Source of the DNA: Polaribacter sp. HaHaR_3_91
GTDB lineage: Bacteria; Bacteroidota; Bacteroidia; Flavobacteriales; Flavobacteriaceae
Reading direction: 5' to 3'
Length of the DNA stretch: 64,000 bases
NCBI RefSeq assembly: GCF_019278525.1
Contig: NZ_CP058986.1
Coordinates: 2,266,001-2,330,000, forward strand
Shown here: in pieces, positions 1 through 64,000 of the stretch
Layout of the letters: each line of letters opens with the position of its first letter
Numbering within the stretch: the stretch's first letter is position 1
Made by a program: the position numbers and the translations under genes
Notes under the pieces: generated by a model
Told to the model about the DNA's origin: nothing
Databases searched by the model: none
Seen by the model: only the letters and a program-made list of their open reading frames with translations

Positions 1-181
1 TTAGAAAGTTGTTCACTGTAATTTATAGGTATTGGGATCATTTATTTAAACTCTAAAATACACGTAAATATACTTTTAAAATGGCTTATAAGCTATTTAT
101 TACGACGGCAATCATATCACAACTATAGAAGTCATAAAATTCGAATAACGATTCTATTGACTTAAATCAAAATGTTTGATT

Positions 182-231
182 GAGCGGAGTCGAAACCTAT
201 GTTAGCAATTCAATAGTTTTCGACTGCGCTC
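182..231. repeat. Imperfect inverted repeat, GAGCGGAGTCGAAA type
   Basis: GAGCGGAGTCGAAA at 182-195 is matched in reverse complement by TTTCGACTGCGCTC at 218-231 (13 of 14 bases), with a 22-base AT-rich loop. It is much richer in GC than its surroundings. Motifs of this kind are, to my recollection, dispersed in many flavobacterial genomes. Here it lies just downstream of the monooxygenase gene and may also act as a hairpin at its 3' end. The rest of positions 1-280 shows no supportable gene. Confidence 0.6.
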
Positions 232-280
232 GAACGGAGAATGAGAGATTTGACAATTACTTTGATTCGTTGCTGATTCA

Positions 281-1288
281 TTAAGAATTCAACTCTTTCA
301 TAATTTCTGCAAACAATTTATAAGATCGTATTCTATCATCAATACCATATATATTAGTTACGGCAATCAATTCGTCTGCTTGTGTTTGTGCTAAAAACTC
401 CTTTACTTGTGCTTTTACAGTTGCTTTACTTCCTATAAAAGAATATTTTAGCATTTGATGCACTTGTGGATTTTCTAGAATCTCCTTATAATAATCCGTC
501 ATTGGCGTTGGTGGTTGTACAAAATCTCTTTTTCCTGTAAACAAACCAAGTATCATTCTAATTAAAGAAGTAGATAAATTGGCTGCTTCTTCATCTGTTT
601 CTGCAATAATAATATTTACACCCGCAATGATATACGGTTTTTCTAAAACATCCGAAGGTTGAAATTCTTCTCTATAAATTGCCAAAGCATTCCATAAATG
701 TGTAGTAGCAAAATGACTTGCAAATGCATACGGCAATCCTTTTTTAGCTGCCAAATGTGCACTGTCTGTGCTAGATCCTAAAACATAAAGTGGCACATCT
801 ACTCCTTCTGCAACGGTTGCTCTTACTTTTGCTTGCTCGTTTTCTTTAGAAAAATAAGTCTGAATTTTTTCTATCTCTCTCGGAAAATGTTGCGCTGCTT
901 CCATAAAATCCGATCGAATGGCTTGTGCCGTTTCTCTGTCGGTACCGGGAGCTCTCCCCAAACCTAAATCTATTCTATTTGGATACAAAGCACCTAACGT
1001 ACCAAATTGTTCGGCCACAATTAAAGGCGAATGATTAGGCAACATAACACCACCAGAACCAACACGAATGGTCTTTGTTCCTTCAGCGGCATAACCAATT
1101 AAAATACTGGTAGCAATACTACCAATATTAGTAGAGTTATGATGTTCTGCTAACCAATAGCGCGTATACCCAAATGTTTCGGCATTTTGTGCCAGTTCTC
1201 GTACATTGTTAAAAGTATCTTTTAAAGTATTTCCTTTAGAAACTAAAGCAAGATCTAAAATGGAATATGCGGTATTTTGAGTTTTCAT
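281..1288 (-). CDS. LLM class flavin-dependent oxidoreductase (bacterial luciferase-like)
   Basis: A 335-aa protein of the single-component luciferase-like flavin monooxygenase group (the YhbW/MsnO8 type). Visible family features are the early YWLAEHHN motif (about residues 44-51), GSGGVMLPNHSPL (about 78-90), the GLGRAPGTD loop (about 109-117) and VLGSSTDSA (about 169-177). The expected fold is a TIM barrel binding FMN in the cytosol. The substrate cannot be told from sequence. The gene stands alone, divergent from the redoxin gene at 1440, with about 150 bp of AT-rich intergenic DNA that would hold both promoters. Length is normal for the family, so it is probably intact. Confidence 0.85.
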   Translation of the reverse strand: MKTQNTAYSILDLALVSKGNTLKDTFNNVRELAQNAETFGYTRYWLAEHHNSTNIGSIATSILIGYAAEGTKTIRVGSGGVMLPNHSPLIVAEQFGTLGALYPNRIDLGLGRAPGTDRETAQAIRSDFMEAAQHFPREIEKIQTYFSKENEQAKVRATVAEGVDVPLYVLGSSTDSAHLAAKKGLPYAFASHFATTHLWNALAIYREEFQPSDVLEKPYIIAGVNIIIAETDEEAANLSTSLIRMILGLFTGKRDFVQPPTPMTDYYKEILENPQVHQMLKYSFIGSKATVKAQVKEFLAQTQADELIAVTNIYGIDDRIRSYKLFAEIMKELNS

Positions 1289-1403
1289 AAGTATTTAAAA
1301 TCAATAATTATATCTAAAATATAAAGTCGTTTTGAGGGGTACAAAATTACAGAAAGCAGTACGTTTTTAAGGGAATATTTTGTTAATATACATAATGAAA
1401 CCT

Positions 1404-1411
1404 TAAATTTG
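1404..1411 (+). promoter_or_regulatory. Putative -7 promoter element (TAAATTTG)
   Basis: TAAATTTG fits the Bacteroidota -7 consensus TAnnTTTG and lies 28 bp before the ATG of the redoxin gene at 1440. Motif match only. Confidence 0.5.
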
Positions 1412-1439
1412 TATATCACTCTTAAAGCCAAAAATATAG

Positions 1440-1877
1440 ATGCATAGTTTTATAAAATCAATCCCTGTTTTAGATTTAGAAGGTAATGCTGTAGATTTAA
1501 TAACTGCTTATCAAAATAAAGTTTTACTATTGATAATTTATAACAACGATTGTTTAGGCTGCACGGGGCGTGCCATTCCGTTGGCGTATGAATTTCAGCA
1601 AAAATATCCAACCATTCAAGTTGCTGGCATTCATGCCGATTTTCCAAATAGAGAAGGAACAAAAGCCAATATTAAAAGTATTTTTACAAGTGGTGAGAAT
1701 CCATTTCCTATTTATATTGATAAAAACCACAAAGTTTATGATCAATTTAAAGCAGAAGGAACGCCACAATGGTTGTTAATTACAGAAAAAGGAGAATTGT
1801 ATCGTTCTATTTTCGGGTCGCAAGAAAATGCAGCAAATCGTTTGTTTTATGCTTTAGAAAGTTTAGATGAAAAGTAA
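1440..1877 (+). CDS. Redoxin / TlpA-like thioredoxin-fold protein
   Basis: A 145-aa thioredoxin-fold protein. The redox motif is CLGC (Cys38 and Cys41), placed after the first beta strand (LLLIIYNND) as in AhpC/TSA and TlpA-like proteins. A cis-proline site follows in EGTPQWLLI (about residues 106-114), and the end matches the fold's last strand and helix (GELYRSIFG). There is no signal peptide, so a cytosolic thiol-disulfide or peroxide-reducing role is inferred. It is a single gene with its own -7-like element upstream. The ATG at 1440 gives a complete fold with nothing missing. Confidence 0.8.
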   Translation: MHSFIKSIPVLDLEGNAVDLITAYQNKVLLLIIYNNDCLGCTGRAIPLAYEFQQKYPTIQVAGIHADFPNREGTKANIKSIFTSGENPFPIYIDKNHKVYDQFKAEGTPQWLLITEKGELYRSIFGSQENAANRLFYALESLDEK

Positions 1878-1896
1878 TTTACTGAACAATGATTTT

Positions 1897-3171
1897 TTAA
1901 TTTACTATTATTTGATACTGTAATACCAACATACCTTTACGTTCATCTACTTTTATTTGATTGTTTATATTTTGATAAACAGGTCTATTTTGATATCCTA
2001 AACTTAATTTATTACTGTGCCCTTTAAAGAAACAGTTTACTCCTAAATCATACACCACCATGGTATCATCTAAGGCATCAAAATCTGAATATTGTATAGC
2101 AATATTAGGTTGTAATTGATAACTTTTTTTACCCTTTGCTAATAAATATCCTAATTGAAAAAAGGTAGTATTTCCGGTTCCCATCATCGGGAAATCGTTA
2201 CCACTTCCATTAAAAGAGGTCCCTCCAGAGGTAATATCATTCGCACCAACGTTTCTAACATAATTAGGGCCAAAATCATTATGATTGTATCCTAAATAAG
2301 TAGTAATAGCAGTTCCTTTTTCTTTATTTAAAGGAGCATCATAAAACACATCTACTGCCCAATTTTTAAAATCGTAATATTTTTCGATACCATTTACCAA
2401 TTGCGAAGTCATTTTAGGTTGATTCATAAAACCAGCACCTAGATTTAAAATATTTTTTGTTCCTAAATAAGTTCCTGCTCCTCCGCTGTAGGCAGATTTG
2501 TTACTTTCATTATCTAAAAACTCATATTTGACATAACCAGAAATTCTTTTTCTTGGTTTATTAATTGCATAGTCTACTTTACCTTCCGTTGCTGCTATTC
2601 CATATTGAACAGGGTCTTTTAAAGATAGTATATAATCGAACTTATGTATTTGTCCTTTAGCCCAAATACCTAATCCACGAGCAATATCATCATTTTTATT
2701 TACTGTTAGTAGAGAATACAAAGGAGCATCAATAGCCATTAAATTAGCACTACTTCTTACATTCCAACGGTTTAAACCATCCCAACCAGATTCTCCAAAA
2801 CCTAAAGCAAATTCCTTTGCAAACTCATATTCGGCATACAAATCTAAAACACCAAACTTAAAATCTTTTTCAGATTTGCTATTCATATTATTACCACCAA
2901 ACAAAGAGTATACATATAATTTAGGTGTTAATTGTGCAGAAACTCCCATTCTTAATCTTCTTATAGAGACATCAAACACATTGTTAGCAGTTTCATTATT
3001 TATAGTTGTACCCGGGTTAGTATCCATATACCTAGCCCATAAATTCATTCTAAGCGAGGCTTTTATATAGGTTTCCCCTGTTTCATCGAGATTTAATTTT
3101 AGTTTATTGCTTTGTCCGTAGCTAAAATTGGATAATAATGTTAAAATAAAAAGAAGTCTTATTACTTTCAT
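1897..3171 (-). CDS. Outer-membrane porin, OprP/OprO-like beta barrel
   Basis: The start at 3171 (424 aa) is preferred to the longer frame from 3198 because it begins with a clean signal peptide (MKVIRLLFILTLLSNFSYGQS). The mature protein alternates short aromatic strands and Asn/Gly turns, as in phosphate-selective-type porins of Bacteroidota. The last residue is Asn after an alternating hydrophobic strand (LVLQYQIIVN). It follows the truncated haemoglobin/NO reductase block on the same strand but has its own 240-bp upstream region, which carries a Crp/Fnr-type dyad at 3255-3268. That suggests co-regulation with the nitrite/NO genes, so nitrite or nitrate may be the solute; this is inference. 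Confidence 0.7.
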   Translation of the reverse strand: MKVIRLLFILTLLSNFSYGQSNKLKLNLDETGETYIKASLRMNLWARYMDTNPGTTINNETANNVFDVSIRRLRMGVSAQLTPKLYVYSLFGGNNMNSKSEKDFKFGVLDLYAEYEFAKEFALGFGESGWDGLNRWNVRSSANLMAIDAPLYSLLTVNKNDDIARGLGIWAKGQIHKFDYILSLKDPVQYGIAATEGKVDYAINKPRKRISGYVKYEFLDNESNKSAYSGGAGTYLGTKNILNLGAGFMNQPKMTSQLVNGIEKYYDFKNWAVDVFYDAPLNKEKGTAITTYLGYNHNDFGPNYVRNVGANDITSGGTSFNGSGNDFPMMGTGNTTFFQLGYLLAKGKKSYQLQPNIAIQYSDFDALDDTMVVYDLGVNCFFKGHSNKLSLGYQNRPVYQNINNQIKVDERKGMLVLQYQIIVN

Positions 3172-3254
3172 AATTGGTTTAATAATTGTTTGATGCAATT
3201 AATGTTCAAACACTTTACAAGCAGCAAAACTATATAAATTCTAAAATAGACTTA

Positions 3255-3268
3255 CTGACATTTGTCAC
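3255..3268. promoter_or_regulatory. Crp/Fnr-type operator (CTGAC-N4-GTCAC)
   Basis: TGAC (3256-3259) and GTCA (3264-3267) are exact inverted half sites four bases apart, the Crp/Fnr geometry. It is one of five such dyads in the window (also 23069, 25078, 28943, 32254), all before nitrite/NO-related genes. It lies 84 bp upstream of the porin start. The reader may be the Crp/Fnr protein at 37062-37733; this is not proven. Confidence 0.55.
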
Positions 3269-3441
3269 TTAATTACTTTTTTGAAATAGGTCTCGATTTT
3301 TTTAGATTTTAAAGGCTATCATGATTAAATATTATCAAAGATAAAAATAACCACAAATTTCAGTTTTTGAACCTTAGATCATAATTATATCAATAAAAAA
3401 CAGAAGTATTAGTGTTTAAGCACTTCTAACTGCACAAGAGA

Positions 3442-3831
3442 TTACACTCCTCTACTTTTCCAAACATTTAAATACTGGCCTGTTGCCATTCTTCTAGACG
3501 CATCTTTGGCTCTTTGTGCTACATCACCAAAGTATAAAGAATCAATTGTTTGAAACCAAATCTGTAACCATTGTCCAAAATGTTCCTGACTCATGGTATG
3601 CTTTAAATGTTTATCGACTTTTAAATGTGCTTTTGTAGGGTTTCCTTTAAAGCAAACATCACCCAATAATGCCGTCACCCAAAAATCAGTTAACTTTTCT
3701 AAATGTGGAGGCCATTGTTCTGCTTTTAAATGATGATTAAATATGGGACTTAATAACGCATCTTTTCTAACTTCATTATAAAAAGTAGTGACCAATATAT
3801 TTATATCTGCTCTGTTTTCTATTTCTTTCAT
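3442..3831 (-). CDS. Group III truncated haemoglobin
   Basis: A 129-aa globin of the short 2-on-2 class, group III (Campylobacter Ctb type). By family alignment, Tyr18 is at B10, His43 at E7 (PPHLEKLTDFW), His69 is the proximal F8 haem ligand (FKGNPTKAHL) and Trp88 is at G8 (HFGQWLQIW). Group III globins bind O2 and NO and are linked to protection from nitrosative stress. Placement directly after the NO reductase gene on the same strand agrees. A hairpin with a T-rich tail lies between the two genes (3846-3880), so the globin may be expressed at a different level or from a second promoter. Confidence 0.88.
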   Translation of the reverse strand: MKEIENRADINILVTTFYNEVRKDALLSPIFNHHLKAEQWPPHLEKLTDFWVTALLGDVCFKGNPTKAHLKVDKHLKHTMSQEHFGQWLQIWFQTIDSLYFGDVAQRAKDASRRMATGQYLNVWKSRGV

Positions 3832-3845
3832 TTTATAAAAAATTA

Positions 3846-3880
3846 AATCAGCACAAACCTATGAAAGGCCTATGCTGATT
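3846..3880 (-). terminator. Hairpin with T-rich tail between norZ and the globin gene
   Basis: AATCAGCA (3846-3853) pairs exactly with TGCTGATT (3873-3880). Read on the minus strand, the stem is followed by TTTAATTTTTTATAAA and then the globin ATG. It looks like an intrinsic terminator or attenuator closing the cupin-norZ transcript, perhaps with read-through into the globin gene. Confidence 0.6.
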
Positions 3881-3897
3881 CTATATTAATTTAAAAA

Positions 3898-6117
3898 TTA
3901 ATTTTTCTTTTTGATACAATAAATGGTTTCTTGTATGGTAAACCAACAAAAGTAAAAGATACCTACAGAAAAAATAACGTCACCAATCATACGCATCCAT
4001 TTTAAGGTTTGTACTGTTGGAGAATACAATAATTCTGCATCTCTTGCAAAAGAATATCCTTTTGTAATTGATGTGTATGCCTGTATAATTCCTATAGGTA
4101 ACATGCTTAAAAAGACCATAGCTATTAAACCAATATTTAAAAACCAAAAAGCTCTTTTTAATTTTACAGAACTCCATACTCTGTCAGAATAAAAACGCAA
4201 ACAGATAATAATGAATCCCATACCTAACAATCCATAAACACCAAATAAAGAAGTATGTGCGTGTACTGCTGTGGTATTTAATCCCTGAATATAATATAAT
4301 GCAATTGGTGGGTTAATTAAGAAACCAAATACACCTGCTCCTACCATGTTCCAAAATGCTACAGCAATAAAGAAAAATATAGGCCATTTGTATTTCTGAA
4401 TCCATTCGTTAGATTTTAAAAGATTCCAATTTTCACGAATTTCAAATCCCATTAAAGTTAACGGCACTACTTCTAAAGCACTAAAGGTTGCACCTAAAGC
4501 AATGGCTTGCACGGGTGTTCCAGAATAGTATAAATGGTGTAAAGTTCCAATAATTCCTCCTGCTAAAAATATGGTTGCAGAAGCAATAGAAGCTTTTCCT
4601 GCTGTTTTTGCTGATAAAATTTTCATTCTTAAGAAAATAAAAGCAATAACTACAGTTGCAAAAACCTCAAAGAAACCTTCTACCCAAAGGTGTACAAGCC
4701 ACCATCTCCAATAGTTAATTACTGGTAAACTACTGTTTTCTCCATACATTAATCCAGAGAAGAAAAACATACCAATGGCAATAACAGATATTAAAAGAAT
4801 AATTAATAAATGTTTAGAATCATCATTTTTCTTGATAGCAAACACTACGTGTCTACCTACCATAAGTACCCATAAAACCAAACCGACACCTAAGAATATT
4901 TGCCAAAACCTACCTAAATCCATGTACTCATATCCTTGATGACCAAAGAAGAAATTGGTTGTTAAATCTAAAAATTGATGCACACCTAACCACTCACCCA
5001 TCATAGAACCTAATACAATAAGTAATAACGCTATGAATAGAAAATTTATTCCGAATACTTGATACTTCATATCTTTACCACTAATCATTGGTGCTAAAAA
5101 TAATCCTGTTGCTAACCACGTTGCAGCAATCCAAAAGACAGCCAATTGTGTATGCCAAGTTCTGGTAATAGAATATGGAAGAAAACTAGATAAATCAAAA
5201 CCAAAAAACGCTTGACCTTCTACGGTATAATGCACTGTTAAAGCCCCTAAAACAACTTGTAAGGCAATTAATAATGAAATTACAATAAAGTATTTTAATA
5301 CTGCTTTTTGAGATCTAGAAAGCACTAAAGTATCTAAAGGATCTTTGTCTGGGTGTTTTACAGCTTCTCCTTTTTCATGATTACGGATGTAGTAATACGT
5401 TAATCCTCCGATAAATAAAAGTAAAAGAACAATAGAAAACCCAGACCATATTTGAGAGTCTGGCGTAATTGTATTGTCAATTAAAGGTTCGTGAGGCCAA
5501 TTAGAAGTATACGTATAATCTTTCTCTGGTCTGTTGGTACTTGCTGCCCAAGAAGTCCAGAATAAAAAAGCATTTAATTGTGCTAATTTTGTAGTGTCTA
5601 CTAAAGCCCCTTTAGGAATTGCATATTTTTCATATCCATTAGAAAAAATGTCTGTATAATGTTTGTAATTTTCTAATATAGCCGCATAACGATCTTTAGA
5701 AATGGTAATGCTACCTGTTTTAGCATTATAGGTATTTGTTTTAATATGCTGAATTAATCGTGCTTTTAAAGCAGCCTTATTTTCTACACCTAAGTTTTCG
5801 TAAGTTGAATTAAAATCTTTTTCTGCCCAAGCATTCAACATAAATACGGCTTCTTTATGTATCCAATCTGCAGACCAATCGGGTGCTACATAACTACCAT
5901 GGCCCCAAATAGAACCTACTTCCATTCCTCCAATAGATTCCCAAACATTCTGACCAATTTGTATATCTGCTTTGGTTAAAAATGTTTCTCCGGTTTCTTT
6001 TATAATAACGGTTTCTGGGATGGGTGGTTGTGTTTGATATACCTCTGTTCCTACCCAAATAAGTACTATAAAGGAAAGGGTTACTACGCTAGTAAATGCG
6101 ATCCAAACTTTTTTCAT
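3898..6117 (-). CDS. norZ: Quinol-dependent nitric oxide reductase (qNOR)
   Basis: A 739-aa membrane haem-copper oxidase family protein. An N-terminal extension (about residues 30-220, with GQNVWESIGGMEVGSIWGHG) replaces the separate cytochrome subunit of cNOR, so it should take electrons from quinol and reduce 2 NO to N2O. Metal ligands are visible: His322 for low-spin haem, His476 and Glu480 in HLWVEGFFE, His527/His528 for the FeB site, and His619/His621 in VHAHTSLFG. It follows the cupin gene by 20 bp and is probably in one operon with it behind the Rrf2-type dyad at 6498-6519. Length and motifs are complete. Confidence 0.95.
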   Translation of the reverse strand: MKKVWIAFTSVVTLSFIVLIWVGTEVYQTQPPIPETVIIKETGETFLTKADIQIGQNVWESIGGMEVGSIWGHGSYVAPDWSADWIHKEAVFMLNAWAEKDFNSTYENLGVENKAALKARLIQHIKTNTYNAKTGSITISKDRYAAILENYKHYTDIFSNGYEKYAIPKGALVDTTKLAQLNAFLFWTSWAASTNRPEKDYTYTSNWPHEPLIDNTITPDSQIWSGFSIVLLLLFIGGLTYYYIRNHEKGEAVKHPDKDPLDTLVLSRSQKAVLKYFIVISLLIALQVVLGALTVHYTVEGQAFFGFDLSSFLPYSITRTWHTQLAVFWIAATWLATGLFLAPMISGKDMKYQVFGINFLFIALLLIVLGSMMGEWLGVHQFLDLTTNFFFGHQGYEYMDLGRFWQIFLGVGLVLWVLMVGRHVVFAIKKNDDSKHLLIILLISVIAIGMFFFSGLMYGENSSLPVINYWRWWLVHLWVEGFFEVFATVVIAFIFLRMKILSAKTAGKASIASATIFLAGGIIGTLHHLYYSGTPVQAIALGATFSALEVVPLTLMGFEIRENWNLLKSNEWIQKYKWPIFFFIAVAFWNMVGAGVFGFLINPPIALYYIQGLNTTAVHAHTSLFGVYGLLGMGFIIICLRFYSDRVWSSVKLKRAFWFLNIGLIAMVFLSMLPIGIIQAYTSITKGYSFARDAELLYSPTVQTLKWMRMIGDVIFSVGIFYFCWFTIQETIYCIKKKN

Positions 6118-6137
6118 TTCTCTTTTCTTTTAATAAA

Positions 6138-6473
6138 TTATACTACGTCTTTTACTCTTTGTACACTGTCTGCAACTGAAACTGTAAGTCTAATTATGCA
6201 ATCTTCTTTACAATATAAATCGTGAGGTACATTTGCGTCTAACGCAATTAAGTCTCCTCTTTTTAATAGTTGTTTTTCTCCTTCTACTCCAAAATCTATC
6301 GCTCCTTCAAATATTTCTATCACAATAGGAAACGGTGCTTTGTGCTCTTTCATTTGTTGCCCTTTTTTCATAAGGATTCTTATCTCTTTTGTAGTTGCTG
6401 TTTTAATTAATACGGTTATTGCAGGTTTGTCTTCTCCGTAGATTAAATTTTCTGTTATTGATGTTGCTTTCAT
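6138..6473 (-). CDS. Small cupin-domain protein
   Basis: A 111-aa single-domain cupin. The conserved beta-barrel pieces are visible: [21 protein letters not shown] (first cupin motif region) and [22 protein letters not shown] (second motif, with His at about residue 85). The usual histidine pair of the first motif is not present, so metal binding is uncertain. It is the first gene after the Rrf2-type operator and precedes norZ by 20 bp. Similar cupins beside NO-detoxification genes are familiar, but their role is not established. A sensor or redox helper for NO stress is inference only. Confidence 0.8.
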
Positions 6474-6497
6474 AATGTTTAAGTTTAATTAAAGTAT

Positions 6498-6519
6498 TAA
6501 AAGATTTTTATATCTTTTA
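6498..6519. promoter_or_regulatory. Rrf2-type operator (TAAAAGAT-N6-ATCTTTTA)
   Basis: An exact 8-bp inverted repeat, 6498-6505 against 6512-6519, with spacer TTTTAT. It lies in the 59-bp gap between the Rrf2 gene and the cupin-norZ operon, 24 bp before the cupin start. The same architecture recurs at 7006, 23086, 28883 and 28959. It is probably bound by one of the two NsrR-like Rrf2 proteins in the window. Confidence 0.65.
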
Positions 6520-6532
6520 TTTGATTAAATTT

Positions 6533-6964
6533 TTATCGTTTTAAGATGAAACCATCTAAATTCATATCATTTAAAAGTGATGTAATAGAAGTGTTTTCTA
6601 ACATGTTTTTTAGGTTTTCACGGATATCAACAAATTTATAATGTAACGGACAAGGTGAATTTGCATCACATTGTTTTAAACCTAAACCGCAACCTTTGTA
6701 AATGGTATCTCCATCTAAAACACTTACAATTTCACTTAGTTTGGTTTCCATTTTGTCTTCTGTAATAGTAAAACCGCCATACGGACCTTTTACAGAGGTT
6801 ATAATATTATTTCTTTTTAATTGCTGTAAAATTTTAGCTGTAAAAGCTTGTGGTGAGTTTATTTCATCAGAAACTTTACTCATACTGACTTTATGACCAT
6901 GAGCAGTTTCTTGCGCTATAAATAGTACTGCTCTTAAGCCGTATTCACAAGTTTTTGAAAACAT
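6533..6964 (-). CDS. Rrf2 family transcriptional regulator, NsrR-like
   Basis: A 143-aa Rrf2 protein. The N-terminal winged helix-turn-helix begins MFSKTCEYGLRAVLFIA, and the wing is VKGPYGGF (about 58-65). Three cysteines, Cys92, Cys99 and Cys105 (spacing C-x6-C-x5-C), match the iron-sulfur ligands of NsrR/IscR/RirA. NsrR-type proteins lose repression when NO attacks the cluster. The gene is immediately upstream of the cupin-norZ genes on the same strand, and dyads lie both before it (7000-7033) and after it (6498-6519). It should therefore control itself and norZ. Which Rrf2 protein reads which operator is not decidable here. Confidence 0.88.
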   Translation of the reverse strand: MFSKTCEYGLRAVLFIAQETAHGHKVSMSKVSDEINSPQAFTAKILQQLKRNNIITSVKGPYGGFTITEDKMETKLSEIVSVLDGDTIYKGCGLGLKQCDANSPCPLHYKFVDIRENLKNMLENTSITSLLNDMNLDGFILKR

Positions 6965-6999
6965 ATTATCTTAGTTTTAATGCCGCAAATATATGGTAT

Positions 7000-7033
7000 A
7001 TTTTATAAAGGACAAATATATCCCTTATAAAAT
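7000..7033. promoter_or_regulatory. Long dyad before the Rrf2 gene (TAAAGGAC-N6-ATCCCTTA core)
   Basis: The arms are 7000-7013 and 7020-7033, matching at 12 of 14 positions, with a 6-bp spacer. The core TAAAGGAC/ATCCCTTA is a variant of the TAAAAGAY-N6-ATCTTTTA dyad found before norZ and nirK. It lies 36 bp upstream of the Rrf2 start at 6964, which suggests autoregulation. Confidence 0.65.
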
Positions 7034-7091
7034 AAATATTAATTATTTATCCCTCCTTTTTTCCTAAAAAAACAGTTTCTTGCTAATAAAA

Positions 7092-7128
7092 AAACCTTGT
7101 ACTATTCCTTTTGGAACAATACAAGATT
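7092..7128 (-). terminator. Intrinsic terminator of the universal stress protein gene
   Basis: CTTGTA (7096-7101) pairs with TACAAG (7120-7125), with an inner TTCC/GGAA stem around a TTTT loop. On the minus strand the hairpin is followed by a run of T residues. It sits about 30 bp after the stop of the gene ending at 7159. Confidence 0.75.
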
Positions 7129-7158
7129 TAAATTAGGGAAATATTCAATGAGGAATTG

Positions 7159-7965
7159 TTATTCTATAGGGATTGACAGTAACGGAATATTTTGCCCAGA
7201 AGCCATGACTCTTGTTTTACTTTTATGTACAATAGATTCCCAAAAACCATATTTTTTTGGCATCATAACCAAAAGATCTGAATTCGATTTTTTAATTTCA
7301 CTCTCAATTGATTCAATTACAGAGTTCGATTTTACATTTTTATAAAAATGGGTAACATCTTCTAATTCTTTATTTAAGATACTAGGTGTTTTTGTCTTTA
7401 ATTCTTCAACTTTTTGATCCACATAAAAAACAGTTACAGCAGCTTTTAAACTTAAGGCAACCTGACGCAATTTAGCCAATGTTTTTAAGGGAATATCTTG
7501 TAAAATATCACACGCAAAAAGTATTTGTTTTATTTCCTTAAATTTTGCTTCTAAAGGAATTGCTAATACCGGAAATTCTTTCATACTGATGACACTCGTT
7601 GTTGGATTCCCTAATAAATTTTGTTCCATAGATTTTGGAGACATTCCAATTACTAAAAAACGACCGTTATACTCTTTCATTAAGTGATCTACTTCTTCTC
7701 CTAAATCGCTATAACTACTCTTGTAAGAAACTTTAATTTGAAACTCTTTACTTAAATTGGCAGCTAATTTTTTTAATTTTTCTTTATTTTTTTGAAATAA
7801 AATATCTAAAGACATGGCAGACAACCTACTATTTGCAGCATGTACAGGTAATCTAAATGCATGGAAAAGTACAAGTTCTGACTGAAATTGTTTTGTTAAT
7901 GCAGCGGCGTATAATACAGCGTTATCAGATAGTTTAGAAAAATTGGTAGCTACTATAATACTCAT
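7159..7965 (-). CDS. Tandem universal stress protein (two UspA domains)
   Basis: A 268-aa protein made of two UspA-like halves. The first starts MSIIVATNFSKLSDNAVLYAAALT, a typical Usp strand-helix start; its core continues to about residue 140 (FLVIGMSPKSMEQNLLGNPTTSVI). The second half starts near residue 145 (KQILFACDIL) and ends with DLLVMMPKKYGFWESIVHKS. The GxxGxxxxG(S/T) ATP-binding loop is poorly kept in the second half. Such paired Usp proteins are common in Bacteroidota and are often induced in low oxygen or stationary phase; the exact role is unknown. It is monocistronic with its own terminator. A weak TTTGA-N6-TCAAA dyad lies at 7977-7992. Confidence 0.85.
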   Translation of the reverse strand: MSIIVATNFSKLSDNAVLYAAALTKQFQSELVLFHAFRLPVHAANSRLSAMSLDILFQKNKEKLKKLAANLSKEFQIKVSYKSSYSDLGEEVDHLMKEYNGRFLVIGMSPKSMEQNLLGNPTTSVISMKEFPVLAIPLEAKFKEIKQILFACDILQDIPLKTLAKLRQVALSLKAAVTVFYVDQKVEELKTKTPSILNKELEDVTHFYKNVKSNSVIESIESEIKKSNSDLLVMMPKKYGFWESIVHKSKTRVMASGQNIPLLSIPIE

Positions 7966-8088
7966 AAGGTAGATGATTTGATTATATTCAAAGATAAAAA
8001 ATAATCAGCATTATGAGGTAGTCGAAAAAAGGGATGTATTGGTCAAAAACGTGTTTTTAGAGAAGTTTAACAAAAAATTGTACTTCAA

Positions 8089-8991
8089 TTAATTTGTGTT
8101 TTTTCTAAAGTAAGAAGGTGATACACCTGTATTTTTCTTAAAATATTTACCAAAAAAAGAAAGGTTGCTAAATTTTAATTCATTTGCAACTTCAGAAATA
8201 CTTAATAAAGGATTGCTTAATAATAATTTAGCTTCCATAATTACAGCATCATCAATTAATTGACTGGCAGTTTTATCTGAAACCTCCTTTAAAACCTTTG
8301 ATAAATGTGCAGCTGTTAAATGCATGCAACCAGCATAGAACTTAACAGAACGTTCATTTTTAAAATGATCATTTAAAATGGTTAAAAACTGAAGTGTTAA
8401 TTGCTGTTTCCTATTTAAATGCGCTTCTAAATTTGGATATTCTCTTTTAAAAATGGCTCCGTAATGATATAATAATAAACCAAAGGAGTGCATTATAATT
8501 TCATTTCTAAAAGGTAAAAGAAGTGCATCTGCATTGTTGTTATTCGCTAATAATTTAGACAATACTATAGAAGTTTCTTTTTCTTCGTTTAATAATTTTA
8601 ACTTCGGATAACTGTTTGCCGTTAAAAAGTCTATGGCATCAAATTCTGCTTTTTTTAAAAGGATCTTAAAAATAAAATCGACTGTAAAACTAACGCTAAT
8701 AATCTCTATATCTTTACTTATTTCAGTAATTTGAGAAACCGTTTGGGGTTTCACAACAATCATCTCACTACTTTCTAAAGTGTGTTTAATTAAGTTTAAC
8801 TGTAACTTAATGAATCCTTTAAGTATCAACAAAAAAGTATAATTCCCGGATCTAAAGGGTGCTAAAAAAGGAGTTTCATCAAAATTATTTTTAGATATAT
8901 GCACATGTAAATCTGTGTACAGTTGTGGCTTGTCTCCAATAATTTTGACAACGTCGTTAATACTATAATTTTTAATGAAAGGTTCTTGCAA
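8089..8991 (-). CDS. AraC family transcriptional regulator
   Basis: A 300-aa protein with a cupin-like N-terminal sensing region (about 1-170) and a C-terminal AraC/XylS double helix-turn-helix (about 195-300). Family signals in the DNA-binding part are LHLTAAHLSKVLKE-like spacing (MHLTAAHLSKVLKEV), LLSNPLLSISEVANELKFSNLSFFGKYFKKNTGVSPSYFR split over the two HTH units, and the final FRKN. It is divergent from the TetR-led reductase operon at 9201 across a 209-bp gap, so it might control that operon or itself. The effector is unknown. Confidence 0.88.
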   Translation of the reverse strand: MQEPFIKNYSINDVVKIIGDKPQLYTDLHVHISKNNFDETPFLAPFRSGNYTFLLILKGFIKLQLNLIKHTLESSEMIVVKPQTVSQITEISKDIEIISVSFTVDFIFKILLKKAEFDAIDFLTANSYPKLKLLNEEKETSIVLSKLLANNNNADALLLPFRNEIIMHSFGLLLYHYGAIFKREYPNLEAHLNRKQQLTLQFLTILNDHFKNERSVKFYAGCMHLTAAHLSKVLKEVSDKTASQLIDDAVIMEAKLLLSNPLLSISEVANELKFSNLSFFGKYFKKNTGVSPSYFRKNTN

Positions 8992-9155
8992 TTGTTTCTT
9001 CTAGTTATTGGTTGATCAAAGATACCAATTTCTATAATCAACTTGTATTATATCTCTTTTCTATTGTCTTCCCTATTCTAGACTTACTTTTGGTTATGCA
9101 CCGTAATCAATAATATCTATAATTGTATAAATATAAATCTTTGTTAAAAAAAAAG

Positions 9156-9183
9156 AATGAACGTTCATTTTTATGTACATTTG
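9156..9183 (+). promoter_or_regulatory. TetR-type palindrome followed by a -7 element
   Basis: AATGAACGTTCATT (9156-9169) is a perfect 14-bp palindrome, the size and symmetry of a TetR/AcrR operator. Seven bases later TACATTTG (9176-9183) matches the TAnnTTTG -7 element, and the tetR ATG follows 17 bp on. A repressor bound at the palindrome would block this promoter, which implies autoregulation of the operon. Confidence 0.75.
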
Positions 9184-9200
9184 CATCAGAATAAAACAAT

Positions 9201-9785
9201 ATGGCAAGGCTTCAAAAAAGTATAGATAAACGTAATGCACTAATAAAGGCAACAATTGAGCTCGTTAATAATAACGGATTTCATGCGACACCTATGAGTA
9301 AAATTGCGAAAATGGCAAATGTATCCCCTGCTACCATTTACTTGTATTTTGAAAACAAGCAAGATTTAGTAAATAAAACCTATATAGAGGTAAAAGCAAG
9401 ATATACAGATTATGCATTTGAAACTTATAAAGCAAATATGTCTATTGAAGAAGGTTTTAAATTAATTTGGAATCGCATTGCTAACTTTAAATTAAAAGAA
9501 TGTGAGAATGCTATGTTTTTGGCACAATGTGATAATACGCCAATGATTGACGAACCAAGTAGACAAGAGGGTATTAAACATTTACAGCCTTTACTCGACT
9601 TATGGACTCGCGGTAAAAAAGAAGGTATTATAAAACCAATGTCCGATTATATTTTGTACGCATATGCTATAAATCCATTATCATTTTTAATGATGTCTGA
9701 AAAAAGAGGTTCTTTTAAATTAAATGAAACTCATTTAGAAGAAGCGTATCAATCTGCATGGAGCAGTATAAAACTTTGTAAATAA
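9201..9785 (+). CDS. TetR/AcrR family transcriptional regulator
   Basis: A 194-aa TetR-type repressor. The N-terminal HTH is clear (ALIKATIELVNNNGFHATPM, then KIAKMANVSPATIYLYFENKQDL, ending near residue 56); the rest is the helical ligand-binding domain. It heads a compact operon: the next gene starts 1 bp after its stop, followed by a nitroreductase, an MDR reductase, an iron alcohol dehydrogenase and a DJ-1-like gene with gaps of 8-16 bp. The perfect palindrome at 9156-9169 is its likely operator. By analogy to NemR, which is also a TetR protein controlling reductases, the inducer may be a reactive electrophile; this is inference. Confidence 0.88.
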   Translation: MARLQKSIDKRNALIKATIELVNNNGFHATPMSKIAKMANVSPATIYLYFENKQDLVNKTYIEVKARYTDYAFETYKANMSIEEGFKLIWNRIANFKLKECENAMFLAQCDNTPMIDEPSRQEGIKHLQPLLDLWTRGKKEGIIKPMSDYILYAYAINPLSFLMMSEKRGSFKLNETHLEEAYQSAWSSIKLCK

Positions 9786-9786
9786 G

Positions 9787-10449
9787 ATGAAGAAAACGGC
9801 AATCATTTTAGGTGCAACCGGTTTAACTGGTAATCATATTCTTCATAAATTAATTGAAGATAAAAACTACGAGACAATAAAATTATTTTCTCGTTCTAAA
9901 ATTGATGGTTTACCCAAAAAGGTAAAACAGTTTATAGGTAACATTTTAGATCTAACACAATTTAAAGCAAATTTTACAGCAGACGAAGTGTATTGTTGCA
10001 TTGGTACAACTGCTAAAAAAACTCCAGATAAAACATTGTATAAAAAGATAGATTATGGCATTCCGTTTGCTGCCGCAAAACTATCAAAAGAAAATAACAT
10101 CGCTACTTTTTTAGTGGTTTCTGCAATGGGAGCGAATGCACAAAGTACTGTCTTTTACAATAAAACAAAAGGCGAAATGGAACGTGATGTTTTAAAACAA
10201 AATATTATAAACACTTTTATTTTAAGACCTTCCTTAATTGGTGGAGAAAGAAAAGAAAGTAGAATCTTAGAAAAAATAGGTTTGGTTGTTATTAAATTAA
10301 TTCAACCTTTATTTATAGGAAAACTAAAAGAATATAAAATTATAGATGCTGAAAATATTGCACAAGCAATGATAAACTTAGCAAATACTAAAAATAATGC
10401 CGGAGTCATAATTACTTCAAACGATATAAAAAAACTTTCAAAAAAATAA
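9787..10449 (+). CDS. NAD(P)-binding atypical SDR (TIP30/HTATIP2-like)
   Basis: A 220-aa Rossmann-fold protein. The nucleotide loop is GATGLTG (residues 9-15). The family's second half is visible in LVVSAMGANAQSTVFYNKTKGEMER (about 113-137), where Tyr-x3-Lys (YNKTK) takes the place of the SDR catalytic pair, and in ILRPSLIGGERKESR (about 146-160). Related proteins are called NAD(P)H-binding or oxidoreductase of the HTATIP2 group. The substrate is unknown. It is the second gene of the TetR-led operon, 1 bp after the regulator's stop, so it is almost certainly cotranscribed. Confidence 0.8.
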   Translation: MKKTAIILGATGLTGNHILHKLIEDKNYETIKLFSRSKIDGLPKKVKQFIGNILDLTQFKANFTADEVYCCIGTTAKKTPDKTLYKKIDYGIPFAAAKLSKENNIATFLVVSAMGANAQSTVFYNKTKGEMERDVLKQNIINTFILRPSLIGGERKESRILEKIGLVVIKLIQPLFIGKLKEYKIIDAENIAQAMINLANTKNNAGVIITSNDIKKLSKK

Positions 10450-10463
10450 ATAAAGAACAGAAT

Positions 10464-11093
10464 ATGGAATTATTAGATAAATTAAATTGGAGATACGCTG
10501 CAAAGGCAATGAATGGAGAAGTTGTAGCAGAAGATAAAGTAGAACGCATTTTAGAAGCAGCTCGTTTAGCAGCAACTTCTAGTGGTTTACAACCTTTCGA
10601 AATTTTTGTAGTAAAAAATCAAGAAATAAAAGAGAAAATTAGACCAATCGCTTGGAATCAATCTGTAATTACAGACTGTTCTCATTTATTGGTATTTGCA
10701 GCTTGGGATACGTATACCCCAGAACGCATCAATTATATGTTCGATTTAACAAACGAAATTCGTGGTTTTGAAAACGAAGGTTGGGAAAACTACCGTCAGA
10801 TGCTATTAAGCTCTTATCCGCAAAGAGATTCAGAAGAAAATTTTAATCATGCTGCCAAACAAGCGTACATCGCATTCGGACATGCAATTATTGCTGCAGC
10901 TTACGAAGGAGTAGACGCAACGCCAGTAGAAGGTTTTGACCCTGTAGCGGTTGATGAAATTTTAGGCTTAAGGGAAAAAGGTTTACGTAGTGCTGTTTTA
11001 TTACCATTAGGTTATAGAAAAGAAGATGAAGATTGGTTGGTAAACTTGGTAAAAGTTAGAAAACCGATGAAAGATTTAGTGACTGTAATATAA
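10464..11093 (+). CDS. NAD(P)H-dependent nitroreductase family oxidoreductase (NfsB-like)
   Basis: A 209-aa flavin nitroreductase. The family's opening is present (NWRYAAKAMN, then a helix ERILEAARLAATSSGLQPFEIFVV with the SSxxxQP FMN contact). Further family motifs are AAKQAYIAFGHAIIAAAYEGVDATPVEGF (about residues 131-159, quoted only as a region) and the terminal KVRKP. NfsB-like enzymes reduce nitroaromatics, quinones or enones with an FMN cofactor in the cytosol. Operon membership (14 bp after the SDR gene, 16 bp before the MDR gene) suggests a part in detoxifying reactive electrophiles. Confidence 0.87.
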   Translation: MELLDKLNWRYAAKAMNGEVVAEDKVERILEAARLAATSSGLQPFEIFVVKNQEIKEKIRPIAWNQSVITDCSHLLVFAAWDTYTPERINYMFDLTNEIRGFENEGWENYRQMLLSSYPQRDSEENFNHAAKQAYIAFGHAIIAAAYEGVDATPVEGFDPVAVDEILGLREKGLRSAVLLPLGYRKEDEDWLVNLVKVRKPMKDLVTVI

Positions 11094-11109
11094 TTTAAAA
11101 AAAAAAAAA

Positions 11110-12105
11110 ATGAAAACGATTTTATTAAACAATAGACCACAAGGAAAACCAACAACTTCTAATTTTGAATTTGTAACGGAAGACACTGAGTTAGCAATTA
11201 AAGATGGAGAAATTCTTCTAGAAGCTGCGTACGTTTCTGTAGATCCTTATTTAAGAGGAAGAATGAGCGACGCAAAATCTTATGTACCTCCTTTTCAATT
11301 AAACGAACCAGTACAATCTGGTGTTATTGCTAAAGTTACTGCTTCTAAAAATGATAATTTTAAAGAAGGAGATTATGTTTCTGGTTTATTAAACTGGCAA
11401 ACACAACAAGTTTCTAATGGAGATGGTTTAAATAAAGTAGACGGAACAAAAGCGCCATTAAGTACCTTTTTAGGTATTTTAGGTATGACTGGTTTAACTG
11501 CTTATTTAGGATTAAACGAAATTGGAAAACCGAAAGCTGGAGAAACAGTTGTAGTTTCTGGTGCTGCAGGTGCAGTTGGTTCTGTTGTTGGGCAAATTGC
11601 TAAAATTCTTGGATTAAATGTAATTGGAATTGCAGGTACAGATGAAAAAATTGATATGCTAAAATCTAAATTTGGTTTTGATGCAGGTATCAACTACAAC
11701 ACCAATAAAGATATAAATGCTGAAATTAAAAAATTAGCACCAAATGGTGTCGATATTTATTTTGATAATGTTGGTGGGCCAATTTCGGATGCTGTATTAT
11801 TTAACATCAACCGTTTTGCAAGAATTATTATTTGTGGAGCAATCTCAGTTTATAATGAGACTGAAATTCCTAAAAGTGTAAGTGTACAACCGTTTTTAGT
11901 TAAAAATAGTGCACTAATGCAAGGATTTATTGTTTCTAATTATGCTGATAAATTTCCAGGAGCTATTAAACAGTTATCAGAATGGTTAGCAGAAGAGAAG
12001 TTAACTTACACAGAAACTATCGTAAATGGTTTCGAGAATATACCTACTGCTTTCATCGATTTATTTGATGGTAAGAACAAAGGTAAAATGATCGTTAAAA
12101 TCTAA
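11110..12105 (+). CDS. NADP-dependent MDR oxidoreductase (CurA/LTB4 dehydrogenase-like)
   Basis: A 331-aa zinc-free medium-chain dehydrogenase/reductase. It shows the group's N-terminal signature (VSVDPYLRGRMSDAKSY, about residues 43-59), the GMTGLTAYLGL segment (about 125-135), the nucleotide loop VVSGAAGAVGSVVGQIAK (about 147-164) and FDNVGG (about 218-223). Members reduce alkenal/alkenone double bonds, for example prostaglandin reductase and curcumin reductase CurA. Its ATG ends a run of 14 A residues (11097-11110), an extreme A-rich leader. Fourth gene of the TetR-led operon; probable role is reducing reactive enones. Confidence 0.88.
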   Translation: MKTILLNNRPQGKPTTSNFEFVTEDTELAIKDGEILLEAAYVSVDPYLRGRMSDAKSYVPPFQLNEPVQSGVIAKVTASKNDNFKEGDYVSGLLNWQTQQVSNGDGLNKVDGTKAPLSTFLGILGMTGLTAYLGLNEIGKPKAGETVVVSGAAGAVGSVVGQIAKILGLNVIGIAGTDEKIDMLKSKFGFDAGINYNTNKDINAEIKKLAPNGVDIYFDNVGGPISDAVLFNINRFARIIICGAISVYNETEIPKSVSVQPFLVKNSALMQGFIVSNYADKFPGAIKQLSEWLAEEKLTYTETIVNGFENIPTAFIDLFDGKNKGKMIVKI

Positions 12106-12120
12106 AAAAAATAAAAGAAG

Positions 12121-13281
12121 ATGAACAATTTTGAATTAAAAAATCCTACTAAAATTATTTTTGGAAAGGATACAATTAAACAATTAGAAACTGAAATTCC
12201 TGCAGATGCAAAAGTATTACTGTTGTATGGTGGAGGAAGTATAAAGAAAAACGGAATTTACGACCAAGTAAAAAAAGCGTTAGCAAATATTGAAGTTGTA
12301 GAGTTTGGAGGAATACCTGCAAACCCAGAGTACGCAACCTTAATGGAAGCTTTAAATGTAATTAAAGAAGAACAAATTACGTATTTATTAGCTGTTGGTG
12401 GTGGATCTGTAATAGACGGAACTAAATTTTTATCTGCAGCTGCAGTATTTGAAGGAGAAACTCCTTGGGATATTTTAACAAATAACGTTAAAACAGAAAA
12501 AGGAATGCCTTTTGGAACTGTTTTAACATTACCTGCTACCGGTTCTGAAATGAATTCTGGTGCTGTAATTACTAGAAGAGAAACAAAAGAAAAACTAGCA
12601 ATGGGTGGTCCAGGTTTATTTCCTGTATTCTCTATACTAGATCCTCAAGTAATTGCCTCTATTCCGCAACGTCAATTACAAAATGGATTAATGGATTCTT
12701 TTACGCACGTTTTAGAACAATACATGACGTACCCGGTTAATGGATTGTTACAAGATCGTTTTGCAGAAAGTATTTTACAAACTATTATTGAAATAGCTCC
12801 AAAGGTTTTAAAAGACCCTACAAATTATGATGCAGCTGCAAACTTTATGTGGAGTTGTACCATGGCTTTAAACGGATTGATACAAAAAGGAGTTCCTGGA
12901 GATTGGGCTGTACATGCAATGGGGCACGAATTAACGGCTTTATTTGGTATAGATCACGCACGTACTTTAGCTATAATTACACCTAGCCATTACAAATATA
13001 ACTTTGATGCTAAAAAAGAAAAATTAGCTCAATATGGAGAACGTGTTTGGAAAATTAAAGAAGGTAGTAAAGAAGATAGAGCGTATGCTGCTATAGAAAA
13101 AACAGTTGCCTTTTTCCATAAATTAGGCATAGAAACAAAATTATCTGATTATACAGATAATTATGAAGGGACTGCAGAAGAAATAGCAAAACGTTTTACA
13201 GATCGTGGTTGGTTAGGTTTAGGTGAACACCAAAATTTATCGCCAGAGAAAGTAAAAGAAATTGTAAAAATGGCTTACTAA
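12121..13281 (+). CDS. Iron-containing alcohol dehydrogenase (YqhD/BdhA-like)
   Basis: A 386-aa group III alcohol dehydrogenase. Family motifs are GGGSIKKNGIYD (about residues 37-48), VGGGSVIDGTKFLS (about 94-107), LPATGSEMN (about 138-146) and the metal-binding histidines in MDSFTHVLEQY, HAMGHELTA and GIDHARTLA. It closely fits the YqhD/butanol dehydrogenase group, which uses NADPH to reduce short aldehydes such as methylglyoxal and acrolein. It is followed by the DJ-1-like gene after 8 bp. Together with the other reductases this supports an aldehyde/electrophile detoxification operon. Confidence 0.9.
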   Translation: MNNFELKNPTKIIFGKDTIKQLETEIPADAKVLLLYGGGSIKKNGIYDQVKKALANIEVVEFGGIPANPEYATLMEALNVIKEEQITYLLAVGGGSVIDGTKFLSAAAVFEGETPWDILTNNVKTEKGMPFGTVLTLPATGSEMNSGAVITRRETKEKLAMGGPGLFPVFSILDPQVIASIPQRQLQNGLMDSFTHVLEQYMTYPVNGLLQDRFAESILQTIIEIAPKVLKDPTNYDAAANFMWSCTMALNGLIQKGVPGDWAVHAMGHELTALFGIDHARTLAIITPSHYKYNFDAKKEKLAQYGERVWKIKEGSKEDRAYAAIEKTVAFFHKLGIETKLSDYTDNYEGTAEEIAKRFTDRGWLGLGEHQNLSPEKVKEIVKMAY

Positions 13282-13289
13282 TTTTAAAT

Positions 13290-14096
13290 ATGAAATTCAC
13301 ACAAATTATAGCTTTAACGCTTACAATTATTACAGCTTCTAGTTGTAAGGATTCTAAAAAAGAAACTACTATTGATAAAGTATCAGAAGTAAAAACAACA
13401 ATTAAAAAAGAAAAAAAAATGAATATATTATTTGTATTAACATCTCACGATAAATTAGGAAACACAGGAAAAAAAACAGGATTTTGGGTAGAAGAATTTG
13501 CTACTCCATATTATACTTTATTAGATAAAGGAGCAACAATTACTATTGCAACTCCAAAAGGAGGAGCAGCACCAATAGACCCAAGTAGTGATGCTCCAGA
13601 CGCAGCTACAGCTTCTACAGATCGTTATAATAATGATGCAGCTACTAAGTCTTTAATTGAAAATACAAAGGTATTAGCAGATATGAATGCAGATGATTTT
13701 GATGCTGTATTTTATCCTGGTGGTCATGGTCCTTTATGGGATTTAACAAATGATAAAGTATCTGTTGCGTTAATCGAAAAGTTTGATCGTCAAGAGAAAC
13801 CAATTGCATTTGTTTGTCACGCTCCAGCTGTGTTGAGAGATGTTAAAAATGCAGATGGAACTGCATTAGTTAAAGGTAAAAAAGTAACAGGTTTTTCTAA
13901 TAAAGAGGAAGCTGCTGTTGGTTTAACAGAAATTGTACCTTTATTATTAGAAGATATGCTTATAGAAAATGGTGCATTTTATTCTAATGGAGAAGATTGG
14001 GCTCCGTTTGCAATACAAGATGGTAATTTAATTACAGGTCAAAACCCTGCATCATCAGAATTAGTTGCAGATAAATTATTAGCTAGTTTAAAATAA
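13290..14096 (+). CDS. DJ-1/PfpI family protein (Hsp31-like) with lipoprotein signal
   Basis: The frame gives 268 aa. The core is a class I glutamine amidotransferase-like domain of the Hsp31/YhbO group: an oxyanion/acid region in FYPGGHGPLWDL and the nucleophile elbow AFVCHAPAVLRD (Cys about residue 180). These proteins act as glyoxalase/deglycase-type or chaperone proteins. The first 43 residues add a lipoprotein signal peptide with lipobox ASSC (Cys19) and a Lys-rich linker. An internal ATG at 13419 starts exactly at the conserved core (MNILFVLTSHD) after an A-rich stretch. Both an exported and a cytosolic form are possible. Last gene of the TetR-led operon. Confidence 0.85.
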   Translation: MKFTQIIALTLTIITASSCKDSKKETTIDKVSEVKTTIKKEKKMNILFVLTSHDKLGNTGKKTGFWVEEFATPYYTLLDKGATITIATPKGGAAPIDPSSDAPDAATASTDRYNNDAATKSLIENTKVLADMNADDFDAVFYPGGHGPLWDLTNDKVSVALIEKFDRQEKPIAFVCHAPAVLRDVKNADGTALVKGKKVTGFSNKEEAAVGLTEIVPLLLEDMLIENGAFYSNGEDWAPFAIQDGNLITGQNPASSELVADKLLASLK

Positions 14097-14142
14097 TTAG
14101 TAATCTTAAACGCAAGTAAACAGTAAAAGTTTATTAGTATAG

Positions 14143-14169
14143 AAAAGGCTCGCAAAATGCGAGCCTTTT
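14143..14169 (+). terminator. Strong intrinsic terminator after the TetR-led operon
   Basis: AAAAGGCTCGC (14143-14153) pairs perfectly with GCGAGCCTTTT (14159-14169) around a 5-base loop. The A/T flanks allow it to work in both directions. It closes the six-gene operon 47 bp after its last stop codon. Confidence 0.9.
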
Positions 14170-14293
14170 AAATTTATAGAAACCAAATAGAACCTCTCCT
14201 TTTCATAGAAATTTAAATTTACGTGCATTTAATAGTAAAAATTAATAATTTGGTTTATAAACACAAATATTGTTATTATTTACCTTTTTTCCA

Positions 14294-14316
14294 ATACCTA
14301 TAAATAGGTATATTTG
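14294..14316 (+). promoter_or_regulatory. Inverted repeat overlapping the trmH -7 element
   Basis: ATACCTAT (14294-14301) and ATAGGTAT (14304-14311) form a perfect dyad with a 2-bp centre. It overlaps TATATTTG (14309-14316), a match to the TAnnTTTG -7 element. The ATG at 14322 is only 5 bp after the element, so the mRNA may have almost no leader. Confidence 0.55.
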
Positions 14317-14321
14317 TACTA

Positions 14322-15116
14322 ATGAAAGAAATAACTAGTATTCAAAATACGTATGTAAAAAATTTGCTTAAACTGCAAGAAAAAGCACGTGAACGAAGAA
14401 AACAGGGTTTATTTATTATTGAAGGTAAACGAGAAATTACACTAGCAATTTCTGCTGAATATGAATTCGATACGATTCTTTTTTATCCAGATTTAATTTC
14501 AGAAAATGAAATTTTACATCTTTTTAATGCAAATGTAAATAGAATTGAAATCTCTAAAGAAGTTTATCAGAAACTGGCTTATAGAGGATCTACAGAAGGA
14601 ATAATTGCGGTTACAAAAGCAAAAGACTTCTCTTTAGAGAATATCTTGTTTCAAACTAAAAATCCATTAATATTAATCGCAGAAGGTGTTGAAAAACCTG
14701 GAAATATTGGCGCCTTACTGAGAACTGCAGATGCCGCAAATGTAGATGCTGTTTTTATAGCAAATCCTAAAAGCGATTTGTACAATGCAAATATTATTCG
14801 TTCTAGTGTAGGTTGTGTTTTTACCAATCAGATTGCCATAGGAACATCAGAAGAAATAATTACGTTTCTACAAGAGAAGAACATCAATATATATGCTGCC
14901 ACTTTGCAGAATTCTAATGAATATCATGTAGAAAATTATACTGAAAGCACAGCAATTGTTGTAGGTACAGAAGCAACTGGTTTAACTGATGTTTGGAGAG
15001 AAGCTGCTACACAAAACGTAAACATACCTATGCAAGGACAAATAGATTCTATGAATGTTTCTGTTTCTGCTGCAATTATTTTGTTTGAAGCAAAAAGACA
15101 AAGAAAATTTAAATAG
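14322..15116 (+). CDS. TrmH/SpoU family RNA 2'-O-methyltransferase
   Basis: A 264-aa SpoU-class methyltransferase. The N-terminal substrate-binding part starts with the typical [22 protein letters not shown] and FIIEGKREI. The C-terminal SPOUT knot has the three family motifs: [19 protein letters not shown] (about 122-140), [12 protein letters not shown] (about 212-223) and [18 protein letters not shown] (about 235-252). It would methylate a ribose in rRNA or tRNA using SAM; the exact target is not readable. The ATG fits the family's usual N-terminus although it is unusually close to the -7 element. It is followed by a glucokinase gene after 5 bp. Confidence 0.9.
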
Positions 15117-15121
15117 TAAAT

Positions 15122-15868
15122 ATGAAAGTATTAGGAATTGATATCGGTGGATCTGGAATTAAAGCCGCAATTGTAAACACCAAAACAGGAGAATTACTTT
15201 CTGAAAGACACCGAATAGATACTCCAAAACCAGCAACACCAGAAGCAGTAGCAAAGGTTGTAAATGAAATGGTAAATCATTTTAATTGGAAAAAAGCAAT
15301 TGGTTGTAGTTTTCCTACCACCATTGTGAATGGTAAATGTATTCATCCAGGAAATTTAAGTGAAAAATGGTTGAATGTTAAGGTTGATAAATTATTTAGA
15401 AAAGAATGTAAATTGCCCTTTTATGTGAGTAATGATGCTGATTTAGCTGGTTTAGCTGAAGTTAGTTTAGGTGCTGCTAAAAAAGAAAAAGGCGTTGTAA
15501 TTATGGTTACCATTGGTACTGGAATTGGTTCTGGTTTGTTCTTTAACGGAAACCTAATTCCTAATTTAGAAATAGGTAAAATGCTACATACTAATGGAAA
15601 AATAATTGAGTTTTATACAGCCGACTCTGTAAGGAAAAAAGAGAATTTAAAATTAAAAGAATGGGCAATAAGATTCGATTCTTTATTAGAATATATTAGA
15701 ATTGTATACACACCTAGTCTAATTGTTTTAGGTGGAGGAATTAGCAAAAGATATGACGGTTTTAAAGAATATTTACAAACTGATGTAAAAGTAAAAGTTG
15801 CTGAATATAAAAATAATGCTGGTATTATTGGAGCAGCAATTTATGCGAGCAAAGAACATAAAAAATAA
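15122..15868 (+). CDS. ppgK: Polyphosphate glucokinase (ROK family)
   Basis: A 248-aa ROK kinase. The phosphate-1 loop is [15 protein letters not shown] (residues 4-18), the catalytic Asp is in [13 protein letters not shown] (about 102-114), the second phosphate loop is [15 protein letters not shown] (about 129-143) and the adenosine motif is [10 protein letters not shown] (about 204-213). The short length, the SGIK loop and the ENLKLKEWA segment place it with polyphosphate glucokinases, which phosphorylate glucose using polyphosphate or ATP. The ROK zinc-binding cysteine motif is absent, as is usual for this group. Probably cotranscribed with the trmH gene 5 bp upstream. Confidence 0.85.
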
Positions 15869-15924
15869 AACACGCTTTATTAATTTCCTTTTACAATACT
15901 ACTTTCAGTAAAACTTAATGGACT

Positions 15925-16377
15925 ATGAACTTTAGAAAAGCTACCATAAACGACATTTCGGAAATTATTAAAATGATGGCTGAAGATGAACTTGGTCAAA
16001 AAAGAGAAAACTTTCAGAATCCTTTACCAACCTCCTATTTAGAAGCATTTAAAAAAATAGATGCTGATAAAAATCAAGAACTTATTGTTGTCGAAAATAA
16101 TGATTTAGAAATTATTGGAACTTTACAAATTACTTATATTCAGTATTTAAGTTATTGTGGAGGTAGGAGAGCACAAATAGAAAATGTGTTTATTAGAAGC
16201 GATCAAAGAGGTTTAGGAATAGGAAAAAATGTTTTTGAATGGGCAATAAATCGAGCCAAAGAAAAAAAGGTGCATTTAGTACAATTAACTTCTGATAAAA
16301 AAAGACCTCGTGCAATTAAATTCTATGAAGAATTAGGGTTCAAAGGAACGCACGAAGGAATGAAATTACACTTTTAA
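15925..16377 (+). CDS. GNAT family N-acetyltransferase
   Basis: A 150-aa GNAT enzyme. Motif A with the acetyl-CoA pyrophosphate loop is IRSDQRGLGIGKNVFEWAI (about residues 91-109; Q/R-x-x-G-x-G/A). The fold's end is FYEELGFKGTHEGMKLHF. Its opening MNFRKATINDISEIIKMMAEDE is typical of the Mycothiol/AAC-like branch. The substrate is unknown. It stands alone between the glucokinase and the M48 protease genes on the same strand, with gaps of 56 and 45 bp. Confidence 0.87.
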   Translation: MNFRKATINDISEIIKMMAEDELGQKRENFQNPLPTSYLEAFKKIDADKNQELIVVENNDLEIIGTLQITYIQYLSYCGGRRAQIENVFIRSDQRGLGIGKNVFEWAINRAKEKKVHLVQLTSDKKRPRAIKFYEELGFKGTHEGMKLHF

Positions 16378-16422
16378 TAAAAACAACACTAAACACGCTG
16401 TTTAGATCCTTTCAACTATTTT

Positions 16423-17655
16423 ATGCAACCAACTACTTTATTCTATATCATTATTGCCATATTAATCATCAGTTTTCTGGTTGATAAAATTTTAGACACG
16501 TTAAATGAAAAACGTTTTGATGCAGAAATTCCAGAAAAGTTAAAGGATGTTTATGATGAAGATGAATACAAAAAATCACAAGCTTATAAAAAAACCAGTG
16601 CAAAGTTTTCGAATATAACTTCATTCTTTTCTACACTATTAACATTAGTTTTCTTTTTTGTAGATGGGTTTAAATATGTAGATAATTTTGCAAGAAGCTA
16701 TACAGATAATCCAATTTTGGTTGCTTTACTTTTCTTTGGAGTTATTATGTTGGCATCAGAAATAATGACCACGCCTCTATCCTATTACAGCACGTTTGTA
16801 ATTGAAGAAAAATTTGGTTTTAACAAATCTACAAGAAAAATATTTTGGTTAGATAAATTAAAAGGATTGGTAATGAGCGCTTTGTTAGGTGGCGGAATTT
16901 TAGCTTTAATTATTTGGTTTTATCAACTTACGGGAGAGAATTTTTGGATTTATGCTTGGGCTTTTGTCGCTATTTTCTCTTTGTTCATGAACATGTTTTA
17001 TGCAAAATTGATTGTTCCTTTATTCAACAAACAAAGTCCGTTAGAAGATGGAGAATTAAAAACAGCCATAGAAAAATATGCAAAAAATGTTGGTTTTACC
17101 ATCAATAATATTTTTGTGATAGATGGTTCTAAAAGATCTACAAAAGCAAATGCTTATTTTTCTGGTTTTGGATCACAAAAAAGAATTACGTTATATGATA
17201 CTTTAATAAACGACTTAGAAACAGATGAAATTGTAGCTGTATTAGCACATGAAGTTGGCCATTATAAAAGAAAACATATCGTTTTTAATTTAGTTGCGTC
17301 AATTTTATTAACAGGATTAACGTTGTTTATTCTATCAATATTTATCAATTCAGCTGTATTATCGGAAGCATTGGGAGTTGCAATACCTAGTTTTCATATT
17401 GGATTAATTGCATTCGGAATTTTATATTCGCCGATATCAGAAATTACAAGTTTATTTATGAATTATATGTCTCGTAAATTTGAATATCAAGCTGATAATT
17501 ATGCGAAAGAAACTTTTGAAGGAAATGCCTTAATAACATCACTTAAAAAATTATCTAAAAATAGTTTGAGTAATTTAACTCCGCATCCGGCTTATGTTTT
17601 TGCGCACTACTCTCATCCAACTCTGTTGGAAAGAATTAATAATTTAGAAAGTTAA
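16423..17655 (+). CDS. M48 family metallopeptidase (Ste24/CAAX protease-like)
   Basis: A 410-aa integral membrane zinc protease. The active site is HEVGH (in AVLAHEVGHYKRKH, about residue 284-288), and the third zinc ligand lies in the FEYQADNYA segment (Glu, about 350). Several hydrophobic spans precede and surround the motif (near residues 5-22, 65-85, 98-118, 145-175, 180-205, 290-315, 320-345). The N-terminal Ste24-type domain (DEDEYKKSQAYKK) separates it from HtpX. It would cleave membrane or misfolded envelope proteins. Its last codon overlaps the 3' end of the convergent gene at 17652 by 4 bp. Confidence 0.9.
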   Translation: MQPTTLFYIIIAILIISFLVDKILDTLNEKRFDAEIPEKLKDVYDEDEYKKSQAYKKTSAKFSNITSFFSTLLTLVFFFVDGFKYVDNFARSYTDNPILVALLFFGVIMLASEIMTTPLSYYSTFVIEEKFGFNKSTRKIFWLDKLKGLVMSALLGGGILALIIWFYQLTGENFWIYAWAFVAIFSLFMNMFYAKLIVPLFNKQSPLEDGELKTAIEKYAKNVGFTINNIFVIDGSKRSTKANAYFSGFGSQKRITLYDTLINDLETDEIVAVLAHEVGHYKRKHIVFNLVASILLTGLTLFILSIFINSAVLSEALGVAIPSFHIGLIAFGILYSPISEITSLFMNYMSRKFEYQADNYAKETFEGNALITSLKKLSKNSLSNLTPHPAYVFAHYSHPTLLERINNLES

Positions 17656-18125
17656 TTTTTTTCTATTACGGAATGTACTATTTTCATTAACATCATTTTA
17701 TCTTTAGCATCTGCATTAACAGGAAGCATGGTTGTAAGTTCTATACAAGTGTTTTGATCTTGTTTTATATAATATTTTTGTTTAGAGAACTCAATTCCTT
17801 TTTTAATTACCGTACCACTTAACAATAAAATATTTTTACTATTTATCTTCTGCTCCCCTTTAAACTCCATTCCTTCATCAGGTTTATTATTTATTTTTGT
17901 CTTTTTAGTTTCATAAGAAATAGGTAAAAACAAACCTACAATTAATGCTTGTGGATTTTGTGATACATACATATTTGTAGTTACACTTGTAAAAATATCT
18001 TTATTTATATCTATTTCTACTTTCTTTTTTTGAAGTTCAAAAAGACGATTCTGCCCTGCTTTTTCTTGAGAGTTAATAGTAAAACTGATAAATAAAACGA
18101 TAAAACTGATACAAATATTTTTCAT
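17652..18125 (-). CDS. Exported hypothetical protein
   Basis: A 157-aa protein with a signal peptide (MKNICISFIVLFISFTINSQ). I do not recognise a domain. The mature part is rich in charged residues (KKKVEIDINKD), has a hydrophobic strand (NPQALIVGLFLPISYETKK) and ends in a helical MMLMKIVHSVIEKN. A secreted or periplasmic location is likely. It is transcribed toward the M48 protease gene and overlaps its stop by 4 bp. The signal peptide and codon use like its neighbours argue that it is a real gene. Confidence 0.65.
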   Translation of the reverse strand: MKNICISFIVLFISFTINSQEKAGQNRLFELQKKKVEIDINKDIFTSVTTNMYVSQNPQALIVGLFLPISYETKKTKINNKPDEGMEFKGEQKINSKNILLLSGTVIKKGIEFSKQKYYIKQDQNTCIELTTMLPVNADAKDKMMLMKIVHSVIEKN

Positions 18126-18232
18126 TTTACAAAAATAAGAAATAAATATATTTAGAAAACGAAATACTTGTATGTTAAAATACTTATTCTTAATTTCACT
18201 TTGAGTTAACCCCTAGTAATAAAATAACGCAT

Positions 18233-20452
18233 TTGGAATACACCGCAACCATAGAAGAGGAAAATAAAGAAATAGCAAAACGATATAAAGATTTGCTAAA
18301 GGGTACTTATGAGATTATGTCTAAAGAAGATAAGGAACTCATAAGAAAAGCATTTGACATTGCTGTAGATGCGCATTCTGATCAGCGCAGAAAAACAGGT
18401 GAACCTTATATTTATCATCCCATTGCAGTTGCAAAAATTGTTGCTTATGAAATTGGTTTAGATGCGGTTTCTATAGCTTCTGCCCTTCTGCACGATGTTG
18501 TAGAAGATACAGAATACACCTTAGAAGATATGGAAAACCTTTTTGGGGAAACCATTGCTAAAATTGTAAACGGATTAACTAAAATATCTCGCTTAAACAA
18601 AGAGCAAGATGCTTCTATACAAGCAGAGAATTTTAGAAAAATGCTTTTAACATTAAATGATGATGTTAGAGTTATTTTAATAAAAATTGCAGATAGATTA
18701 CACAACATGCAAACTATGGATGCAATGCCTGCTCATAAACAGGTTAAAATTGCATCGGAAACTTTATATATTTATGCGCCCTTAGCTCATAGATTAGGTT
18801 TGTATAATATAAAAACAGAATTAGAAGATCTTGGCTTAAAATATACAGAACCAGAAGCTTATTTTGGTATTCTTGGTAAAATAAAAGAAAGTAAAGAAGA
18901 TCAGAAAAAATATTTGCAACGATTTGAAGAGACTTTAAAATCTGGGTTAGATAAGGAGAATTTTGACTATGAAATAAAAGGACGTTTTAAGTCTATTTAT
19001 TCTATTCGTAGAAAAATGATCAATCAAAATGTAACTTTTGATGAGGTTTATGATAAATATGCCATTAGAATTATTTACAACCCAAATTCTAATGATGATA
19101 AGTTTGATGCGTGGAAAATTTATACCATTGTAACCGATTACTTTAAACCCAACCCTACTCGTTTAAGAGATTGGATTTCTCAACCAAAATCTACCGGTTA
19201 TGAGGCCTTACATATTACGGTTGTAGGACCAGATTCTCAATGGGTAGAAGTACAAATTCGTTCTAATAGAATGAATGAAATAGCAGAAAAAGGGTATGCT
19301 GCACATTTTAAATACAAACAGGGAGTAACTAAAGACAACGGATTAGATGATTGGCTAAATAAATTAAAAGAAACCCTAGAAACACAGACTTTAAATGCGG
19401 TAGATTTTGTAGAAAATTTTAAACTGAATCTATATTCTAAAGAAATATATGTTTTTACACCTAAAGGTGATTTAAAATCGCTTCCAAAAAATGCAACTGC
19501 TTTAGACTTTGCTTTTTCGATACACACAGATGTTGGTTTAAAATGTAGAGGGGCAAAAGTAAACGGAAAATTATTGCCTTTAAGTCACCAATTAAAAAGT
19601 GGAGACCAAATAGAAGTAATTACCAGTTCATCTAACAAACCAAATGCTAGATGGTTAGATTTTGTAATTACAGCAAGAGCAAAAGCAAGAATTAGAGCCG
19701 CTTTAAATGAAGAAGAAAAATTAATTGCAGACGAAGGGAAAGCAATATTAATACGTAAACTACGTCATTTAAAAATTACTTTTAATGATAAAACAACCAA
19801 TGAACTCGTTAATTATTTTAAATTAAAAACAAGTTTCGATTTATTTTTTAGAATTGGTAATGGTGCTATAGACAATACACAGTTAAAAGCTTTTGTGTCT
19901 CAGCGAAATAGTAAATTATTTAATTTCTTTAAATCTAAATTAAAAAGAAATACTCCAGAAAAAGAATACGTAGAAACAGAAGAAGTATCGAGTAAATTTG
20001 ATGCTTTAGTTTTTGGTAAAGACGAGCAAAAACTAGATTATAAACTATCTAAATGTTGTAATCCTATTCCAGGGGATAAAGTTTTTGGTTTTTTAACTAT
20101 TAATGATGGTCTTAAAGTTCATAAAATGAACTGCCCAAATGCTATTTCTTTACAATCTAATTATGCCTATAGAATTATGCCTGCAAAATGGATTGATTCT
20201 ACAAAACAAGACTTTAAGGTAATTTTACACATTTCTGGTGTAGACAACCAAGGTCTGGCAAATGATGTAACCCGTACCATTTCTGGTAATATGGGCGTGT
20301 TTATTAATAGCATTAATATTAAAGGAGATGAAGGTGTATTTGAAGGTAAAATCTCTATAAGTGTAAAGAATATTTCACAACTAGATAAATTGATAAAAAA
20401 ACTTCTTAAAATAGAAGGAGTTAAAAAAGTAGATCGTGTTAATACTTTATAA
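18233..20452 (+). CDS. Bifunctional (p)ppGpp synthetase/hydrolase, RelA/SpoT family
   Basis: A 739-aa long RSH protein with the full domain order: HD hydrolase (about 50-190, with HPIAVAKI and LLHDVVEDT), synthetase (about 240-350, with RLRDWISQPKSTGYEALH), TGS (about 405-465, with IYVFTPKGDLKSLPKNATALDFAFSIH), a CC/helical zinc-finger-like region (KLSKCCNPIPGDKVFGF) and C-terminal ACT (about 665-739). An intact HD motif argues it can both make and degrade the alarmone. The start is a TTG at 18233; the next ATG (18316) would cut the conserved N-terminal helix. The protein is cytosolic and governs the stringent response. Confidence 0.93.
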   Translation: MEYTATIEEENKEIAKRYKDLLKGTYEIMSKEDKELIRKAFDIAVDAHSDQRRKTGEPYIYHPIAVAKIVAYEIGLDAVSIASALLHDVVEDTEYTLEDMENLFGETIAKIVNGLTKISRLNKEQDASIQAENFRKMLLTLNDDVRVILIKIADRLHNMQTMDAMPAHKQVKIASETLYIYAPLAHRLGLYNIKTELEDLGLKYTEPEAYFGILGKIKESKEDQKKYLQRFEETLKSGLDKENFDYEIKGRFKSIYSIRRKMINQNVTFDEVYDKYAIRIIYNPNSNDDKFDAWKIYTIVTDYFKPNPTRLRDWISQPKSTGYEALHITVVGPDSQWVEVQIRSNRMNEIAEKGYAAHFKYKQGVTKDNGLDDWLNKLKETLETQTLNAVDFVENFKLNLYSKEIYVFTPKGDLKSLPKNATALDFAFSIHTDVGLKCRGAKVNGKLLPLSHQLKSGDQIEVITSSSNKPNARWLDFVITARAKARIRAALNEEEKLIADEGKAILIRKLRHLKITFNDKTTNELVNYFKLKTSFDLFFRIGNGAIDNTQLKAFVSQRNSKLFNFFKSKLKRNTPEKEYVETEEVSSKFDALVFGKDEQKLDYKLSKCCNPIPGDKVFGFLTINDGLKVHKMNCPNAISLQSNYAYRIMPAKWIDSTKQDFKVILHISGVDNQGLANDVTRTISGNMGVFINSINIKGDEGVFEGKISISVKNISQLDKLIKKLLKIEGVKKVDRVNTL

Positions 20453-20494
20453 ATATCAATTGATTAAAAGTCGTATTTAATTAAGAAATAACTG

Positions 20495-20502
20495 TAAATT
20501 TG
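20495..20502 (+). promoter_or_regulatory. Putative -7 promoter element of the Fur gene (TAAATTTG)
   Basis: TAAATTTG matches TAnnTTTG and lies 23 bp before the Fur-family ATG at 20526. Motif match only. Confidence 0.5.
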
Positions 20503-20525
20503 CTTTTTGTAAAAAATCAATCTAA

Positions 20526-20975
20526 ATGAGTAGTTCTCTTGAAAATCAAGAAGTAGTAAAAAAAGTTTTCACCACATACTTAGGCGAAAATAAGCATAGA
20601 AAAACTCCAGAACGCTATGCTATTCTCCAAGAAATATATGCGGCTGAAGAGCATTTTGATATAGAATCTCTATATATAAAAATGAAAAATAAAAATTATA
20701 GAGTTAGTAGAGCTACACTTTATAATACAATAGACTTGCTTTTAGATTGCGGTTTGGTTAGAAAACATCAGTTTGACGGACAATCGATGGCACGTTATGA
20801 GAAAAGTTATTTCGATAAAAATCATGACCACGTTATTTTTACAGATTCTGGAGAAGTAAAAGAATTTTGTGATCCACGAATTCAAATTATAAAAAAAACC
20901 ATAGAAGAAGTTTTTGATATTGATATTCATAATCATTCACTTTATTTTTATGGAACAAAAAAGAACAAATCTTAA
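20526..20975 (+). CDS. Fur family transcriptional regulator
   Basis: A 149-aa Fur-type protein. The winged-helix domain is clear ([26 protein letters not shown], then [24 protein letters not shown]). The dimerisation part keeps [20 protein letters not shown] and the terminal [10 protein letters not shown]. The C-x-x-C structural zinc site, normally in the segment after HDH, is replaced by T-D-S-G, so that site is missing. Iron (or another metal) sensing by the remaining His/Glu/Asp residues is possible. The purA gene starts 41 bp downstream on the same strand and may be cotranscribed. Confidence 0.88.
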
Positions 20976-21016
20976 TTAACAACATAACAAAATAAACAAC
21001 AATTAACACAACTATA

Positions 21017-22297
21017 ATGGCTGTAGATTTATTACTAGGATTACAATGGGGAGATGAAGGAAAAGGTAAAATTGTAGACGTACTTACAAGAAACTATGAT
21101 ATCATTGCACGTTTTCAAGGTGGACCAAATGCAGGACACACTTTAATTTTTGATGGACATAAACATGTTTTACACACAATTCCTTCTGGAATTTTCCACA
21201 AAACAGCTTTAAACGTTGTTGGAAACGGTGTTGTTATTGACCCTGTAATCTTTAAAAAAGAATTAGAAAATCTAGACAAACACAATATAGATTATACTTC
21301 TAAATTGTTAATTTCTAGAAAAGCACACTTAATCTTACCTACACATAGGTTATTAGATGCAGCTTCAGAAACTTCTAAAGGTAAAGCTAAAATTGGTTCT
21401 ACATTAAAAGGTATTGGTCCAACTTATATGGACAAAACCGGTAGAAACGGAATGAGAGTTGGAGATTTAGAGTTAAACAACTGGAAAGAAAAGTATGATG
21501 CTTTAACTGAAAAGCACATTAAAATGCTAGAATTCTTTGATGTTCAGGTAGAATATGATTTAAAAGAATTAGAAGCAGAATTTATTAAAGGAATTGATAA
21601 ATTAAGAACTTTAGCTTTTATTGATAGTGAAGAGTTTTTAAACCAAGCTATAAAAGACAAAAAAACAATTTTAGCAGAAGGAGCGCAAGGTTCTTTATTA
21701 GATATTGACTTTGGTACATATCCTTTTGTTACTTCTTCTAACACTACTGCAGCAGGTGCTTGTACTGGTTTAGGAGTTGCGCCAAATAGAATTGGTGAAG
21801 TTTTTGGAATCTTTAAAGCATATACTACTCGTGTTGGTTCTGGACCTTTTCCAACTGAATTATTTGATAAAGATGGTGAAGACATGGCAAGAATTGGTCA
21901 TGAATTTGGAGCAACAACAGGTAGAGCAAGACGTTGTGGTTGGTTAGATTTAGTAGCCTTAAAATATGCTGTAGACGTTAATGGTGTTACACAATTAATG
22001 ATGATGAAAGGTGATGTTTTATCTGGATTTGATACTTTAAAAGTGTGTACTTCTTATAACTATAAAGGAGAAGAAATTAGTCATTTACCATACAACATAG
22101 AACCAGAAAATGTTTCTGTAAACTATTCTGAGTTTAAAGGTTGGGATGAAGATTTAACTAAAATGACTTCTGCAGATCAATTACCAAAGAATTTAATGGA
22201 TTATGTTGCTTTTATTGAAAAAGAAACTGGAGTTCCTGTATCTATCGTTTCTGTTGGACCAGATAGAAAACAAACAATTACTAGAGAAATTTCTTAA
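21017..22297 (+). CDS. purA: Adenylosuccinate synthase
   Basis: A 426-aa enzyme that joins IMP and aspartate with GTP, the first step from IMP to AMP. Signatures are complete: QWGDEGKGKIVD (about residues 10-21), FQGGPNAGHTL (about 35-45, with the catalytic Asp13/His41 pair around these loops), GIGPTYMDKTGR, GAQGSLLDIDFGTYPFVTSSN and TTGRARRCGWLDL. Length is normal. It follows Fur on the same strand and is closed by a strong terminator at 22324-22357. Confidence 0.97.
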   Translation: MAVDLLLGLQWGDEGKGKIVDVLTRNYDIIARFQGGPNAGHTLIFDGHKHVLHTIPSGIFHKTALNVVGNGVVIDPVIFKKELENLDKHNIDYTSKLLISRKAHLILPTHRLLDAASETSKGKAKIGSTLKGIGPTYMDKTGRNGMRVGDLELNNWKEKYDALTEKHIKMLEFFDVQVEYDLKELEAEFIKGIDKLRTLAFIDSEEFLNQAIKDKKTILAEGAQGSLLDIDFGTYPFVTSSNTTAAGACTGLGVAPNRIGEVFGIFKAYTTRVGSGPFPTELFDKDGEDMARIGHEFGATTGRARRCGWLDLVALKYAVDVNGVTQLMMMKGDVLSGFDTLKVCTSYNYKGEEISHLPYNIEPENVSVNYSEFKGWDEDLTKMTSADQLPKNLMDYVAFIEKETGVPVSIVSVGPDRKQTITREIS

Positions 22298-22323
22298 GAG
22301 AAAATTTTTATTCTATAAACTTA

Positions 22324-22357
22324 AAAAGCATCTTTCATTTATTTGAAAGATGCTTTT
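22324..22357 (+). terminator. Intrinsic terminator after purA
   Basis: AAAAGCATCTTTCA (22324-22337) pairs perfectly with TGAAAGATGCTTTT (22344-22357), with T-rich flanks, 27 bp after the purA stop. Confidence 0.9.
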
Positions 22358-22438
22358 ATTATTTATGCTGCTGTTTATTAATTTTAAAAATCTTTAAATC
22401 TTTATTTTAAGCTTAATTAGAGTTTGATTAACAATCGA

Positions 22439-22945
22439 TTATAGCGTTCTAAAATACTCTAAAACTGCTCTACTTTCTTCTTCTGTTAAATGTTGATTAG
22501 CCATTGGAGATCCTTTAAATTGAACTAATAAAGCTTTTGCAATTGGATCCTTTTTAACCATTTCTTCAGGGTTTAAAATCATATTCATAATCCATTCAGG
22601 AGAACGTCTTGCTATAACTCCTTCCATACTTGGGCCTATAAATTTTCTATTTACTTTATGACAAGATGAACATTTGTTTTTAAATAATAATTTACCATCT
22701 GCAACCATATTTTTATCAATAGTTTCTTTTAAAGTTACAGTCTTAACAGGGCCAATTCCTTTGTTATTTAAATCTATAGCTATTTCTTCTTTTTCTACTA
22801 CTTTAGTTTTTTTCGCTTTTTCAGGAGCTTTTTTAACAGCTGCTTTTTTAGTAGGTATGTCATCTGTAGATTTCTTTTTTTCTTCTTTTCCACAACTAAT
22901 TAATAATAGTACTGCAAATAAGGCGATTAAATTTCTTAATTTCAT
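22439..22945 (-). CDS. Monohaem cytochrome c lipoprotein
   Basis: A 168-aa exported cytochrome. A lipobox LISC places the lipid on Cys18. A Lys/Ala-rich linker follows (about 20-55), then a class I cytochrome c domain with haem motif CSSCH (residues 92-96), FIGPSMEGV and a likely axial Met148 (KGSPMAN). It should sit on the periplasmic side and carry electrons. Upstream are a Crp/Fnr-type dyad (23069-23082) and an Rrf2-type dyad (23086-23107), the same pair of motifs as at the nirK promoter. It is therefore a good candidate for the electron donor to NirK; this is inference from regulation and location. Confidence 0.87.
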   Translation of the reverse strand: MKLRNLIALFAVLLLISCGKEEKKKSTDDIPTKKAAVKKAPEKAKKTKVVEKEEIAIDLNNKGIGPVKTVTLKETIDKNMVADGKLLFKNKCSSCHKVNRKFIGPSMEGVIARRSPEWIMNMILNPEEMVKKDPIAKALLVQFKGSPMANQHLTEEESRAVLEYFRTL

Positions 22946-23068
22946 TTTTGTTTTATTTAAAAGGTTAATTGTTATTTTTTCTATCGATATTATTTTTTAT
23001 AATACTTTTTCCTGCTATTTGATTTGTATTACTCCAAACAAATTTAAAAAAGTAGACTGCTAAAAAAC

Positions 23069-23082
23069 ATGACTATTATCAC
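23069..23082. promoter_or_regulatory. Crp/Fnr-type operator (ATGAC-N4-ATCAC)
   Basis: Half sites TGAC and ATCA with a 4-bp spacer, 124 bp upstream of the cytochrome c start at 22945. It stands only 3 bp from an Rrf2-type dyad, as at the nirK promoter. Confidence 0.5.
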
Positions 23083-23085
23083 ATT

Positions 23086-23107
23086 TAAAAGACTTTTTTA
23101 TCTTTTA
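23086..23107. promoter_or_regulatory. Rrf2-type operator (TAAAAGAC-N6-ATCTTTTA)
   Basis: Arms 23086-23093 and 23100-23107 match at 7 of 8 positions, with spacer TTTTTT. Apart from the spacer it is identical to the copy at 28883 before nirK. Confidence 0.6.
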
Positions 23108-23158
23108 TAAAAACAGTAATTATTTAAAACAAACAGTACATAATCCTTTATAAACATA

Positions 23159-23193
23159 AAAAAAGCCCCTTTTAATATTAAAAGAGGCTTTTT
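23159..23193. terminator. Intrinsic terminator between the 598-aa gene and the cytochrome gene
   Basis: AAAAAAGCCcCTTTTAAT and its partner TTAAAAGaGGCTTTTT form a long hairpin with one mismatch, flanked by A and T runs, so it can act in both directions. It closes the minus-strand gene that ends at 23213. Confidence 0.8.
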
Positions 23194-23212
23194 CATGTTA
23201 TAATATTGTTCC

Positions 23213-25009
23213 TTATAAATTCTCTATTTCTAGACCTATTAAAACAAGTTTTTGTTGTTCAATTTTAAGGGAATTTAAAAGTGTTTCTTTGCTATTTGTA
23301 AAAGCATCTTTTTTCGCTAAAAATAATTCATTATAGTACTCAATTCCGGCTTCTAAATTCTTTTTAAACTTCGTTAAAGTTCTCAATTGTTTTTTATCAA
23401 TTGTAGTTTTTGCTTCATTTACTTTATCCTGTAAATGAGTAATATAAAGAGATAGTTCTTTTACAAAAACATTTGGTCTATCTGTTCTAGTTAGCATGTT
23501 TTTTCTACCATAAATATGGTCTGTAATATCACGCAAACTCATTATTTTATCATAATATGCCATATTAGGTCCAGGACAAACAGAAACTCCGTCTCCTACT
23601 TTCTTTGTACTTATATTATTTAAAAGTAAAGTTGATGTACCTAAACCAACACAAATACAAGATTTTTCGGTGACTTTATTTACTCTTTCTTCTTTTTCTT
23701 CTGATGAAATTTCTAAAGCATCAATTTCTTTCAGTTTTAAATGCTGATACTCTCTAGATGCCGTACACAAACCTGTATCTTTAAATTCATGATTTAAAGC
23801 GATAAATTTATTAGGGCAAGAAGTACCTGGTCTTCCTTTATCGATAAGCATTTGTCTTTGCACATCTTTTGTATTTCCTTTTAGAGTGTTAAAAGGAACT
23901 CCCAAAGGAGAACTGTTACTTAAATACAAATCCTGTTCTTTGGCTTCTGCTAATTGTGCTACCGTTTTCTCATCGACACTTGTTGCTTCCGGAACCAATA
24001 AAAATGGACTTCCCCACCCTACAGAATCTAATTGATATTCTTCTAATAAAAAAGAATGCTCTTCACCAGTACCAACACCACCTTGCGTTGTTATTTTAAG
24101 TTCTAATTCTTTGGTAGGAATTATACGGTCTGCATCTTTTAAAGCTTGCTGCATTAATTCTTGCGTTTGACTTATTAAAGTCTCCTTATTTTCTTTAAAT
24201 TCCTTTAAAACAGTTCCCATTAAAAAACCATCAGTTGCAAAAGCATGTCCACCACAATTTAATCCAGATTCTACTCTATATTCAGAAACCCATAATCCTT
24301 TTTTAGCCAAAAACTTTCCTTGAATAAAAGCAGATCGATAATCACTAACTTTTAAAATAATTTTCTTTTTAATGTTTCCGTTTACATCTGGAAAAAAATC
24401 ATCAAAATTACTCATGTAGGTATATAACCTTGGATTCATACCTGCAGAAAGAATTAAAGACGAAGATAGTTTACTATTAGAATACCCTCTTAACGCAGCA
24501 TGTGCATCGTTGTATTCTATTGGTAATAACTCTTTATCTACATAATTTCCTTTATCAATTTTGGTCATAATATTAACATCAATACTACCCATTGATAAAT
24601 TCTTATTTGCCCAATCTTTTATCTTAGAAAAGTCGACTCCTTCTTCAGTCAACTTTAAAAAGTCTTTTTTTAATGAAGAATATTCTGGTAACATGTGAAT
24701 ATAATCCATTAATGCTTTACTTTTTTCTGATGTAATATTCTTTAATTGATTGAACTTTTCTTCTGTTTGGTCGTGTAATAAATCTAAATAAGAAGTAATT
24801 CTCTTTGCTCTAAAATCATCAACTTTATCTGAAATTTCTTTATATGGTATTTCAAATTTTTCGCTGTAAATTTTTCGCATTTTTTCTACTAAAATATCAT
24901 CCACTAAAGAAATAACAGAATCAATACCAAATTGTGCTACTTTTAAAGGAGAGTCTATAGTAAAACCAATTCCCATTACAGGAATGTGAAATGAATGTGA
25001 GTTTTTCAT
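23213..25009 (-). CDS. Unassigned 598-aa protein with six cysteines, in the nitrite/NO region
   Basis: I do not recognise a named family. The N-terminus (IPVMGIGFTIDSPLKVAQFGI) looks like the first strand of FMN TIM-barrel enzymes, and TQGGVGTGEEHSF (about 308-320) with LDSVGWGSPFLLVPEAT (about 327-343) resembles phosphate-binding glycine loops of that fold. Cysteines are Cys252 (GLNCGGHAF), Cys398, Cys415, Cys451, Cys453 and Cys478; the last five are spaced as iron-sulfur ligands could be. The C-terminal 80 residues look like a coiled coil. No signal peptide, so cytosolic. A Crp/Fnr-type dyad lies 69 bp upstream, tying it to the nirK genes. A flavin/iron-sulfur oxidoreductase is a guess. Confidence 0.75.
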   Translation of the reverse strand: MKNSHSFHIPVMGIGFTIDSPLKVAQFGIDSVISLVDDILVEKMRKIYSEKFEIPYKEISDKVDDFRAKRITSYLDLLHDQTEEKFNQLKNITSEKSKALMDYIHMLPEYSSLKKDFLKLTEEGVDFSKIKDWANKNLSMGSIDVNIMTKIDKGNYVDKELLPIEYNDAHAALRGYSNSKLSSSLILSAGMNPRLYTYMSNFDDFFPDVNGNIKKKIILKVSDYRSAFIQGKFLAKKGLWVSEYRVESGLNCGGHAFATDGFLMGTVLKEFKENKETLISQTQELMQQALKDADRIIPTKELELKITTQGGVGTGEEHSFLLEEYQLDSVGWGSPFLLVPEATSVDEKTVAQLAEAKEQDLYLSNSSPLGVPFNTLKGNTKDVQRQMLIDKGRPGTSCPNKFIALNHEFKDTGLCTASREYQHLKLKEIDALEISSEEKEERVNKVTEKSCICVGLGTSTLLLNNISTKKVGDGVSVCPGPNMAYYDKIMSLRDITDHIYGRKNMLTRTDRPNVFVKELSLYITHLQDKVNEAKTTIDKKQLRTLTKFKKNLEAGIEYYNELFLAKKDAFTNSKETLLNSLKIEQQKLVLIGLEIENL

Positions 25010-25077
25010 TGTTTAATTTAAATGTTTAACTAAATTTAATTAAGCTTGCAATTTATATTTATTTGCTTCTACAAAAC

Positions 25078-25091
25078 ATGATTAATATCAT
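25078..25091. promoter_or_regulatory. Crp/Fnr-type operator (ATGAT-N4-ATCAT)
   Basis: A perfect 5-bp inverted repeat with spacer TAAT, 69 bp upstream of the 598-aa gene's start at 25009, immediately after the preceding operon's terminator. Confidence 0.6.
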
Positions 25092-25100
25092 TAGAAATAA

Positions 25101-25138
25101 AAAAAACTAAGTATTAAATAAATAACACTCAGTTTTTT
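25101..25138 (-). terminator. Terminator of the nirK-ric operon
   Basis: AACTAAGTATTA pairs with TAACACTCAGTT (two G-U pairs in the RNA), flanked by A and T runs, 28 bp after the ric stop. It separates the operon from the 598-aa gene's promoter. Confidence 0.65.
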
Positions 25139-25165
25139 ACACTGTCTCTTAAGAATGAAATATTC

Positions 25166-25888
25166 TTATTGTTTATTTTTTTTCTCTAAAAGAATGGCTT
25201 TAGGAAACAAAATATTATTTTCTAAATGTATATGTTGATGTAAGTCTTGCTCAAACTCATCTAACTTAGCATACAACGCTTTAAACGTATTACAAGCTCC
25301 TTCTGGTGGTGTATAATTATTAGAAAGTTGTTTAATTTCTTTTAAGATATCACCTGCACTTTCATGTTCATCTTCCATCATTGCTATTGGATTATTTACG
25401 GTTCCAAAATGAGGTTGATTTACTTTTACACCTTCTTTATCTGCGTTTACTAACTTTTTAATAAAAGGGAATAAAATAAGTTCTTCCTTTTTTAAATGAG
25501 CCGCTAATTCTTGTGCAACCAAATTAAAAAGTCTGTTAATTTCTATAACTTCTGTATAATGATGCCCATGAACTTTTGCAACTTTAGCTGCATATTGCAA
25601 TACTATAGGGGTATTTTCTTCTACATAAGCATGATGAATGCTTATAATATGATCTACCAGAAAATCTAGCTTCCAGCTATCATAATTGTAAGCATTTGTA
25701 CTTGGAGTATTTATTTCTAGTAGTTCTTTTTCCATTTCTTCAAAAGAAACATTGTGTTTTTTACACGCTTTTTCTATACTAATTCCGCCTCCACAACAAA
25801 AATCTATACCGTGTTTTTTAAATACATCTGCTGTTTTAATATTATATGTTACTACTTCTGCTACTGTATTATCCTTTGTAATTTTCAT
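25166..25888 (-). CDS. ric: Iron-sulfur cluster repair di-iron protein (RIC/ScdA/YtfE)
   Basis: A 240-aa RIC protein. The N-terminal ScdA_N (DUF542) domain has the conserved cysteine pair in IDFCCGGG (Cys31, Cys32). The C-terminal hemerythrin-like domain keeps the di-iron ligands: His85/86, His107 and His110 (KVHGHH), His131 with Glu135, His175 (EDEHES), and His217-221 with Glu223 (HIHLEN). RIC proteins repair Fe-S clusters damaged by NO and peroxide. It is the last gene of the nirK operon, starting 1 bp after SCO. This gives the cell protection from NO made by its own NirK. A paralogue lacking the cysteines is at 32321. Confidence 0.93.
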   Translation of the reverse strand: MKITKDNTVAEVVTYNIKTADVFKKHGIDFCCGGGISIEKACKKHNVSFEEMEKELLEINTPSTNAYNYDSWKLDFLVDHIISIHHAYVEENTPIVLQYAAKVAKVHGHHYTEVIEINRLFNLVAQELAAHLKKEELILFPFIKKLVNADKEGVKVNQPHFGTVNNPIAMMEDEHESAGDILKEIKQLSNNYTPPEGACNTFKALYAKLDEFEQDLHQHIHLENNILFPKAILLEKKNKQ

Positions 25889-25889
25889 T

Positions 25890-26606
25890 TTAATATGTTT
25901 TAATAGTTTCTATAATTTTTGTAATCGTTTCTTTATTATCAACACCTAATCCTTCTTGCTGATGTACTAATTCTCCATTCGGGTTAAAAACACTTATGAT
26001 GTTAGAATGAGAAAAATCTAAAGGAGAAATTTGTTTGTATTTTACCGCTAGTACATTTGCAAATTCTCTAACACCACTTTCTGTACCTTGTAATAAGGTC
26101 CAATTTTTATCTGTTAGAAAATTCTCTTCTGCAAATTCTTTTAACCTCTCTGGCGTATCATTCTCTGGATCTATACTAACCAAAACAAATTCTACACCTT
26201 CCTTTAATTCGGATGGAATTTTAGCATCTATATTTCTCATATCAGCTGTTAACCTAGGGCAAGCAGCTTTACAAGTTGTATAAATCATTACCATAACCAA
26301 AGTTTTACCTTTTAACTCTTTTAACTGAATTTCAGTACCATTTTGCGTATTCCATTTAGAAGTTAAGTTAAAAATAGACTCATCAGAAATCATGGTAGAC
26401 AAAACTTTTTTCACTATTTTAGATGTTGGTTTTAAATCCATTTTGCAAACAGGACAAGCGCCTTGTTCTAAATAAACTTTATCTCCTTCGCATTTCATAG
26501 GACATTGGTATTCTACCTTACTACTTTCTTTAGAAGTAGATGTATTACAAGAACTTAATGAAGTAACTGTAATAATTAATACTATAAGATATTTAAGTGT
26601 TTTCAT
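25890..26606 (-). CDS. SCO1/SenC copper chaperone lipoprotein with metal-binding N-domain
   Basis: The start at 26606 (238 aa) is preferred to an upstream Met at 26624 because it gives a clean lipoprotein signal (MKTLKYLIVLIITVTSLSSC, lipobox Cys20) and avoids overlapping the previous gene. A heavy-metal-binding domain follows with Cys35, Cys39, Cys51 and Cys54 (YQCPMKC...ACPVCKMDL). The SCO thioredoxin fold has C-x3-C (Cys112, Cys116) and His200, the copper ligands. SCO proteins deliver copper to cupro-enzymes in the periplasm; here the client is probably NirK, encoded two genes upstream in the same operon. Confidence 0.9.
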   Translation of the reverse strand: MKTLKYLIVLIITVTSLSSCNTSTSKESSKVEYQCPMKCEGDKVYLEQGACPVCKMDLKPTSKIVKKVLSTMISDESIFNLTSKWNTQNGTEIQLKELKGKTLVMVMIYTTCKAACPRLTADMRNIDAKIPSELKEGVEFVLVSIDPENDTPERLKEFAEENFLTDKNWTLLQGTESGVREFANVLAVKYKQISPLDFSHSNIISVFNPNGELVHQQEGLGVDNKETITKIIETIKTY

Positions 26607-26610
26607 GTTG

Positions 26611-27381
26611 CTATTTTTTATCATCTTTTACACATCTAAAACCTAGGTTTTTCATGGTATATTTTGCTTTTAAACTCCCTCTAATTGCATACCTCATAAA
26701 AGCAGCATAATTCATTAAATCTGTTGCATTTACAGCTGCGCTTCCACAAAACAGATTACTATCTGTATCTACATCTTTTCTAGATTCACCTGTAATTAAT
26801 ACAGAATTAAAATCTGAAGTCCATTCCCAAACTAAGCCATGTAAGTCAAATACTTGCCAATAATTTTTAAAAGTAGACCCTATAGTTTGATTGAAGGTCT
26901 TTGGTTTTTCGTACCAACTTAAAATAAAAGCATTGTACTCTTTTTGTTTTCTAGCATCTGGTATTTTTTTATTTGCCATGGCTACATATTCCCATTCATC
27001 TACAGTTGGCAATCTTTTTCCCTGACATTCGCAATATTCTTTTGCTGCAAACCAAGATACTTGAGTAATTGGAGAGTTTTCTTTTTTGTTTTCTCCTAAA
27101 AGAGTATCCGATTTCCAATCACGTAAATAGCTTTCATCCGCAAATAATTTTATGACTTTACTTTTCTGCCATTTTGGATACTTTTTTACAAAAGCCACAT
27201 ACTCTTTATTTGTAACCGGATATACATCCATTAAAAAGTTATCTATTTCAACTTTCATAGAATCTCTACCGTATAATGGGATGTAAGCTCCTCCTTTAAT
27301 TGGTACCATTTTAGATTGACAACTTGCATAAGTTATATTTAGGAGGATGAAACAAATTGTCAATCTTAAAATAGTTTTCAT
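26611..27381 (-). CDS. Formylglycine-generating-enzyme-like protein (NirV-like)
   Basis: A 256-aa exported protein of the FGE-sulfatase/SUMF1 fold: MVPIKGGAYIPLYG near the start, VYPVTNKEYVAFVK (about 52-65), ITQVSWFAAKEYCECQGKRLPTVDEWEY (about 105-132, by region), GLVWEWTSDF (about 186-195) and the closing NLGFRCVKD. It has a signal peptide, possibly lipidated at the Cys in YASCQS, though the lipobox is weak. FGE-like NirV proteins are recurrent neighbours of nirK in denitrifiers, but their function is not settled. It starts 22 bp after nirK and ends 4 bp before the SCO gene, so it is in the same operon. Confidence 0.85.
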   Translation of the reverse strand: MKTILRLTICFILLNITYASCQSKMVPIKGGAYIPLYGRDSMKVEIDNFLMDVYPVTNKEYVAFVKKYPKWQKSKVIKLFADESYLRDWKSDTLLGENKKENSPITQVSWFAAKEYCECQGKRLPTVDEWEYVAMANKKIPDARKQKEYNAFILSWYEKPKTFNQTIGSTFKNYWQVFDLHGLVWEWTSDFNSVLITGESRKDVDTDSNLFCGSAAVNATDLMNYAAFMRYAIRGSLKAKYTMKNLGFRCVKDDKK

Positions 27382-27403
27382 AGAAATTGAATTGAAATTA
27401 TTA

Positions 27404-28855
27404 TTAATTATTTTTTACATCTTGTACATTCTTAATGGTAACATTGGTTTTATTATTACCCCAAGAATTATATACATAGGTCATAACATCTGCAACTTCC
27501 CCTTCCGTTAATGTTTGTCTTGTCATTACACTATTATATTTTTTACCATTAACAGTAATTTCTCCTGTTTTACCATGCAAAACAATACCAATAGCTCTAT
27601 TAACATCTGCATTTAAATAATCTGATTTTGCCAATGGAGGAAATGCATTTGGTATTCCTTGCCCTTCCGCTTGGTGGCAAGCAAAACAAGTAGTCATATA
27701 CACTTGTTTACCATCTGCTATTTTTTTAGCTAAAGGTTTTTCTGTAGTAACCGCAACTTCATTTTTATTTTTATCTACTGGCATGGTTTGAATTGTTCCC
27801 CCTTCTGGGTGATAAATTCCTTCTTGTTTTACTCCAGAATATAATTTTTTATTTTCTTCACCAGACACTTTCAACATTCCTAATGCTCCTTTATTAAAAG
27901 CTCTAAAAATTGCATGATCAACCAAAATAAATGTTCCAGGAACTTCTACTTTAAAATCTACAATTGCTGCACCACCAGCAGGAATAGACGTTGTTTGTAC
28001 GTTTGTATTAATTAAATCTCCTCCTTCTACATGCACATTATCAAAAATTTCTCCAATAACATGAAAAGATGAAGTTAAGTTTGGACCACCGTTACCAACA
28101 AACAAACGAACCGTTTCACCAACATTTGCAGTAATAGCGTTATCACCAGTTAATGATCCAACCTTACCGTTAAAAACAACATAATCTGCATCTTCTTTAA
28201 TTGCTTTTGTCATATCAAAAGGTTGTAAGCCTTTTTCATCAGTAGCTCCTTTCGTATAAAAATCACCTTGCATAATGTAATATTCCTTGTCTACTTTAGG
28301 TAAACCTCCTTCTGGTTCTACCAAAATTAAACCATACATTCCATTTGCAATGTGCATTCCAACTGGTGCTGTAGCACAGTGATACACAAACAAACCAGGA
28401 TTTAAAGCTTTAAAAGAAAACGTTTTTTCATGTCCTGGAGCTACAAATGATGATTCTGCTCCACCACCAGGGCCCGTCACAGCATGCATATCTATATTAT
28501 GAGGTAATTTATTGTCTGGATGATTAGATAAAGTAAATTCTATTTCATCTCCTACTCTAGTTCTTATAAAACTTCCAGGCACTGTACCTCCAAAAGTCCA
28601 ATAAACATATTGTACTCCATCTGTCATGGTTCCTTCTTTTTCTAGAATTTCCATATTTACCAATAATTTTTTTGCTGTTCTATTTCCTATTGGAGCTGGC
28701 ACAAAAGGTGGAGAAGTCAATTCTGCTTCCATAGTTCCTTTTATATAAATTGTAGAACTATCTGCTTTAGCTAATTCTTGTTTTGGTTCACTTTTACAAT
28801 TAACTAGTAGTAAACTTCCTGCAAATAGTATGCACACTGCTTTTAATAATTTCAT
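27404..28855 (-). CDS. nirK: Copper nitrite reductase with C-terminal cytochrome c domain
   Basis: A 483-aa lipoprotein (lipobox LVNC, Cys20). Two cupredoxin domains carry the NirK copper sites: type 1 ligands His119, Cys160, His168 and Met173; type 2 ligands His124, His159 and His314; catalytic Asp122 and His265. A C-terminal haem c domain (about 370-465) is fused on, with CFACH (390-394) and likely axial Met444. It reduces nitrite to NO on the periplasmic side, the fused haem passing electrons in. First gene of the operon nirK-nirV-like-SCO-ric. The upstream region holds two Rrf2-type dyads and one Crp/Fnr-type dyad. Confidence 0.95.
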   Translation of the reverse strand: MKLLKAVCILFAGSLLLVNCKSEPKQELAKADSSTIYIKGTMEAELTSPPFVPAPIGNRTAKKLLVNMEILEKEGTMTDGVQYVYWTFGGTVPGSFIRTRVGDEIEFTLSNHPDNKLPHNIDMHAVTGPGGGAESSFVAPGHEKTFSFKALNPGLFVYHCATAPVGMHIANGMYGLILVEPEGGLPKVDKEYYIMQGDFYTKGATDEKGLQPFDMTKAIKEDADYVVFNGKVGSLTGDNAITANVGETVRLFVGNGGPNLTSSFHVIGEIFDNVHVEGGDLINTNVQTTSIPAGGAAIVDFKVEVPGTFILVDHAIFRAFNKGALGMLKVSGEENKKLYSGVKQEGIYHPEGGTIQTMPVDKNKNEVAVTTEKPLAKKIADGKQVYMTTCFACHQAEGQGIPNAFPPLAKSDYLNADVNRAIGIVLHGKTGEITVNGKKYNSVMTRQTLTEGEVADVMTYVYNSWGNNKTNVTIKNVQDVKNN

Positions 28856-28881
28856 TTTTTTGATTTTTAGGTTTAGTTATA

Positions 28882-28905
28882 ATAAAAGACTCTTTAATCT
28901 TTTAT
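28882..28905. promoter_or_regulatory. Rrf2-type operator proximal to nirK
   Basis: ATAAAAGAC (28882-28890) and ATCTTTTAT (28897-28905) match at 8 of 9 positions with a 6-bp spacer. It ends 27 bp before the nirK start, a position suited to repression. Confidence 0.65.
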
Positions 28906-28942
28906 TGTGAAGCAAAATTATTAATCTTGATTAAAAAAATAA

Positions 28943-28956
28943 ATGATATTTATCAT
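28943..28956. promoter_or_regulatory. Crp/Fnr-type operator between nirK and the second Rrf2 gene (ATGAT-N4-ATCAT)
   Basis: A perfect 5-bp inverted repeat with spacer ATTT. It is 88 bp from the nirK start and 45 bp from the divergent Rrf2 gene, so it could serve either promoter. Confidence 0.6.
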
Positions 28957-28958
28957 AC

Positions 28959-28980
28959 TAAAAGATAGTTTTATCTTTAT
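28959..28980. promoter_or_regulatory. Rrf2-type operator proximal to the second Rrf2 gene
   Basis: TAAAAGAT (28959-28966) and ATCTTTAT (28973-28980) with spacer AGTTTT; the inner 7 bp match exactly if the arms are taken as AAAGATA/TATCTTT. It is 21 bp before the Rrf2 start at 29001, which fits autoregulation, and only 2 bp from the Crp/Fnr-type dyad. Confidence 0.62.
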
Positions 28981-29000
28981 ATTTTTACAAAAAAAATAAA

Positions 29001-29435
29001 ATGTTATCAAATTCAAGTAAATATGCCATTAGAGCAGTTCTATATCTTACAGAAAAAGCGAGTGTAGACAATAAAATTGGCTCTAAAAAGGTTGCGAATG
29101 ATTTAATGATGCCAGCTCCTTTTCTAGCTAAAACTTTACAAGAATTAACTAAAAAAAATATTATAAGCTCTGTAAAAGGTCCTCATGGAGGGTTTTATTT
29201 AACACAAGCTAATGAAAAAAACTCCTTATTTGATATTATCGATTGTATTGATGGTGTAGAAAAATTTAATGAATGTTATTTAGGACAATCAGAATGTAGC
29301 TCCGAAAATCCTTGCGTTGTTCATCATTTATATGCACCATTTAAAGATAAATTAATTTCTAAATTAAAAAAGAAAACCATCTTAGAAATGTCTATTGAAT
29401 ATGTAAAAAATAATAATATTATAAATACGTTATAA
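29001..29435 (+). CDS. Second Rrf2 family regulator, NsrR-like
   Basis: A 144-aa Rrf2 protein with winged HTH (SSKYAIRAVLYL, wing VKGPHGGFYL) and cysteines Cys92, Cys99 and Cys105 in the same C-x6-C-x5-C spacing as the regulator at 6533. A further Cys82 is present. It is divergent from the nirK operon and cotranscribed with the membrane protein 2 bp downstream. The dyads at 28882-28905 and 28959-28980 are its likely operators, giving control of nirK and of itself. An NO-sensitive Fe-S repressor is the natural reading from the NsrR family; direct proof is absent. Confidence 0.88.
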   Translation: MLSNSSKYAIRAVLYLTEKASVDNKIGSKKVANDLMMPAPFLAKTLQELTKKNIISSVKGPHGGFYLTQANEKNSLFDIIDCIDGVEKFNECYLGQSECSSENPCVVHHLYAPFKDKLISKLKKKTILEMSIEYVKNNNIINTL

Positions 29436-29437
29436 TA

Positions 29438-30658
29438 ATGATAAAAGCCAAAACACAAAGTTTTGTGGCACTTTTGTATTTTTTAATAGCTTCTTCTTTA
29501 GGTATTCTATTACGTCTTTTTCCTATTATTGATATAAATATTGATTATAAATTTTTTGTACACACCCACTCTCATGTAGCACTTTTGGGTTGGGTATATA
29601 TTGGATTAACTAGCTTATTATTTTACTTGTATATAAATGAGGATGCTAAAAAAAAATATACAACACTATTTTTGTGCACTCAGATTACAATTGTAGGAAT
29701 GCTTATTAGTTTCCCAATAACTGGCTATGCTTTATTTTCTATTATTTTTTCTACGTTATTTATAATTTGTTCTTATTGGTTTTTTGCGTTTTTTAGAAAA
29801 AATAACCATTTAGAGAAAGACAGTTATGCGTTAAAATTTATAAATACCTCTCTAGTTTTTATGATTATTTCTAGTATTGGCCCTTGGTCATTAGGAATTA
29901 TTATGAACACTTTAGGTAGTACATCTCATTGGTATAAAAATGCCATTTATTTCTATTTACATTTTCAATATAATGGATGGTTTATATTCTGTTTATTAGG
30001 ATTATTTTTTTCACTTTTAGAAAAGCATCGCTGCGTTATTTCTAAAAAAAAAGTTGGTTCCTTTTATAAATTGATGCTATGGGGATGCATACTAACTTTA
30101 CCACTATCTTTTTTATGGATTAAACCACACATAACCCTTTATCTAACAGCTTTATTAGGTGTATTTATCCAACTCTTTGCTTTAAGCTATTTATATCAAA
30201 TAATAAAGAGCCATAAATTTGTTTTAAAACAGAAAACACCTCGTTTTTTCTTTAATTTAATCAGCTTTGTTTTGGTGTTTTTTACTCTAAAAACTTTAAT
30301 GCAATCTATAACGGTAATCCCTTATTTTGTAGATTTATCTTATCAAATTAAAGACTTTGTAATAGGGTATTTACACCTCGTTTTTTTAGGGGTAATAAGT
30401 TTGAGTATCTTCTTTTTTTTACATCAAAACAAACTATTAAAATTACCCAAAGTTTGGATAAGCATTTACTTAATAGGATTTCTTTTTTCTGAAATTTTAA
30501 TATTTTATAAAGGTTTTTGCAATTGGCAGCAATTATCTATTATCAATAATTATTATACAATATTAGTACTGATTTCTGTATTGATGCCAATTGGTGTTTT
30601 GGGAATATTTATTACCAATATAAAACCTACTTTTTCCAATCTAAAAGAATCTGTTTAG
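29438..30658 (+). CDS. Polytopic membrane protein resembling haem-copper oxidase subunit I / NnrS
   Basis: A 406-aa protein with about 12 hydrophobic spans and little else. Near the N-terminus HTHSHVALLGWVYIGL (His42, His44, His46) is very like the haem-binding helix HAHTSLFGVYGLLG of the NO reductase at 3898. A second candidate ligand is His in YFYLHFQYNGW (about residue 178). It lacks the other haem-copper oxidase ligands, so it is not a full oxidase. NnrS-type haem-copper membrane proteins relieve NO stress, and this gene shares an operon (2-bp gap) with an NsrR-like regulator. Its 3' end overlaps the convergent decarboxylase gene by 32 bp. Exact family not certain. Confidence 0.75.
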   Translation: MIKAKTQSFVALLYFLIASSLGILLRLFPIIDINIDYKFFVHTHSHVALLGWVYIGLTSLLFYLYINEDAKKKYTTLFLCTQITIVGMLISFPITGYALFSIIFSTLFIICSYWFFAFFRKNNHLEKDSYALKFINTSLVFMIISSIGPWSLGIIMNTLGSTSHWYKNAIYFYLHFQYNGWFIFCLLGLFFSLLEKHRCVISKKKVGSFYKLMLWGCILTLPLSFLWIKPHITLYLTALLGVFIQLFALSYLYQIIKSHKFVLKQKTPRFFFNLISFVLVFFTLKTLMQSITVIPYFVDLSYQIKDFVIGYLHLVFLGVISLSIFFFLHQNKLLKLPKVWISIYLIGFLFSEILIFYKGFCNWQQLSIINNYYTILVLISVLMPIGVLGIFITNIKPTFSNLKESV

Positions 30659-32063
30659 CAAATACTTCACATTGGTCTAAAGTGTCTGTAACATGCTTTA
30701 AAGTTGTTTTAGGGTTTATTAAACACATTCTAATAACTACTTGATTTTGTAAAACAGTGGTTACTAAAAAGGCTTCTCTAGAATCTACCACTCTCGTAGA
30801 AATTTCTTGGTTTAATGTATCTACTTCTTTTTCTGTTAAATCTTTATTTAATGGGTTATATCTAAAGTTAATAATTGCTAAAGTAGCCGGAGAAACAATT
30901 TCCCAGTTTTTACTTTTTCTTAAGATATCTTCAGTTTTATCAGCCAAATCTATATTATAGGTAATGGCTTTCTTAAATGCATTTAAACCATACGTTTTTA
31001 TAGACATGTAAAACTTTAAAGCTCTAAACCTTCTTGTTAATTGAATCCCGTAATCATAAAAATTAATTTCAGACTCATTCCCTTCAATATCCCTTAAATA
31101 TTCTGGTTTTTCACTAAATGTATTACTTAACCAAGAGGCATCTTTTACTAGTAGACAACCAATCTCGTACGGTTGAAAAAACCATTTATGAGGATCCACT
31201 GTTAAAGAATCTGCACGTTCTATTCCGCGTAAAATTCTACTCCCTTTTTTAGATAAAATTGCAGCAGCACCATAAGCACCATCTATATGAAACCAAAGAT
31301 TTTCTTTTTCACAGATGTCTGCTAAATCGTCTAAAGGATCTACAGTACCTGTATTGGTAGTACCTGCGGATGCAATAATACAAAATGGTTTTTTACCTTC
31401 TAACTGATCCCTTGCTATTTCATTTTTAAGTTTATTCATGCTAAACTTAAATTCAGAATCTGTCGGAATTATTTTAATTTGTTCTTTTTTAAACCCTAAA
31501 ACCTGAATTGCCTTAATGTTAGAAGAATGTGCTTGGTCAGATAAATAGATAATACCTTTAGAAAAATCATCACCACACTTTATTCTTCTAGCAGTAGTTA
31601 AGGCTGTTAAATTAGCCATAGAACCACCACTTGTAAAAATTCCGCCACCTTTAGTAACAGGGAAATGAAACATTTTTAGCAACCAATTTAAAGTTACTAT
31701 TTCTAACTCTGCAGCTGCAGGGGAAACAATCCATCCACCAGAAAAAATATTAAAACCTGTTGCTAAAGAATCTGCCATAGTACTAATAAAATTACTTGGG
31801 CCAGGTACAAAAGAAAAAGATTTCGGATGGGTAGATATATTACTATTTGGTAGCACATTATTCACCACAAAATCTAATACTTCATTTGCATCAGTAGCAT
31901 CATCTGGAGCTTCACTTAAAAATAATGAGTCCATTTCTTCTCTAGAAGCCTTAATTACTGGCTTTTTATTTTCTTCTTCTTTGTAATGGTCTACTATAAT
32001 ATCTACAATCTTATAACCATAAGATTTCATTTCTTCTTTTGTTAAATAAAAAGGTGATTTCAT
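30627..32063 (-). CDS. Group II PLP-dependent amino-acid decarboxylase (AADC-like)
   Basis: A 478-aa fold-type I PLP enzyme. The internal-aldimine lysine is in TVDPHKWFFQPYEIG (about residues 287-301). Other family pieces are FTSGGSMANLTAL (about 143-155), ASAGTTNTGTVDPLDDL (about 229-245), WFHIDGAYGAAA (about 256-267) and the closing IRMCLINPKTT. It resembles aromatic-L-amino-acid/tyrosine decarboxylases; the true substrate is unknown. It has no evident link to the nitrite genes and converges on the membrane protein gene, their 3' ends overlapping by 32 bp. Confidence 0.88.
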   Translation of the reverse strand: MKSPFYLTKEEMKSYGYKIVDIIVDHYKEEENKKPVIKASREEMDSLFLSEAPDDATDANEVLDFVVNNVLPNSNISTHPKSFSFVPGPSNFISTMADSLATGFNIFSGGWIVSPAAAELEIVTLNWLLKMFHFPVTKGGGIFTSGGSMANLTALTTARRIKCGDDFSKGIIYLSDQAHSSNIKAIQVLGFKKEQIKIIPTDSEFKFSMNKLKNEIARDQLEGKKPFCIIASAGTTNTGTVDPLDDLADICEKENLWFHIDGAYGAAAILSKKGSRILRGIERADSLTVDPHKWFFQPYEIGCLLVKDASWLSNTFSEKPEYLRDIEGNESEINFYDYGIQLTRRFRALKFYMSIKTYGLNAFKKAITYNIDLADKTEDILRKSKNWEIVSPATLAIINFRYNPLNKDLTEKEVDTLNQEISTRVVDSREAFLVTTVLQNQVVIRMCLINPKTTLKHVTDTLDQCEVFAKQILLDWKK

Positions 32064-32253
32064 TTTAAAATAATTTTAGCGCAAATTACATCATCTTAAA
32101 CTTTTATTGAAGGTAAAAGTTGTTTTATCTCAATAGTAAGTCCAAAAAACTTCATTTTAACGTTATGAATAAATGATTTTTATTCATCATTTAACATGTA
32201 CTTATCCGAAAATGATATCGTTTTAATACAAATATCTATAATTATGTAAAAAA

Positions 32254-32267
32254 GTGACAAAAGTCAT
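32254..32267. promoter_or_regulatory. Crp/Fnr-type operator (GTGAC-N4-GTCAT)
   Basis: TGAC and GTCA are exact inverted half sites with spacer AAAA, 53 bp before the start of the Ric paralogue at 32321. No Rrf2-type dyad accompanies it. Confidence 0.6.
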
Positions 32268-32320
32268 TTTTTATCCCTAATAATAAGAGCATATTTGTTA
32301 AGAATTCAAAGCCTATCATT

Positions 32321-33046
32321 GTGAAGGATCTAATGAATAAAAGTGTTGCAACAATAGTTATTGAGAACATAAATACTGCCTCCGTTTTTAAAAAATATAA
32401 AATAGACTTTAGTATTCATGGAAACATGTTACTTAGTCAGGCTTGTGAAGAAAAAAACACCAATTTAAAACAAATTCTAAAAGATTTGAAAGCGGTAAAT
32501 GATAAGGTTTACTATTTAAAAGATTATAATTCTTGGAAATTAGATTTTTTAATTGACTTTTTAGTTAACATTCAACATGAATACAAAGAAGAAAATATAT
32601 TGCTTCTAAAGGAATATGGAGAAAAAGTAGCAGCTATTTATGGAGAAGAATATAAGGAGCTTATAGAAGTTAATCTGTTAATATTAAAAGTTGCAGATAA
32701 CATTCTTGAACATATGAAAAATGAAGAACGTATTATTTTCCCTTATATTAAGAAGCTTATTGATGCGAATACTAAAAAAATAGTGACTAATACAAGTAAC
32801 TCTCCCTTAAACATACCTATTGATATCATAGAAGATGATCATGAAAAGGTGAGTAAAACCTTTAAAAAAATAGCTAAATTAACTAATAATTACAAAATTC
32901 CAGAAAATGCATGTATTTCATTTAAAGTTTTATACTTAAAACTGCAGCAGTTTGAAGAATTATTAAATAATCATATTCATATAGAGAATAATATATTGTT
33001 TCCAAAAGCTAAAAGGTTAGAACAATCTTTAACTATACTTTCATAG
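32321..33046 (+). CDS. RIC/ScdA paralogue without the cysteine pair
   Basis: A 241-aa homologue of the RIC protein at 25166, alignable end to end. In the DUF542 domain IDFCCGGG has become IDFSIHGN, so both cysteines are lost (Ser31, Ile32). In the hemerythrin domain His107 and His110 are replaced by Tyr107 and Glu110 (AIYGEEYKE); His86, His131/Glu135, His174 and His218-220/Glu222 remain. So one part of the di-iron site is altered. A GTG at 32321 gives an N-terminus equal in length to the paralogue; an ATG at 32333 is the alternative. Under a Crp/Fnr-type dyad. A sensor or a non-repair NO/O2 binding role is conceivable. Confidence 0.85.
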   Translation: MKDLMNKSVATIVIENINTASVFKKYKIDFSIHGNMLLSQACEEKNTNLKQILKDLKAVNDKVYYLKDYNSWKLDFLIDFLVNIQHEYKEENILLLKEYGEKVAAIYGEEYKELIEVNLLILKVADNILEHMKNEERIIFPYIKKLIDANTKKIVTNTSNSPLNIPIDIIEDDHEKVSKTFKKIAKLTNNYKIPENACISFKVLYLKLQQFEELLNNHIHIENNILFPKAKRLEQSLTILS

Positions 33047-33100
33047 ATTTATTTCAACTAATTTTTACTTTTCTTTAATACTTAGCCATTATCTTTTCAT

Positions 33101-33108
33101 TATTTTTG
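33101..33108 (+). promoter_or_regulatory. Putative -7 promoter element (TATTTTTG)
   Basis: Matches TAnnTTTG and lies 16 bp before the TTG start of the OstA-like gene at 33125. Confidence 0.45.
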
Positions 33109-33124
33109 CGTAAAATTCATCATC

Positions 33125-34768
33125 TTGAAAAGAATACTTTTTTTACTTCTTGTTATTTCATCGGCCATTTCTTTTTCGCAAGAAAACAGAAAAATTGAAT
33201 ATTATGCAGAACAGCAAGAAGCTGATGAGGAAAAATATCCTGGAGCAACATTATTAATTGGTAATGTTAAAATGATTCACGACGGAATTATTTTAACAAG
33301 TCAACAAGCATTGTACTATAAGGACAAGAACTTCTTTAAAGCTATTGGAAATGTGCTAATTAAACAAGGTGACACCATTACACAAACAAGTAGTTATGCA
33401 GATTACGATGCTAATTCTAAGCAGGCAGTTTCTTGGGGAAATGTAGTTTTAAAAGACCCAACAATGACTTTAACTACAGATACATTGCATTTTGACAGAC
33501 TAAATCAAAAACTGTATTATAAAAGTTACGCTACTATAAAAGACGAAACAAATACCTTAAAAAGTAAAAATGGAAACTTTTATTTAGAAGATAAAAAGTT
33601 TACTGCAACTACAAGAGTTACTGTTGTAAACCCAGAAAATCACCTAGAATCTGATCATTTAGATTATTATACCAATTCCGGACTTACCTACTTGTATGGC
33701 CCAACTACCATTACAAATACAAAAAATGATAATAGAATTTATTGTGAAAAAGGATTCTATAATACCAAAACAGATGTTTCTCATTTTGTTAAAAATGCAA
33801 AACTCTATCTAAAAGAAAGAACTATAGAAGGTGATAGTTTGTATTATGATAAGAGAAAAGGGTTTGCTTCTGCAACGAATAATATTCAGGTAATAGATAC
33901 GGTTCAAAACTTTATAACCAAAGGAAATTACGCAGAAATATTTGAATTAAAAGATTCGCTGTATATTATTAAAAAAGCTGTTGCCATTTCTATTATTGAT
34001 AAAGATTCTATGTTTATTCATGGAGATACTCTTTTAGTTACCGGTAAACCTGATAAAAGGGTTGTAAGAACGTATCACAATGTAAAAATTTTTAAATCGG
34101 ATTTACAAGGAAAATGTGACTCCATACATACAAACCAAGAAACAGGTTTGACAAAAATGTTTAAAAACCCTGTAATTTGGTCAGATCAAAATCAAATTAC
34201 AGGAGATACAATCCACTTAATATCTAACGTAGAAACCGAAAAATTAGACTCGTTAAAAGTTTTAAACAACTCATTTATTGTCTCTAAAGATTCTGTTTCT
34301 AACAAAGACTTTAACCAAATAAAAGGTAGAAATATGTTTGGGAAGTTTAAGGAAAATAAACTGCGCTTGCTTTTGGTAAAAGGTAATGCAGAATCTGTTT
34401 ATTTTAATAGAAATGAAGAGACAAATGTGTTAGAAACCATTACAAAAGAAATATCTAGTAACATCGAATTCACCTTAGACAGTGGGCAGATTGAAACTAT
34501 AAAGTATTTAAAAAAATCTGATGGAAATACCTATCCTCCTTCTAAATTACCAGATGATGTTAGAGAGCTAAAAGGTTTTATTTGGCGTGAAGATGAACAA
34601 CCTAAAAAGATGGAAGACATTTTTATAAAAGACAATAAAGATACAATCCCTACTAAAACAGAAGATAAAGTCGAAAATATTTCTGACCTTCTTAGTCCAA
34701 AAAAGAATACGAAAAAGAAAGAAGAAATTAAATTACCTAAGCCAGATATTTCTCCTAAAAAACAATAA
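33125..34768 (+). CDS. OstA/LptA-like protein
   Basis: A 547-aa exported protein. The start is a TTG at 33125, required to keep the signal peptide (MKRILFLLLVISSAISFSQ). The body is a run of OstA-like beta-jellyroll repeats, with phrases such as LLIGNVKMIHDGIILTSQQALYY, AIGNVLIKQGDTI and SWGNVVLKDPTMTLTTDTL typical of LptA/LptD N-domains. The last 60 residues are a Lys/Pro/Asp-rich tail. It probably helps bridge LPS across the periplasm as an LptA-like scaffold; this is inference. The aminotransferase gene starts 2 bp after its stop. Confidence 0.85.
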   Translation: MKRILFLLLVISSAISFSQENRKIEYYAEQQEADEEKYPGATLLIGNVKMIHDGIILTSQQALYYKDKNFFKAIGNVLIKQGDTITQTSSYADYDANSKQAVSWGNVVLKDPTMTLTTDTLHFDRLNQKLYYKSYATIKDETNTLKSKNGNFYLEDKKFTATTRVTVVNPENHLESDHLDYYTNSGLTYLYGPTTITNTKNDNRIYCEKGFYNTKTDVSHFVKNAKLYLKERTIEGDSLYYDKRKGFASATNNIQVIDTVQNFITKGNYAEIFELKDSLYIIKKAVAISIIDKDSMFIHGDTLLVTGKPDKRVVRTYHNVKIFKSDLQGKCDSIHTNQETGLTKMFKNPVIWSDQNQITGDTIHLISNVETEKLDSLKVLNNSFIVSKDSVSNKDFNQIKGRNMFGKFKENKLRLLLVKGNAESVYFNRNEETNVLETITKEISSNIEFTLDSGQIETIKYLKKSDGNTYPPSKLPDDVRELKGFIWREDEQPKKMEDIFIKDNKDTIPTKTEDKVENISDLLSPKKNTKKKEEIKLPKPDISPKKQ

Positions 34769-34770
34769 GC

Positions 34771-35952
34771 TTGAAAAAAGATTTTTTTAAATACCAAGCA
34801 CAAACCACTCCTCACCCACTTGCAATAGAAATTTCTAAGGCAAAAGGAAGTTATATTTACGATACTTCAGGAAAAGCATATTTAGACTTTGTTGCAGGTG
34901 TTTCTGCAAATAGTTTAGGTCATAATCACCCTAAAGTTACAGATGCCATAAAAAATCAATTAGATGCGTATGCGCATGTTATGGTTTATGGCGAGTTTAT
35001 ACAACAACCTCAAGTAGCATTGTGTAAAATTTTAGCACAAAATTCTCCAGAGAATTTAAACACTGTTTATATTACAAACTCTGGAACAGAAGCAACAGAA
35101 GGTGCTTTAAAATTAGCCAAAAGAGTTACTAATAGAGCAGAAATAATTGCTGCAAAAAACTCTTATCACGGTAATACAATGGGTTCTATGAGCGTTTCTG
35201 GGGTAGAAAAACAGAATCAAGCTTTTAGACCTTTAATTCCTGGAACAAGATTTATTGAATTCGATAATGAAAGTGAAATAGATAAGATCACGAATAAAAC
35301 TGCTGCTGTAATTATAGAAACCATACAAGGTGGTGCTGGTTTTATTGAATCTAAAGATGATTTTTTATCGAAAGTAAAACAACGTTGTTTAGAAGTTGGT
35401 GCTTTGTTAATTTTAGATGAAATACAAACAGGAATTGGTAGAACTGGTACATTTTGGGGATTTGAAAACTACAATGTAATTCCGGATATCATAATTACTG
35501 GGAAAGGTTTAGGTGGTGGAATGCCAATTGGTGCATTTATTTCCTCATTTGAAAACATGAGTTTGTTAAAAGACAATCCTAAATTAGGTCATATTTCTAC
35601 TTTTGCTGGTCATCCTGTTATTTCTGCAGCAGCCGTAGCAACTGTAAAAGAAATTACTCAGAATAACTTTATTAAAGAAGTTTTACGAAAAGAAGCGTTA
35701 ATCAGAGAACATTTAGTACATCCTTCAATTGTAGAAATTAGAGGAAAAGGATTAATGTTAGCCGCTATTTTAGAATCTGCCGAATTAAATTCTAAAGTAA
35801 TTTTAAAATGTTTAGAAAACGGATTAGTTCTATTCTTTTTATTGTTTGAAGAAAAAGCAATGAGAATTACGCCTCCATTGACCATTTCTGACGAAGAAAT
35901 AATTAAAGGCTGCAACATCATTTTAAAGACAATTGACGAAGTAACCGAATAG
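34771..35952 (+). CDS. Class III aminotransferase (aspartate aminotransferase family, ArgD-like fold)
   Basis: A 393-aa PLP enzyme. Features are YLDFVAGVSANSLGHNHPKV (about 28-47), TNSGTEATEGALKLAK (about 92-107), the pyrophosphate and ring contacts in LILDEIQTGIGRTG (about 209-222) and the Schiff-base lysine in ITGKGLGGGMPIGAF (Lys about 243). It resembles acetylornithine/GABA-type omega-aminotransferases, but no arginine or GABA genes are near. The start is a TTG at 34771, 2 bp after the OstA-like gene's stop, so the two are probably cotranscribed. Confidence 0.88.
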   Translation: MKKDFFKYQAQTTPHPLAIEISKAKGSYIYDTSGKAYLDFVAGVSANSLGHNHPKVTDAIKNQLDAYAHVMVYGEFIQQPQVALCKILAQNSPENLNTVYITNSGTEATEGALKLAKRVTNRAEIIAAKNSYHGNTMGSMSVSGVEKQNQAFRPLIPGTRFIEFDNESEIDKITNKTAAVIIETIQGGAGFIESKDDFLSKVKQRCLEVGALLILDEIQTGIGRTGTFWGFENYNVIPDIIITGKGLGGGMPIGAFISSFENMSLLKDNPKLGHISTFAGHPVISAAAVATVKEITQNNFIKEVLRKEALIREHLVHPSIVEIRGKGLMLAAILESAELNSKVILKCLENGLVLFFLLFEEKAMRITPPLTISDEEIIKGCNIILKTIDEVTE

Positions 35953-35994
35953 GTGTTTTCTAAATTTATCCAAACTTTTTTTTTATAAACAGAA

Positions 35995-36025
35995 AAGGGC
36001 AATTATATAATATATAATTACCCTT
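35995..36025. terminator. Hairpin between convergent genes
   Basis: AAGGG-AATTATAT pairs with ATATAATT-CCCTT with one mismatch. It lies between the convergent 3' ends at 35952 and 36072 and may terminate both transcripts. T runs are weak. Confidence 0.5.
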
Positions 36026-36071
36026 CAAATAAATCAACCATTAACACAATAGTAGATATATTTTTTTTCTG

Positions 36072-36986
36072 TTATCTTGTTACACTTCCAGATAAAATTG
36101 GTAATGGTCCTGTTACCATATTTATTACTGTAAAAGTCATTGCATCTGATGGTACAACATGCGCTAAAGGCTTTAAAGCAAAAGGTGCAGAACTATTATC
36201 TGGACTTGGCTCTACTGAAATTACCACTGTTTTTCCTTTTAAATCTGTAGGGAAATCTACACCTGCTGCAGATCCTGTTACAAAATCTTCACCGGGATAA
36301 CCTGGTCCATTACTAACAGCCCCTTTAAAAGGTGATGTTGCTGCGTTATCGTCTGCTACATCAACTGCAGTAAAAGTACCTGTACTTACTGGAGTTCCAT
36401 CTATAACAACCCATCCTTCATATTTCCATCCATCAGTTAAAGTTGGTAAACCTAAACCCGCAACAGTAGGATCGTTAGAATTATCTAAAAACCAAATTCC
36501 ACTTGCATCATTTGTATCGTCATTATCTGTAGGTGTAGCTAAAATATATTTTCCCCATGAAGATCCTAAATCTTTAATTTCTCCACTAGCATCAACAACT
36601 ATGTTGTCTGAATTTACACTTGCTATATTTCCAGAAAAGTTACCTGCTAAAAGTTTCGTTGCTGCTGGTGCTAAAGCTTCTGCTCCTGTTTCTCCAGCTG
36701 GCTCAATAGATAAAACAAACGTTGTTGCTGCTTGTAAATCATCAATACCAACAGTATACGTTTGTGGAAAAGTTACGCTTGTAAATGTACCTGTACTTAC
36801 CGGACTTCCGTTTACAATTAACCAACCTTCGTAAACGAAATCAGCTCCTAATGCTTCTAAACCTGTAAAGTCTACTGTTAAATCTCCTGTTGTTGGTGCA
36901 ATGTTGTTGTTGTTGTCATCGTCGCTACAAGCTACAAAAGTAGTTGCAATTGCAAATGCGAATGCTAAATTTAAAATTTTTTTCAT
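36072..36986 (-). CDS. Lipoprotein with two RskA-like (anti-sigma-factor-like) domains
   Basis: A 304-aa lipoprotein (lipobox FVAC, Cys20) followed by an Asp/Asn-rich linker. Two copies of a similar domain are visible. The first has GADFVYEGWLIVNGSPVSTGTFTSV (about 48-72, region) and FVLSIEPAGE (about 91-100); the second has GWKYEGWVVIDGTPVSTGTFTAV and KTVVISVEPSPDNS. These phrases match the extracytoplasmic domain of RskA-type anti-sigma-K factors. No membrane span or sigma-binding N-domain is present, so it is not itself an anti-sigma factor. It follows the Crp/Fnr gene on the same strand, separated by a 16-bp palindrome. Function unknown. Confidence 0.78.
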   Translation of the reverse strand: MKKILNLAFAFAIATTFVACSDDDNNNNIAPTTGDLTVDFTGLEALGADFVYEGWLIVNGSPVSTGTFTSVTFPQTYTVGIDDLQAATTFVLSIEPAGETGAEALAPAATKLLAGNFSGNIASVNSDNIVVDASGEIKDLGSSWGKYILATPTDNDDTNDASGIWFLDNSNDPTVAGLGLPTLTDGWKYEGWVVIDGTPVSTGTFTAVDVADDNAATSPFKGAVSNGPGYPGEDFVTGSAAGVDFPTDLKGKTVVISVEPSPDNSSAPFALKPLAHVVPSDAMTFTVINMVTGPLPILSGSVTR

Positions 36987-37044
36987 CTTATTAATATTTA
37001 TGTTAATGTTGATGACAAAATTATAAGTTTAACAAGTCTTTAAA

Positions 37045-37060
37045 TGTTAGCTAGCTAACA
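37045..37060. promoter_or_regulatory. Perfect 16-bp palindrome TGTTAGCTAGCTAACA
   Basis: A gapless perfect palindrome just after the Crp/Fnr stop codon and 58 bp upstream of the lipoprotein start at 36986. With no loop it is a poor RNA hairpin and more like a dimer-binding operator. The reader is unknown. Confidence 0.5.
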
Positions 37061-37061
37061 C

Positions 37062-37733
37062 TTATGCTATTTTTTGAAGTAATCTTATCTCTTTTCTATT
37101 GAAACTGATAATGTTTGCTTCCTTTAACTCATTCATTAATACATTTAAATTAGATCTAGAAGTACCAATTAAAGAGGCTATATCTTTTTGTGTATATGGA
37201 TGGACTATTACTTTATCACCTGTTTTTTCACAATCATGACCAAATTCCTCACAAAGCTCTTTCATAAATTCTAAAAACCTTGTTTTAGAATCCTTAAATA
37301 ATATTAATTGTAATCGTCTTTCTAATTTCTTAAAACGAAGTCCTAAAAACTTATAAATTTTTAAACTAAAGGTTTTATTATCACGCATTAAATCGTGCAT
37401 AGTCTCTACTCCTATGGGACAAATTGATGTTGATGCATCTACAGATTGCGCAAATTCATTTCTTATTTCCTCTCCTAAAATGGCTTTTTCTCCAAACAAT
37501 TCTCCTTTGGTTAAAATGGCTTTAACAACTTCATTTCCCTCTTCTGTATAATACCCTAACTTCACTTTTCCTTTTTCTATGAGATAAACTTTACTTGCAG
37601 AGTCTTCTTCAAAGTAGATGTAATCACTTTTTTTATAAGCATCAAAAGAGTGACACTTTTTATATTCTTTAAATTTGTGAGGACAAAGAAGGTTAAATAA
37701 GTTTACGTTATCAAAAAACCATAAGTTATTCAT
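37062..37733 (-). CDS. Crp/Fnr family transcriptional regulator
   Basis: A 223-aa protein with cyclic-nucleotide-binding fold (about 30-125: YIYFEEDSASKVYLIEKGKVKLGYY, by region, and GELFGEKAILGEE) and a C-terminal winged HTH (about 150-215: YTQKDIASLIGTSRSNLNVLMNELK). Cysteines occur at 17 and 27 and in SICPIG and the CEEFGHDC segment, but not in the four-Cys FNR arrangement. So an Fe-S sensor of the FNR kind is not indicated. The HTH recognition helix resembles Bacteroidota NO/anaerobiosis regulators. It is a candidate reader of the five RTGAY-N4-RTCAY dyads; this is untested. Its neighbour on the same strand is the M23 peptidase gene. Confidence 0.88.
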   Translation of the reverse strand: MNNLWFFDNVNLFNLLCPHKFKEYKKCHSFDAYKKSDYIYFEEDSASKVYLIEKGKVKLGYYTEEGNEVVKAILTKGELFGEKAILGEEIRNEFAQSVDASTSICPIGVETMHDLMRDNKTFSLKIYKFLGLRFKKLERRLQLILFKDSKTRFLEFMKELCEEFGHDCEKTGDKVIVHPYTQKDIASLIGTSRSNLNVLMNELKEANIISFNRKEIRLLQKIA

Positions 37734-37796
37734 AAAAGGAGTTTTAGTTTTGGTTACCTATTGAGTCTATAAACAGCCTAATAGCTTACAAAAAAA

Positions 37797-38492
37797 CTAA
37801 ATAGCTAATTTTAGTAATAAATTTGGGTTTGGACAATTATTTTTATAAAATGCTATATTTTCTTTGGATGACACTCCAGGATAGTCTCCAAAATTATCTT
37901 CTAAATCTCTAATAATTTGAAAGTGTAAATGTGGCGCATACTCTCCGTTTACAGTAGAACTTCCTAAATATCCAATGGTATTTCCTTGTAAAACAGCATC
38001 TCCAACTTTTATATTTTCTATGGATGCTAATGACAAATGTCCATATAAAGTATAAAAAACCTCATTTTCTATTTCATGCTTTAAAATAATAGTTGGGCCA
38101 TAATCTCCAAAATTTTTATTATTTTTAAAACTATGGACTTCCCCATCCAAGACCGCTAATACTTTGGTGTTTTCTTTACACCATAAATCAGTACCTAAAT
38201 GAATGTTTCTTTTTTCTTTTTCTGATACATTTTTAAAATAATTACTTCTGTCGTAAATATTTCTTTTTTCTAAATAACCTCCAAAAGCTATTTTAGCTTT
38301 GTTTTTCTCTAAAAACGATTTTATATATACTTCCCATTCCGATGAAGAAGAGATATCAAAATTTAATAACTCTTTATTTTTGGATGAAATTACTATTGGA
38401 AAATAACTTTCTAAAGAAATTGCTGCATCTATTACAGGTAGAGGCTCTTTTGAAATTTTATTTAAAAACTGATTAAATTTTTCTGTATTCAT
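37797..38492 (-). CDS. M23 family metallopeptidase
   Basis: The start at 38492 (231 aa) is chosen because the earlier frame start at 38507 is a TTG. The C-terminal M23/LytM domain has the zinc ligands in HLGTDLWC (His-x3-Asp) and the catalytic HLHF motif (APHLHFQI), plus TLYGHLS. M23 enzymes cut peptidoglycan cross-links. No signal peptide is seen, which is odd for a peptidoglycan hydrolase; cytosolic M23-like proteins of this layout exist in Bacteroidota, and their role is unclear. It precedes the Crp/Fnr gene by 63 bp on the same strand. Confidence 0.82.
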   Translation of the reverse strand: MNTEKFNQFLNKISKEPLPVIDAAISLESYFPIVISSKNKELLNFDISSSSEWEVYIKSFLEKNKAKIAFGGYLEKRNIYDRSNYFKNVSEKEKRNIHLGTDLWCKENTKVLAVLDGEVHSFKNNKNFGDYGPTIILKHEIENEVFYTLYGHLSLASIENIKVGDAVLQGNTIGYLGSSTVNGEYAPHLHFQIIRDLEDNFGDYPGVSSKENIAFYKNNCPNPNLLLKLAI

Positions 38493-38508
38493 AATTTGAA
38501 GTAACAAA

Positions 38509-38536
38509 AAAACTCTCGAATTTCTCCGAGAGTTTT
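38509..38536 (-). terminator. Intrinsic terminator after the aconitase gene
   Basis: AAAACTCTCG pairs perfectly with CGAGAGTTTT around an 8-base loop, 20 bp after the aconitase stop at 38557 on the minus strand. Confidence 0.88.
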
Positions 38537-38556
38537 ATATTTAAAACGCTTAAATT

Positions 38557-40824
38557 TTAAGCATTTTCTTTTTTAATTAAGTTTAAGGCAGAACCTTCAT
38601 TATACCATTCAATCTGACCTTGATTATAAGTATGGTTTGTAACAATCATATCTTTAGATCCATCTGCATGAACAACTTCTATCGTTAAAGGTTTATCTGG
38701 AGCAAATTCATTTAAATCCACAAAGTTAAACGTATCATCTTCTTGAATTAAATCATAATCTGCTTCATTATTAAATGTTAAACCTAACATTCCTTGTTTC
38801 TTTAAGTTGGTCTCATGAATTCTAGCAAAAGATTTTACTAAAACAGCAGCAACACCTAAATGTCTAGGCTCCATTGCAGCGTGCTCTCTAGAAGAACCTT
38901 CACCATAATTATGATCTCCAACTACAATAGATTTTATACCTGCAGCTTTATAAGCTCTTGCAGTATCTGGTACACCTCCAAACTCACCAGTTAATTGGTT
39001 TTTAACAAAATTGGTTTTCATTCCAAACGCGTTTACAGCTCCAATTAAACAGTTGTTAGAAATATTATCTAAATGCCCTCTGTAACGCAACCATGGTCCC
39101 GCCATAGAAATATGATCTGTTGTACATTTACCAAATGCTTTTATTAATAATTTTACACCTTCTAATTTGTTTCCTAAAGGTTTAAAAGGTTCTAATAATT
39201 GTAATCTGTCAGAATCATCTTTTACTGCAATCTTTACATGACTTCCATCTTTTTCTGGTGCTAAATAACCATCATCTTTTACTTCAAAACCTTTTGGAGG
39301 TAATTCCCATCCTGTTGGTTCATCTAACATTACTTCTTCTCCGTTTTCGTTGATTAATTTATCCGTAATCGGATTAAAATCTAAACGACCAGCAATTGCA
39401 ATAGCTGCTGTTAATTCTGGTGAAGCAACAAAAGCATGCGTATTTGGGTTACCATCTGCACGCTTTGCAAAGTTTCTATTAAAAGAATGAACAATACTAT
39501 TTTTAGGTGCGTTTTTTGGATCTTCATAACGAGCCCATTGACCAATACATGGTCCACAAGCGTTTGTAAAAATCTTTGCATCTAACTTTTCGAAGATACC
39601 AATAATACCATCTCTATCTGCTGTATATCTTACTTTTTCAGATCCAGGGTTAATTCCTAATTCCGATTTTATTTTTAAACCTTTATCCAGCGCTTGTTGT
39701 GCAATTGAAGAAGCTCTCGATAAATCTTCGTAAGAAGAGTTTGTACAAGAACCAATTAATCCCCATTCTACTTTTAATGGCCAATCGTTATCATTAGCAG
39801 CCTTTGCCATATCTGTTCCTACTTTTGTAGATAAATCTGGCGTAAAAGGTCCGTTTAATAATGGTCCTAATTCTGATAAATTAATTTCTATAACTTGGTC
39901 AAAATATTCTTCTGGGTTTGCATACACTTCTGCATCACCTGTTAAATATTCTTTTACTTCGTTAGCAGCATCTGCAACATCACTTCTATCTGTAGCGCGT
40001 AAATAACGTTCCATAGATTCATCATACCCAAAAGTAGATGTGGTTGCTCCTATTTCGGCTCCCATATTACAAATGGTACCTTTACCTGTACAAGACATAG
40101 AAGTTGCTCCTTCACCAAAATATTCAACAATGGCTCCTGTTCCTCCTTTTGCAGAAACAATACCTGCTACTTTTAAAATAACGTCTTTTGGTGCAGTCCA
40201 ACCAGATAATTTACCGGTTAATTTCACTCCTATTAATTTAGGAAACTTTAATTCCCAAGCCATACCTGCCATTACATCTACTGCATCTGCACCACCAACA
40301 CCAATAGCAACCATACCTAAACCACCAGCATTTACTGTGTGAGAATCTGTACCAATCATCATTCCTCCTGGAAATGCATAATTTTCTAAAACTACTTGGT
40401 GAATAATTCCTGCTCCGGGTTTCCAAAAACCTAATCCGTATTTATTAGAAACAGATTCTAAAAAGTTAAAAACTTCATTACTGGTATTAAGTGCAGACTG
40501 TAAATCCATACTTGCACCGTTTTTAGCTTGAATTAAATGATCACAGTGCGTGGTTGTAGGAACTGCTACTTTACTTTTACCAGCTTGCATAAATTGCAGT
40601 AATGCCATTTGCGCAGTTGCATCTTGTAATGCAATTCTGTCTGGTGCAAAATCTACATAGTCTTTACCTCTAACAAAAGCTTTATCTGATGTTTTATCCC
40701 ATAAATGCGAATACAGAATTTTTTCTGATAAAGTTAAAGGTTTTCCTGTAAGTTTACGAGCAGCATCCACACGTTCTACTACGTTTGAATACACTTTTTT
40801 AATCATATTAATATCAAATGCCAT
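38557..40824 (-). CDS. Aconitate hydratase, mitochondrial (Aco2) type
   Basis: A 755-aa aconitase. The [4Fe-4S] cysteines are in [13 protein letters not shown] (first) and ACGPCIGQW (C-x2-C). Other marks are [12 protein letters not shown] near residue 92-103, [14 protein letters not shown] and the closing swivel-domain motif [15 protein letters not shown]. It isomerises citrate to isocitrate in the TCA cycle. It is followed on the same strand, after a terminator, by the M23 peptidase gene. A second, unrelated-subfamily aconitase (AcnB) is encoded only 525 bp upstream. Confidence 0.95.
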
Positions 40825-41000
40825 AAGATTATATATAATTTAGTTGTTAATATTTATAAGTACACTAAGATACAAAAATATCTACTAGTTTTATAACTGA
40901 ATTTTGCTAAGAAAAGATTTAATACTGATAGTGAAATAGATAATTTTGATAGAAAATAGTTGCTCGGAATATGCAATTACATAAAAAGATACGAATAGCC

Positions 41001-41097
41001 TAGGTTAGGGATTGAAGTGGAAATCCTTTTTGAGAAGTATGAACAAAAAGATTGTAATAGAAAGCCCGACCTCGCCTCTTTTGGCGAGGGAACCCCA
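41001..41097 (+). repeat. Flavobacterial dispersed repeat, copy 1
   Basis: This begins GGTTAGGGATTGAAGTGGAA and runs to AAGCCCGACC, then carries a perfect hairpin CCTCGCC/GGCGAGG (41070-41089). TCCTTTTT and AAAAAGA form an inner stem, and GGTTAGGG pairs loosely with CCCGACC. A second copy, inverted, is at 62991-63073. I know this type of element as common in flavobacterial intergenic regions; a function is not established. It occupies the middle of the 525-bp gap between the two aconitase genes, where I see no gene. Confidence 0.8.
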
Positions 41098-41295
41098 AAC
41101 TCTAATCTAAGTTTTATCTAAAGTAAATCTTATAAATGCTTAAAAATCATTTTGACTTTAGATTATTATAATCAACCTGTAAGTTTTATTCTAATTATGT
41201 GTATTGATATTAAAAGCATAATAGCTATTTTGATCTACAATCTATTTAAAACTTTGCAAATTCATTTCAACTTATTTCTTTTATAAGAAGAACAA

Positions 41296-41326
41296 AAAAA
41301 GCCTGAGTTTAAAACCCAGGCTTTTT
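41296..41326 (-). terminator. Intrinsic terminator after acnB
   Basis: AAAAAGCCTG (41296-41305) pairs with CAGGCTTTTT (41317-41326), extended inward by GTTT/AAAC with one mismatch, 24 bp after the acnB stop on the minus strand. Confidence 0.88.
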
Positions 41327-41349
41327 AATATATAATTAGAAACTTAAAA

Positions 41350-44127
41350 CTATCTCACTAATTGTTTTTGAGATGGTTTAAACTTCGTTAAAACAATTCC
41401 GTCTACTGCTGCTTCATATTCAGCCATAGTTGGTGTTCTACCTAAAATTGTAGACAATACAACTACTGGTGTAGAAGATAATAAAGATTCACCTTTTTTC
41501 TCTCCAGAATCTTTTACAACTCTTCCTTGGAATAAACGTGTAGATGTTGCCATTACTGTATCTCCTGGTGCTGCTTTTTCTTGGTTACCCATACATAAGT
41601 TACAACCTGGACGCTCTAAGTATAACATGTTTTCGTATCCTGTACGTGCTACTCCTTTTGGTGCGTTATCATCGAATTCGAAACCAGAATATTTTACTAA
41701 AACATCCCAATCTCCTTCTGCTTTTAACTCATCAACAATATTGTAAGTTGGTGGTGCAACTACTAAAGGTGCTTTAAATTCAACTTTACCATATTGAGCC
41801 TCCACATTCTTTAACATTTGAGCTAATATTTTCATATCACCTTTGTGAACCATACAAGAACCTACGAAACCTAAATCTACTTTTTTAGTACCTCCGTAGT
41901 AAGATAATGGTCTGATGTTATCATGTGTATAACGTTTAGAAACGTCATCATTATTTACATCTGGATCTGCAATCATTGGTTCTGCGATTTCATCTAAATC
42001 GATAACAACTTCTGCATGATACTTCGCATTTGCATCTGGTCTTAAAGAAGGTTTAATACCTGTTTTAAGTTCTACAATTCTATTTTCTGCTTTTTCTACT
42101 AAACCTTTAAGAACTTGACCTGCATTGTCCATTCCTTTATCAATCATGATTTGGATACGACCTTTTGCAATCTCTAAAGACTCAATTAAAGTATCATCTT
42201 CAGAAATACAGATAGAAGCTTTTGCTTTCATCTCTGCAGTCCAATCTGTAAATGTAAATGCTTCATCTGAAGTCAATGTACCAATATGAACCTCAATGAT
42301 TCTTCCTTGAAATACGTTTTCTCCACCAAATTGCTTAAGCATTTGAGCTTGTGTAGCGTGTACAACATCACGGAAATCCATATAAGATTTCATTTGCCCT
42401 TTAAAAGTAACTTTTACTGATTCTGGAATTGGCATTGAAGCCTCACCTGTAGCTAATGCTAAGGCAACCGTTCCTGAATCTGCACCAAAAGCAACACCTT
42501 TAGACATACGTGTGTGAGAATCTCCACCAATAATAATATCCCAATCTCCTACTGTAAGATCGTTTAACACTTTATGAATAACATCCGTCATTGGAAAATA
42601 TTTCCCTTTAGGATCACGACCAGTAATTAAACCAAAATCGTTCATAAACTTCATTAACCTTGGTATGTTCGCTTTAGATTTATCATCCCAAACAGATGCT
42701 GTGTGACAACCAGATTGGTAAGCTCCATCTACAATTGGAGAAATCACTGTTGCAGCCATCATTTCTAATTCTTGAGAAGTCATTAAACCTGTAGTATCTT
42801 GAGAACCTACAATATTTACTTCTACACGAACATCAGAACCTGCATGTAAAACTGCTCCTGGTGTTGTTCCAACAGCATTTTTATTGAATATTTTTTCAAC
42901 TGCTGTTAAACCTTGTCCTTCAATAGAAATTTCTTTTGATGGTGCATAAACAGGCACTACATCTATACCTAATACTTTAGAAGCAAAGGTTTGTAATTTT
43001 TTACCAAAAACAACAGCATAAGAACCACCTGCTTTCATAAACTCCATTTTTTGTGGTGTAAATGCTGCAGAAATATCTTTTAATTCTGTATCTCCGTTAT
43101 ATAATTTTTTTTCTTTTGTATTAATTGTAAGGACAGTACCTGTTGCAACAGAATACTCTTCTTTTAAAACAGGGTCTCCGTTTTCATCACGAATAGTATT
43201 TCCTCCTACATCTTTTTGTTGTATCCAGTTTTTAAGGTCTAAACCAATACCACCAGTTACACCAACAGTTGTTAAGAAAATTGGAGAAATTCCGTTTGTT
43301 CCAGCAATTACCGGAGCAATATTTATAAATGGCACATATGGGCTAGATTTAATACCTGTCCATAAAGCAACATTATTTACACCAGACATTCTAGAAGAAC
43401 CAACTCCCATTGTTCCTTTTTCAGCAATTAACATCACTCTTTTGTCTGGATGCTGTGCTTGTACTGCTTTTAATTCTGCTTGTTGTTCTTTATTATGCTC
43501 AAATAAACACTGACCGTGTAATTCTCTATCTGAACGAGAGTGTGCATCACCACCTGGAGATAATAAATCTGTAGAAATATCACCAACTCCTGCGATAAAC
43601 GTAACAACATCTATTTTTTCTTCTATTTCTGGTAATTTTGTAAAAAAATCTGCATTTGCGTAACTTTTAATAAGATCAATTGCAATTTTATTACCACTAT
43701 TAAACGCCTCTTCTAAACGAGCTGTATCTGCTTCGTAAAGAAAAACTTGTGTTTTTAATACGTCTGCTGCTTGTTTTGCAACGTCAGCATCTGATCCTAA
43801 TGCTAAATCTAATAGCACTTTTACAGATGGCCCACCTTTCATGTGTGATAATTGCTCAAAAGCAGAAGAAGTTGTAATTTCTTTTACGATTGATTCACCT
43901 AAAATAATTTCTTTTAAAAATTTAGCTTTTACTACAGCAGCACTTGTAGTTCCTGGTAAAACATTATATATAAAAAAGTTCAAAGATTCTTCTCTGTACT
44001 CGTTTTCTAAATCTTTAATTTGTTCAATGATTTTGCTTAGTAATTCTGCACCATCAATTGGTTGTGGATGAAGACCCTGTTCTTTACGTTCTTCTATCTG
44101 CTTAAGGTAGTCTTTATAAATACTCAT
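41350..44127 (-). CDS. acnB: Bifunctional aconitate hydratase 2 / 2-methylisocitrate dehydratase
   Basis: A 925-aa AcnB-type aconitase with the family's domain order: an N-terminal HEAT-like helical domain (1-160), a swivel domain with RVMLIAEKGTMGVGSSRMSG (about 219-238), then the catalytic domains. Cluster cysteines are in SGCHTAS-type, VGSCMVHKGD and CNLCMGNQ (C-x2-C). It performs the citrate-isocitrate step and often 2-methylisocitrate turnover. It is monocistronic, with its own terminator. Having both AcnB and an Aco2-type enzyme side by side is unusual. Confidence 0.95.
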   Translation of the reverse strand: MSIYKDYLKQIEERKEQGLHPQPIDGAELLSKIIEQIKDLENEYREESLNFFIYNVLPGTTSAAVVKAKFLKEIILGESIVKEITTSSAFEQLSHMKGGPSVKVLLDLALGSDADVAKQAADVLKTQVFLYEADTARLEEAFNSGNKIAIDLIKSYANADFFTKLPEIEEKIDVVTFIAGVGDISTDLLSPGGDAHSRSDRELHGQCLFEHNKEQQAELKAVQAQHPDKRVMLIAEKGTMGVGSSRMSGVNNVALWTGIKSSPYVPFINIAPVIAGTNGISPIFLTTVGVTGGIGLDLKNWIQQKDVGGNTIRDENGDPVLKEEYSVATGTVLTINTKEKKLYNGDTELKDISAAFTPQKMEFMKAGGSYAVVFGKKLQTFASKVLGIDVVPVYAPSKEISIEGQGLTAVEKIFNKNAVGTTPGAVLHAGSDVRVEVNIVGSQDTTGLMTSQELEMMAATVISPIVDGAYQSGCHTASVWDDKSKANIPRLMKFMNDFGLITGRDPKGKYFPMTDVIHKVLNDLTVGDWDIIIGGDSHTRMSKGVAFGADSGTVALALATGEASMPIPESVKVTFKGQMKSYMDFRDVVHATQAQMLKQFGGENVFQGRIIEVHIGTLTSDEAFTFTDWTAEMKAKASICISEDDTLIESLEIAKGRIQIMIDKGMDNAGQVLKGLVEKAENRIVELKTGIKPSLRPDANAKYHAEVVIDLDEIAEPMIADPDVNNDDVSKRYTHDNIRPLSYYGGTKKVDLGFVGSCMVHKGDMKILAQMLKNVEAQYGKVEFKAPLVVAPPTYNIVDELKAEGDWDVLVKYSGFEFDDNAPKGVARTGYENMLYLERPGCNLCMGNQEKAAPGDTVMATSTRLFQGRVVKDSGEKKGESLLSSTPVVVLSTILGRTPTMAEYEAAVDGIVLTKFKPSQKQLVR

Positions 44128-44368
44128 GAAAGAAATCTTTAGTTACTGTAGGCCTTTTTAATTCTTATAAACGAAAAGACAAACTGTAAAATTATTTATT
44201 TATTTTAGTATGACAAACTTACATTTTTTATATTAAAATTAAAAGATAAATAATAGATTGCGTGAATTAATGAATAAAAAAAAGTTATTCGATAAAACAC
44301 TGATTTTAAATCAACAAAAAGGATTCTTTCTTGATTTATTTTGAAGTTTTAATAATTATATAGAAAAT

Positions 44369-44661
44369 GCAGACTAATAAGCCGAATCCTGTTCCTTAAA
44401 AAGGCTCTTATCATTTATCTAGAGTTACAATTACTCGTAACTTCTATCTGCCTACCCTTTAGAATCGAGCGAGTAGCTCTCAAGCTCTAATTTACATGGC
44501 ATTGCACCTCATAGAGTTTACCTGGTTTCACTACAGCCTAACTGTACATTCTTTCTGTTGCACTGGTCCTCAGCTCTCGCTGGACGGATGTTATCCGCTA
44601 TGATACTCTTTGGTGTCCGGACTTTCCTACTTGCATACACAAGTCGATAAGATAAGTCTGC
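44369..44661 (-). ncRNA. rnpB: RNase P RNA (bacterial class)
   Basis: On the minus strand the conserved 5' signature AGGAAAGTCCGGACACCA appears near 44620-44637, and the conserved 3' element ACAGGATTCGGCTTA near 44378-44393. The ends GCAGAC (44656-44661) and GTCTGC (complement of 44369-44374) pair as helix P1. At about 293 nt it is rather short for the class, but signatures and pairing are unmistakable. Ends are set by P1 pairing and may be off by a few bases. It lies in the gap between dnaJ and acnB. Confidence 0.93.
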
Positions 44662-44706
44662 AATTTCTATATTATGTTATAATTTTATCTTTAGTCATAA
44701 AAAAAA

Positions 44707-44726
44707 CCCACTCATAAATGAGTGGG
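44707..44726 (-). terminator. Second terminator downstream of dnaJ
   Basis: CCCACTCAT pairs perfectly with ATGAGTGGG around two bases. On the minus strand it is followed by eight T residues. It lies between the dnaJ terminator and rnpB. Confidence 0.85.
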
Positions 44727-44750
44727 AAAAATTGCTATGAAAAAGAAAAA

Positions 44751-44775
44751 GTGTTGCCGATAAAATCGGCAACAC
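44751..44775 (-). terminator. Intrinsic terminator of the grpE-dnaJ operon
   Basis: GTGTTGCCGAT pairs perfectly with ATCGGCAACAC around a 3-base loop; on the minus strand it is followed by a T-rich tract. It lies 80 bp after the dnaJ stop. Confidence 0.88.
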
Positions 44776-44854
44776 TGCAAATGTACATTAAATATTGTAA
44801 ATAAAATACAACTTATATTAAAAAGATACTTATTAATTTGAAATTAACATTTCG

Positions 44855-45997
44855 TTAAGAAAACATGTCTTTTACCTTTTCAAAAAATGACTTATCTGAT
44901 TTATTTGGACTAGGTCTAAAATTCTCGTTGTCAGACATTTTATCAAAGAATTGTTTTTGTTCTTTATTCAACTCTTGTGGTGTCCAAACATTAATATGTA
45001 TTAAGAAATCTCCAGTACCATATCTTTCTATACTTGGTAAACCTTTTCCTTTTAATCTTAAAATTTTACCAGATTGTGTACCAGCATCAATTTTAATTTT
45101 TACTTTACCTGTAACTGTATCAACTTCTTTGCTTGTTCCTAAAACAGCTTCAGAGAAATTTACATATAAATCATAATGAATATTGGTTCCTTCTCTCTTT
45201 AAAACATCATGAGGAACTTCTTCAATTAATACTAATAAATCTCCAGCAACAGAATTTTTACCAGGAGCTTCATTCCCTTTTCCTCCTACTTTTAATTGTA
45301 CCCCTTCTGTAACTCCTGCAGGAATATTAATTGGTACAGTTTCTTCTTTTATAATTAAACCTTGTGCATCTGCTTCACTTGGTTTTGTACTAATTATTTC
45401 TCCAGCACCAGAACAAGTACCACAAGTAGTTGCAGTTTGCATTCTACCTAAAATTGTATTGGTAACTCGCATTTGTTGTCCAGATCCATTACACGTAGTA
45501 CAGGTTTTATAAGTTACTCCCTCTGCTTGTACTTTACGTCTTACCTTTACTTTCTTTTCTACTCCTTTAGCTATTTCTTCTAAAGTAAGTCTTACACGAA
45601 TTCGCATATTACTTCCTTTTACTCTAGCTTGTCGTTGGCCTCCGCCACCTCCAAAACCACCAAAGCCACCTCCGAAGCCACCGCCTCCGCCGCCAAAGAT
45701 ATCACCAAACTGACTAAATATGTCATCCATATTCATGCCGCCTCCACCGAAACCACCGCCACCTTGTGGACCTTCAAAACCTGCGTGACCGTATTGATCA
45801 TAACGAGCTTTTTTGTTTTCGTCACTTAAAATTTCATAAGCTTCTGCAGCTTTCTTAAAATTTTCTTCAGCAGTTTTATCATCCGGGTTTTTATCAGGAT
45901 GATATTTGATCGCCATTTTTCTATACCCTTTCTTTATTTCTGCTTGAGTAGCAGATTTTGAGAGACCTAATATTTCGTAAAAATCTTGTTTTGCCAT
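44855..45997 (-). CDS. dnaJ: Chaperone DnaJ with reduced zinc-finger domain
   Basis: A 380-aa type I J-protein: J domain with HPD (33-35), a long Gly/Phe region (about 72-120), a cysteine region and the C-terminal client domains. Classical DnaJ has four CxxCxGxG motifs; only two are visible here, CTTCNGSG (Cys166, Cys169) and CGTCSGAG (Cys192, Cys195), matching zinc centre II. The centre I motifs are absent. It stimulates DnaK ATPase and, with GrpE (encoded 131 bp upstream on the same strand), helps protein folding. The 131-bp gap between the two genes is non-coding. Confidence 0.95.
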   Translation of the reverse strand: MAKQDFYEILGLSKSATQAEIKKGYRKMAIKYHPDKNPDDKTAEENFKKAAEAYEILSDENKKARYDQYGHAGFEGPQGGGGFGGGGMNMDDIFSQFGDIFGGGGGGFGGGFGGFGGGGGQRQARVKGSNMRIRVRLTLEEIAKGVEKKVKVRRKVQAEGVTYKTCTTCNGSGQQMRVTNTILGRMQTATTCGTCSGAGEIISTKPSEADAQGLIIKEETVPINIPAGVTEGVQLKVGGKGNEAPGKNSVAGDLLVLIEEVPHDVLKREGTNIHYDLYVNFSEAVLGTSKEVDTVTGKVKIKIDAGTQSGKILRLKGKGLPSIERYGTGDFLIHINVWTPQELNKEQKQFFDKMSDNENFRPSPNKSDKSFFEKVKDMFS

Positions 45998-46128
45998 TTT
46001 TTATTTTTAATTTTCAGTATTTCACAACAATTTTTCAGCTCTCACTGCTCACTGTCATTAATACTTCTTTAGTTTACAACATTAGTTTTGCATATGTTGC
46101 TCACTGTTATTGTAAACTGAATACTTTT

Positions 46129-46677
46129 TTACTGTCCGATAACTACTTTAGGGTAACGAATAATTTTGTCGCCTAATTTGTATCCTTTTTCAACACAGTC
46201 AATTACTTTTCCTTTTAAATCTTCTGATTGAGCAGGAATTTGTGTAATTGCTTCATGAATTTCAGCATCAAAAACATCACCAGCTTTAGTTTCCACTGTA
46301 GACAATCCTTTTAATTCTAAAGTGTTAAATAATTTTTGATAAATTAACAACACTCCTTTTCTTAATTCTTCTGCCTCTTTATCATCTTCAATATGTGACA
46401 GCGCACGTTCAAAATCATCAATAATTGGCAGTAAAGATGTCATTAAATCTTGTCCAGCAGTTTTAAATAATTCTATTCTTTCTCTGGAAGTTCTCTTTTT
46501 ATAGTTTTCGAACTCAGCAAACAAACGTAAAAACTTATCTTTTTCAGTTTGAAGTAACTCTTCTGTTGTAGGTTCTTCTTTTACAACTTCAGCCTCAACC
46601 TCTTGATTTTCTTCAACTTGAACAGTTTCTTGTTCGTTCTTTATTTCTTCTTCTTGGGTGTTATCTTTCTTACTCAT
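46129..46677 (-). CDS. grpE: Nucleotide exchange factor GrpE
   Basis: The start at 46677 (182 aa) is chosen over the longer frame because it begins with the usual acidic GrpE head (MSKKDNTQEEEIKNEQE) and the extra N-terminal part has no GrpE similarity. The long coiled coil (about 45-100: EKDKFLRLFAEFENYKKRTSRER, by region) and the beta domain ending HEAITQIPAQSEDLKGKVIDCVEKGYKLGDKIIRYPKVVIG are complete. It releases ADP from DnaK. It is transcribed with dnaJ. A terminator (46733-46761) separates it from the gene upstream. Confidence 0.94.
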   Translation of the reverse strand: MSKKDNTQEEEIKNEQETVQVEENQEVEAEVVKEEPTTEELLQTEKDKFLRLFAEFENYKKRTSRERIELFKTAGQDLMTSLLPIIDDFERALSHIEDDKEAEELRKGVLLIYQKLFNTLELKGLSTVETKAGDVFDAEIHEAITQIPAQSEDLKGKVIDCVEKGYKLGDKIIRYPKVVIGQ

Positions 46678-46732
46678 TATCTTTGTAATCGTTAAAATGT
46701 CTACTATTAAAAGGCAAAAACGTTGCCAACAA

Positions 46733-46761
46733 AAAAATAGTGTCAGATTGACACTATTTTT
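46733..46761 (-). terminator. Intrinsic terminator before grpE
   Basis: AAAAATAGTGTCA (46733-46745) pairs perfectly with TGACACTATTTTT (46749-46761) around a GAT loop. It ends the NUMOD4-type gene that stops at 46769. The bases from here to the grpE start would hold the grpE promoter; a short GGCAA/TTGCC stem also lies at 46713-46727. Confidence 0.88.
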
Positions 46762-46768
46762 AACCTCT

Positions 46769-47317
46769 TTATATTTTAACATGGCTCCAATTTTCTCCAG
46801 ATTTAATTCTATGAATTTGCATATCTGAAACTCCAAATCGTTTGGCAATCATTGTGATTCTAGTTCTTTTATTTTTAAGTTGCCTTTTTATGATTTTTAC
46901 TTTTCCTTCTGTAAGCTTATAACTAGTTTTTTTATTTTTAATAGCTTCTATATACACAGGGTTTTTAAATTGATGCAACTCTTTCTCTCTTTTAGTTGCC
47001 CACTTTAAATTCTCTACAGTATTATCTGTTTTGTCATAATTTTTATGTAAAACATAAATTTGATCTTCGTTTTCTTTTTCTAAAAAATGCTCTGCCACCA
47101 ACTTATGTACATATCTACTTGTAGATTTGTTATTAGCAACTTGCTTTACATAAATAGTTTCATATCCATTTATAAAACTCTTATTTCTTAAAAACTCTTT
47201 ATCTTCTTTAAAATAAAGCACTCTTCCTAAATTAGAAATCTTAAATTTTTTTACATCAGAAATTTTCTCATCAAATTTAATATGCCTCCATTCTTCTTTC
47301 CACAAACTTCTTATCAT
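46769..47317 (-). CDS. NUMOD4/HNH-like protein with C-terminal HTH
   Basis: A 182-aa protein with three parts. An N-terminal NUMOD4-like piece (EEWRHIKFDEKISDVKKFKISNLGRV, by region), a central HNH-like piece (RYVHKLVAEHFLEK, then VLHKNYDKTDNTVENLKWAT), and a C-terminal helix-turn-helix (TMIAKRFGVSDMQIHRIKSGENWSHV). This is the layout of phage and homing HNH endonucleases, but the usual NHxDGNKxNN core is altered to LHKNYDKTDN, so nuclease activity is doubtful. It sits alone between murA and grpE with its own terminator. A DNA-binding regulator derived from a mobile nuclease is plausible. Confidence 0.75.
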   Translation of the reverse strand: MIRSLWKEEWRHIKFDEKISDVKKFKISNLGRVLYFKEDKEFLRNKSFINGYETIYVKQVANNKSTSRYVHKLVAEHFLEKENEDQIYVLHKNYDKTDNTVENLKWATKREKELHQFKNPVYIEAIKNKKTSYKLTEGKVKIIKRQLKNKRTRITMIAKRFGVSDMQIHRIKSGENWSHVKI

Positions 47318-47355
47318 GATCTAAAAGTATTTTTAAATTAATAAAAAACTTTTTC

Positions 47356-48666
47356 TTATTCAGCAATTCTTTCAATTTTAGCACCAATAGATTTTAAACG
47401 AGCTTCAATATTCTCGTAACCTCTATCTATTTGTTCTATATTATTTATTATGGATGTTCCTCTAGCAGATAAAGCAGCTATTAATAAGGAGATACCTGCT
47501 CTAATATCTGGCGATGTCATTTTGGTTGCTTTTAATGAGCTCTCAAAATTCATACCAATTACAGTGGCTCTATGTGGGTCGCACAAAATTACTTTCGCCC
47601 CCATGTCAATCAATTTATCAACAAAAAACAAACGGCTTTCAAACATTTTTTGATGTATTAAAACAGTTCCCTTTGCTTGTGTTGCAATTACCAAAACAAT
47701 ACTCAATAAATCTGGTGTAAACCCAGGCCAAGGAGCATCTGCAACGGTTAAAACAGAACCATCTATAAAATTCTGTATTTCATACGATTCTTGTTCAGGA
47801 ATGTAAATATCATCTCCTTTTCTCTCTAATATAATCCCTAATTTTCTAAACACATTAGGTATTTGTCCTAAGTTGTCCCAACTAACATCTTTAATGGTTA
47901 ATTCAGATCTTGTCATTACTGCAACACCAATCCAAGAACCAATTTCAATCATATCTGGTAAAACTCTGTGCTCACAACCACCAAGAGCATCTACTCCTTC
48001 TATGATTAATAAGTTAGAGCCAACTCCTGAGATATTAGCTCCCATAGAATTCAACATTTTACATAATTGTTGAATATAAGGTTCACAAGCTGCGTTATAA
48101 ATTTTTGTAGTTCCTGTAGCTAAAACAGACGCCATTAAAATATTAGCGGTTCCTGTTACAGATGCTTCATCTAATAACATATCTACACCAAACAATTCTT
48201 CTGCTTCTACGCCGTAAAAATGCTCTTCTTTATTATAACGGAATTTTGCGCCTAATCTTATAAATCCTTCAAAATGGGTGTCTAAACGTCTACGACCAAT
48301 TTTATCTCCTCCCGGTCTTGGAATATATCCTCTACCAAAACGAGCTAAAAGTGGACCAACTATCATAATAGAACCACGTAAAGAACTTCCGTCTCTTTTA
48401 AAATCTGCAGATTCTAAATACTCTAAATTGATTTCATCCGCTTGAAAAGCGTAAGAATTTCTACTTAATTTTTCTATTTTTACACCTAATTCTCCAAGAA
48501 TAAAAATTAGTTTGTTGACATCAATAATATCTGGAACATTATTTACAACAACTTTTTCTGGTGTTAATAAAACAGCACAGAGTATTTGTAAAACTTCGTT
48601 TTTTGCTCCTTGTGGAGTAATGGTTCCGCTTAATTTATGACCGCCTTCAATTTTAAATGATGCCAT
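47356..48666 (-). CDS. murA: UDP-N-acetylglucosamine 1-carboxyvinyltransferase (Asp-type MurA)
   Basis: A 436-aa EPSP-synthase-like enzyme for the first committed step of peptidoglycan synthesis, joining enolpyruvate to UDP-GlcNAc. Lys22-Asn23 (PQGAKNEVLQ) are the conserved active-site pair. The loop that normally holds the fosfomycin-binding cysteine reads RPGGDKIGRRRLDTH, with Asp121 instead of Cys. Asp at this position in other bacteria gives intrinsic fosfomycin resistance. The substrate-closing Asp lies in PWPGFTPDLLS. It follows the DUF4290 gene by 3 bp on the same strand, so the two are cotranscribed. Confidence 0.95.
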   Translation of the reverse strand: MASFKIEGGHKLSGTITPQGAKNEVLQILCAVLLTPEKVVVNNVPDIIDVNKLIFILGELGVKIEKLSRNSYAFQADEINLEYLESADFKRDGSSLRGSIMIVGPLLARFGRGYIPRPGGDKIGRRRLDTHFEGFIRLGAKFRYNKEEHFYGVEAEELFGVDMLLDEASVTGTANILMASVLATGTTKIYNAACEPYIQQLCKMLNSMGANISGVGSNLLIIEGVDALGGCEHRVLPDMIEIGSWIGVAVMTRSELTIKDVSWDNLGQIPNVFRKLGIILERKGDDIYIPEQESYEIQNFIDGSVLTVADAPWPGFTPDLLSIVLVIATQAKGTVLIHQKMFESRLFFVDKLIDMGAKVILCDPHRATVIGMNFESSLKATKMTSPDIRAGISLLIAALSARGTSIINNIEQIDRGYENIEARLKSIGAKIERIAE

Positions 48667-48669
48667 GTA

Positions 48670-49326
48670 CTAATATCTTTTTCTATTTTTATTTTGATTG
48701 CTATGTTGTGGTTTCTTGTAAGTACCTTTACTTGTACTTTGCCCTTGTGTACGTGGCTTTCTTAACAAGTTTTTACTTTCAGAAAGTTCTTCTTCTGTAT
48801 TTCTTAAATCTAATTTACCATCAGATAAATCGAATAAATGTTTAAAAATTACAGCATCATCTACAGTGTCTTTATTCCAATTTAAATAACACTTTTTCAT
48901 GTGATTTGCAATTGTAAATACCAAAGCTTCTTTTTTCTCTCCTTCTTCCCAACTTAAAGCAATATCTATCATTGTTTGAATATTGTTACCATAATAACGA
49001 TATCTAGAGGCTGATTTTGGGTACGCTAATCCTTCTGGCTTTTCTTGTAATTCTTCTTTAGATGGCTGAGGATATGGAGACTCTACATCTAATTTAAAAT
49101 CTGCCATGATGTATAACTGGTCCCAAAGTTTGTGTTTAAAATCTGGTACATCACGTAAATGTGGTTGTAAATTTCCCATAACATCTACAATAGCTTTTGC
49201 CATTTTATCGCGTTCATCTTTAGTTTCTAAAGCCAAACAATGGTCTACTAATTTTTGTATATGTCTGCCGTATTCTGGTATTATCATTAACGGTCTTTCT
49301 GAATTGTATTCTAAATCGAATGTCAT
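48670..49326 (-). CDS. DUF4290 family protein
   Basis: The start at 49326 (218 aa) is preferred to an upstream Met at 49380 because it begins at the conserved family opening MTFDLEYNSERPLMIIPEYG. The body is helical (HLRDVPDFKHKLWDQLYIMADF; RYRYYGNNIQTMIDIAL), and the last 40 residues are a basic, Gln/Lys/Asn-rich tail that could bind nucleic acid. DUF4290 is a Bacteroidota family of unknown function. It precedes murA by 3 bp and is probably in its operon. Confidence 0.8.
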   Translation of the reverse strand: MTFDLEYNSERPLMIIPEYGRHIQKLVDHCLALETKDERDKMAKAIVDVMGNLQPHLRDVPDFKHKLWDQLYIMADFKLDVESPYPQPSKEELQEKPEGLAYPKSASRYRYYGNNIQTMIDIALSWEEGEKKEALVFTIANHMKKCYLNWNKDTVDDAVIFKHLFDLSDGKLDLRNTEEELSESKNLLRKPRTQGQSTSKGTYKKPQHSNQNKNRKRY

Positions 49327-49467
49327 TTTTATATTTTTGAGAAGTGTTCTCGATACATTTTCCTTTATCATTTTAACCAAAAGAAAACACTAGAACTGAA
49401 AAATTATAGTTTGTAGTTATTTAACGTTGCAAAATAACAATTTATTTTTAGTTTTATGGATTGATTT

Positions 49468-51789
49468 TTAACCAATCACTTTTAATTTGGCAAATTGAAG
49501 TAATAATTTCTTTTTACCAACAGTACCAAATTTAATTTCTGCCTTTTTATTTGGTCCATTTCCTTCTAATCCAATTACCTCTCCTGTTCCAAATCTATTG
49601 TGTTCTACAAAATTACCCACAACAATATTACCATCAAATAAATTGGGTTTTGAGGTTGCTTGAGATACCTTTTTTAGGTTTTTAGGAATAATAATCTCTT
49701 TTTTCTTCACCAAATCACGTTCCATTTTTTTACGCTGAATCGGTTTTTGAAAACGAATTCCTTTTGGAGCATCATCAAAAATACTTTTATCAACAAAGTT
49801 ATTGATTGCTGGATTGGTACTTTTTGGAGTGATGTAATTTAGATACTGATCATCTATTTCCTCTAAAAATCTACTAGGTTCTGCATCTACCAATTTCCCC
49901 CATCTGTAACGGGTTTGCGCATAACTTAAATAAGCTACTTTTTCTGCCCTTGTTATAGCTACGTAAAACAACCTGCGCTCTTCCTCTAATTCACTTCGCG
50001 TATTCATACTCATTGCAGAGGGAAATAAAGATTCCTCTAATCCAACAACATACACATACATATACTCCAATCCTTTAGACTGGTGGATAGTCATTAAAGA
50101 AACAGATGGTTTGTCATCTTCTTTTTTAGCATCAAAATCTGTTGCCAACGCCACATCTTCTAAAAAAGTAGTTAAAGAAGTATCGCCTCCTTCTTCAATT
50201 TTATCGGTAATAAAATCTTTAATTCCGTTTAAAAGTTCTTGAACGTTTTCTACTTTACTAACTGCTTCTGGCGTTCCGTCTTTTTCTAAATCTTTTATTA
50301 ATTGTGCCTTTTTTACAACAGTTTCCGCAATTTCGAATGCATTTTTTGTTTGCGATTCTACTTGCAAACTTTGCATCATCGTCATAAAATTACGAAGCTT
50401 ATTTTTAGTACCCGTATTTATTTTTAAATCTATTTTGTCAATATATTTAATAATATCGAAAATAGATTTTTTATAATGATTTGCAGCTATTGTTAACCTA
50501 TCTATGGTTGTTGCACCAATTCCTCTTGCTGGATAATTGATAATTCTTTTTAACGCTTCTTCATCATTTGGGTTGATTAAAATACGTAAATAAGACAAGA
50601 TGTCTTTAATTTCTTTCCTTTGATAAAAAGAGATTCCTCCGTAAATTTTGTAATCAATTCCTTTTTTGCGCAACGCATCTTCAATAGCTCTAGATTGTGA
50701 GTTTGTTCTATACAAAACACAAAAATCATCTGGAGTTAATTGATGGTTCATTTGGTTCTCCCAAATGGATTGTGCCACAAAACGGCCCTCTTCTCCGTCG
50801 GAAATAGTACGCATTACATTTATAGCTTCTCCAGGATCATTAGAGGTCCAAACTTCTTTATCTAATTTTGTTTTATTGTTTTCGATAACAGAATTTGCAG
50901 CGTTTACAATATTACTTGTAGAACGGTAATTTTGCTCTAATTTAAAGGTTTTTACATCCGGATAATCTTTCTGAAAATTTAATATATTCTGAATATTTGC
51001 TCCCCTAAAACTATAAATACTCTGAGAATCGTCTCCAACCACACAAATATTCCCGAATTTGTCAGCCAAAGCTCTCACAATAATATATTGAGAATGGTTT
51101 GTATCCTGATACTCATCTACCATTATATATCTAAAACGATCTTGGTATTTTGCCAAAGTTTCTGGAAAACGAGCCAATAACTCATTGGTTCTTAACAACA
51201 AATCATCAAAATCCATTGCACCAGCCTTAAAACATCGGTCTACATAGGCTCTATAGATATTACCAACTTCTGGTCTACTTGCATGTAAATCTGCTTCTTG
51301 TAATTCTGGGTTATTAAAATAGGCTTTAACCGTAATTAAACTATTCTTAAAGGAAGAAATTCGACCTAAAATCTGTTTGGGTTTGTATTGTTCTCTATTT
51401 AAATTCTTCTCTTTAATAATTGCTGATATTAAACGAACAGAATCTTGAGAATCGTAAATTGTAAAATTAGTTGGAAACCCCAATTTGTCTGCTTCGGTAC
51501 GCAAAATTCTAGCAAAAACGGAGTGAAAAGTTCCCATCCATAGGTTTCTAGATTCACTATGACCTACAACACCGGCAATTCTAGCCTTCATTTCTTTGGC
51601 TGCCTTGTTGGTAAATGTAAGTGATAAAATGTTAAAAGAATCTACGCCTTGCTTCATTAAATGCGCAATTCTATAGGTTAATACACGTGTTTTACCAGAA
51701 CCCGCACCAGCAATAATAATCATGGGTCCGTCTTTCTGTAAGACAGCCTGTCTCTGTGGTTCGTTTAAAGAATCTAAATATGTGCTCAA
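49468..51789 (-). CDS. UvrD/PcrA-type DNA helicase
   Basis: A 773-aa superfamily 1A helicase. Walker A is IAGAGSGKTRVL (about 26-37), then motif Ia (LTFTNKAAKEMK), Walker B VDEYQDTN (about 221-228), motif III GDDSQSIYSFRGA, motif IV LEQNYRST, motif V TIHQSKGLEY and motif VI YVAITRAE. The C-terminal Tudor-like domain (about 715-770: FVEHNRFGTGEVIGLEGNG) is that of PcrA/UvrD, which contacts RNA polymerase. It unwinds DNA 3' to 5' in repair and in removing stalled complexes. It is monocistronic and divergent from the SatD operon across 239 bp. Confidence 0.93.
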   Translation of the reverse strand: MSTYLDSLNEPQRQAVLQKDGPMIIIAGAGSGKTRVLTYRIAHLMKQGVDSFNILSLTFTNKAAKEMKARIAGVVGHSESRNLWMGTFHSVFARILRTEADKLGFPTNFTIYDSQDSVRLISAIIKEKNLNREQYKPKQILGRISSFKNSLITVKAYFNNPELQEADLHASRPEVGNIYRAYVDRCFKAGAMDFDDLLLRTNELLARFPETLAKYQDRFRYIMVDEYQDTNHSQYIIVRALADKFGNICVVGDDSQSIYSFRGANIQNILNFQKDYPDVKTFKLEQNYRSTSNIVNAANSVIENNKTKLDKEVWTSNDPGEAINVMRTISDGEEGRFVAQSIWENQMNHQLTPDDFCVLYRTNSQSRAIEDALRKKGIDYKIYGGISFYQRKEIKDILSYLRILINPNDEEALKRIINYPARGIGATTIDRLTIAANHYKKSIFDIIKYIDKIDLKINTGTKNKLRNFMTMMQSLQVESQTKNAFEIAETVVKKAQLIKDLEKDGTPEAVSKVENVQELLNGIKDFITDKIEEGGDTSLTTFLEDVALATDFDAKKEDDKPSVSLMTIHQSKGLEYMYVYVVGLEESLFPSAMSMNTRSELEEERRLFYVAITRAEKVAYLSYAQTRYRWGKLVDAEPSRFLEEIDDQYLNYITPKSTNPAINNFVDKSIFDDAPKGIRFQKPIQRKKMERDLVKKKEIIIPKNLKKVSQATSKPNLFDGNIVVGNFVEHNRFGTGEVIGLEGNGPNKKAEIKFGTVGKKKLLLQFAKLKVIG

Positions 51790-51898
51790 TGGTTTATTTT
51801 AAAGGAATTTGAAAGCGTGAAATTAACCAAACTATTCGTTTCTATAAAAGAAGATGAATACTATTTATTCACAATTTTTACATAAGAAAACCTAAACA

Positions 51899-51974
51899 TA
51901 TCTGCTTAAGAGCAGATAAACACAAATATCTGCCTATAGACAGATAATTTAAAATATCTGCTTGCAGACAGATA
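51899..51974. promoter_or_regulatory. Three 20-bp dyads, TATCTG-N8-CAGATA, at exact 28-bp period
   Basis: Copies lie at 51899-51918, 51927-51946 and 51955-51974. All keep TATCTGC at the start and CAGATA at the end, each dyad is separated by 8 bp, and start-to-start distance is exactly 28 bp both times. The last dyad ends 54 bp before the satD-like ATG at 52029. Three evenly phased operators suggest cooperative binding, most simply by the HTH domain of the SatD-like protein itself. Confidence 0.75.
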
Positions 51975-52028
51975 ATATTGTTGTTTAGCTTAATAATTGA
52001 TATATTAGCTAAAAATTAAGATTTACAA

Positions 52029-52643
52029 ATGACTAGTATTTTAACAGGCGACATCATCAATTCTAGAAAAAAGGATGATAATTTTTGGTTAGAAACGCTA
52101 AAAGAGGCGTTAAGTACTTTTGGTGACTCTCCAAAATTTTGGCAGATTTACAGAGGAGATAGCTTTCAATTAGAAATAGAAAACTGTGAAAATGCTTTTT
52201 ATGCAGCTTTAAAGTTGAAATCTCATTTAAAATCTACAGTAGATATAGATGTTAGAATTGGAATTGGAATCGGAGAAAAAGAATTTAATACTCCAGAAAT
52301 TACAGCGTCTAACGGTGAAGCTTTTATAAATTCTGGTTATGCGTTTGACACTTATTTAAAGAAACAAACCATTGCCATAAAAACACCTTGGCAAGAAGTT
52401 GATGCAGAACTAAATATAGCTTTTGATTTAGCTTTATTAACCATGGATTCTTGGACAAAAAACTCTGCAGAAGTATTTAAAATATCCTTAGAATCAGAAA
52501 ACAGTACGCAAAATGAAATTGCAGCTATTTTAGGAATTACACAAGGACGGGTTAGCGAACGCCAAAAACGTGCTGGTTTTGAACCTATTATGAAACTAGA
52601 AAAACGTTTTAGAAAAATTATCAATCAAAAAACACATTTATAA
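52029..52643 (+). CDS. SatD family protein with C-terminal HTH
   Basis: A 204-aa SatD-like protein. The N-terminal part starts MTSILTGDIINSRK and continues with IYRGDSFQLEI and DVRIGIGIGEKEF, a pattern like nucleotide-cyclase/GGDEF-type folds. The C-terminal HTH (about 158-190: STQNEIAAILGITQGRVSERQKRAGF) resembles sigma-70 region 4 and should bind DNA. It heads an operon with a DUF3307 membrane protein (1-bp gap) and a small membrane protein. Three dyads upstream are likely operators. The pair SatD-DUF3307 recurs in bacteria, but its function is not known to me. Confidence 0.82.
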   Translation: MTSILTGDIINSRKKDDNFWLETLKEALSTFGDSPKFWQIYRGDSFQLEIENCENAFYAALKLKSHLKSTVDIDVRIGIGIGEKEFNTPEITASNGEAFINSGYAFDTYLKKQTIAIKTPWQEVDAELNIAFDLALLTMDSWTKNSAEVFKISLESENSTQNEIAAILGITQGRVSERQKRAGFEPIMKLEKRFRKIINQKTHL

Positions 52644-52644
52644 A

Positions 52645-53364
52645 ATGCTCTTATTGTTAAAATTTTTGTTAGCTCATATTTTAGGAGATTTTGTTTTTCA
52701 ACCAGAAAAATGGGTTGAAAATAAAGAAAAAAAGAAAGTGAAATCGGTAAATTTATATTATCACATTGCGCTTCATGCCCTATTTTTAGCGTTAGTCATT
52801 CAATTTAATTTAAAAGAATATTGGCTTGCTTTTTTGTTAATTATAGCATCTCATTATGGTATAGACCTATTAAAACTCTATCTTCAAAAAAAGAAAACAA
52901 AACGGATTTGGTTTTTTATAGATCAAGTTTTGCATCTTATCGTACTAGCGTTTGCGACTTCTTTTTATGTGAATTTTTCTTTATCAACTGAAAACTTAAT
53001 AACAGATCAACTCTTATTACTGATTATCTTTTTACTGTTGGTTATTTTTGTTTCTGCAATTATCATCAAAATAATAATTACACAATGGAACCCTGAAAGT
53101 AAAAAAGAAAACGATGATTCTCTTGCAAAAGCAGGTCGCTATATAGGAATTCTAGAACGTTTATTTGTTTTTACCTTTGTAATTACCAATCATTGGGAAG
53201 CAATCGGTTTTCTATTAGCAGCAAAATCTGTTTTTAGATTTGGAGATTTAACATCATCAAAAGACAGAAAATTAACCGAATATATTTTAATTGGTACTTT
53301 ATTAAGTTTTGGTATTGCTATCTTTTTAGGAGTACTATATTTGTACACTTTAAAATTCATCTAA
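52645..53364 (+). CDS. DUF3307 membrane protein
   Basis: A 239-aa integral membrane protein with about six hydrophobic spans. The family signature is the first helix LLLKFLLAHILGDFVFQPEKWVENK (by region) with the HxLGDF motif, then YHIALHALFLAL and ASHYGIDLLKLY with conserved His/Asp near the membrane, and a second His in FIDQVLHLIVL. Conserved His and Asp residues facing the membrane could hold a metal or form an active site; unknown. It follows the SatD-like gene by 1 bp, an association seen in other genomes, so the two proteins likely work together. Confidence 0.82.
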   Translation: MLLLLKFLLAHILGDFVFQPEKWVENKEKKKVKSVNLYYHIALHALFLALVIQFNLKEYWLAFLLIIASHYGIDLLKLYLQKKKTKRIWFFIDQVLHLIVLAFATSFYVNFSLSTENLITDQLLLLIIFLLLVIFVSAIIIKIIITQWNPESKKENDDSLAKAGRYIGILERLFVFTFVITNHWEAIGFLLAAKSVFRFGDLTSSKDRKLTEYILIGTLLSFGIAIFLGVLYLYTLKFI

Positions 53365-53367
53365 TTT

Positions 53368-53880
53368 ATGGAAGATAAACTAATAGAAAGTATTGCTTAT
53401 ATTCTACCCGCTGCTGTTACCGGTTTCGTTGCTTATTATATTTTTAACAGATTAATCATAAAGCTAAGTTCTGATGAAAAAATAGCGCTATTATCTCAAA
53501 GAAAAAAAGAAGCTTTACCAATAAAATTACAGGCTTACGAAAGAATGTTGTTGTTTTGTGAGCGCATTAACCCTGTTAAAATGTTGGTAAGAATTAAACC
53601 AATTACAGAAGATACACAAGATTATTTGCAATTGTTGATTGCAAATATAGATCAAGAGTTTGAACATAATTTAGTACAGCAAATGTACATTACAGACGAT
53701 TCTTGGACAGCAGTTGTGGCTACAAAAAATACCATTATTAATAAATTAAGACAAGTTGCAGAAACTGCAAAAACTGCTAATGAATTGCGCGAAAACGTGA
53801 TTATCGATTACTCTAAAACATTACCTCCAACAGATACTGTTATAAGTATTATTAAAAATGAAGTAAAAAAGTTATTATAA
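53368..53880 (+). CDS. Hypothetical protein with one N-terminal membrane helix
   Basis: A 170-aa protein. One membrane helix lies at about residues 8-26 (IAYILPAAVTGFVAYYIF), followed by a cytosolic helical domain that starts KLSSDEKIALLSQRKKEALPIKLQAYERML and contains a weak amphipathic pattern to the C-terminus. I recognise it only as a conserved flavobacterial protein with no assigned function. It is the third gene of the SatD-like operon, 3 bp after the DUF3307 gene, and is followed by a perfect terminator. Confidence 0.75.
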   Translation: MEDKLIESIAYILPAAVTGFVAYYIFNRLIIKLSSDEKIALLSQRKKEALPIKLQAYERMLLFCERINPVKMLVRIKPITEDTQDYLQLLIANIDQEFEHNLVQQMYITDDSWTAVVATKNTIINKLRQVAETAKTANELRENVIIDYSKTLPPTDTVISIIKNEVKKLL

Positions 53881-53882
53881 AA

Positions 53883-53913
53883 AAGAAGACCATCTAAAAT
53901 AGATGGTCTTCTT
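53883..53913 (+). terminator. Terminator after the SatD-like operon
   Basis: AAGAAGACCATCTA pairs perfectly with TAGATGGTCTTCTT around a 3-base loop, 2 bp after the operon's last stop. It also lies 32 bp past the 3' end of the convergent btuB-like gene, so it may serve both. Confidence 0.9.
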
Positions 53914-53944
53914 CCTCTTTTCGAAAATAGCAAATTTCCCTATA

Positions 53945-55882
53945 TTAAAACTGAAGTCTTACTCCTAATTTAAAGTTTCTACCACGTGTAGAAAACCCTA
54001 AAATATCATCATAATCTTCGTTTAAAATATTTGTAACTCCACCAAATAAAGTTACAGTGTCTCCTAATAATTTATAATTAGCAGCAAAATCTAATACTTG
54101 ATAACTCTCTAAAGTAACATCTTCTCCAGCGGTTCCAAAAGAACCATATCTATCATAAATACTTCTATCTCCTACATTTTTATAAGTAATATTGAAGAAT
54201 GTATTTTTTAAAACATCCACATCTAAACCTGCTACAAATTTATTTGCAGGAATATAATCGTTAAAATCTTCTGTTTTATCTTTATCTACATACGTATAAG
54301 AAGCGTTAACAGTTAAGAAATTAACAGGTGTAATATTGGTATTTATTTCAAAACCATTTGCATCTGAAGAACCATTACCGTATTTGTAAGTAGCATTATC
54401 ATAAATAATTGCATCTTCTTCTTTTCTATTAAAATAAACCACATCAAACTGAAGCCAATCTTTATAATTTACATCAAAACCTGCTTCAAAAGTTTCATTA
54501 GATTCTGGTTTTAAATCTAAATTACCAGAAAAACCATCATATAATTGATACAAACTTGGTGTAATAAAAGCCGTACTATAAGAGGTTAATAACTTAATAG
54601 TAGCATTTTCATTCTTTAAAACTGAGTACGCAAGATTTCCGTCATAAACTGCATGATTACCATATACATTATGAATATTTAATCGTCCACCTACATTGGC
54701 ACTTAAACCAAAATCTGTTATATACACTACACTTGCATAAGGATCTACAGTATTAAAGTTTGCAATTCCTTTTTCAATTTCGGCAAAAGGAGTAACTGTA
54801 TTATTACTATGAATTTGGTAATTTAAACCCGTAATTAATTGAATTTTACCATCCTTAAAATCATATCTATTTACTAAATCTAAATTTACACTTCTACCAA
54901 CAAACTCGTAGCTATCTAAAGTACCACCATAAGAATTGAATTGCTCTAAATTTCTTTCTACCACATTTGCAGAGGCTAATAAGTAAACTTCTCCTTTATT
55001 ATAAGTGTATTTTGGTTTTACACCAACTCTAAACTGCTCTTGATCTCCAGTATTTGCATCACTATCAGAAAAAGCCCCTGCGTCAAAATCATAATCAAAA
55101 TTATCATAATTTAAGAAAGTCTCTATAGAAAACTTATCATTTACCGCATAACCTAATTTTAACAACGCATTTTTACTGTAAAAACTATCATTTTCATAAA
55201 CAGCATTTGTTTTACTTTTTGCAGCAGACATTCCGTCTGTTCCAGTAATACTAAAAGAACCTAAGAAATTAAGTTTTCCTAAAGTACCGTTTAAACTTAC
55301 ATTCTGGTTATTGTCAGACAATCCGCTTTCTTTAACATTTGCGGTATTATTTGTACCAACACTTGTTTCAAAAGAACCAGAAATTTTATCTGCTGATGCT
55401 TTCTTTAAAACAACATTAATAACTGCAGTAGCTGCTCCAGAACCGTACAATGTAGATGATGCTCCTTTTAAAATTTCAATAGATTCTATTTGACTAACGG
55501 CTAATAAACGTAAATCGAATTGTTGATTAATTGCAGATTGATCTGTAACTGGCACACCATCAATTAGAACCAAAAATTGTCTATTTCTTCCTCCTCTAAT
55601 ATTAATACTTCTTGGTTCAGATGCATTAGAATTTACACCTCTAACATCAATACCAACAACATTATTTAGAATTTCAATAACATTTTTACCAGCATTTTGT
55701 TGCAATTCTTTTTGAGTAATTTTCTGAATTACCTTACCAGTATTCTCTTTTTTTAGATTGAATTTTGTTGCTGTAACAACAACTTCATCTAAAGCTTCTA
55801 CTTTTTCTTTTTGCTGTGCAAAAAGATTTGTGCTAGCAAAACTATATGCCAAAACACCAACAATTAATAATTGTTTTTTCAT
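53945..55882 (-). CDS. btuB: TonB-dependent receptor, BtuB-like cobalamin transporter
   Basis: A 645-aa outer-membrane receptor. Signal peptide MKKQLLIVGVLAYSFASTNLFAQ; a TonB-box-like LDEVVVTATK; plug domain with IEILNNVVGIDVRGVN, RSINIRGGRNRQFLVLIDGVPV and IESIEILKGASSTLYGSGA; then the 22-strand barrel ending NFKLGVRLQF with a terminal Phe. The substrate is inferred from the cobalamin riboswitch upstream, and from length and plug similarity to BtuB. It probably supplies vitamin B12 to the periplasmic binding protein at 57381, which is encoded on the other strand. Confidence 0.92.
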   Translation of the reverse strand: MKKQLLIVGVLAYSFASTNLFAQQKEKVEALDEVVVTATKFNLKKENTGKVIQKITQKELQQNAGKNVIEILNNVVGIDVRGVNSNASEPRSINIRGGRNRQFLVLIDGVPVTDQSAINQQFDLRLLAVSQIESIEILKGASSTLYGSGAATAVINVVLKKASADKISGSFETSVGTNNTANVKESGLSDNNQNVSLNGTLGKLNFLGSFSITGTDGMSAAKSKTNAVYENDSFYSKNALLKLGYAVNDKFSIETFLNYDNFDYDFDAGAFSDSDANTGDQEQFRVGVKPKYTYNKGEVYLLASANVVERNLEQFNSYGGTLDSYEFVGRSVNLDLVNRYDFKDGKIQLITGLNYQIHSNNTVTPFAEIEKGIANFNTVDPYASVVYITDFGLSANVGGRLNIHNVYGNHAVYDGNLAYSVLKNENATIKLLTSYSTAFITPSLYQLYDGFSGNLDLKPESNETFEAGFDVNYKDWLQFDVVYFNRKEEDAIIYDNATYKYGNGSSDANGFEINTNITPVNFLTVNASYTYVDKDKTEDFNDYIPANKFVAGLDVDVLKNTFFNITYKNVGDRSIYDRYGSFGTAGEDVTLESYQVLDFAANYKLLGDTVTLFGGVTNILNEDYDDILGFSTRGRNFKLGVRLQF

Positions 55883-55937
55883 TTTTAATGATTTAATTTA
55901 AGTCTTCTCCTTTTACAAGAAAACAATAATGTTTCAC

Positions 55938-55954
55938 TCCTTGTTAAACAAGGA
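55938..55954 (-). promoter_or_regulatory. Hairpin in the riboswitch expression platform
   Basis: TCCTTGT and ACAAGGA form a 7-bp stem with a 3-base loop between the riboswitch aptamer and the btuB start. It may be part of the switch that controls translation or termination. Confidence 0.45.
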
Positions 55955-56029
55955 ATCTAAATAAATCAGGTAAATTTGTGTACAAAATAGAATTAGTACA
56001 TAAACCTTTATCCCGAAAGTTTTAAACTC

Positions 56030-56262
56030 GTGATTTATGGCAGGTTTCCTGACTCGTTTTATGTTATTATACCTTCCCAACAAAAAAATGTCAGTGGTAA
56101 AAGAATTAATAACATCCTCTAAAGAGGGACTAAATGATGCTAAAAATAAACTCAGCACAAACTTAGTATAAACTTACAGTTGCGGGAACAGCTCTGGATT
56201 TTAACCAGATTCCCTTTTAATTCGATGCAAATTATCTCTACATCAAAACCAAAATCTTTGCA
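56030..56262 (-). promoter_or_regulatory. Cobalamin riboswitch
   Basis: Read on the minus strand, the core shows GGGAATCTGGTTAAAATCCAG, then GCTGTTCCCGCAACTGTAA, and later the B12 box AGTCAGGAAACCTGCC. These are the conserved pieces of adenosylcobalamin aptamers, in the right order. It lies upstream of the btuB-like gene, and the 5' end overlaps no gene. Boundaries are approximate. High cobalamin should reduce expression of the receptor. Confidence 0.92.
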
Positions 56263-56343
56263 AATATATATGCATTCTTATGAACAATCTAATTAATTCG
56301 TTTCCAAATTTTATACCTTTAAGGATTGATAATTTTGATAGAA

Positions 56344-57381
56344 ATGAGAATAGAAAATGAATTAAAGTTAGGTTTTAAAGATGTAATGATTCGTCCAAAA
56401 CGATCTACACTAAAATCGAGATCACAAGTAAGTTTAGAAAGAGAGTTTACTTTTTTACACAGCGATGTTGTCTGGAAAGGAATTCCTATAATGGCTGCAA
56501 ACATGGACACTGTTGGTACTTTTGAAATGGCAAAAGCACTTGCAAAACACGGACTTTTCACCGCAATTCATAAACATTATTCTATAGAAGAATGGAGAGA
56601 ATTTGCAGCAAAAGCTGATGAAAAAACTTTAAATAATATTGCCGTTAGTACAGGGACAGGAAAAGATGATTCTGAAAAAGTAAAACAAATTTTATCCGAA
56701 TTTCCGAAAATAAACTTTATTTGTGTTGATGTTGCCAATGGCTACTCGGAACATTTTGTAAATTTTGTTCAGAAAATGCGTAAAGCCCATCCTAACAAAG
56801 TAATTATTGCAGGTAATGTAGTCACTGGAGAAATGGTTGAAGAATTATTATTAGCTGGTGCAGATATTATAAAAGTAGGTATTGGTCCGGGATCGGTTTG
56901 CACAACTCGTGTAAAAACTGGAGTTGGTTATCCGCAACTTTCTGCTATTATAGAATGTGCAGATGCAGCGCATGGTATGGGTGGACAAATTATTTCTGAT
57001 GGAGGTTGTAAAATTCCTGGAGACCTTTCTAAAGCTTTTGGTGGTAGTGCAGATTTTGTAATGCTAGGCGGCATGCTTGCTGGACATGAAGAAAGTGGTG
57101 GTGAATTGATTGAAAAAAATGGAGAAAAATTTAAAGCTTTTTACGGAATGAGTTCTACAACAGCCATGAATAAACATGTTGGTGGTGTTGCAAATTATAG
57201 AGCTTCCGAAGGAAAAACGGTTGAAGTTCCTTACAGAGGAAATGTAGACGATACTATTATAGATATTTTAGGCGGAATTAGATCTACATGTACCTATGTT
57301 GGTGCAAGTAGGTTAAAAGAATTGACCAAAAGAACTACTTTTATTAGAGTTCAAGAGCAAGAAAATCAAGTATATTCATAA
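56344..57381 (+). CDS. guaC: GMP reductase
   Basis: The start at 56344 (345 aa) matches the family N-terminus [21 protein letters not shown]; a TTG at 56326 in the same frame is rejected. The IMPDH/GMPR TIM barrel is complete: [13 protein letters not shown] (about 44-56), the catalytic cysteine loop [20 protein letters not shown] (about 180-199), [15 protein letters not shown] and [11 protein letters not shown]. It turns GMP into IMP with NADPH. Its stop overlaps the btuF-like start by one base, an unexpected pairing with a cobalamin gene. Confidence 0.93.
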
Positions 57382-58511
57382 TGAAAAACATAAATTTAAT
57401 TCCTGTTTTATTATTTTTGTTGATGACCGTTTCTTGTAAAAAAGAAGCTGTTAAAGTTGATAATCATACACAAGTAAAAAGTAGTATTAAGTACGCAAAG
57501 GGATTTGATATTGTAGAAGATAATGGCGCTAAAAAGTTAGTTATAAAATCTGCCTATCAGAACTCTAAAGAAGTTACTGAATATATTATTAAAAATAAAT
57601 CAGAAAATAATACACCTTTAGAAAACACCATCTCTACTCCTATTCAAAAAATTGTAGTTACTTCTACAACACATATCCCTATGGTTGAGTTGTTAAACGA
57701 AGAAACTTCAATTATCGGTTTTCCTTATGCTAAATATGTATCTTCAGAAAAAACAAGACAGTTAATTGATGCAGGAAAAATAAAAGAAATAGGAAAAGAA
57801 ACCTCTTTAAATACTGAAATACTATTAGACTTACAGCCAGAATTAGTGGTTGGTTATAGTGTTACTTCTGCAGATAAAAGCTTAACAACTATACAGAAAG
57901 CAGGAATAAATGTAATTTATAATGGAGATTGGTTAGAAGAAACTCCTTTAGGAAGAGCAGAATGGATTAAATTTTTTGGTGTTCTTTTTGATAAAGAAAA
58001 ACAAGCTGATAGTATTTTTAAAGTAATTGAAAGTAATTATTTAGCAGCAAAACAAATCGCACTAAAATCAACAAAAAAACCAACCATTTTGTCTGGTGCA
58101 ATCATGAGTAAAGATATTTGGAATTTACCTGCAGGAGAAAGTTTTGTGGCACAATTTATAAATGACGCAAACCTTAATTACTTATGGAAAGACACAAAAG
58201 GAAAAGGAAGTTTGTCTCTAAGTTTTGAAAGTATTTTTGATAAAGGTCAGAATGCTGAATATTGGATTTCTCCTGGATTTTTTTCTACCAAAGAGCAATT
58301 ATTACAAAGCAATAAAATTTATGCTGAATTTGATGCTTTTAAAAATGATAAAGTTTATACATCTACAATCAAGAAAGGAAAAACGGGCGGAATTATATAT
58401 TATGAATTAGCTGCTACGAGACCTGATTTAGTTTTAAAAGATTTTATTAAAATTACAAATCCAGATTTATTGCCCGATTATAAAATGACATTTTTTGAGA
58501 AAATGAAATAA
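57381..58511 (+). CDS. Periplasmic cobalamin/iron-chelate binding lipoprotein (BtuF-like)
   Basis: A 376-aa lipoprotein (lipobox TVSC, Cys19) of the helical-backbone metal-receptor/BtuF-FepB class: VTSTTHIPMVELLNEETSIIGFP (about 92-114, by region), LDLQPELVVGYS (about 150-161), the long spacer helix and AGESFVAQFINDANLNYLW (about 250-268). It should bind a substrate such as cobalamin in the periplasm and present it to an ABC importer. No permease or ATPase is next to it. The neighbouring riboswitch-controlled BtuB-like receptor suggests cobalamin. It overlaps guaC by 1 bp. Confidence 0.85.
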   Translation: MKNINLIPVLLFLLMTVSCKKEAVKVDNHTQVKSSIKYAKGFDIVEDNGAKKLVIKSAYQNSKEVTEYIIKNKSENNTPLENTISTPIQKIVVTSTTHIPMVELLNEETSIIGFPYAKYVSSEKTRQLIDAGKIKEIGKETSLNTEILLDLQPELVVGYSVTSADKSLTTIQKAGINVIYNGDWLEETPLGRAEWIKFFGVLFDKEKQADSIFKVIESNYLAAKQIALKSTKKPTILSGAIMSKDIWNLPAGESFVAQFINDANLNYLWKDTKGKGSLSLSFESIFDKGQNAEYWISPGFFSTKEQLLQSNKIYAEFDAFKNDKVYTSTIKKGKTGGIIYYELAATRPDLVLKDFIKITNPDLLPDYKMTFFEKMK

Positions 58512-58514
58512 AAA

Positions 58515-58546
58515 AAAGACCTTCAATATTTCTATTGGAGGTCTTT
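58515..58546 (+). terminator. Terminator after guaC-btuF
   Basis: AAAGACCTTCAATA pairs with TATTGGAGGTCTTT (one G-T pair) directly after the stop codon at 58511. Confidence 0.88.
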
Positions 58547-58662
58547 ACTATTAAAATTATTGGGGGTAATTTTATATTTCAAATTTACTATATATATTAA
58601 GTAATTCTATTTATTTTACGGGTAGTATTGGGGTAGTATTTGGGTGGTTTTAACTAAAAGCC

Positions 58663-59982
58663 CTAGTGTTTTATGACTTTTTTTAATGTTAAAACTTCTT
58701 TTCTACTTTTAATATTTAATTTTCCATAAATATTTTTGACATGAAATTTTACAGTATTTACAGAGATATTTACTTCAGCGGCTATTTCTTTATTTGATTT
58801 ACTAGATACAATTAAATTAAAAATTTCTCTTTCTCTAAAACTTAAAACATCTAATTTTATCTTTATAGGTTCCTCTTGTATTGTAAGTTGCTCTATTTCT
58901 TCTGAAAACTTTATAATCTCATTTTTCATTAAAGAGTTATACTTTCTTAAATCCTTTTCCCTATATATCACAGCAAATGAAAGGATTATAATCTGTATAA
59001 AACCACCTATTTTTAAATTAGTGGCATTGGTTTCAAATAAAGAAATTCCGAAATTTTTTAAAACATAAAAATCTATTCCGCTAAACAATATAATTACATA
59101 AGAAAACGTAAATAATTTAGTATGCGTGTTTTCCTTAAAAAGTAACACACCTAAAAACCAATAGATAAGTAGAATTATCGATGTTAAAATACCTAAGATT
59201 ATATATAAATCATTCTTTTTAAAGATTAAAAATAAAATTACAAATAGAATAATAGCACCACCTATAACATAAGTATAATTTTTTACTTTAGGATAATAGT
59301 CATCTATTAACAGAAAACCATTAGCAAACTTAGAAGAACAATATGTGAGTATCACATAATTTAAAAGAATTAAAAATTCAATATTTTTTTCATCTACAGC
59401 AAATAAATGCAAAATACCGTCCGATAAAATAAAACTAAGCGTTAAGCTTGCCAATAAAAAGGCATGATATAAAAATGAATTGTCTTTAAAAAAATAAAAA
59501 TAATTAATACTGAACAAAATTACTAAAAAAGCGACTCCATAATAAAAACCATCAATAAGTAATTGTATTTTTTCTTCAAAAGTAGCATCTTCCACTATAT
59601 TTAATTCAACAGGAAAATAAGAACTAAAATTAGAACTAACTTTTATATAGATTGGTGATCCTCTAGAAAATTTAAAAGATGAATACCTTTGGTTATTCAA
59701 CTTTTTAATTTCACTTAAATTTTGATATGCCTTTGCATTAGTGGCTCTTATACTTTTAATTCTAAATATATAATTTAAGTCAGTTTTATTAGCAGGCACT
59801 TTAAACCAAAAAGTAGCATCAGAATGTTTTTCTAAAACTTGTTTATTTAGAGGTTTAAATTCTTCTTGAGCAATGTTACTATAACTTAAACTGCTATTAG
59901 CATCTTTAAAATAATAAATTTCAGATTGAGAAAAAGTAGATACTACAAAAAAAAGAAAAAGTAGTAGTGCCTTAAATTTCAT
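58663..59982 (-). CDS. Membrane-bound LuxR-type regulator with 7TM sensor (7TMR-DISM-like)
   Basis: A 439-aa protein. Signal peptide (MKFKALLLFLFFVVSTFS), an extracellular beta-rich domain (about 20-135, DISMED2-like: ATFWFKVPANKTDLNYIFRI), seven hydrophobic spans (about 140-345), a short linker and a C-terminal LuxR HTH (about 378-435: LSFREREIFNLIVSSKSNKEIAAEVNISVNTVKFHVKNIYGKL, by region). It appears to be a one-piece sensor-regulator without kinase. A run of 13 AAT repeats (59995-60033) lies 12 bp before its start and might vary its expression. Signal and targets unknown. Confidence 0.85.
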   Translation of the reverse strand: MKFKALLLFLFFVVSTFSQSEIYYFKDANSSLSYSNIAQEEFKPLNKQVLEKHSDATFWFKVPANKTDLNYIFRIKSIRATNAKAYQNLSEIKKLNNQRYSSFKFSRGSPIYIKVSSNFSSYFPVELNIVEDATFEEKIQLLIDGFYYGVAFLVILFSINYFYFFKDNSFLYHAFLLASLTLSFILSDGILHLFAVDEKNIEFLILLNYVILTYCSSKFANGFLLIDDYYPKVKNYTYVIGGAIILFVILFLIFKKNDLYIILGILTSIILLIYWFLGVLLFKENTHTKLFTFSYVIILFSGIDFYVLKNFGISLFETNATNLKIGGFIQIIILSFAVIYREKDLRKYNSLMKNEIIKFSEEIEQLTIQEEPIKIKLDVLSFREREIFNLIVSSKSNKEIAAEVNISVNTVKFHVKNIYGKLNIKSRKEVLTLKKVIKH

Positions 59983-59993
59983 GCAAACGTTCC

Positions 59994-60139
<146 letters not shown>

Positions 60140-60161
60140 AAAACCTTAAAATAAATATTTA

Positions 60162-62915
60162 TTAAAACAATTTTGTCTGATTTTCATCATCTATTTTTTT
60201 CTGCTCTGCTTTTTTTCTTGCTATCGATTTTTGTAATGCAATTTTTGCTTTTTCTTCTGCAGAAAGTTCTTCTAAAATAGGTTTTTTAGTTTCTGGTACT
60301 GGAATATCAATAGGCAATTCATCTTCAATAACTTCCTCATCAACAACCTCCATATCATCAGATATTTCTTCTTCTGGTTCTTCAAAAGGTAAAGGCGCTA
60401 ATAAATTAACCTGTTTAATTTTATCCGTTGTTAATTGATTTCCTTGTGCTTTTATACCCTTTACAGCTATAAATTCTTCAAAATTAACTTCTTCGTTTTC
60501 TAAACTTCTTTTAGAAAATTGAACTTCAGCGATTGGTCTATAATCAGTTGCAACAATTTCTAACTGACTTTTTACATGATCAGAAATAAATTCTTCTTCT
60601 TTTTCAGTTGTTTCAATTAAAAAACGTTTTACATAGTAACGCTCTTTTTCACCATCAAAATATATTGCAGAAATTGGCTTATTAGGTTTCCATTTTTCTA
60701 AGACAATCATATCATCTTCAAAATGCATTGCTAAGTTTGGTTTTACCGCTTTTGCTTTTCCACTTTGTGTAACAATCAATAACTTATCCTCAGCTCTAAA
60801 TTCACCCAGCAACTCACCTCTTTCATCAACGTTTAAACGCTGCACAGTATCATCAAACCAAATTTTACGAGGTTTTAATGTAGAAACACCTTCAGATTTA
60901 AAATCTACAGATTTAATAGCATACTTTGTAATTCTATTTCCTCTTACCGCTCTACCTTTTACAGCTAAATCTGCAAAATCGATATCCCATTTTAATTTTT
61001 TAACACTACCAGCTGCACGTAAATTAACAGTTACAACTTCTGCTTCTCCATTTGGATTTGCGCTAAAATAATGCACAATAGACCCTTTATTTCCGTTGGT
61101 TAAATCGTATTCTTTATCTCTTGTAACAGACGTAACGTTAAAACGCTTCATATAAGACATGCCTCTTGCTCCATCTCTATACATAAAGTTATAAACGGTT
61201 CTTTTGTCTTTCTTTTTAAAGATAGCAACATGAATAATATCTTTCCCCACAAAGGTTTTAGAATCTACTTTTGAGACCATCATTCCACCATCTTTTCTAA
61301 AGACAATAACATCATCAATATCAGAACAATCAGTTACAAACTCATCCCTTTTTAGAGAAGTTCCTATAAACCCTTCTTCTCTATTTACATAGAGTTTTGC
61401 ATTGTTCATTGCTACTTTAGAAGCCACAATATCATCAAAAATTCTAATTTCTGTTTTTCGCTCTTTATCTTTTCCGTAAGTCTCTTTTAATCGCTTAAAG
61501 TAGTTTATGGCAAACTCTATTAAATTTGCCAAATGATTTTTAACTACAGCAATTTTTTCCTCTAAACCTTCTATAAATTGTCTTGCTTTATCAATATCAA
61601 ACTTAGATATTTTCTTAATTCTAATTTCTGTTAAACGTGTAATATCGTCTACAGTAATCGCACGTTTTAGATGTTTTATATGTGGTTGTAATCCTTTGTC
61701 TATCGCCTCAATTACACCATCCCAAGTTTCTTCTTCCTCTATGTCTCGGTAAATTCTGTTTTCTATAAAAATACGCTCTAAAGAAGAAAAGTGCCATTGC
61801 TCCTCTAGTTCGTTTAACTGAATTTCTAATTCTTTTTTAAGCAACTGAACTGTTAAATCTGTAGAGTGTTTTAACATTTCAGAAACACCTACAAAAACAG
61901 GTGTATTATTTTCTATGGTACATGCTAAAGGCGATATAGATGTTTCGCAACTTGTAAAAGCATACAACGCATCAATCGATTTATCTGGCGATACATTTGG
62001 CGGCAAATGGACTAATATTTCTACTTCTGCAGCTGTATTATCTTCAATCTTTTTTATTTTAATCTTCCCTTTATCATTGGCTTTTAAAATACTATCAATT
62101 AGAGTGGTGGTAGTCGTAGAAAACGGAATTTCAGTAATCACCAACGTCTTTTTATCTAGTTGATGAATTTTAGCACGAACTCTTACTTTTCCCCCACGTT
62201 TACCATCATTATAATGAGTAAAATCTGCAATTCCTCCTGTTAAAAAATCAGGAACAATTTTAAAACTTCTCCCTTTTAAGTATTTTATAGAAGCATCTAT
62301 TAATTCAATAAAGTTATGTGGTAATATTTTAGTAGACAAACCAACCGCAATTCCCTCTGCTCCTTGTGCTAACAATAACGGAAATTTTACAGGTAAATCT
62401 ATCGGCTCTTTTCTACGTCCGTCGTAAGACATTTTCCAAGCAGTAGTTTTCGGATTAAAAACAACATCCAAGGCAAATTTAGACAAACGAGCCTCAATAT
62501 AACGAGAAGCAGCAGCCCTATCTCCTGTAAGAATGTTACCCCAGTTCCCTTGCATATCAATCAGCAATTCTTTCTGACCAATTTGCACCATGGCATCAGC
62601 AATAGAAGCATCACCGTGTGGGTGATATTGCATCGTATGACCAACAATATTCGCTACCTTATTATAACGTCCATCATCCAAATCTTTCATAGAATGCATA
62701 ATTCTACGCTGCACTGGTTTTAACCCATCTTCTAACGACGGAACCGCTCTTTCTAAAATTACATAAGAAGCATAATCTAAAAACCACTCCTTGTACATCC
62801 CTGTAACTTTGGTTATGGTTTCTACTGCTTCTGCCGGATTTTCTAGAGAATCAGATTGATCTTCAGGATTCGTTAATTCTTCTTCGTGTTCGTTCTCGTT
62901 AATTTCTTCACTCAT
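60162..62915 (-). CDS. parC: DNA topoisomerase IV subunit A
   Basis: A 917-aa GyrA/ParC protein. An acidic N-terminal tail (about 1-37) is followed by the breakage-reunion domain: DYASYVILERAVPSLEDGLKPVQRRI (about 48-73, by region), the quinolone-contact helix HPHGDASIADAM (about 98-109) and catalytic Tyr in AAASRYIEARLS (about 138). The C-terminal domain lacks a clear GyrA-box and ends in an acidic then Lys-rich tail, so topoisomerase IV rather than gyrase is preferred. It decatenates chromosomes with the ParE subunit encoded upstream on the same strand (63459 onward). Confidence 0.92.
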   Translation of the reverse strand: MSEEINENEHEEELTNPEDQSDSLENPAEAVETITKVTGMYKEWFLDYASYVILERAVPSLEDGLKPVQRRIMHSMKDLDDGRYNKVANIVGHTMQYHPHGDASIADAMVQIGQKELLIDMQGNWGNILTGDRAAASRYIEARLSKFALDVVFNPKTTAWKMSYDGRRKEPIDLPVKFPLLLAQGAEGIAVGLSTKILPHNFIELIDASIKYLKGRSFKIVPDFLTGGIADFTHYNDGKRGGKVRVRAKIHQLDKKTLVITEIPFSTTTTTLIDSILKANDKGKIKIKKIEDNTAAEVEILVHLPPNVSPDKSIDALYAFTSCETSISPLACTIENNTPVFVGVSEMLKHSTDLTVQLLKKELEIQLNELEEQWHFSSLERIFIENRIYRDIEEEETWDGVIEAIDKGLQPHIKHLKRAITVDDITRLTEIRIKKISKFDIDKARQFIEGLEEKIAVVKNHLANLIEFAINYFKRLKETYGKDKERKTEIRIFDDIVASKVAMNNAKLYVNREEGFIGTSLKRDEFVTDCSDIDDVIVFRKDGGMMVSKVDSKTFVGKDIIHVAIFKKKDKRTVYNFMYRDGARGMSYMKRFNVTSVTRDKEYDLTNGNKGSIVHYFSANPNGEAEVVTVNLRAAGSVKKLKWDIDFADLAVKGRAVRGNRITKYAIKSVDFKSEGVSTLKPRKIWFDDTVQRLNVDERGELLGEFRAEDKLLIVTQSGKAKAVKPNLAMHFEDDMIVLEKWKPNKPISAIYFDGEKERYYVKRFLIETTEKEEEFISDHVKSQLEIVATDYRPIAEVQFSKRSLENEEVNFEEFIAVKGIKAQGNQLTTDKIKQVNLLAPLPFEEPEEEISDDMEVVDEEVIEDELPIDIPVPETKKPILEELSAEEKAKIALQKSIARKKAEQKKIDDENQTKLF

Positions 62916-62990
62916 TTTTAAACGTTTAACAGTTTAATCGTTGAACTATGTATTTTTCTATATTTAAAATATAAATGTAGATAAAGCTTT

Positions 62991-63073
62991 TGGGCGTTAC
63001 CTAAAGGTCGGGCTTTTCGTTGTATCTTTTTTATGAAAAATAAAAAAGGATGTCACTTCAATCCCTAACGCAA
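62991..63073 (-). repeat. Flavobacterial dispersed repeat, copy 2 (inverted relative to copy 1)
   Basis: Read on the minus strand it runs GCGTTAGGGATTGAAGTGAC, then ATCCTTTTTT, AAAAAAGATACAACG, AAAAGCCCGACC and GGTAACGCCC. It matches copy 1 at 41001 over both ends, with a variable loop in between. It lies just before parC and supplies the stop codon that ends the ORF6N remnant. Confidence 0.8.
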
Positions 63074-63276
63074 GTATATTTACCAACTATATTCTTTATT
63101 TTTTTTCCTTTTTTAAAACCAATTTTATTTCTCTCTAGCGTATTTTCTTTCTTCTCCACCAATTCATATAAGCTAGATAATATGGTAACTCCTTGTTCTG
63201 TAAAAACCATTGGAGCATAACGTAAACTCATCGTTTCAGAATTGGAAGTGCCAAATTGAAACCTCCAGTTTTCATG
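63058..63276 (-). pseudogene. ORF6N-domain gene remnant
   Basis: Without a start codon, the minus-strand frame reads HENWRFQFGTSNSETMSLRY, then APMVFTEQGVTILSS, then ELVEKKENTLERNKIGFKKGKK and a stop. The first two pieces match the ORF6N (phage antirepressor-like) domain and the last piece matches the C-terminal end of such proteins. The middle, and the beginning, are missing. So this is a decayed gene with an internal deletion. It lies between parE/small membrane gene and parC; the stop TGA is inside the dispersed repeat. Confidence 0.75.
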
Positions 63277-63277
63277 C

Positions 63278-63478
63278 TTACTTTTTAGGTTCTTTATTTT
63301 TTATTTGCATAGAAATTATAAACAATGTACCAGATAAAACTCCAAAGAATGCACCAGAATTAGATTTACTAGACATGTTATTCCAATCTATTTGAAACAA
63401 CCAAAACAATAAAATCAAAGCAAAAATTCCGGTAAGAATATTCTTAATTAGTTTTTTATTATATTTCATCCTCTTCAA
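63278..63478 (-). CDS. Small membrane protein
   Basis: A 66-aa protein with two hydrophobic spans (about 10-27: [19 protein letters not shown], and about 41-57: [18 protein letters not shown]) and Lys-rich ends. I know no family. It starts within the last codons of parE (20-bp overlap), or at a second Met at 63469, and so is translationally linked to parE. Compact size, membrane helices and position argue that it is real. Confidence 0.6.
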
Positions 63479-64000
63479 TCGTATCTAATTCAACCTTTAG
63501 ATTCTCAATAATAAACTTCTGTCTGTCAGGAGTATTTTTTCCCATATAAAACTCTAGCATTTGCTCAATAGACATTTCTTTATCTAACATTACAGGATCT
63601 AAACGAATATCATTACCAATAAAATGCACAAATTCATTCGGAGAAATCTCTCCCAAACCTTTAAATCGAGTTATCTCTGGTTTTCCCCTTAATTTATCAA
63701 TTGCTTCTCGTTTCTCTTCATCAGAATAACAATAAAACGTTTCTTTTTTATTTCGAACTCTAAACAACGGAGTTTCTAAAATATATAAATGCCCTTCTTT
63801 TATTAATTCAGGGAAAAATTGTAAGAAAAATGTAATCAATAACAAACGAATGTGCATACCATCTACATCGGCATCGGTTGCAATTACAATATTATTATAA
63901 CGCAAATCTTCTAAACCATCTTCTATATTTAATGCTGCTTGCAAAAGATTGAATTCTTCATTTTCATACACAATTTTCTTACTTAATCCGTAAGAATTTA
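63459..64000 (-). CDS. parE: DNA topoisomerase IV subunit B, C-terminal part (partial)
   Basis: The gene continues past the window end; only its last 180 codons or so are visible. In frame from 64000, [21 protein letters not shown] leads into the TOPRIM metal motif [22 protein letters not shown] and the closing motif [15 protein letters not shown], then the conserved tail [14 protein letters not shown]. The Met at 63971 is internal. It forms the ATPase subunit of topoisomerase IV together with ParC at 60162. Confidence 0.93.

Follow-up and report, generated by a model that had tools for sequence, protein, structure and literature searches.

A conserved, unnamed cysteine-rich protein of Bacteroidota with a predicted FMN barrel and a link to low-oxygen life

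In Polaribacter sp. HaHaR_3_91 a gene for a protein of 598 amino acids lies between a cytochrome c gene and a row of genes that includes nirK, which raises the question of what kind of enzyme it encodes. We analyzed a window of 64,000 nucleotides around it (contig NZ_CP058986.1, positions 2,266,001 to 2,330,000), and all coordinates below refer to this window. The first-pass annotation had described a cysteine-rich cytosolic protein tied to nitrite reduction and had named it the best candidate in the window for an undescribed enzyme of NO or nitrite metabolism. The reading frame (23213..25009, minus strand, ATG start) is real, and what the annotation says of its residues, its coordinates and the dyad upstream proved correct. 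The answer that we favor, and hold to be reasonably probable, is an unnamed family of FMN and probably Fe-S oxidoreductases, built on the barrel of nitronate monooxygenase (NMO), PfaD and FabK and belonging to a Crp/Fnr-type low-oxygen regulon.

The gene and its flanking genes are all located on the minus strand. Downstream lies the cytochrome c gene (22439..22945; PF00034) with a Crp/Fnr-type site of its own at 23064..23081. Upstream follow a RIC gene for iron-sulfur cluster repair of the ScdA/YtfE type (25166..25888; TIGR03652 above cut-off) and then SCO1-like, FGE-domain and copper nitrite reductase (nirK) genes (25890..28855; PF02630, PF03781, and TIGR02376 above cut-off). It had been proposed that the gene is transcribed by itself. 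A terminator-like hairpin found by hairpin scan 3' of its stop codon (23159..23194, read as 23194..23159 on the minus strand) and a gap of 156 bp to the RIC gene, containing the dyad TGATATTAATCATGTTTT (25073..25090, minus strand), speak for this, but no terminator was detected in the gap itself; a separate transcript is plausible. In several other genomes RIC and the gene studied here are direct neighbors on one strand, 17–165 bp apart, and therefore may form an operon there. Elsewhere in the window a quinol-type NO reductase gene, located beside a cupin gene and an Rrf2 regulator (3898..6117, minus strand), gave no NCBIfam match; judging by its sequence we take it to be norZ. A membrane-like protein of 406 amino acids encoded after an Rrf2 regulator (29438..30658, plus strand) likewise had no Pfam or NCBIfam match, and its cluster recurs at 14 of the 100 loci introduced below.

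The annotation could give the protein no family name, and none emerged from our searches: neither the single sequence in Pfam, NCBIfam and PDB sequences nor, in the PDB, a profile built from 23 homologues gave a significant match. Of the 25 Pfam families listed, out of 35, for 23 members, none was matched by more than four members and the best E-value was 0.0012; PF03060 (NMO/FabK) was not among these 25, and for the window protein it did not appear up to an E-value of 10. The open-licence literature, searched with general terms as the family is nameless, yielded no description of it, and no relatives were found on plasmids or viral contigs. Homologues are nevertheless present in 142 of 395 genomes of an even sample of the phylum and in 74 of 170 genera. 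Scoring covered up to three candidates per genome, so that extra copies may go uncounted; one match per genome was listed except for G207, with two full matches, and G052. The latter carries an intact copy and elsewhere a broken second one in several frames, one piece of which contains stops (G052:C1:4371173-4372865). In G345 there is a C-terminal piece only. Within the window's genus the gene occurs in 6 of 36 genomes, the window's own counted. For comparison we assembled 100 loci (the window, 8 named loci and 91 others), and these cover 84 of the sample's 142 carriers. The nearest named loci are from Polaribacter (75–86% identity), and identity to the window protein ranges from 40 to 87% with a median of 47% across the 99 aligned homologues, of which one (L015) was aligned without a Met start.

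The window protein contains exactly six cysteines, at positions 252, 398, 415, 451, 453 and 478. These are the Cys252 and the five cysteines of the C-terminal half that had been pointed out earlier, and none of the six varies among the 100 aligned homologues. The last five are spaced C-X16-C-X35-C-X1-C-X24-C and are encoded at 23576..23818 (minus strand). Their invariance suits a metal cluster, in keeping with the Fe-S spacing suspected before, and they probably hold an iron-sulfur cluster. Cys252 belongs to the equally invariant C252-G253-G254-H255 (24245..24256, minus strand), the counterpart of the xEAGGH / ADSGGH motif, which contains the proposed catalytic His of FabK, PfaD and NMO, as given in the available text of PMC13311796. 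Also invariant in all 100 sequences are N146, S188-A189-G190, K220, R225, E243, E247, S248, G249, N251, Q309-G310-G311, G331, W332, P368, K449, P479, P481, N482, R511 and E518. The glycine motifs reported for the N-terminus and the middle of the protein can be specified as HIPVMG, followed by ESGLNCGGH, QGGVG and GWG. At the C-terminus helices are predicted with modest confidence (514–533, 539–565 and 574–597), and the protein is probably cytosolic.

A flavin-type TIM barrel had been suspected from these motifs. Two structure models of low to medium confidence agree with it: both resemble FMN TIM barrels of the nitronate monooxygenase/PfaD/FabK/FabX superfamily, with PfaD as the best Foldseek match (E 7e-5) and the NMO superfamily filling all eight best rows. 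The predicted barrel comprises residues 1–345 (23975..25009, minus strand) including a helical insert at about 38–137; residues 346–598 (23213..23974, minus strand, stop included) form a cysteine-rich, lid-like part with a helical tail, at a position comparable to that of the FabX subdomain in the available text of PMC8626469. According to the accessible part of PMC13311796, FMN in PfaD-type enzymes is contacted by a Met of motif I, N1659, S1688, K1722, E1770, G1774, G1814-G1815 and G1836-T1837, with H1776 as the catalytic residue. In the family studied here we find counterparts in the same order, namely M12, N146, S188, K220, E247, G253, H255, G310-G311 and G333-S/T334, a correspondence which rests on order and predicted strand ends. 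M12, N146, S188, K220 and E247 lie no more than two residues from predicted strand ends. Position 12 is M in 83 and L in 15 sequences, G333 is found in 98 of 100 and S or T at 334 in all 100. The step from Glu to His spans 8 residues, as opposed to 6 in PfaD-type reductases. Comparing the family's profile with 21 NMO/FabK proteins found in the sampled genomes brought the last two motifs into register (E 0.013, probability 3.4%), while 11 other families gave E-values of 0.05–0.89 and reversed sequences 0.31. This match is weak alone, yet it lies at the expected place. Overall, models and residue correspondence support a fold and an FMN site of the NMO type.

Compared with PfaD and the trans-acting enoyl reductases (4z9r, 6lkc, MlnA 4z38, DfnA 4cw5), the protein shares, by model, the FMN TIM barrel, the order of the N, S, K, E, GGH, GG and G-[ST] classes, and a large part C-terminal to the barrel that recalls the lid described in the available portion of PMC13311796. 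It differs by a helical insert, about 100 residues long, ahead of the strand ending in N146, by a Glu-to-His loop that is two residues longer and contains Cys252, and by the five invariant C-terminal cysteines. The PfaD model TIGR02814 gave no row up to an E-value of 10 for the window protein, and PfaD was above cut-off in none of 118 sampled phylum genomes. Among the neighbor clusters that were annotated, those of more than a few loci, no gene for a PUFA or polyketide synthase was seen. Members of NMO/FabK (PF03060) show the GGH, GG and G-[ST] classes in the same order. Their catalytic His lies in xEAGGH, where the family has ESGLNCGGH, that is an invariant GGH (100/100) preceded by an insertion, but our protein is nearly twice as long and has the cysteine-rich C-terminus. 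FabX of Helicobacter pylori (7e1q) has an NMO-type barrel bearing an FMN site and a catalytic His, followed by a cysteine subdomain, as predicted for our protein. The available text of PMC8626469 places its [4Fe-4S] cluster on C300, C304, C308 and C320 of this C-terminal subdomain and states that all other NMO-family members characterized to date lack the cluster. The position after the barrel is alike, but the CX3CX3CX11C spacing of FabX is not found in our protein, which has 598 residues and five plus one cysteines as compared with about 363 residues.

To place the gene in its genomic context, models of neighboring genes were built from the 100 loci and applied to these as well as to 40 regions picked at random in 20 carrier genomes. 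RIC, NirK, NosZ, NosD, NosL, NosY or NorZ genes are encoded within about 8 kb in 27 of the 100 loci but in none of the random regions. By hand count, the 27 loci span 12 labelled genera and 5 families, plus the named Polaribacter. RIC is the most frequent neighbor (20 of 100 loci), often directly adjoining. Such a neighborhood is what one would expect if the enzyme removed nitro, nitroso or NO-derived compounds in an NMO-like FMN/Fe-S reaction and was made together with RIC, NirK and NosZ as a response to NO or nitrite stress. We regard this as the main rival to our reading, albeit an unlikely one. In 73 of the 100 loci none of the scored genes is nearby. In seven loci a protein of 195 amino acids without Pfam match recurs between nosZ and nosL or nosD (for example L137:14258-14842, minus strand).

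Co-occurrence was counted across the phylum sample. With kinship ignored, nosZ is found in 67 of 142 carriers vs 59 of 253 other genomes (odds ratio 2.9), nirK in 42 vs 22 (4.4), norZ in 28 vs 10 (6.0) and any of the three in 99 vs 74. For nosZ this corresponds to 126 of 395 genomes above cut-off, and for norZ, matched at E ≤ 1e-60, to 38 of 395. The link to NO, nitrite and N2O genes proposed by the first-pass annotation is thus present in gene neighborhoods as well as in genome content. However, in 43 of the 142 carriers none of nosZ, nirK and norZ passed the cut-offs applied. Counting by hand within family f1, we found nirK in 14 of 27 carriers vs 0 of 14 non-carriers (p = 0.001), nosZ in 9 of 27 vs 6 of 14 (p = 0.73) and either in 20 of 27 vs 6 of 14 (p = 0.09); in the window's genus nirK was present in 3 of 6 carriers vs 6 of 30 non-carriers (p = 0.15). 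A strict tie to nirK was rejected on the genus count, despite the result in f1. Among genomes without nosZ and nirK, RIC was above cut-off in 12 of 40 carriers vs 1 of 40 non-carriers, drawn from 48 and 183 such genomes (394 genomes in all, one short of 395), with a non-carrier sample rich in family f32; in the other 28 of these 40 carriers RIC does not reach its cut-off. The suggestion of an enzyme for NO or nitrite alone is therefore not supported as it stands, given the carriers and loci that lack these genes, the count within the genus and the regulatory site described next, which also marks ccoN. The gene is linked to low-oxygen life, with denitrification as one branch.

The Crp/Fnr-type dyad assigned to the gene proved to be part of a wider pattern. 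In the window TGAYNNNNRTCANNTTTT matches four times (two matches overlap, giving three places) where 0.23 would be expected, and none of 100 shuffles reached four. The overlapping copies lie at 32249..32272, unstranded, in the gap between a divergent PLP-decarboxylase gene and a second RIC-like gene (PF00282, PF04405, PF01814). Gapped palindromes with arms of 4 and 5 bases were screened, and of those present in 8 or more upstream stretches TGAT-N4-ATCA showed the strongest enrichment (13/97 vs 9/676). The form TGAY-N4-RTCA precedes 29 of 96 homologues (four of the 100 loci, with less than 60 bp of upstream DNA, are omitted) vs 8 of 356 genes in the 40 random regions, against a background of 25 in 740 unassigned genes of the same loci, and in 28 of the 29 it lies 48–117 bp before the start. 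By group, it is found in 17 of 22 homologues of family f1 and in 12 of 74 outside. The same site precedes RIC in 11 of 20 cases, which again fits a role in NO stress, nirK in 4 of 9, cytochrome c in 3 of 8, the PLP decarboxylase in 4 of 8, Rrf2 in 4 of 16 and a heavy-metal P-type ATPase in 4 of 6, but NosZ (0/3), NosD (0/3) and HemN (0/6) in no case. The HcpR-type TTGT-N10-ACAA was not enriched (1/97 vs 7/676), TGT-N-A-N6-T-N-ACA occurred in 3/97 vs 2/676 upstream stretches, and GTTAC-N4-GTAAC, TGTGA-N6-TCACA and TTGAT-N4-ATCAA were found in none of 97.

In the whole genome of the strain, TGAYNNNNRTCANNTTTT has 28 matches (19 intergenic, 9 inside genes) vs 7 for the reversed pattern. Sites lie 243 bp upstream of ccoN (TIGR00780 above cut-off), 63 and 45 bp upstream of a heavy-metal ATPase gene and a divergent Crp/Fnr regulator gene, and 71 bp upstream of a gene for an NrdJ-like ribonucleotide reductase (a cut piece, with TIGR02504 best but below cut-off). 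Further sites precede genes for a multihaem cytochrome, Usp and CBS proteins, the cytochrome c, the RIC/PLP-decarboxylase pair and the protein studied here, as well as genes without a clear link (malic enzyme/DUF5686, a TonB protein). A fatty-acid desaturase gene (PF00487; L265, about 3308022) has the same site 59 bp upstream. G300 belongs to the same family and has nosZ, nirK, norZ and RIC all below cut-off. There the pattern is not enriched overall (11 vs 9, with 6 of the 11 inside genes), and only the intergenic matches bear on the regulon; these precede our gene, ccoN, a CBS-domain gene and a THDPS/PAS gene pair. From this gene list we infer an Fnr/FixK-type low-oxygen regulon. It appears to serve low-oxygen life generally, because the site also precedes ccoN, the Fnr-like regulator, the NrdJ-like reductase and the desaturase, and such oxygen-linked targets argue against a role confined to NO. 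Our link between Crp/Fnr-type sites and denitrification differs from the view in the available part of PMC8510549, which assigns Crp/Fnr proteins of Flavobacteriales, Saprospiraceae and Ignavibacteria to a carbon-sensing group and saw no control of denitrification by them.

The desaturase site also bears on a second rival, namely that the enzyme produces or modifies unsaturated fatty acids at O2 levels too low for an O2-dependent desaturase, in the manner of FabX-type proteins in other bacteria. The structural relatives are acyl-thioester enzymes, and there is a precedent: the accessible text of PMC11300592 reports that a FabX relative of Neisseria gonorrhoeae is essential for anaerobic synthesis of unsaturated fatty acids, with an unknown electron acceptor. 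The one NMO-family gene above cut-off in the strain's genome encodes 313 amino acids and has FabK as its best NCBIfam match, below cut-off; therefore no FabX is seen there. However, the annotated neighbor clusters hold no fatty-acid gene, PF03060 reveals no homology to FabX, and a cysteine in the active motif together with a longer loop is not mentioned for FabX in the available text, so that we consider this explanation improbable, too. That the flavin reading is wrong, and the protein is another phosphate-binding TIM barrel (similar to IMPDH or glutamate synthase) or a catalytically dead regulator, seems very unlikely given the eight NMO-superfamily matches and the FMN-contact classes, invariant or nearly so and in order; the glutamate-synthase family does not appear among the listed Foldseek or VIA rows.

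For the favored FMN and Fe-S oxidoreductase we propose the following mechanism. The TIM barrel would bind FMN, and the large C-terminal lid would carry the five invariant cysteines. His255, the presumed catalytic residue, which shares its motif with Cys252, would remove a proton from a C-H acidic substrate or add one, FMN would accept or donate the hydride, and the Fe-S cluster would relay electrons one at a time, either to a partner that is not O2 or from it. Expression would be under Crp/Fnr-type low-oxygen control, with the gene placed inside nirK, nosZ or RIC clusters in a subset of species. Our leading guess for the substrate is acyl chains, at a redox step needed when O2 is scarce, because the closest structural relatives PfaD, FabK and FabX act on acyl thioesters; it stays a guess because of the lack of fatty-acid genes among the neighbors. 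More specifically, though doubtfully, the family might be a widespread, undescribed FMN/Fe-S class with which many Bacteroidota perform, in the absence of O2, a redox step on acyl chains (or one related to NO damage) that is normally left to an O2-dependent enzyme. In place of O2, the Fe-S lid would then serve the NMO-type active site as its electron outlet, and the active-site cysteine would be used. Such a cysteine is not mentioned for the sites of FabK, PfaD or FabX in the available portions of the literature.

About one third of the sampled genomes of the phylum thus carry a mostly single-copy, strongly conserved protein of 600 amino acids that sequence searches of Pfam, NCBIfam and the PDB leave unnamed. 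TGAY-N4-RTCA followed by T's defines a testable low-oxygen regulon for the phylum. If the flavin and Fe-S reading is true, the family would be a second architecture in the Fe-S branch of the NMO superfamily, after FabX, and a missing part of the low-oxygen life of Bacteroidota would be given a name.
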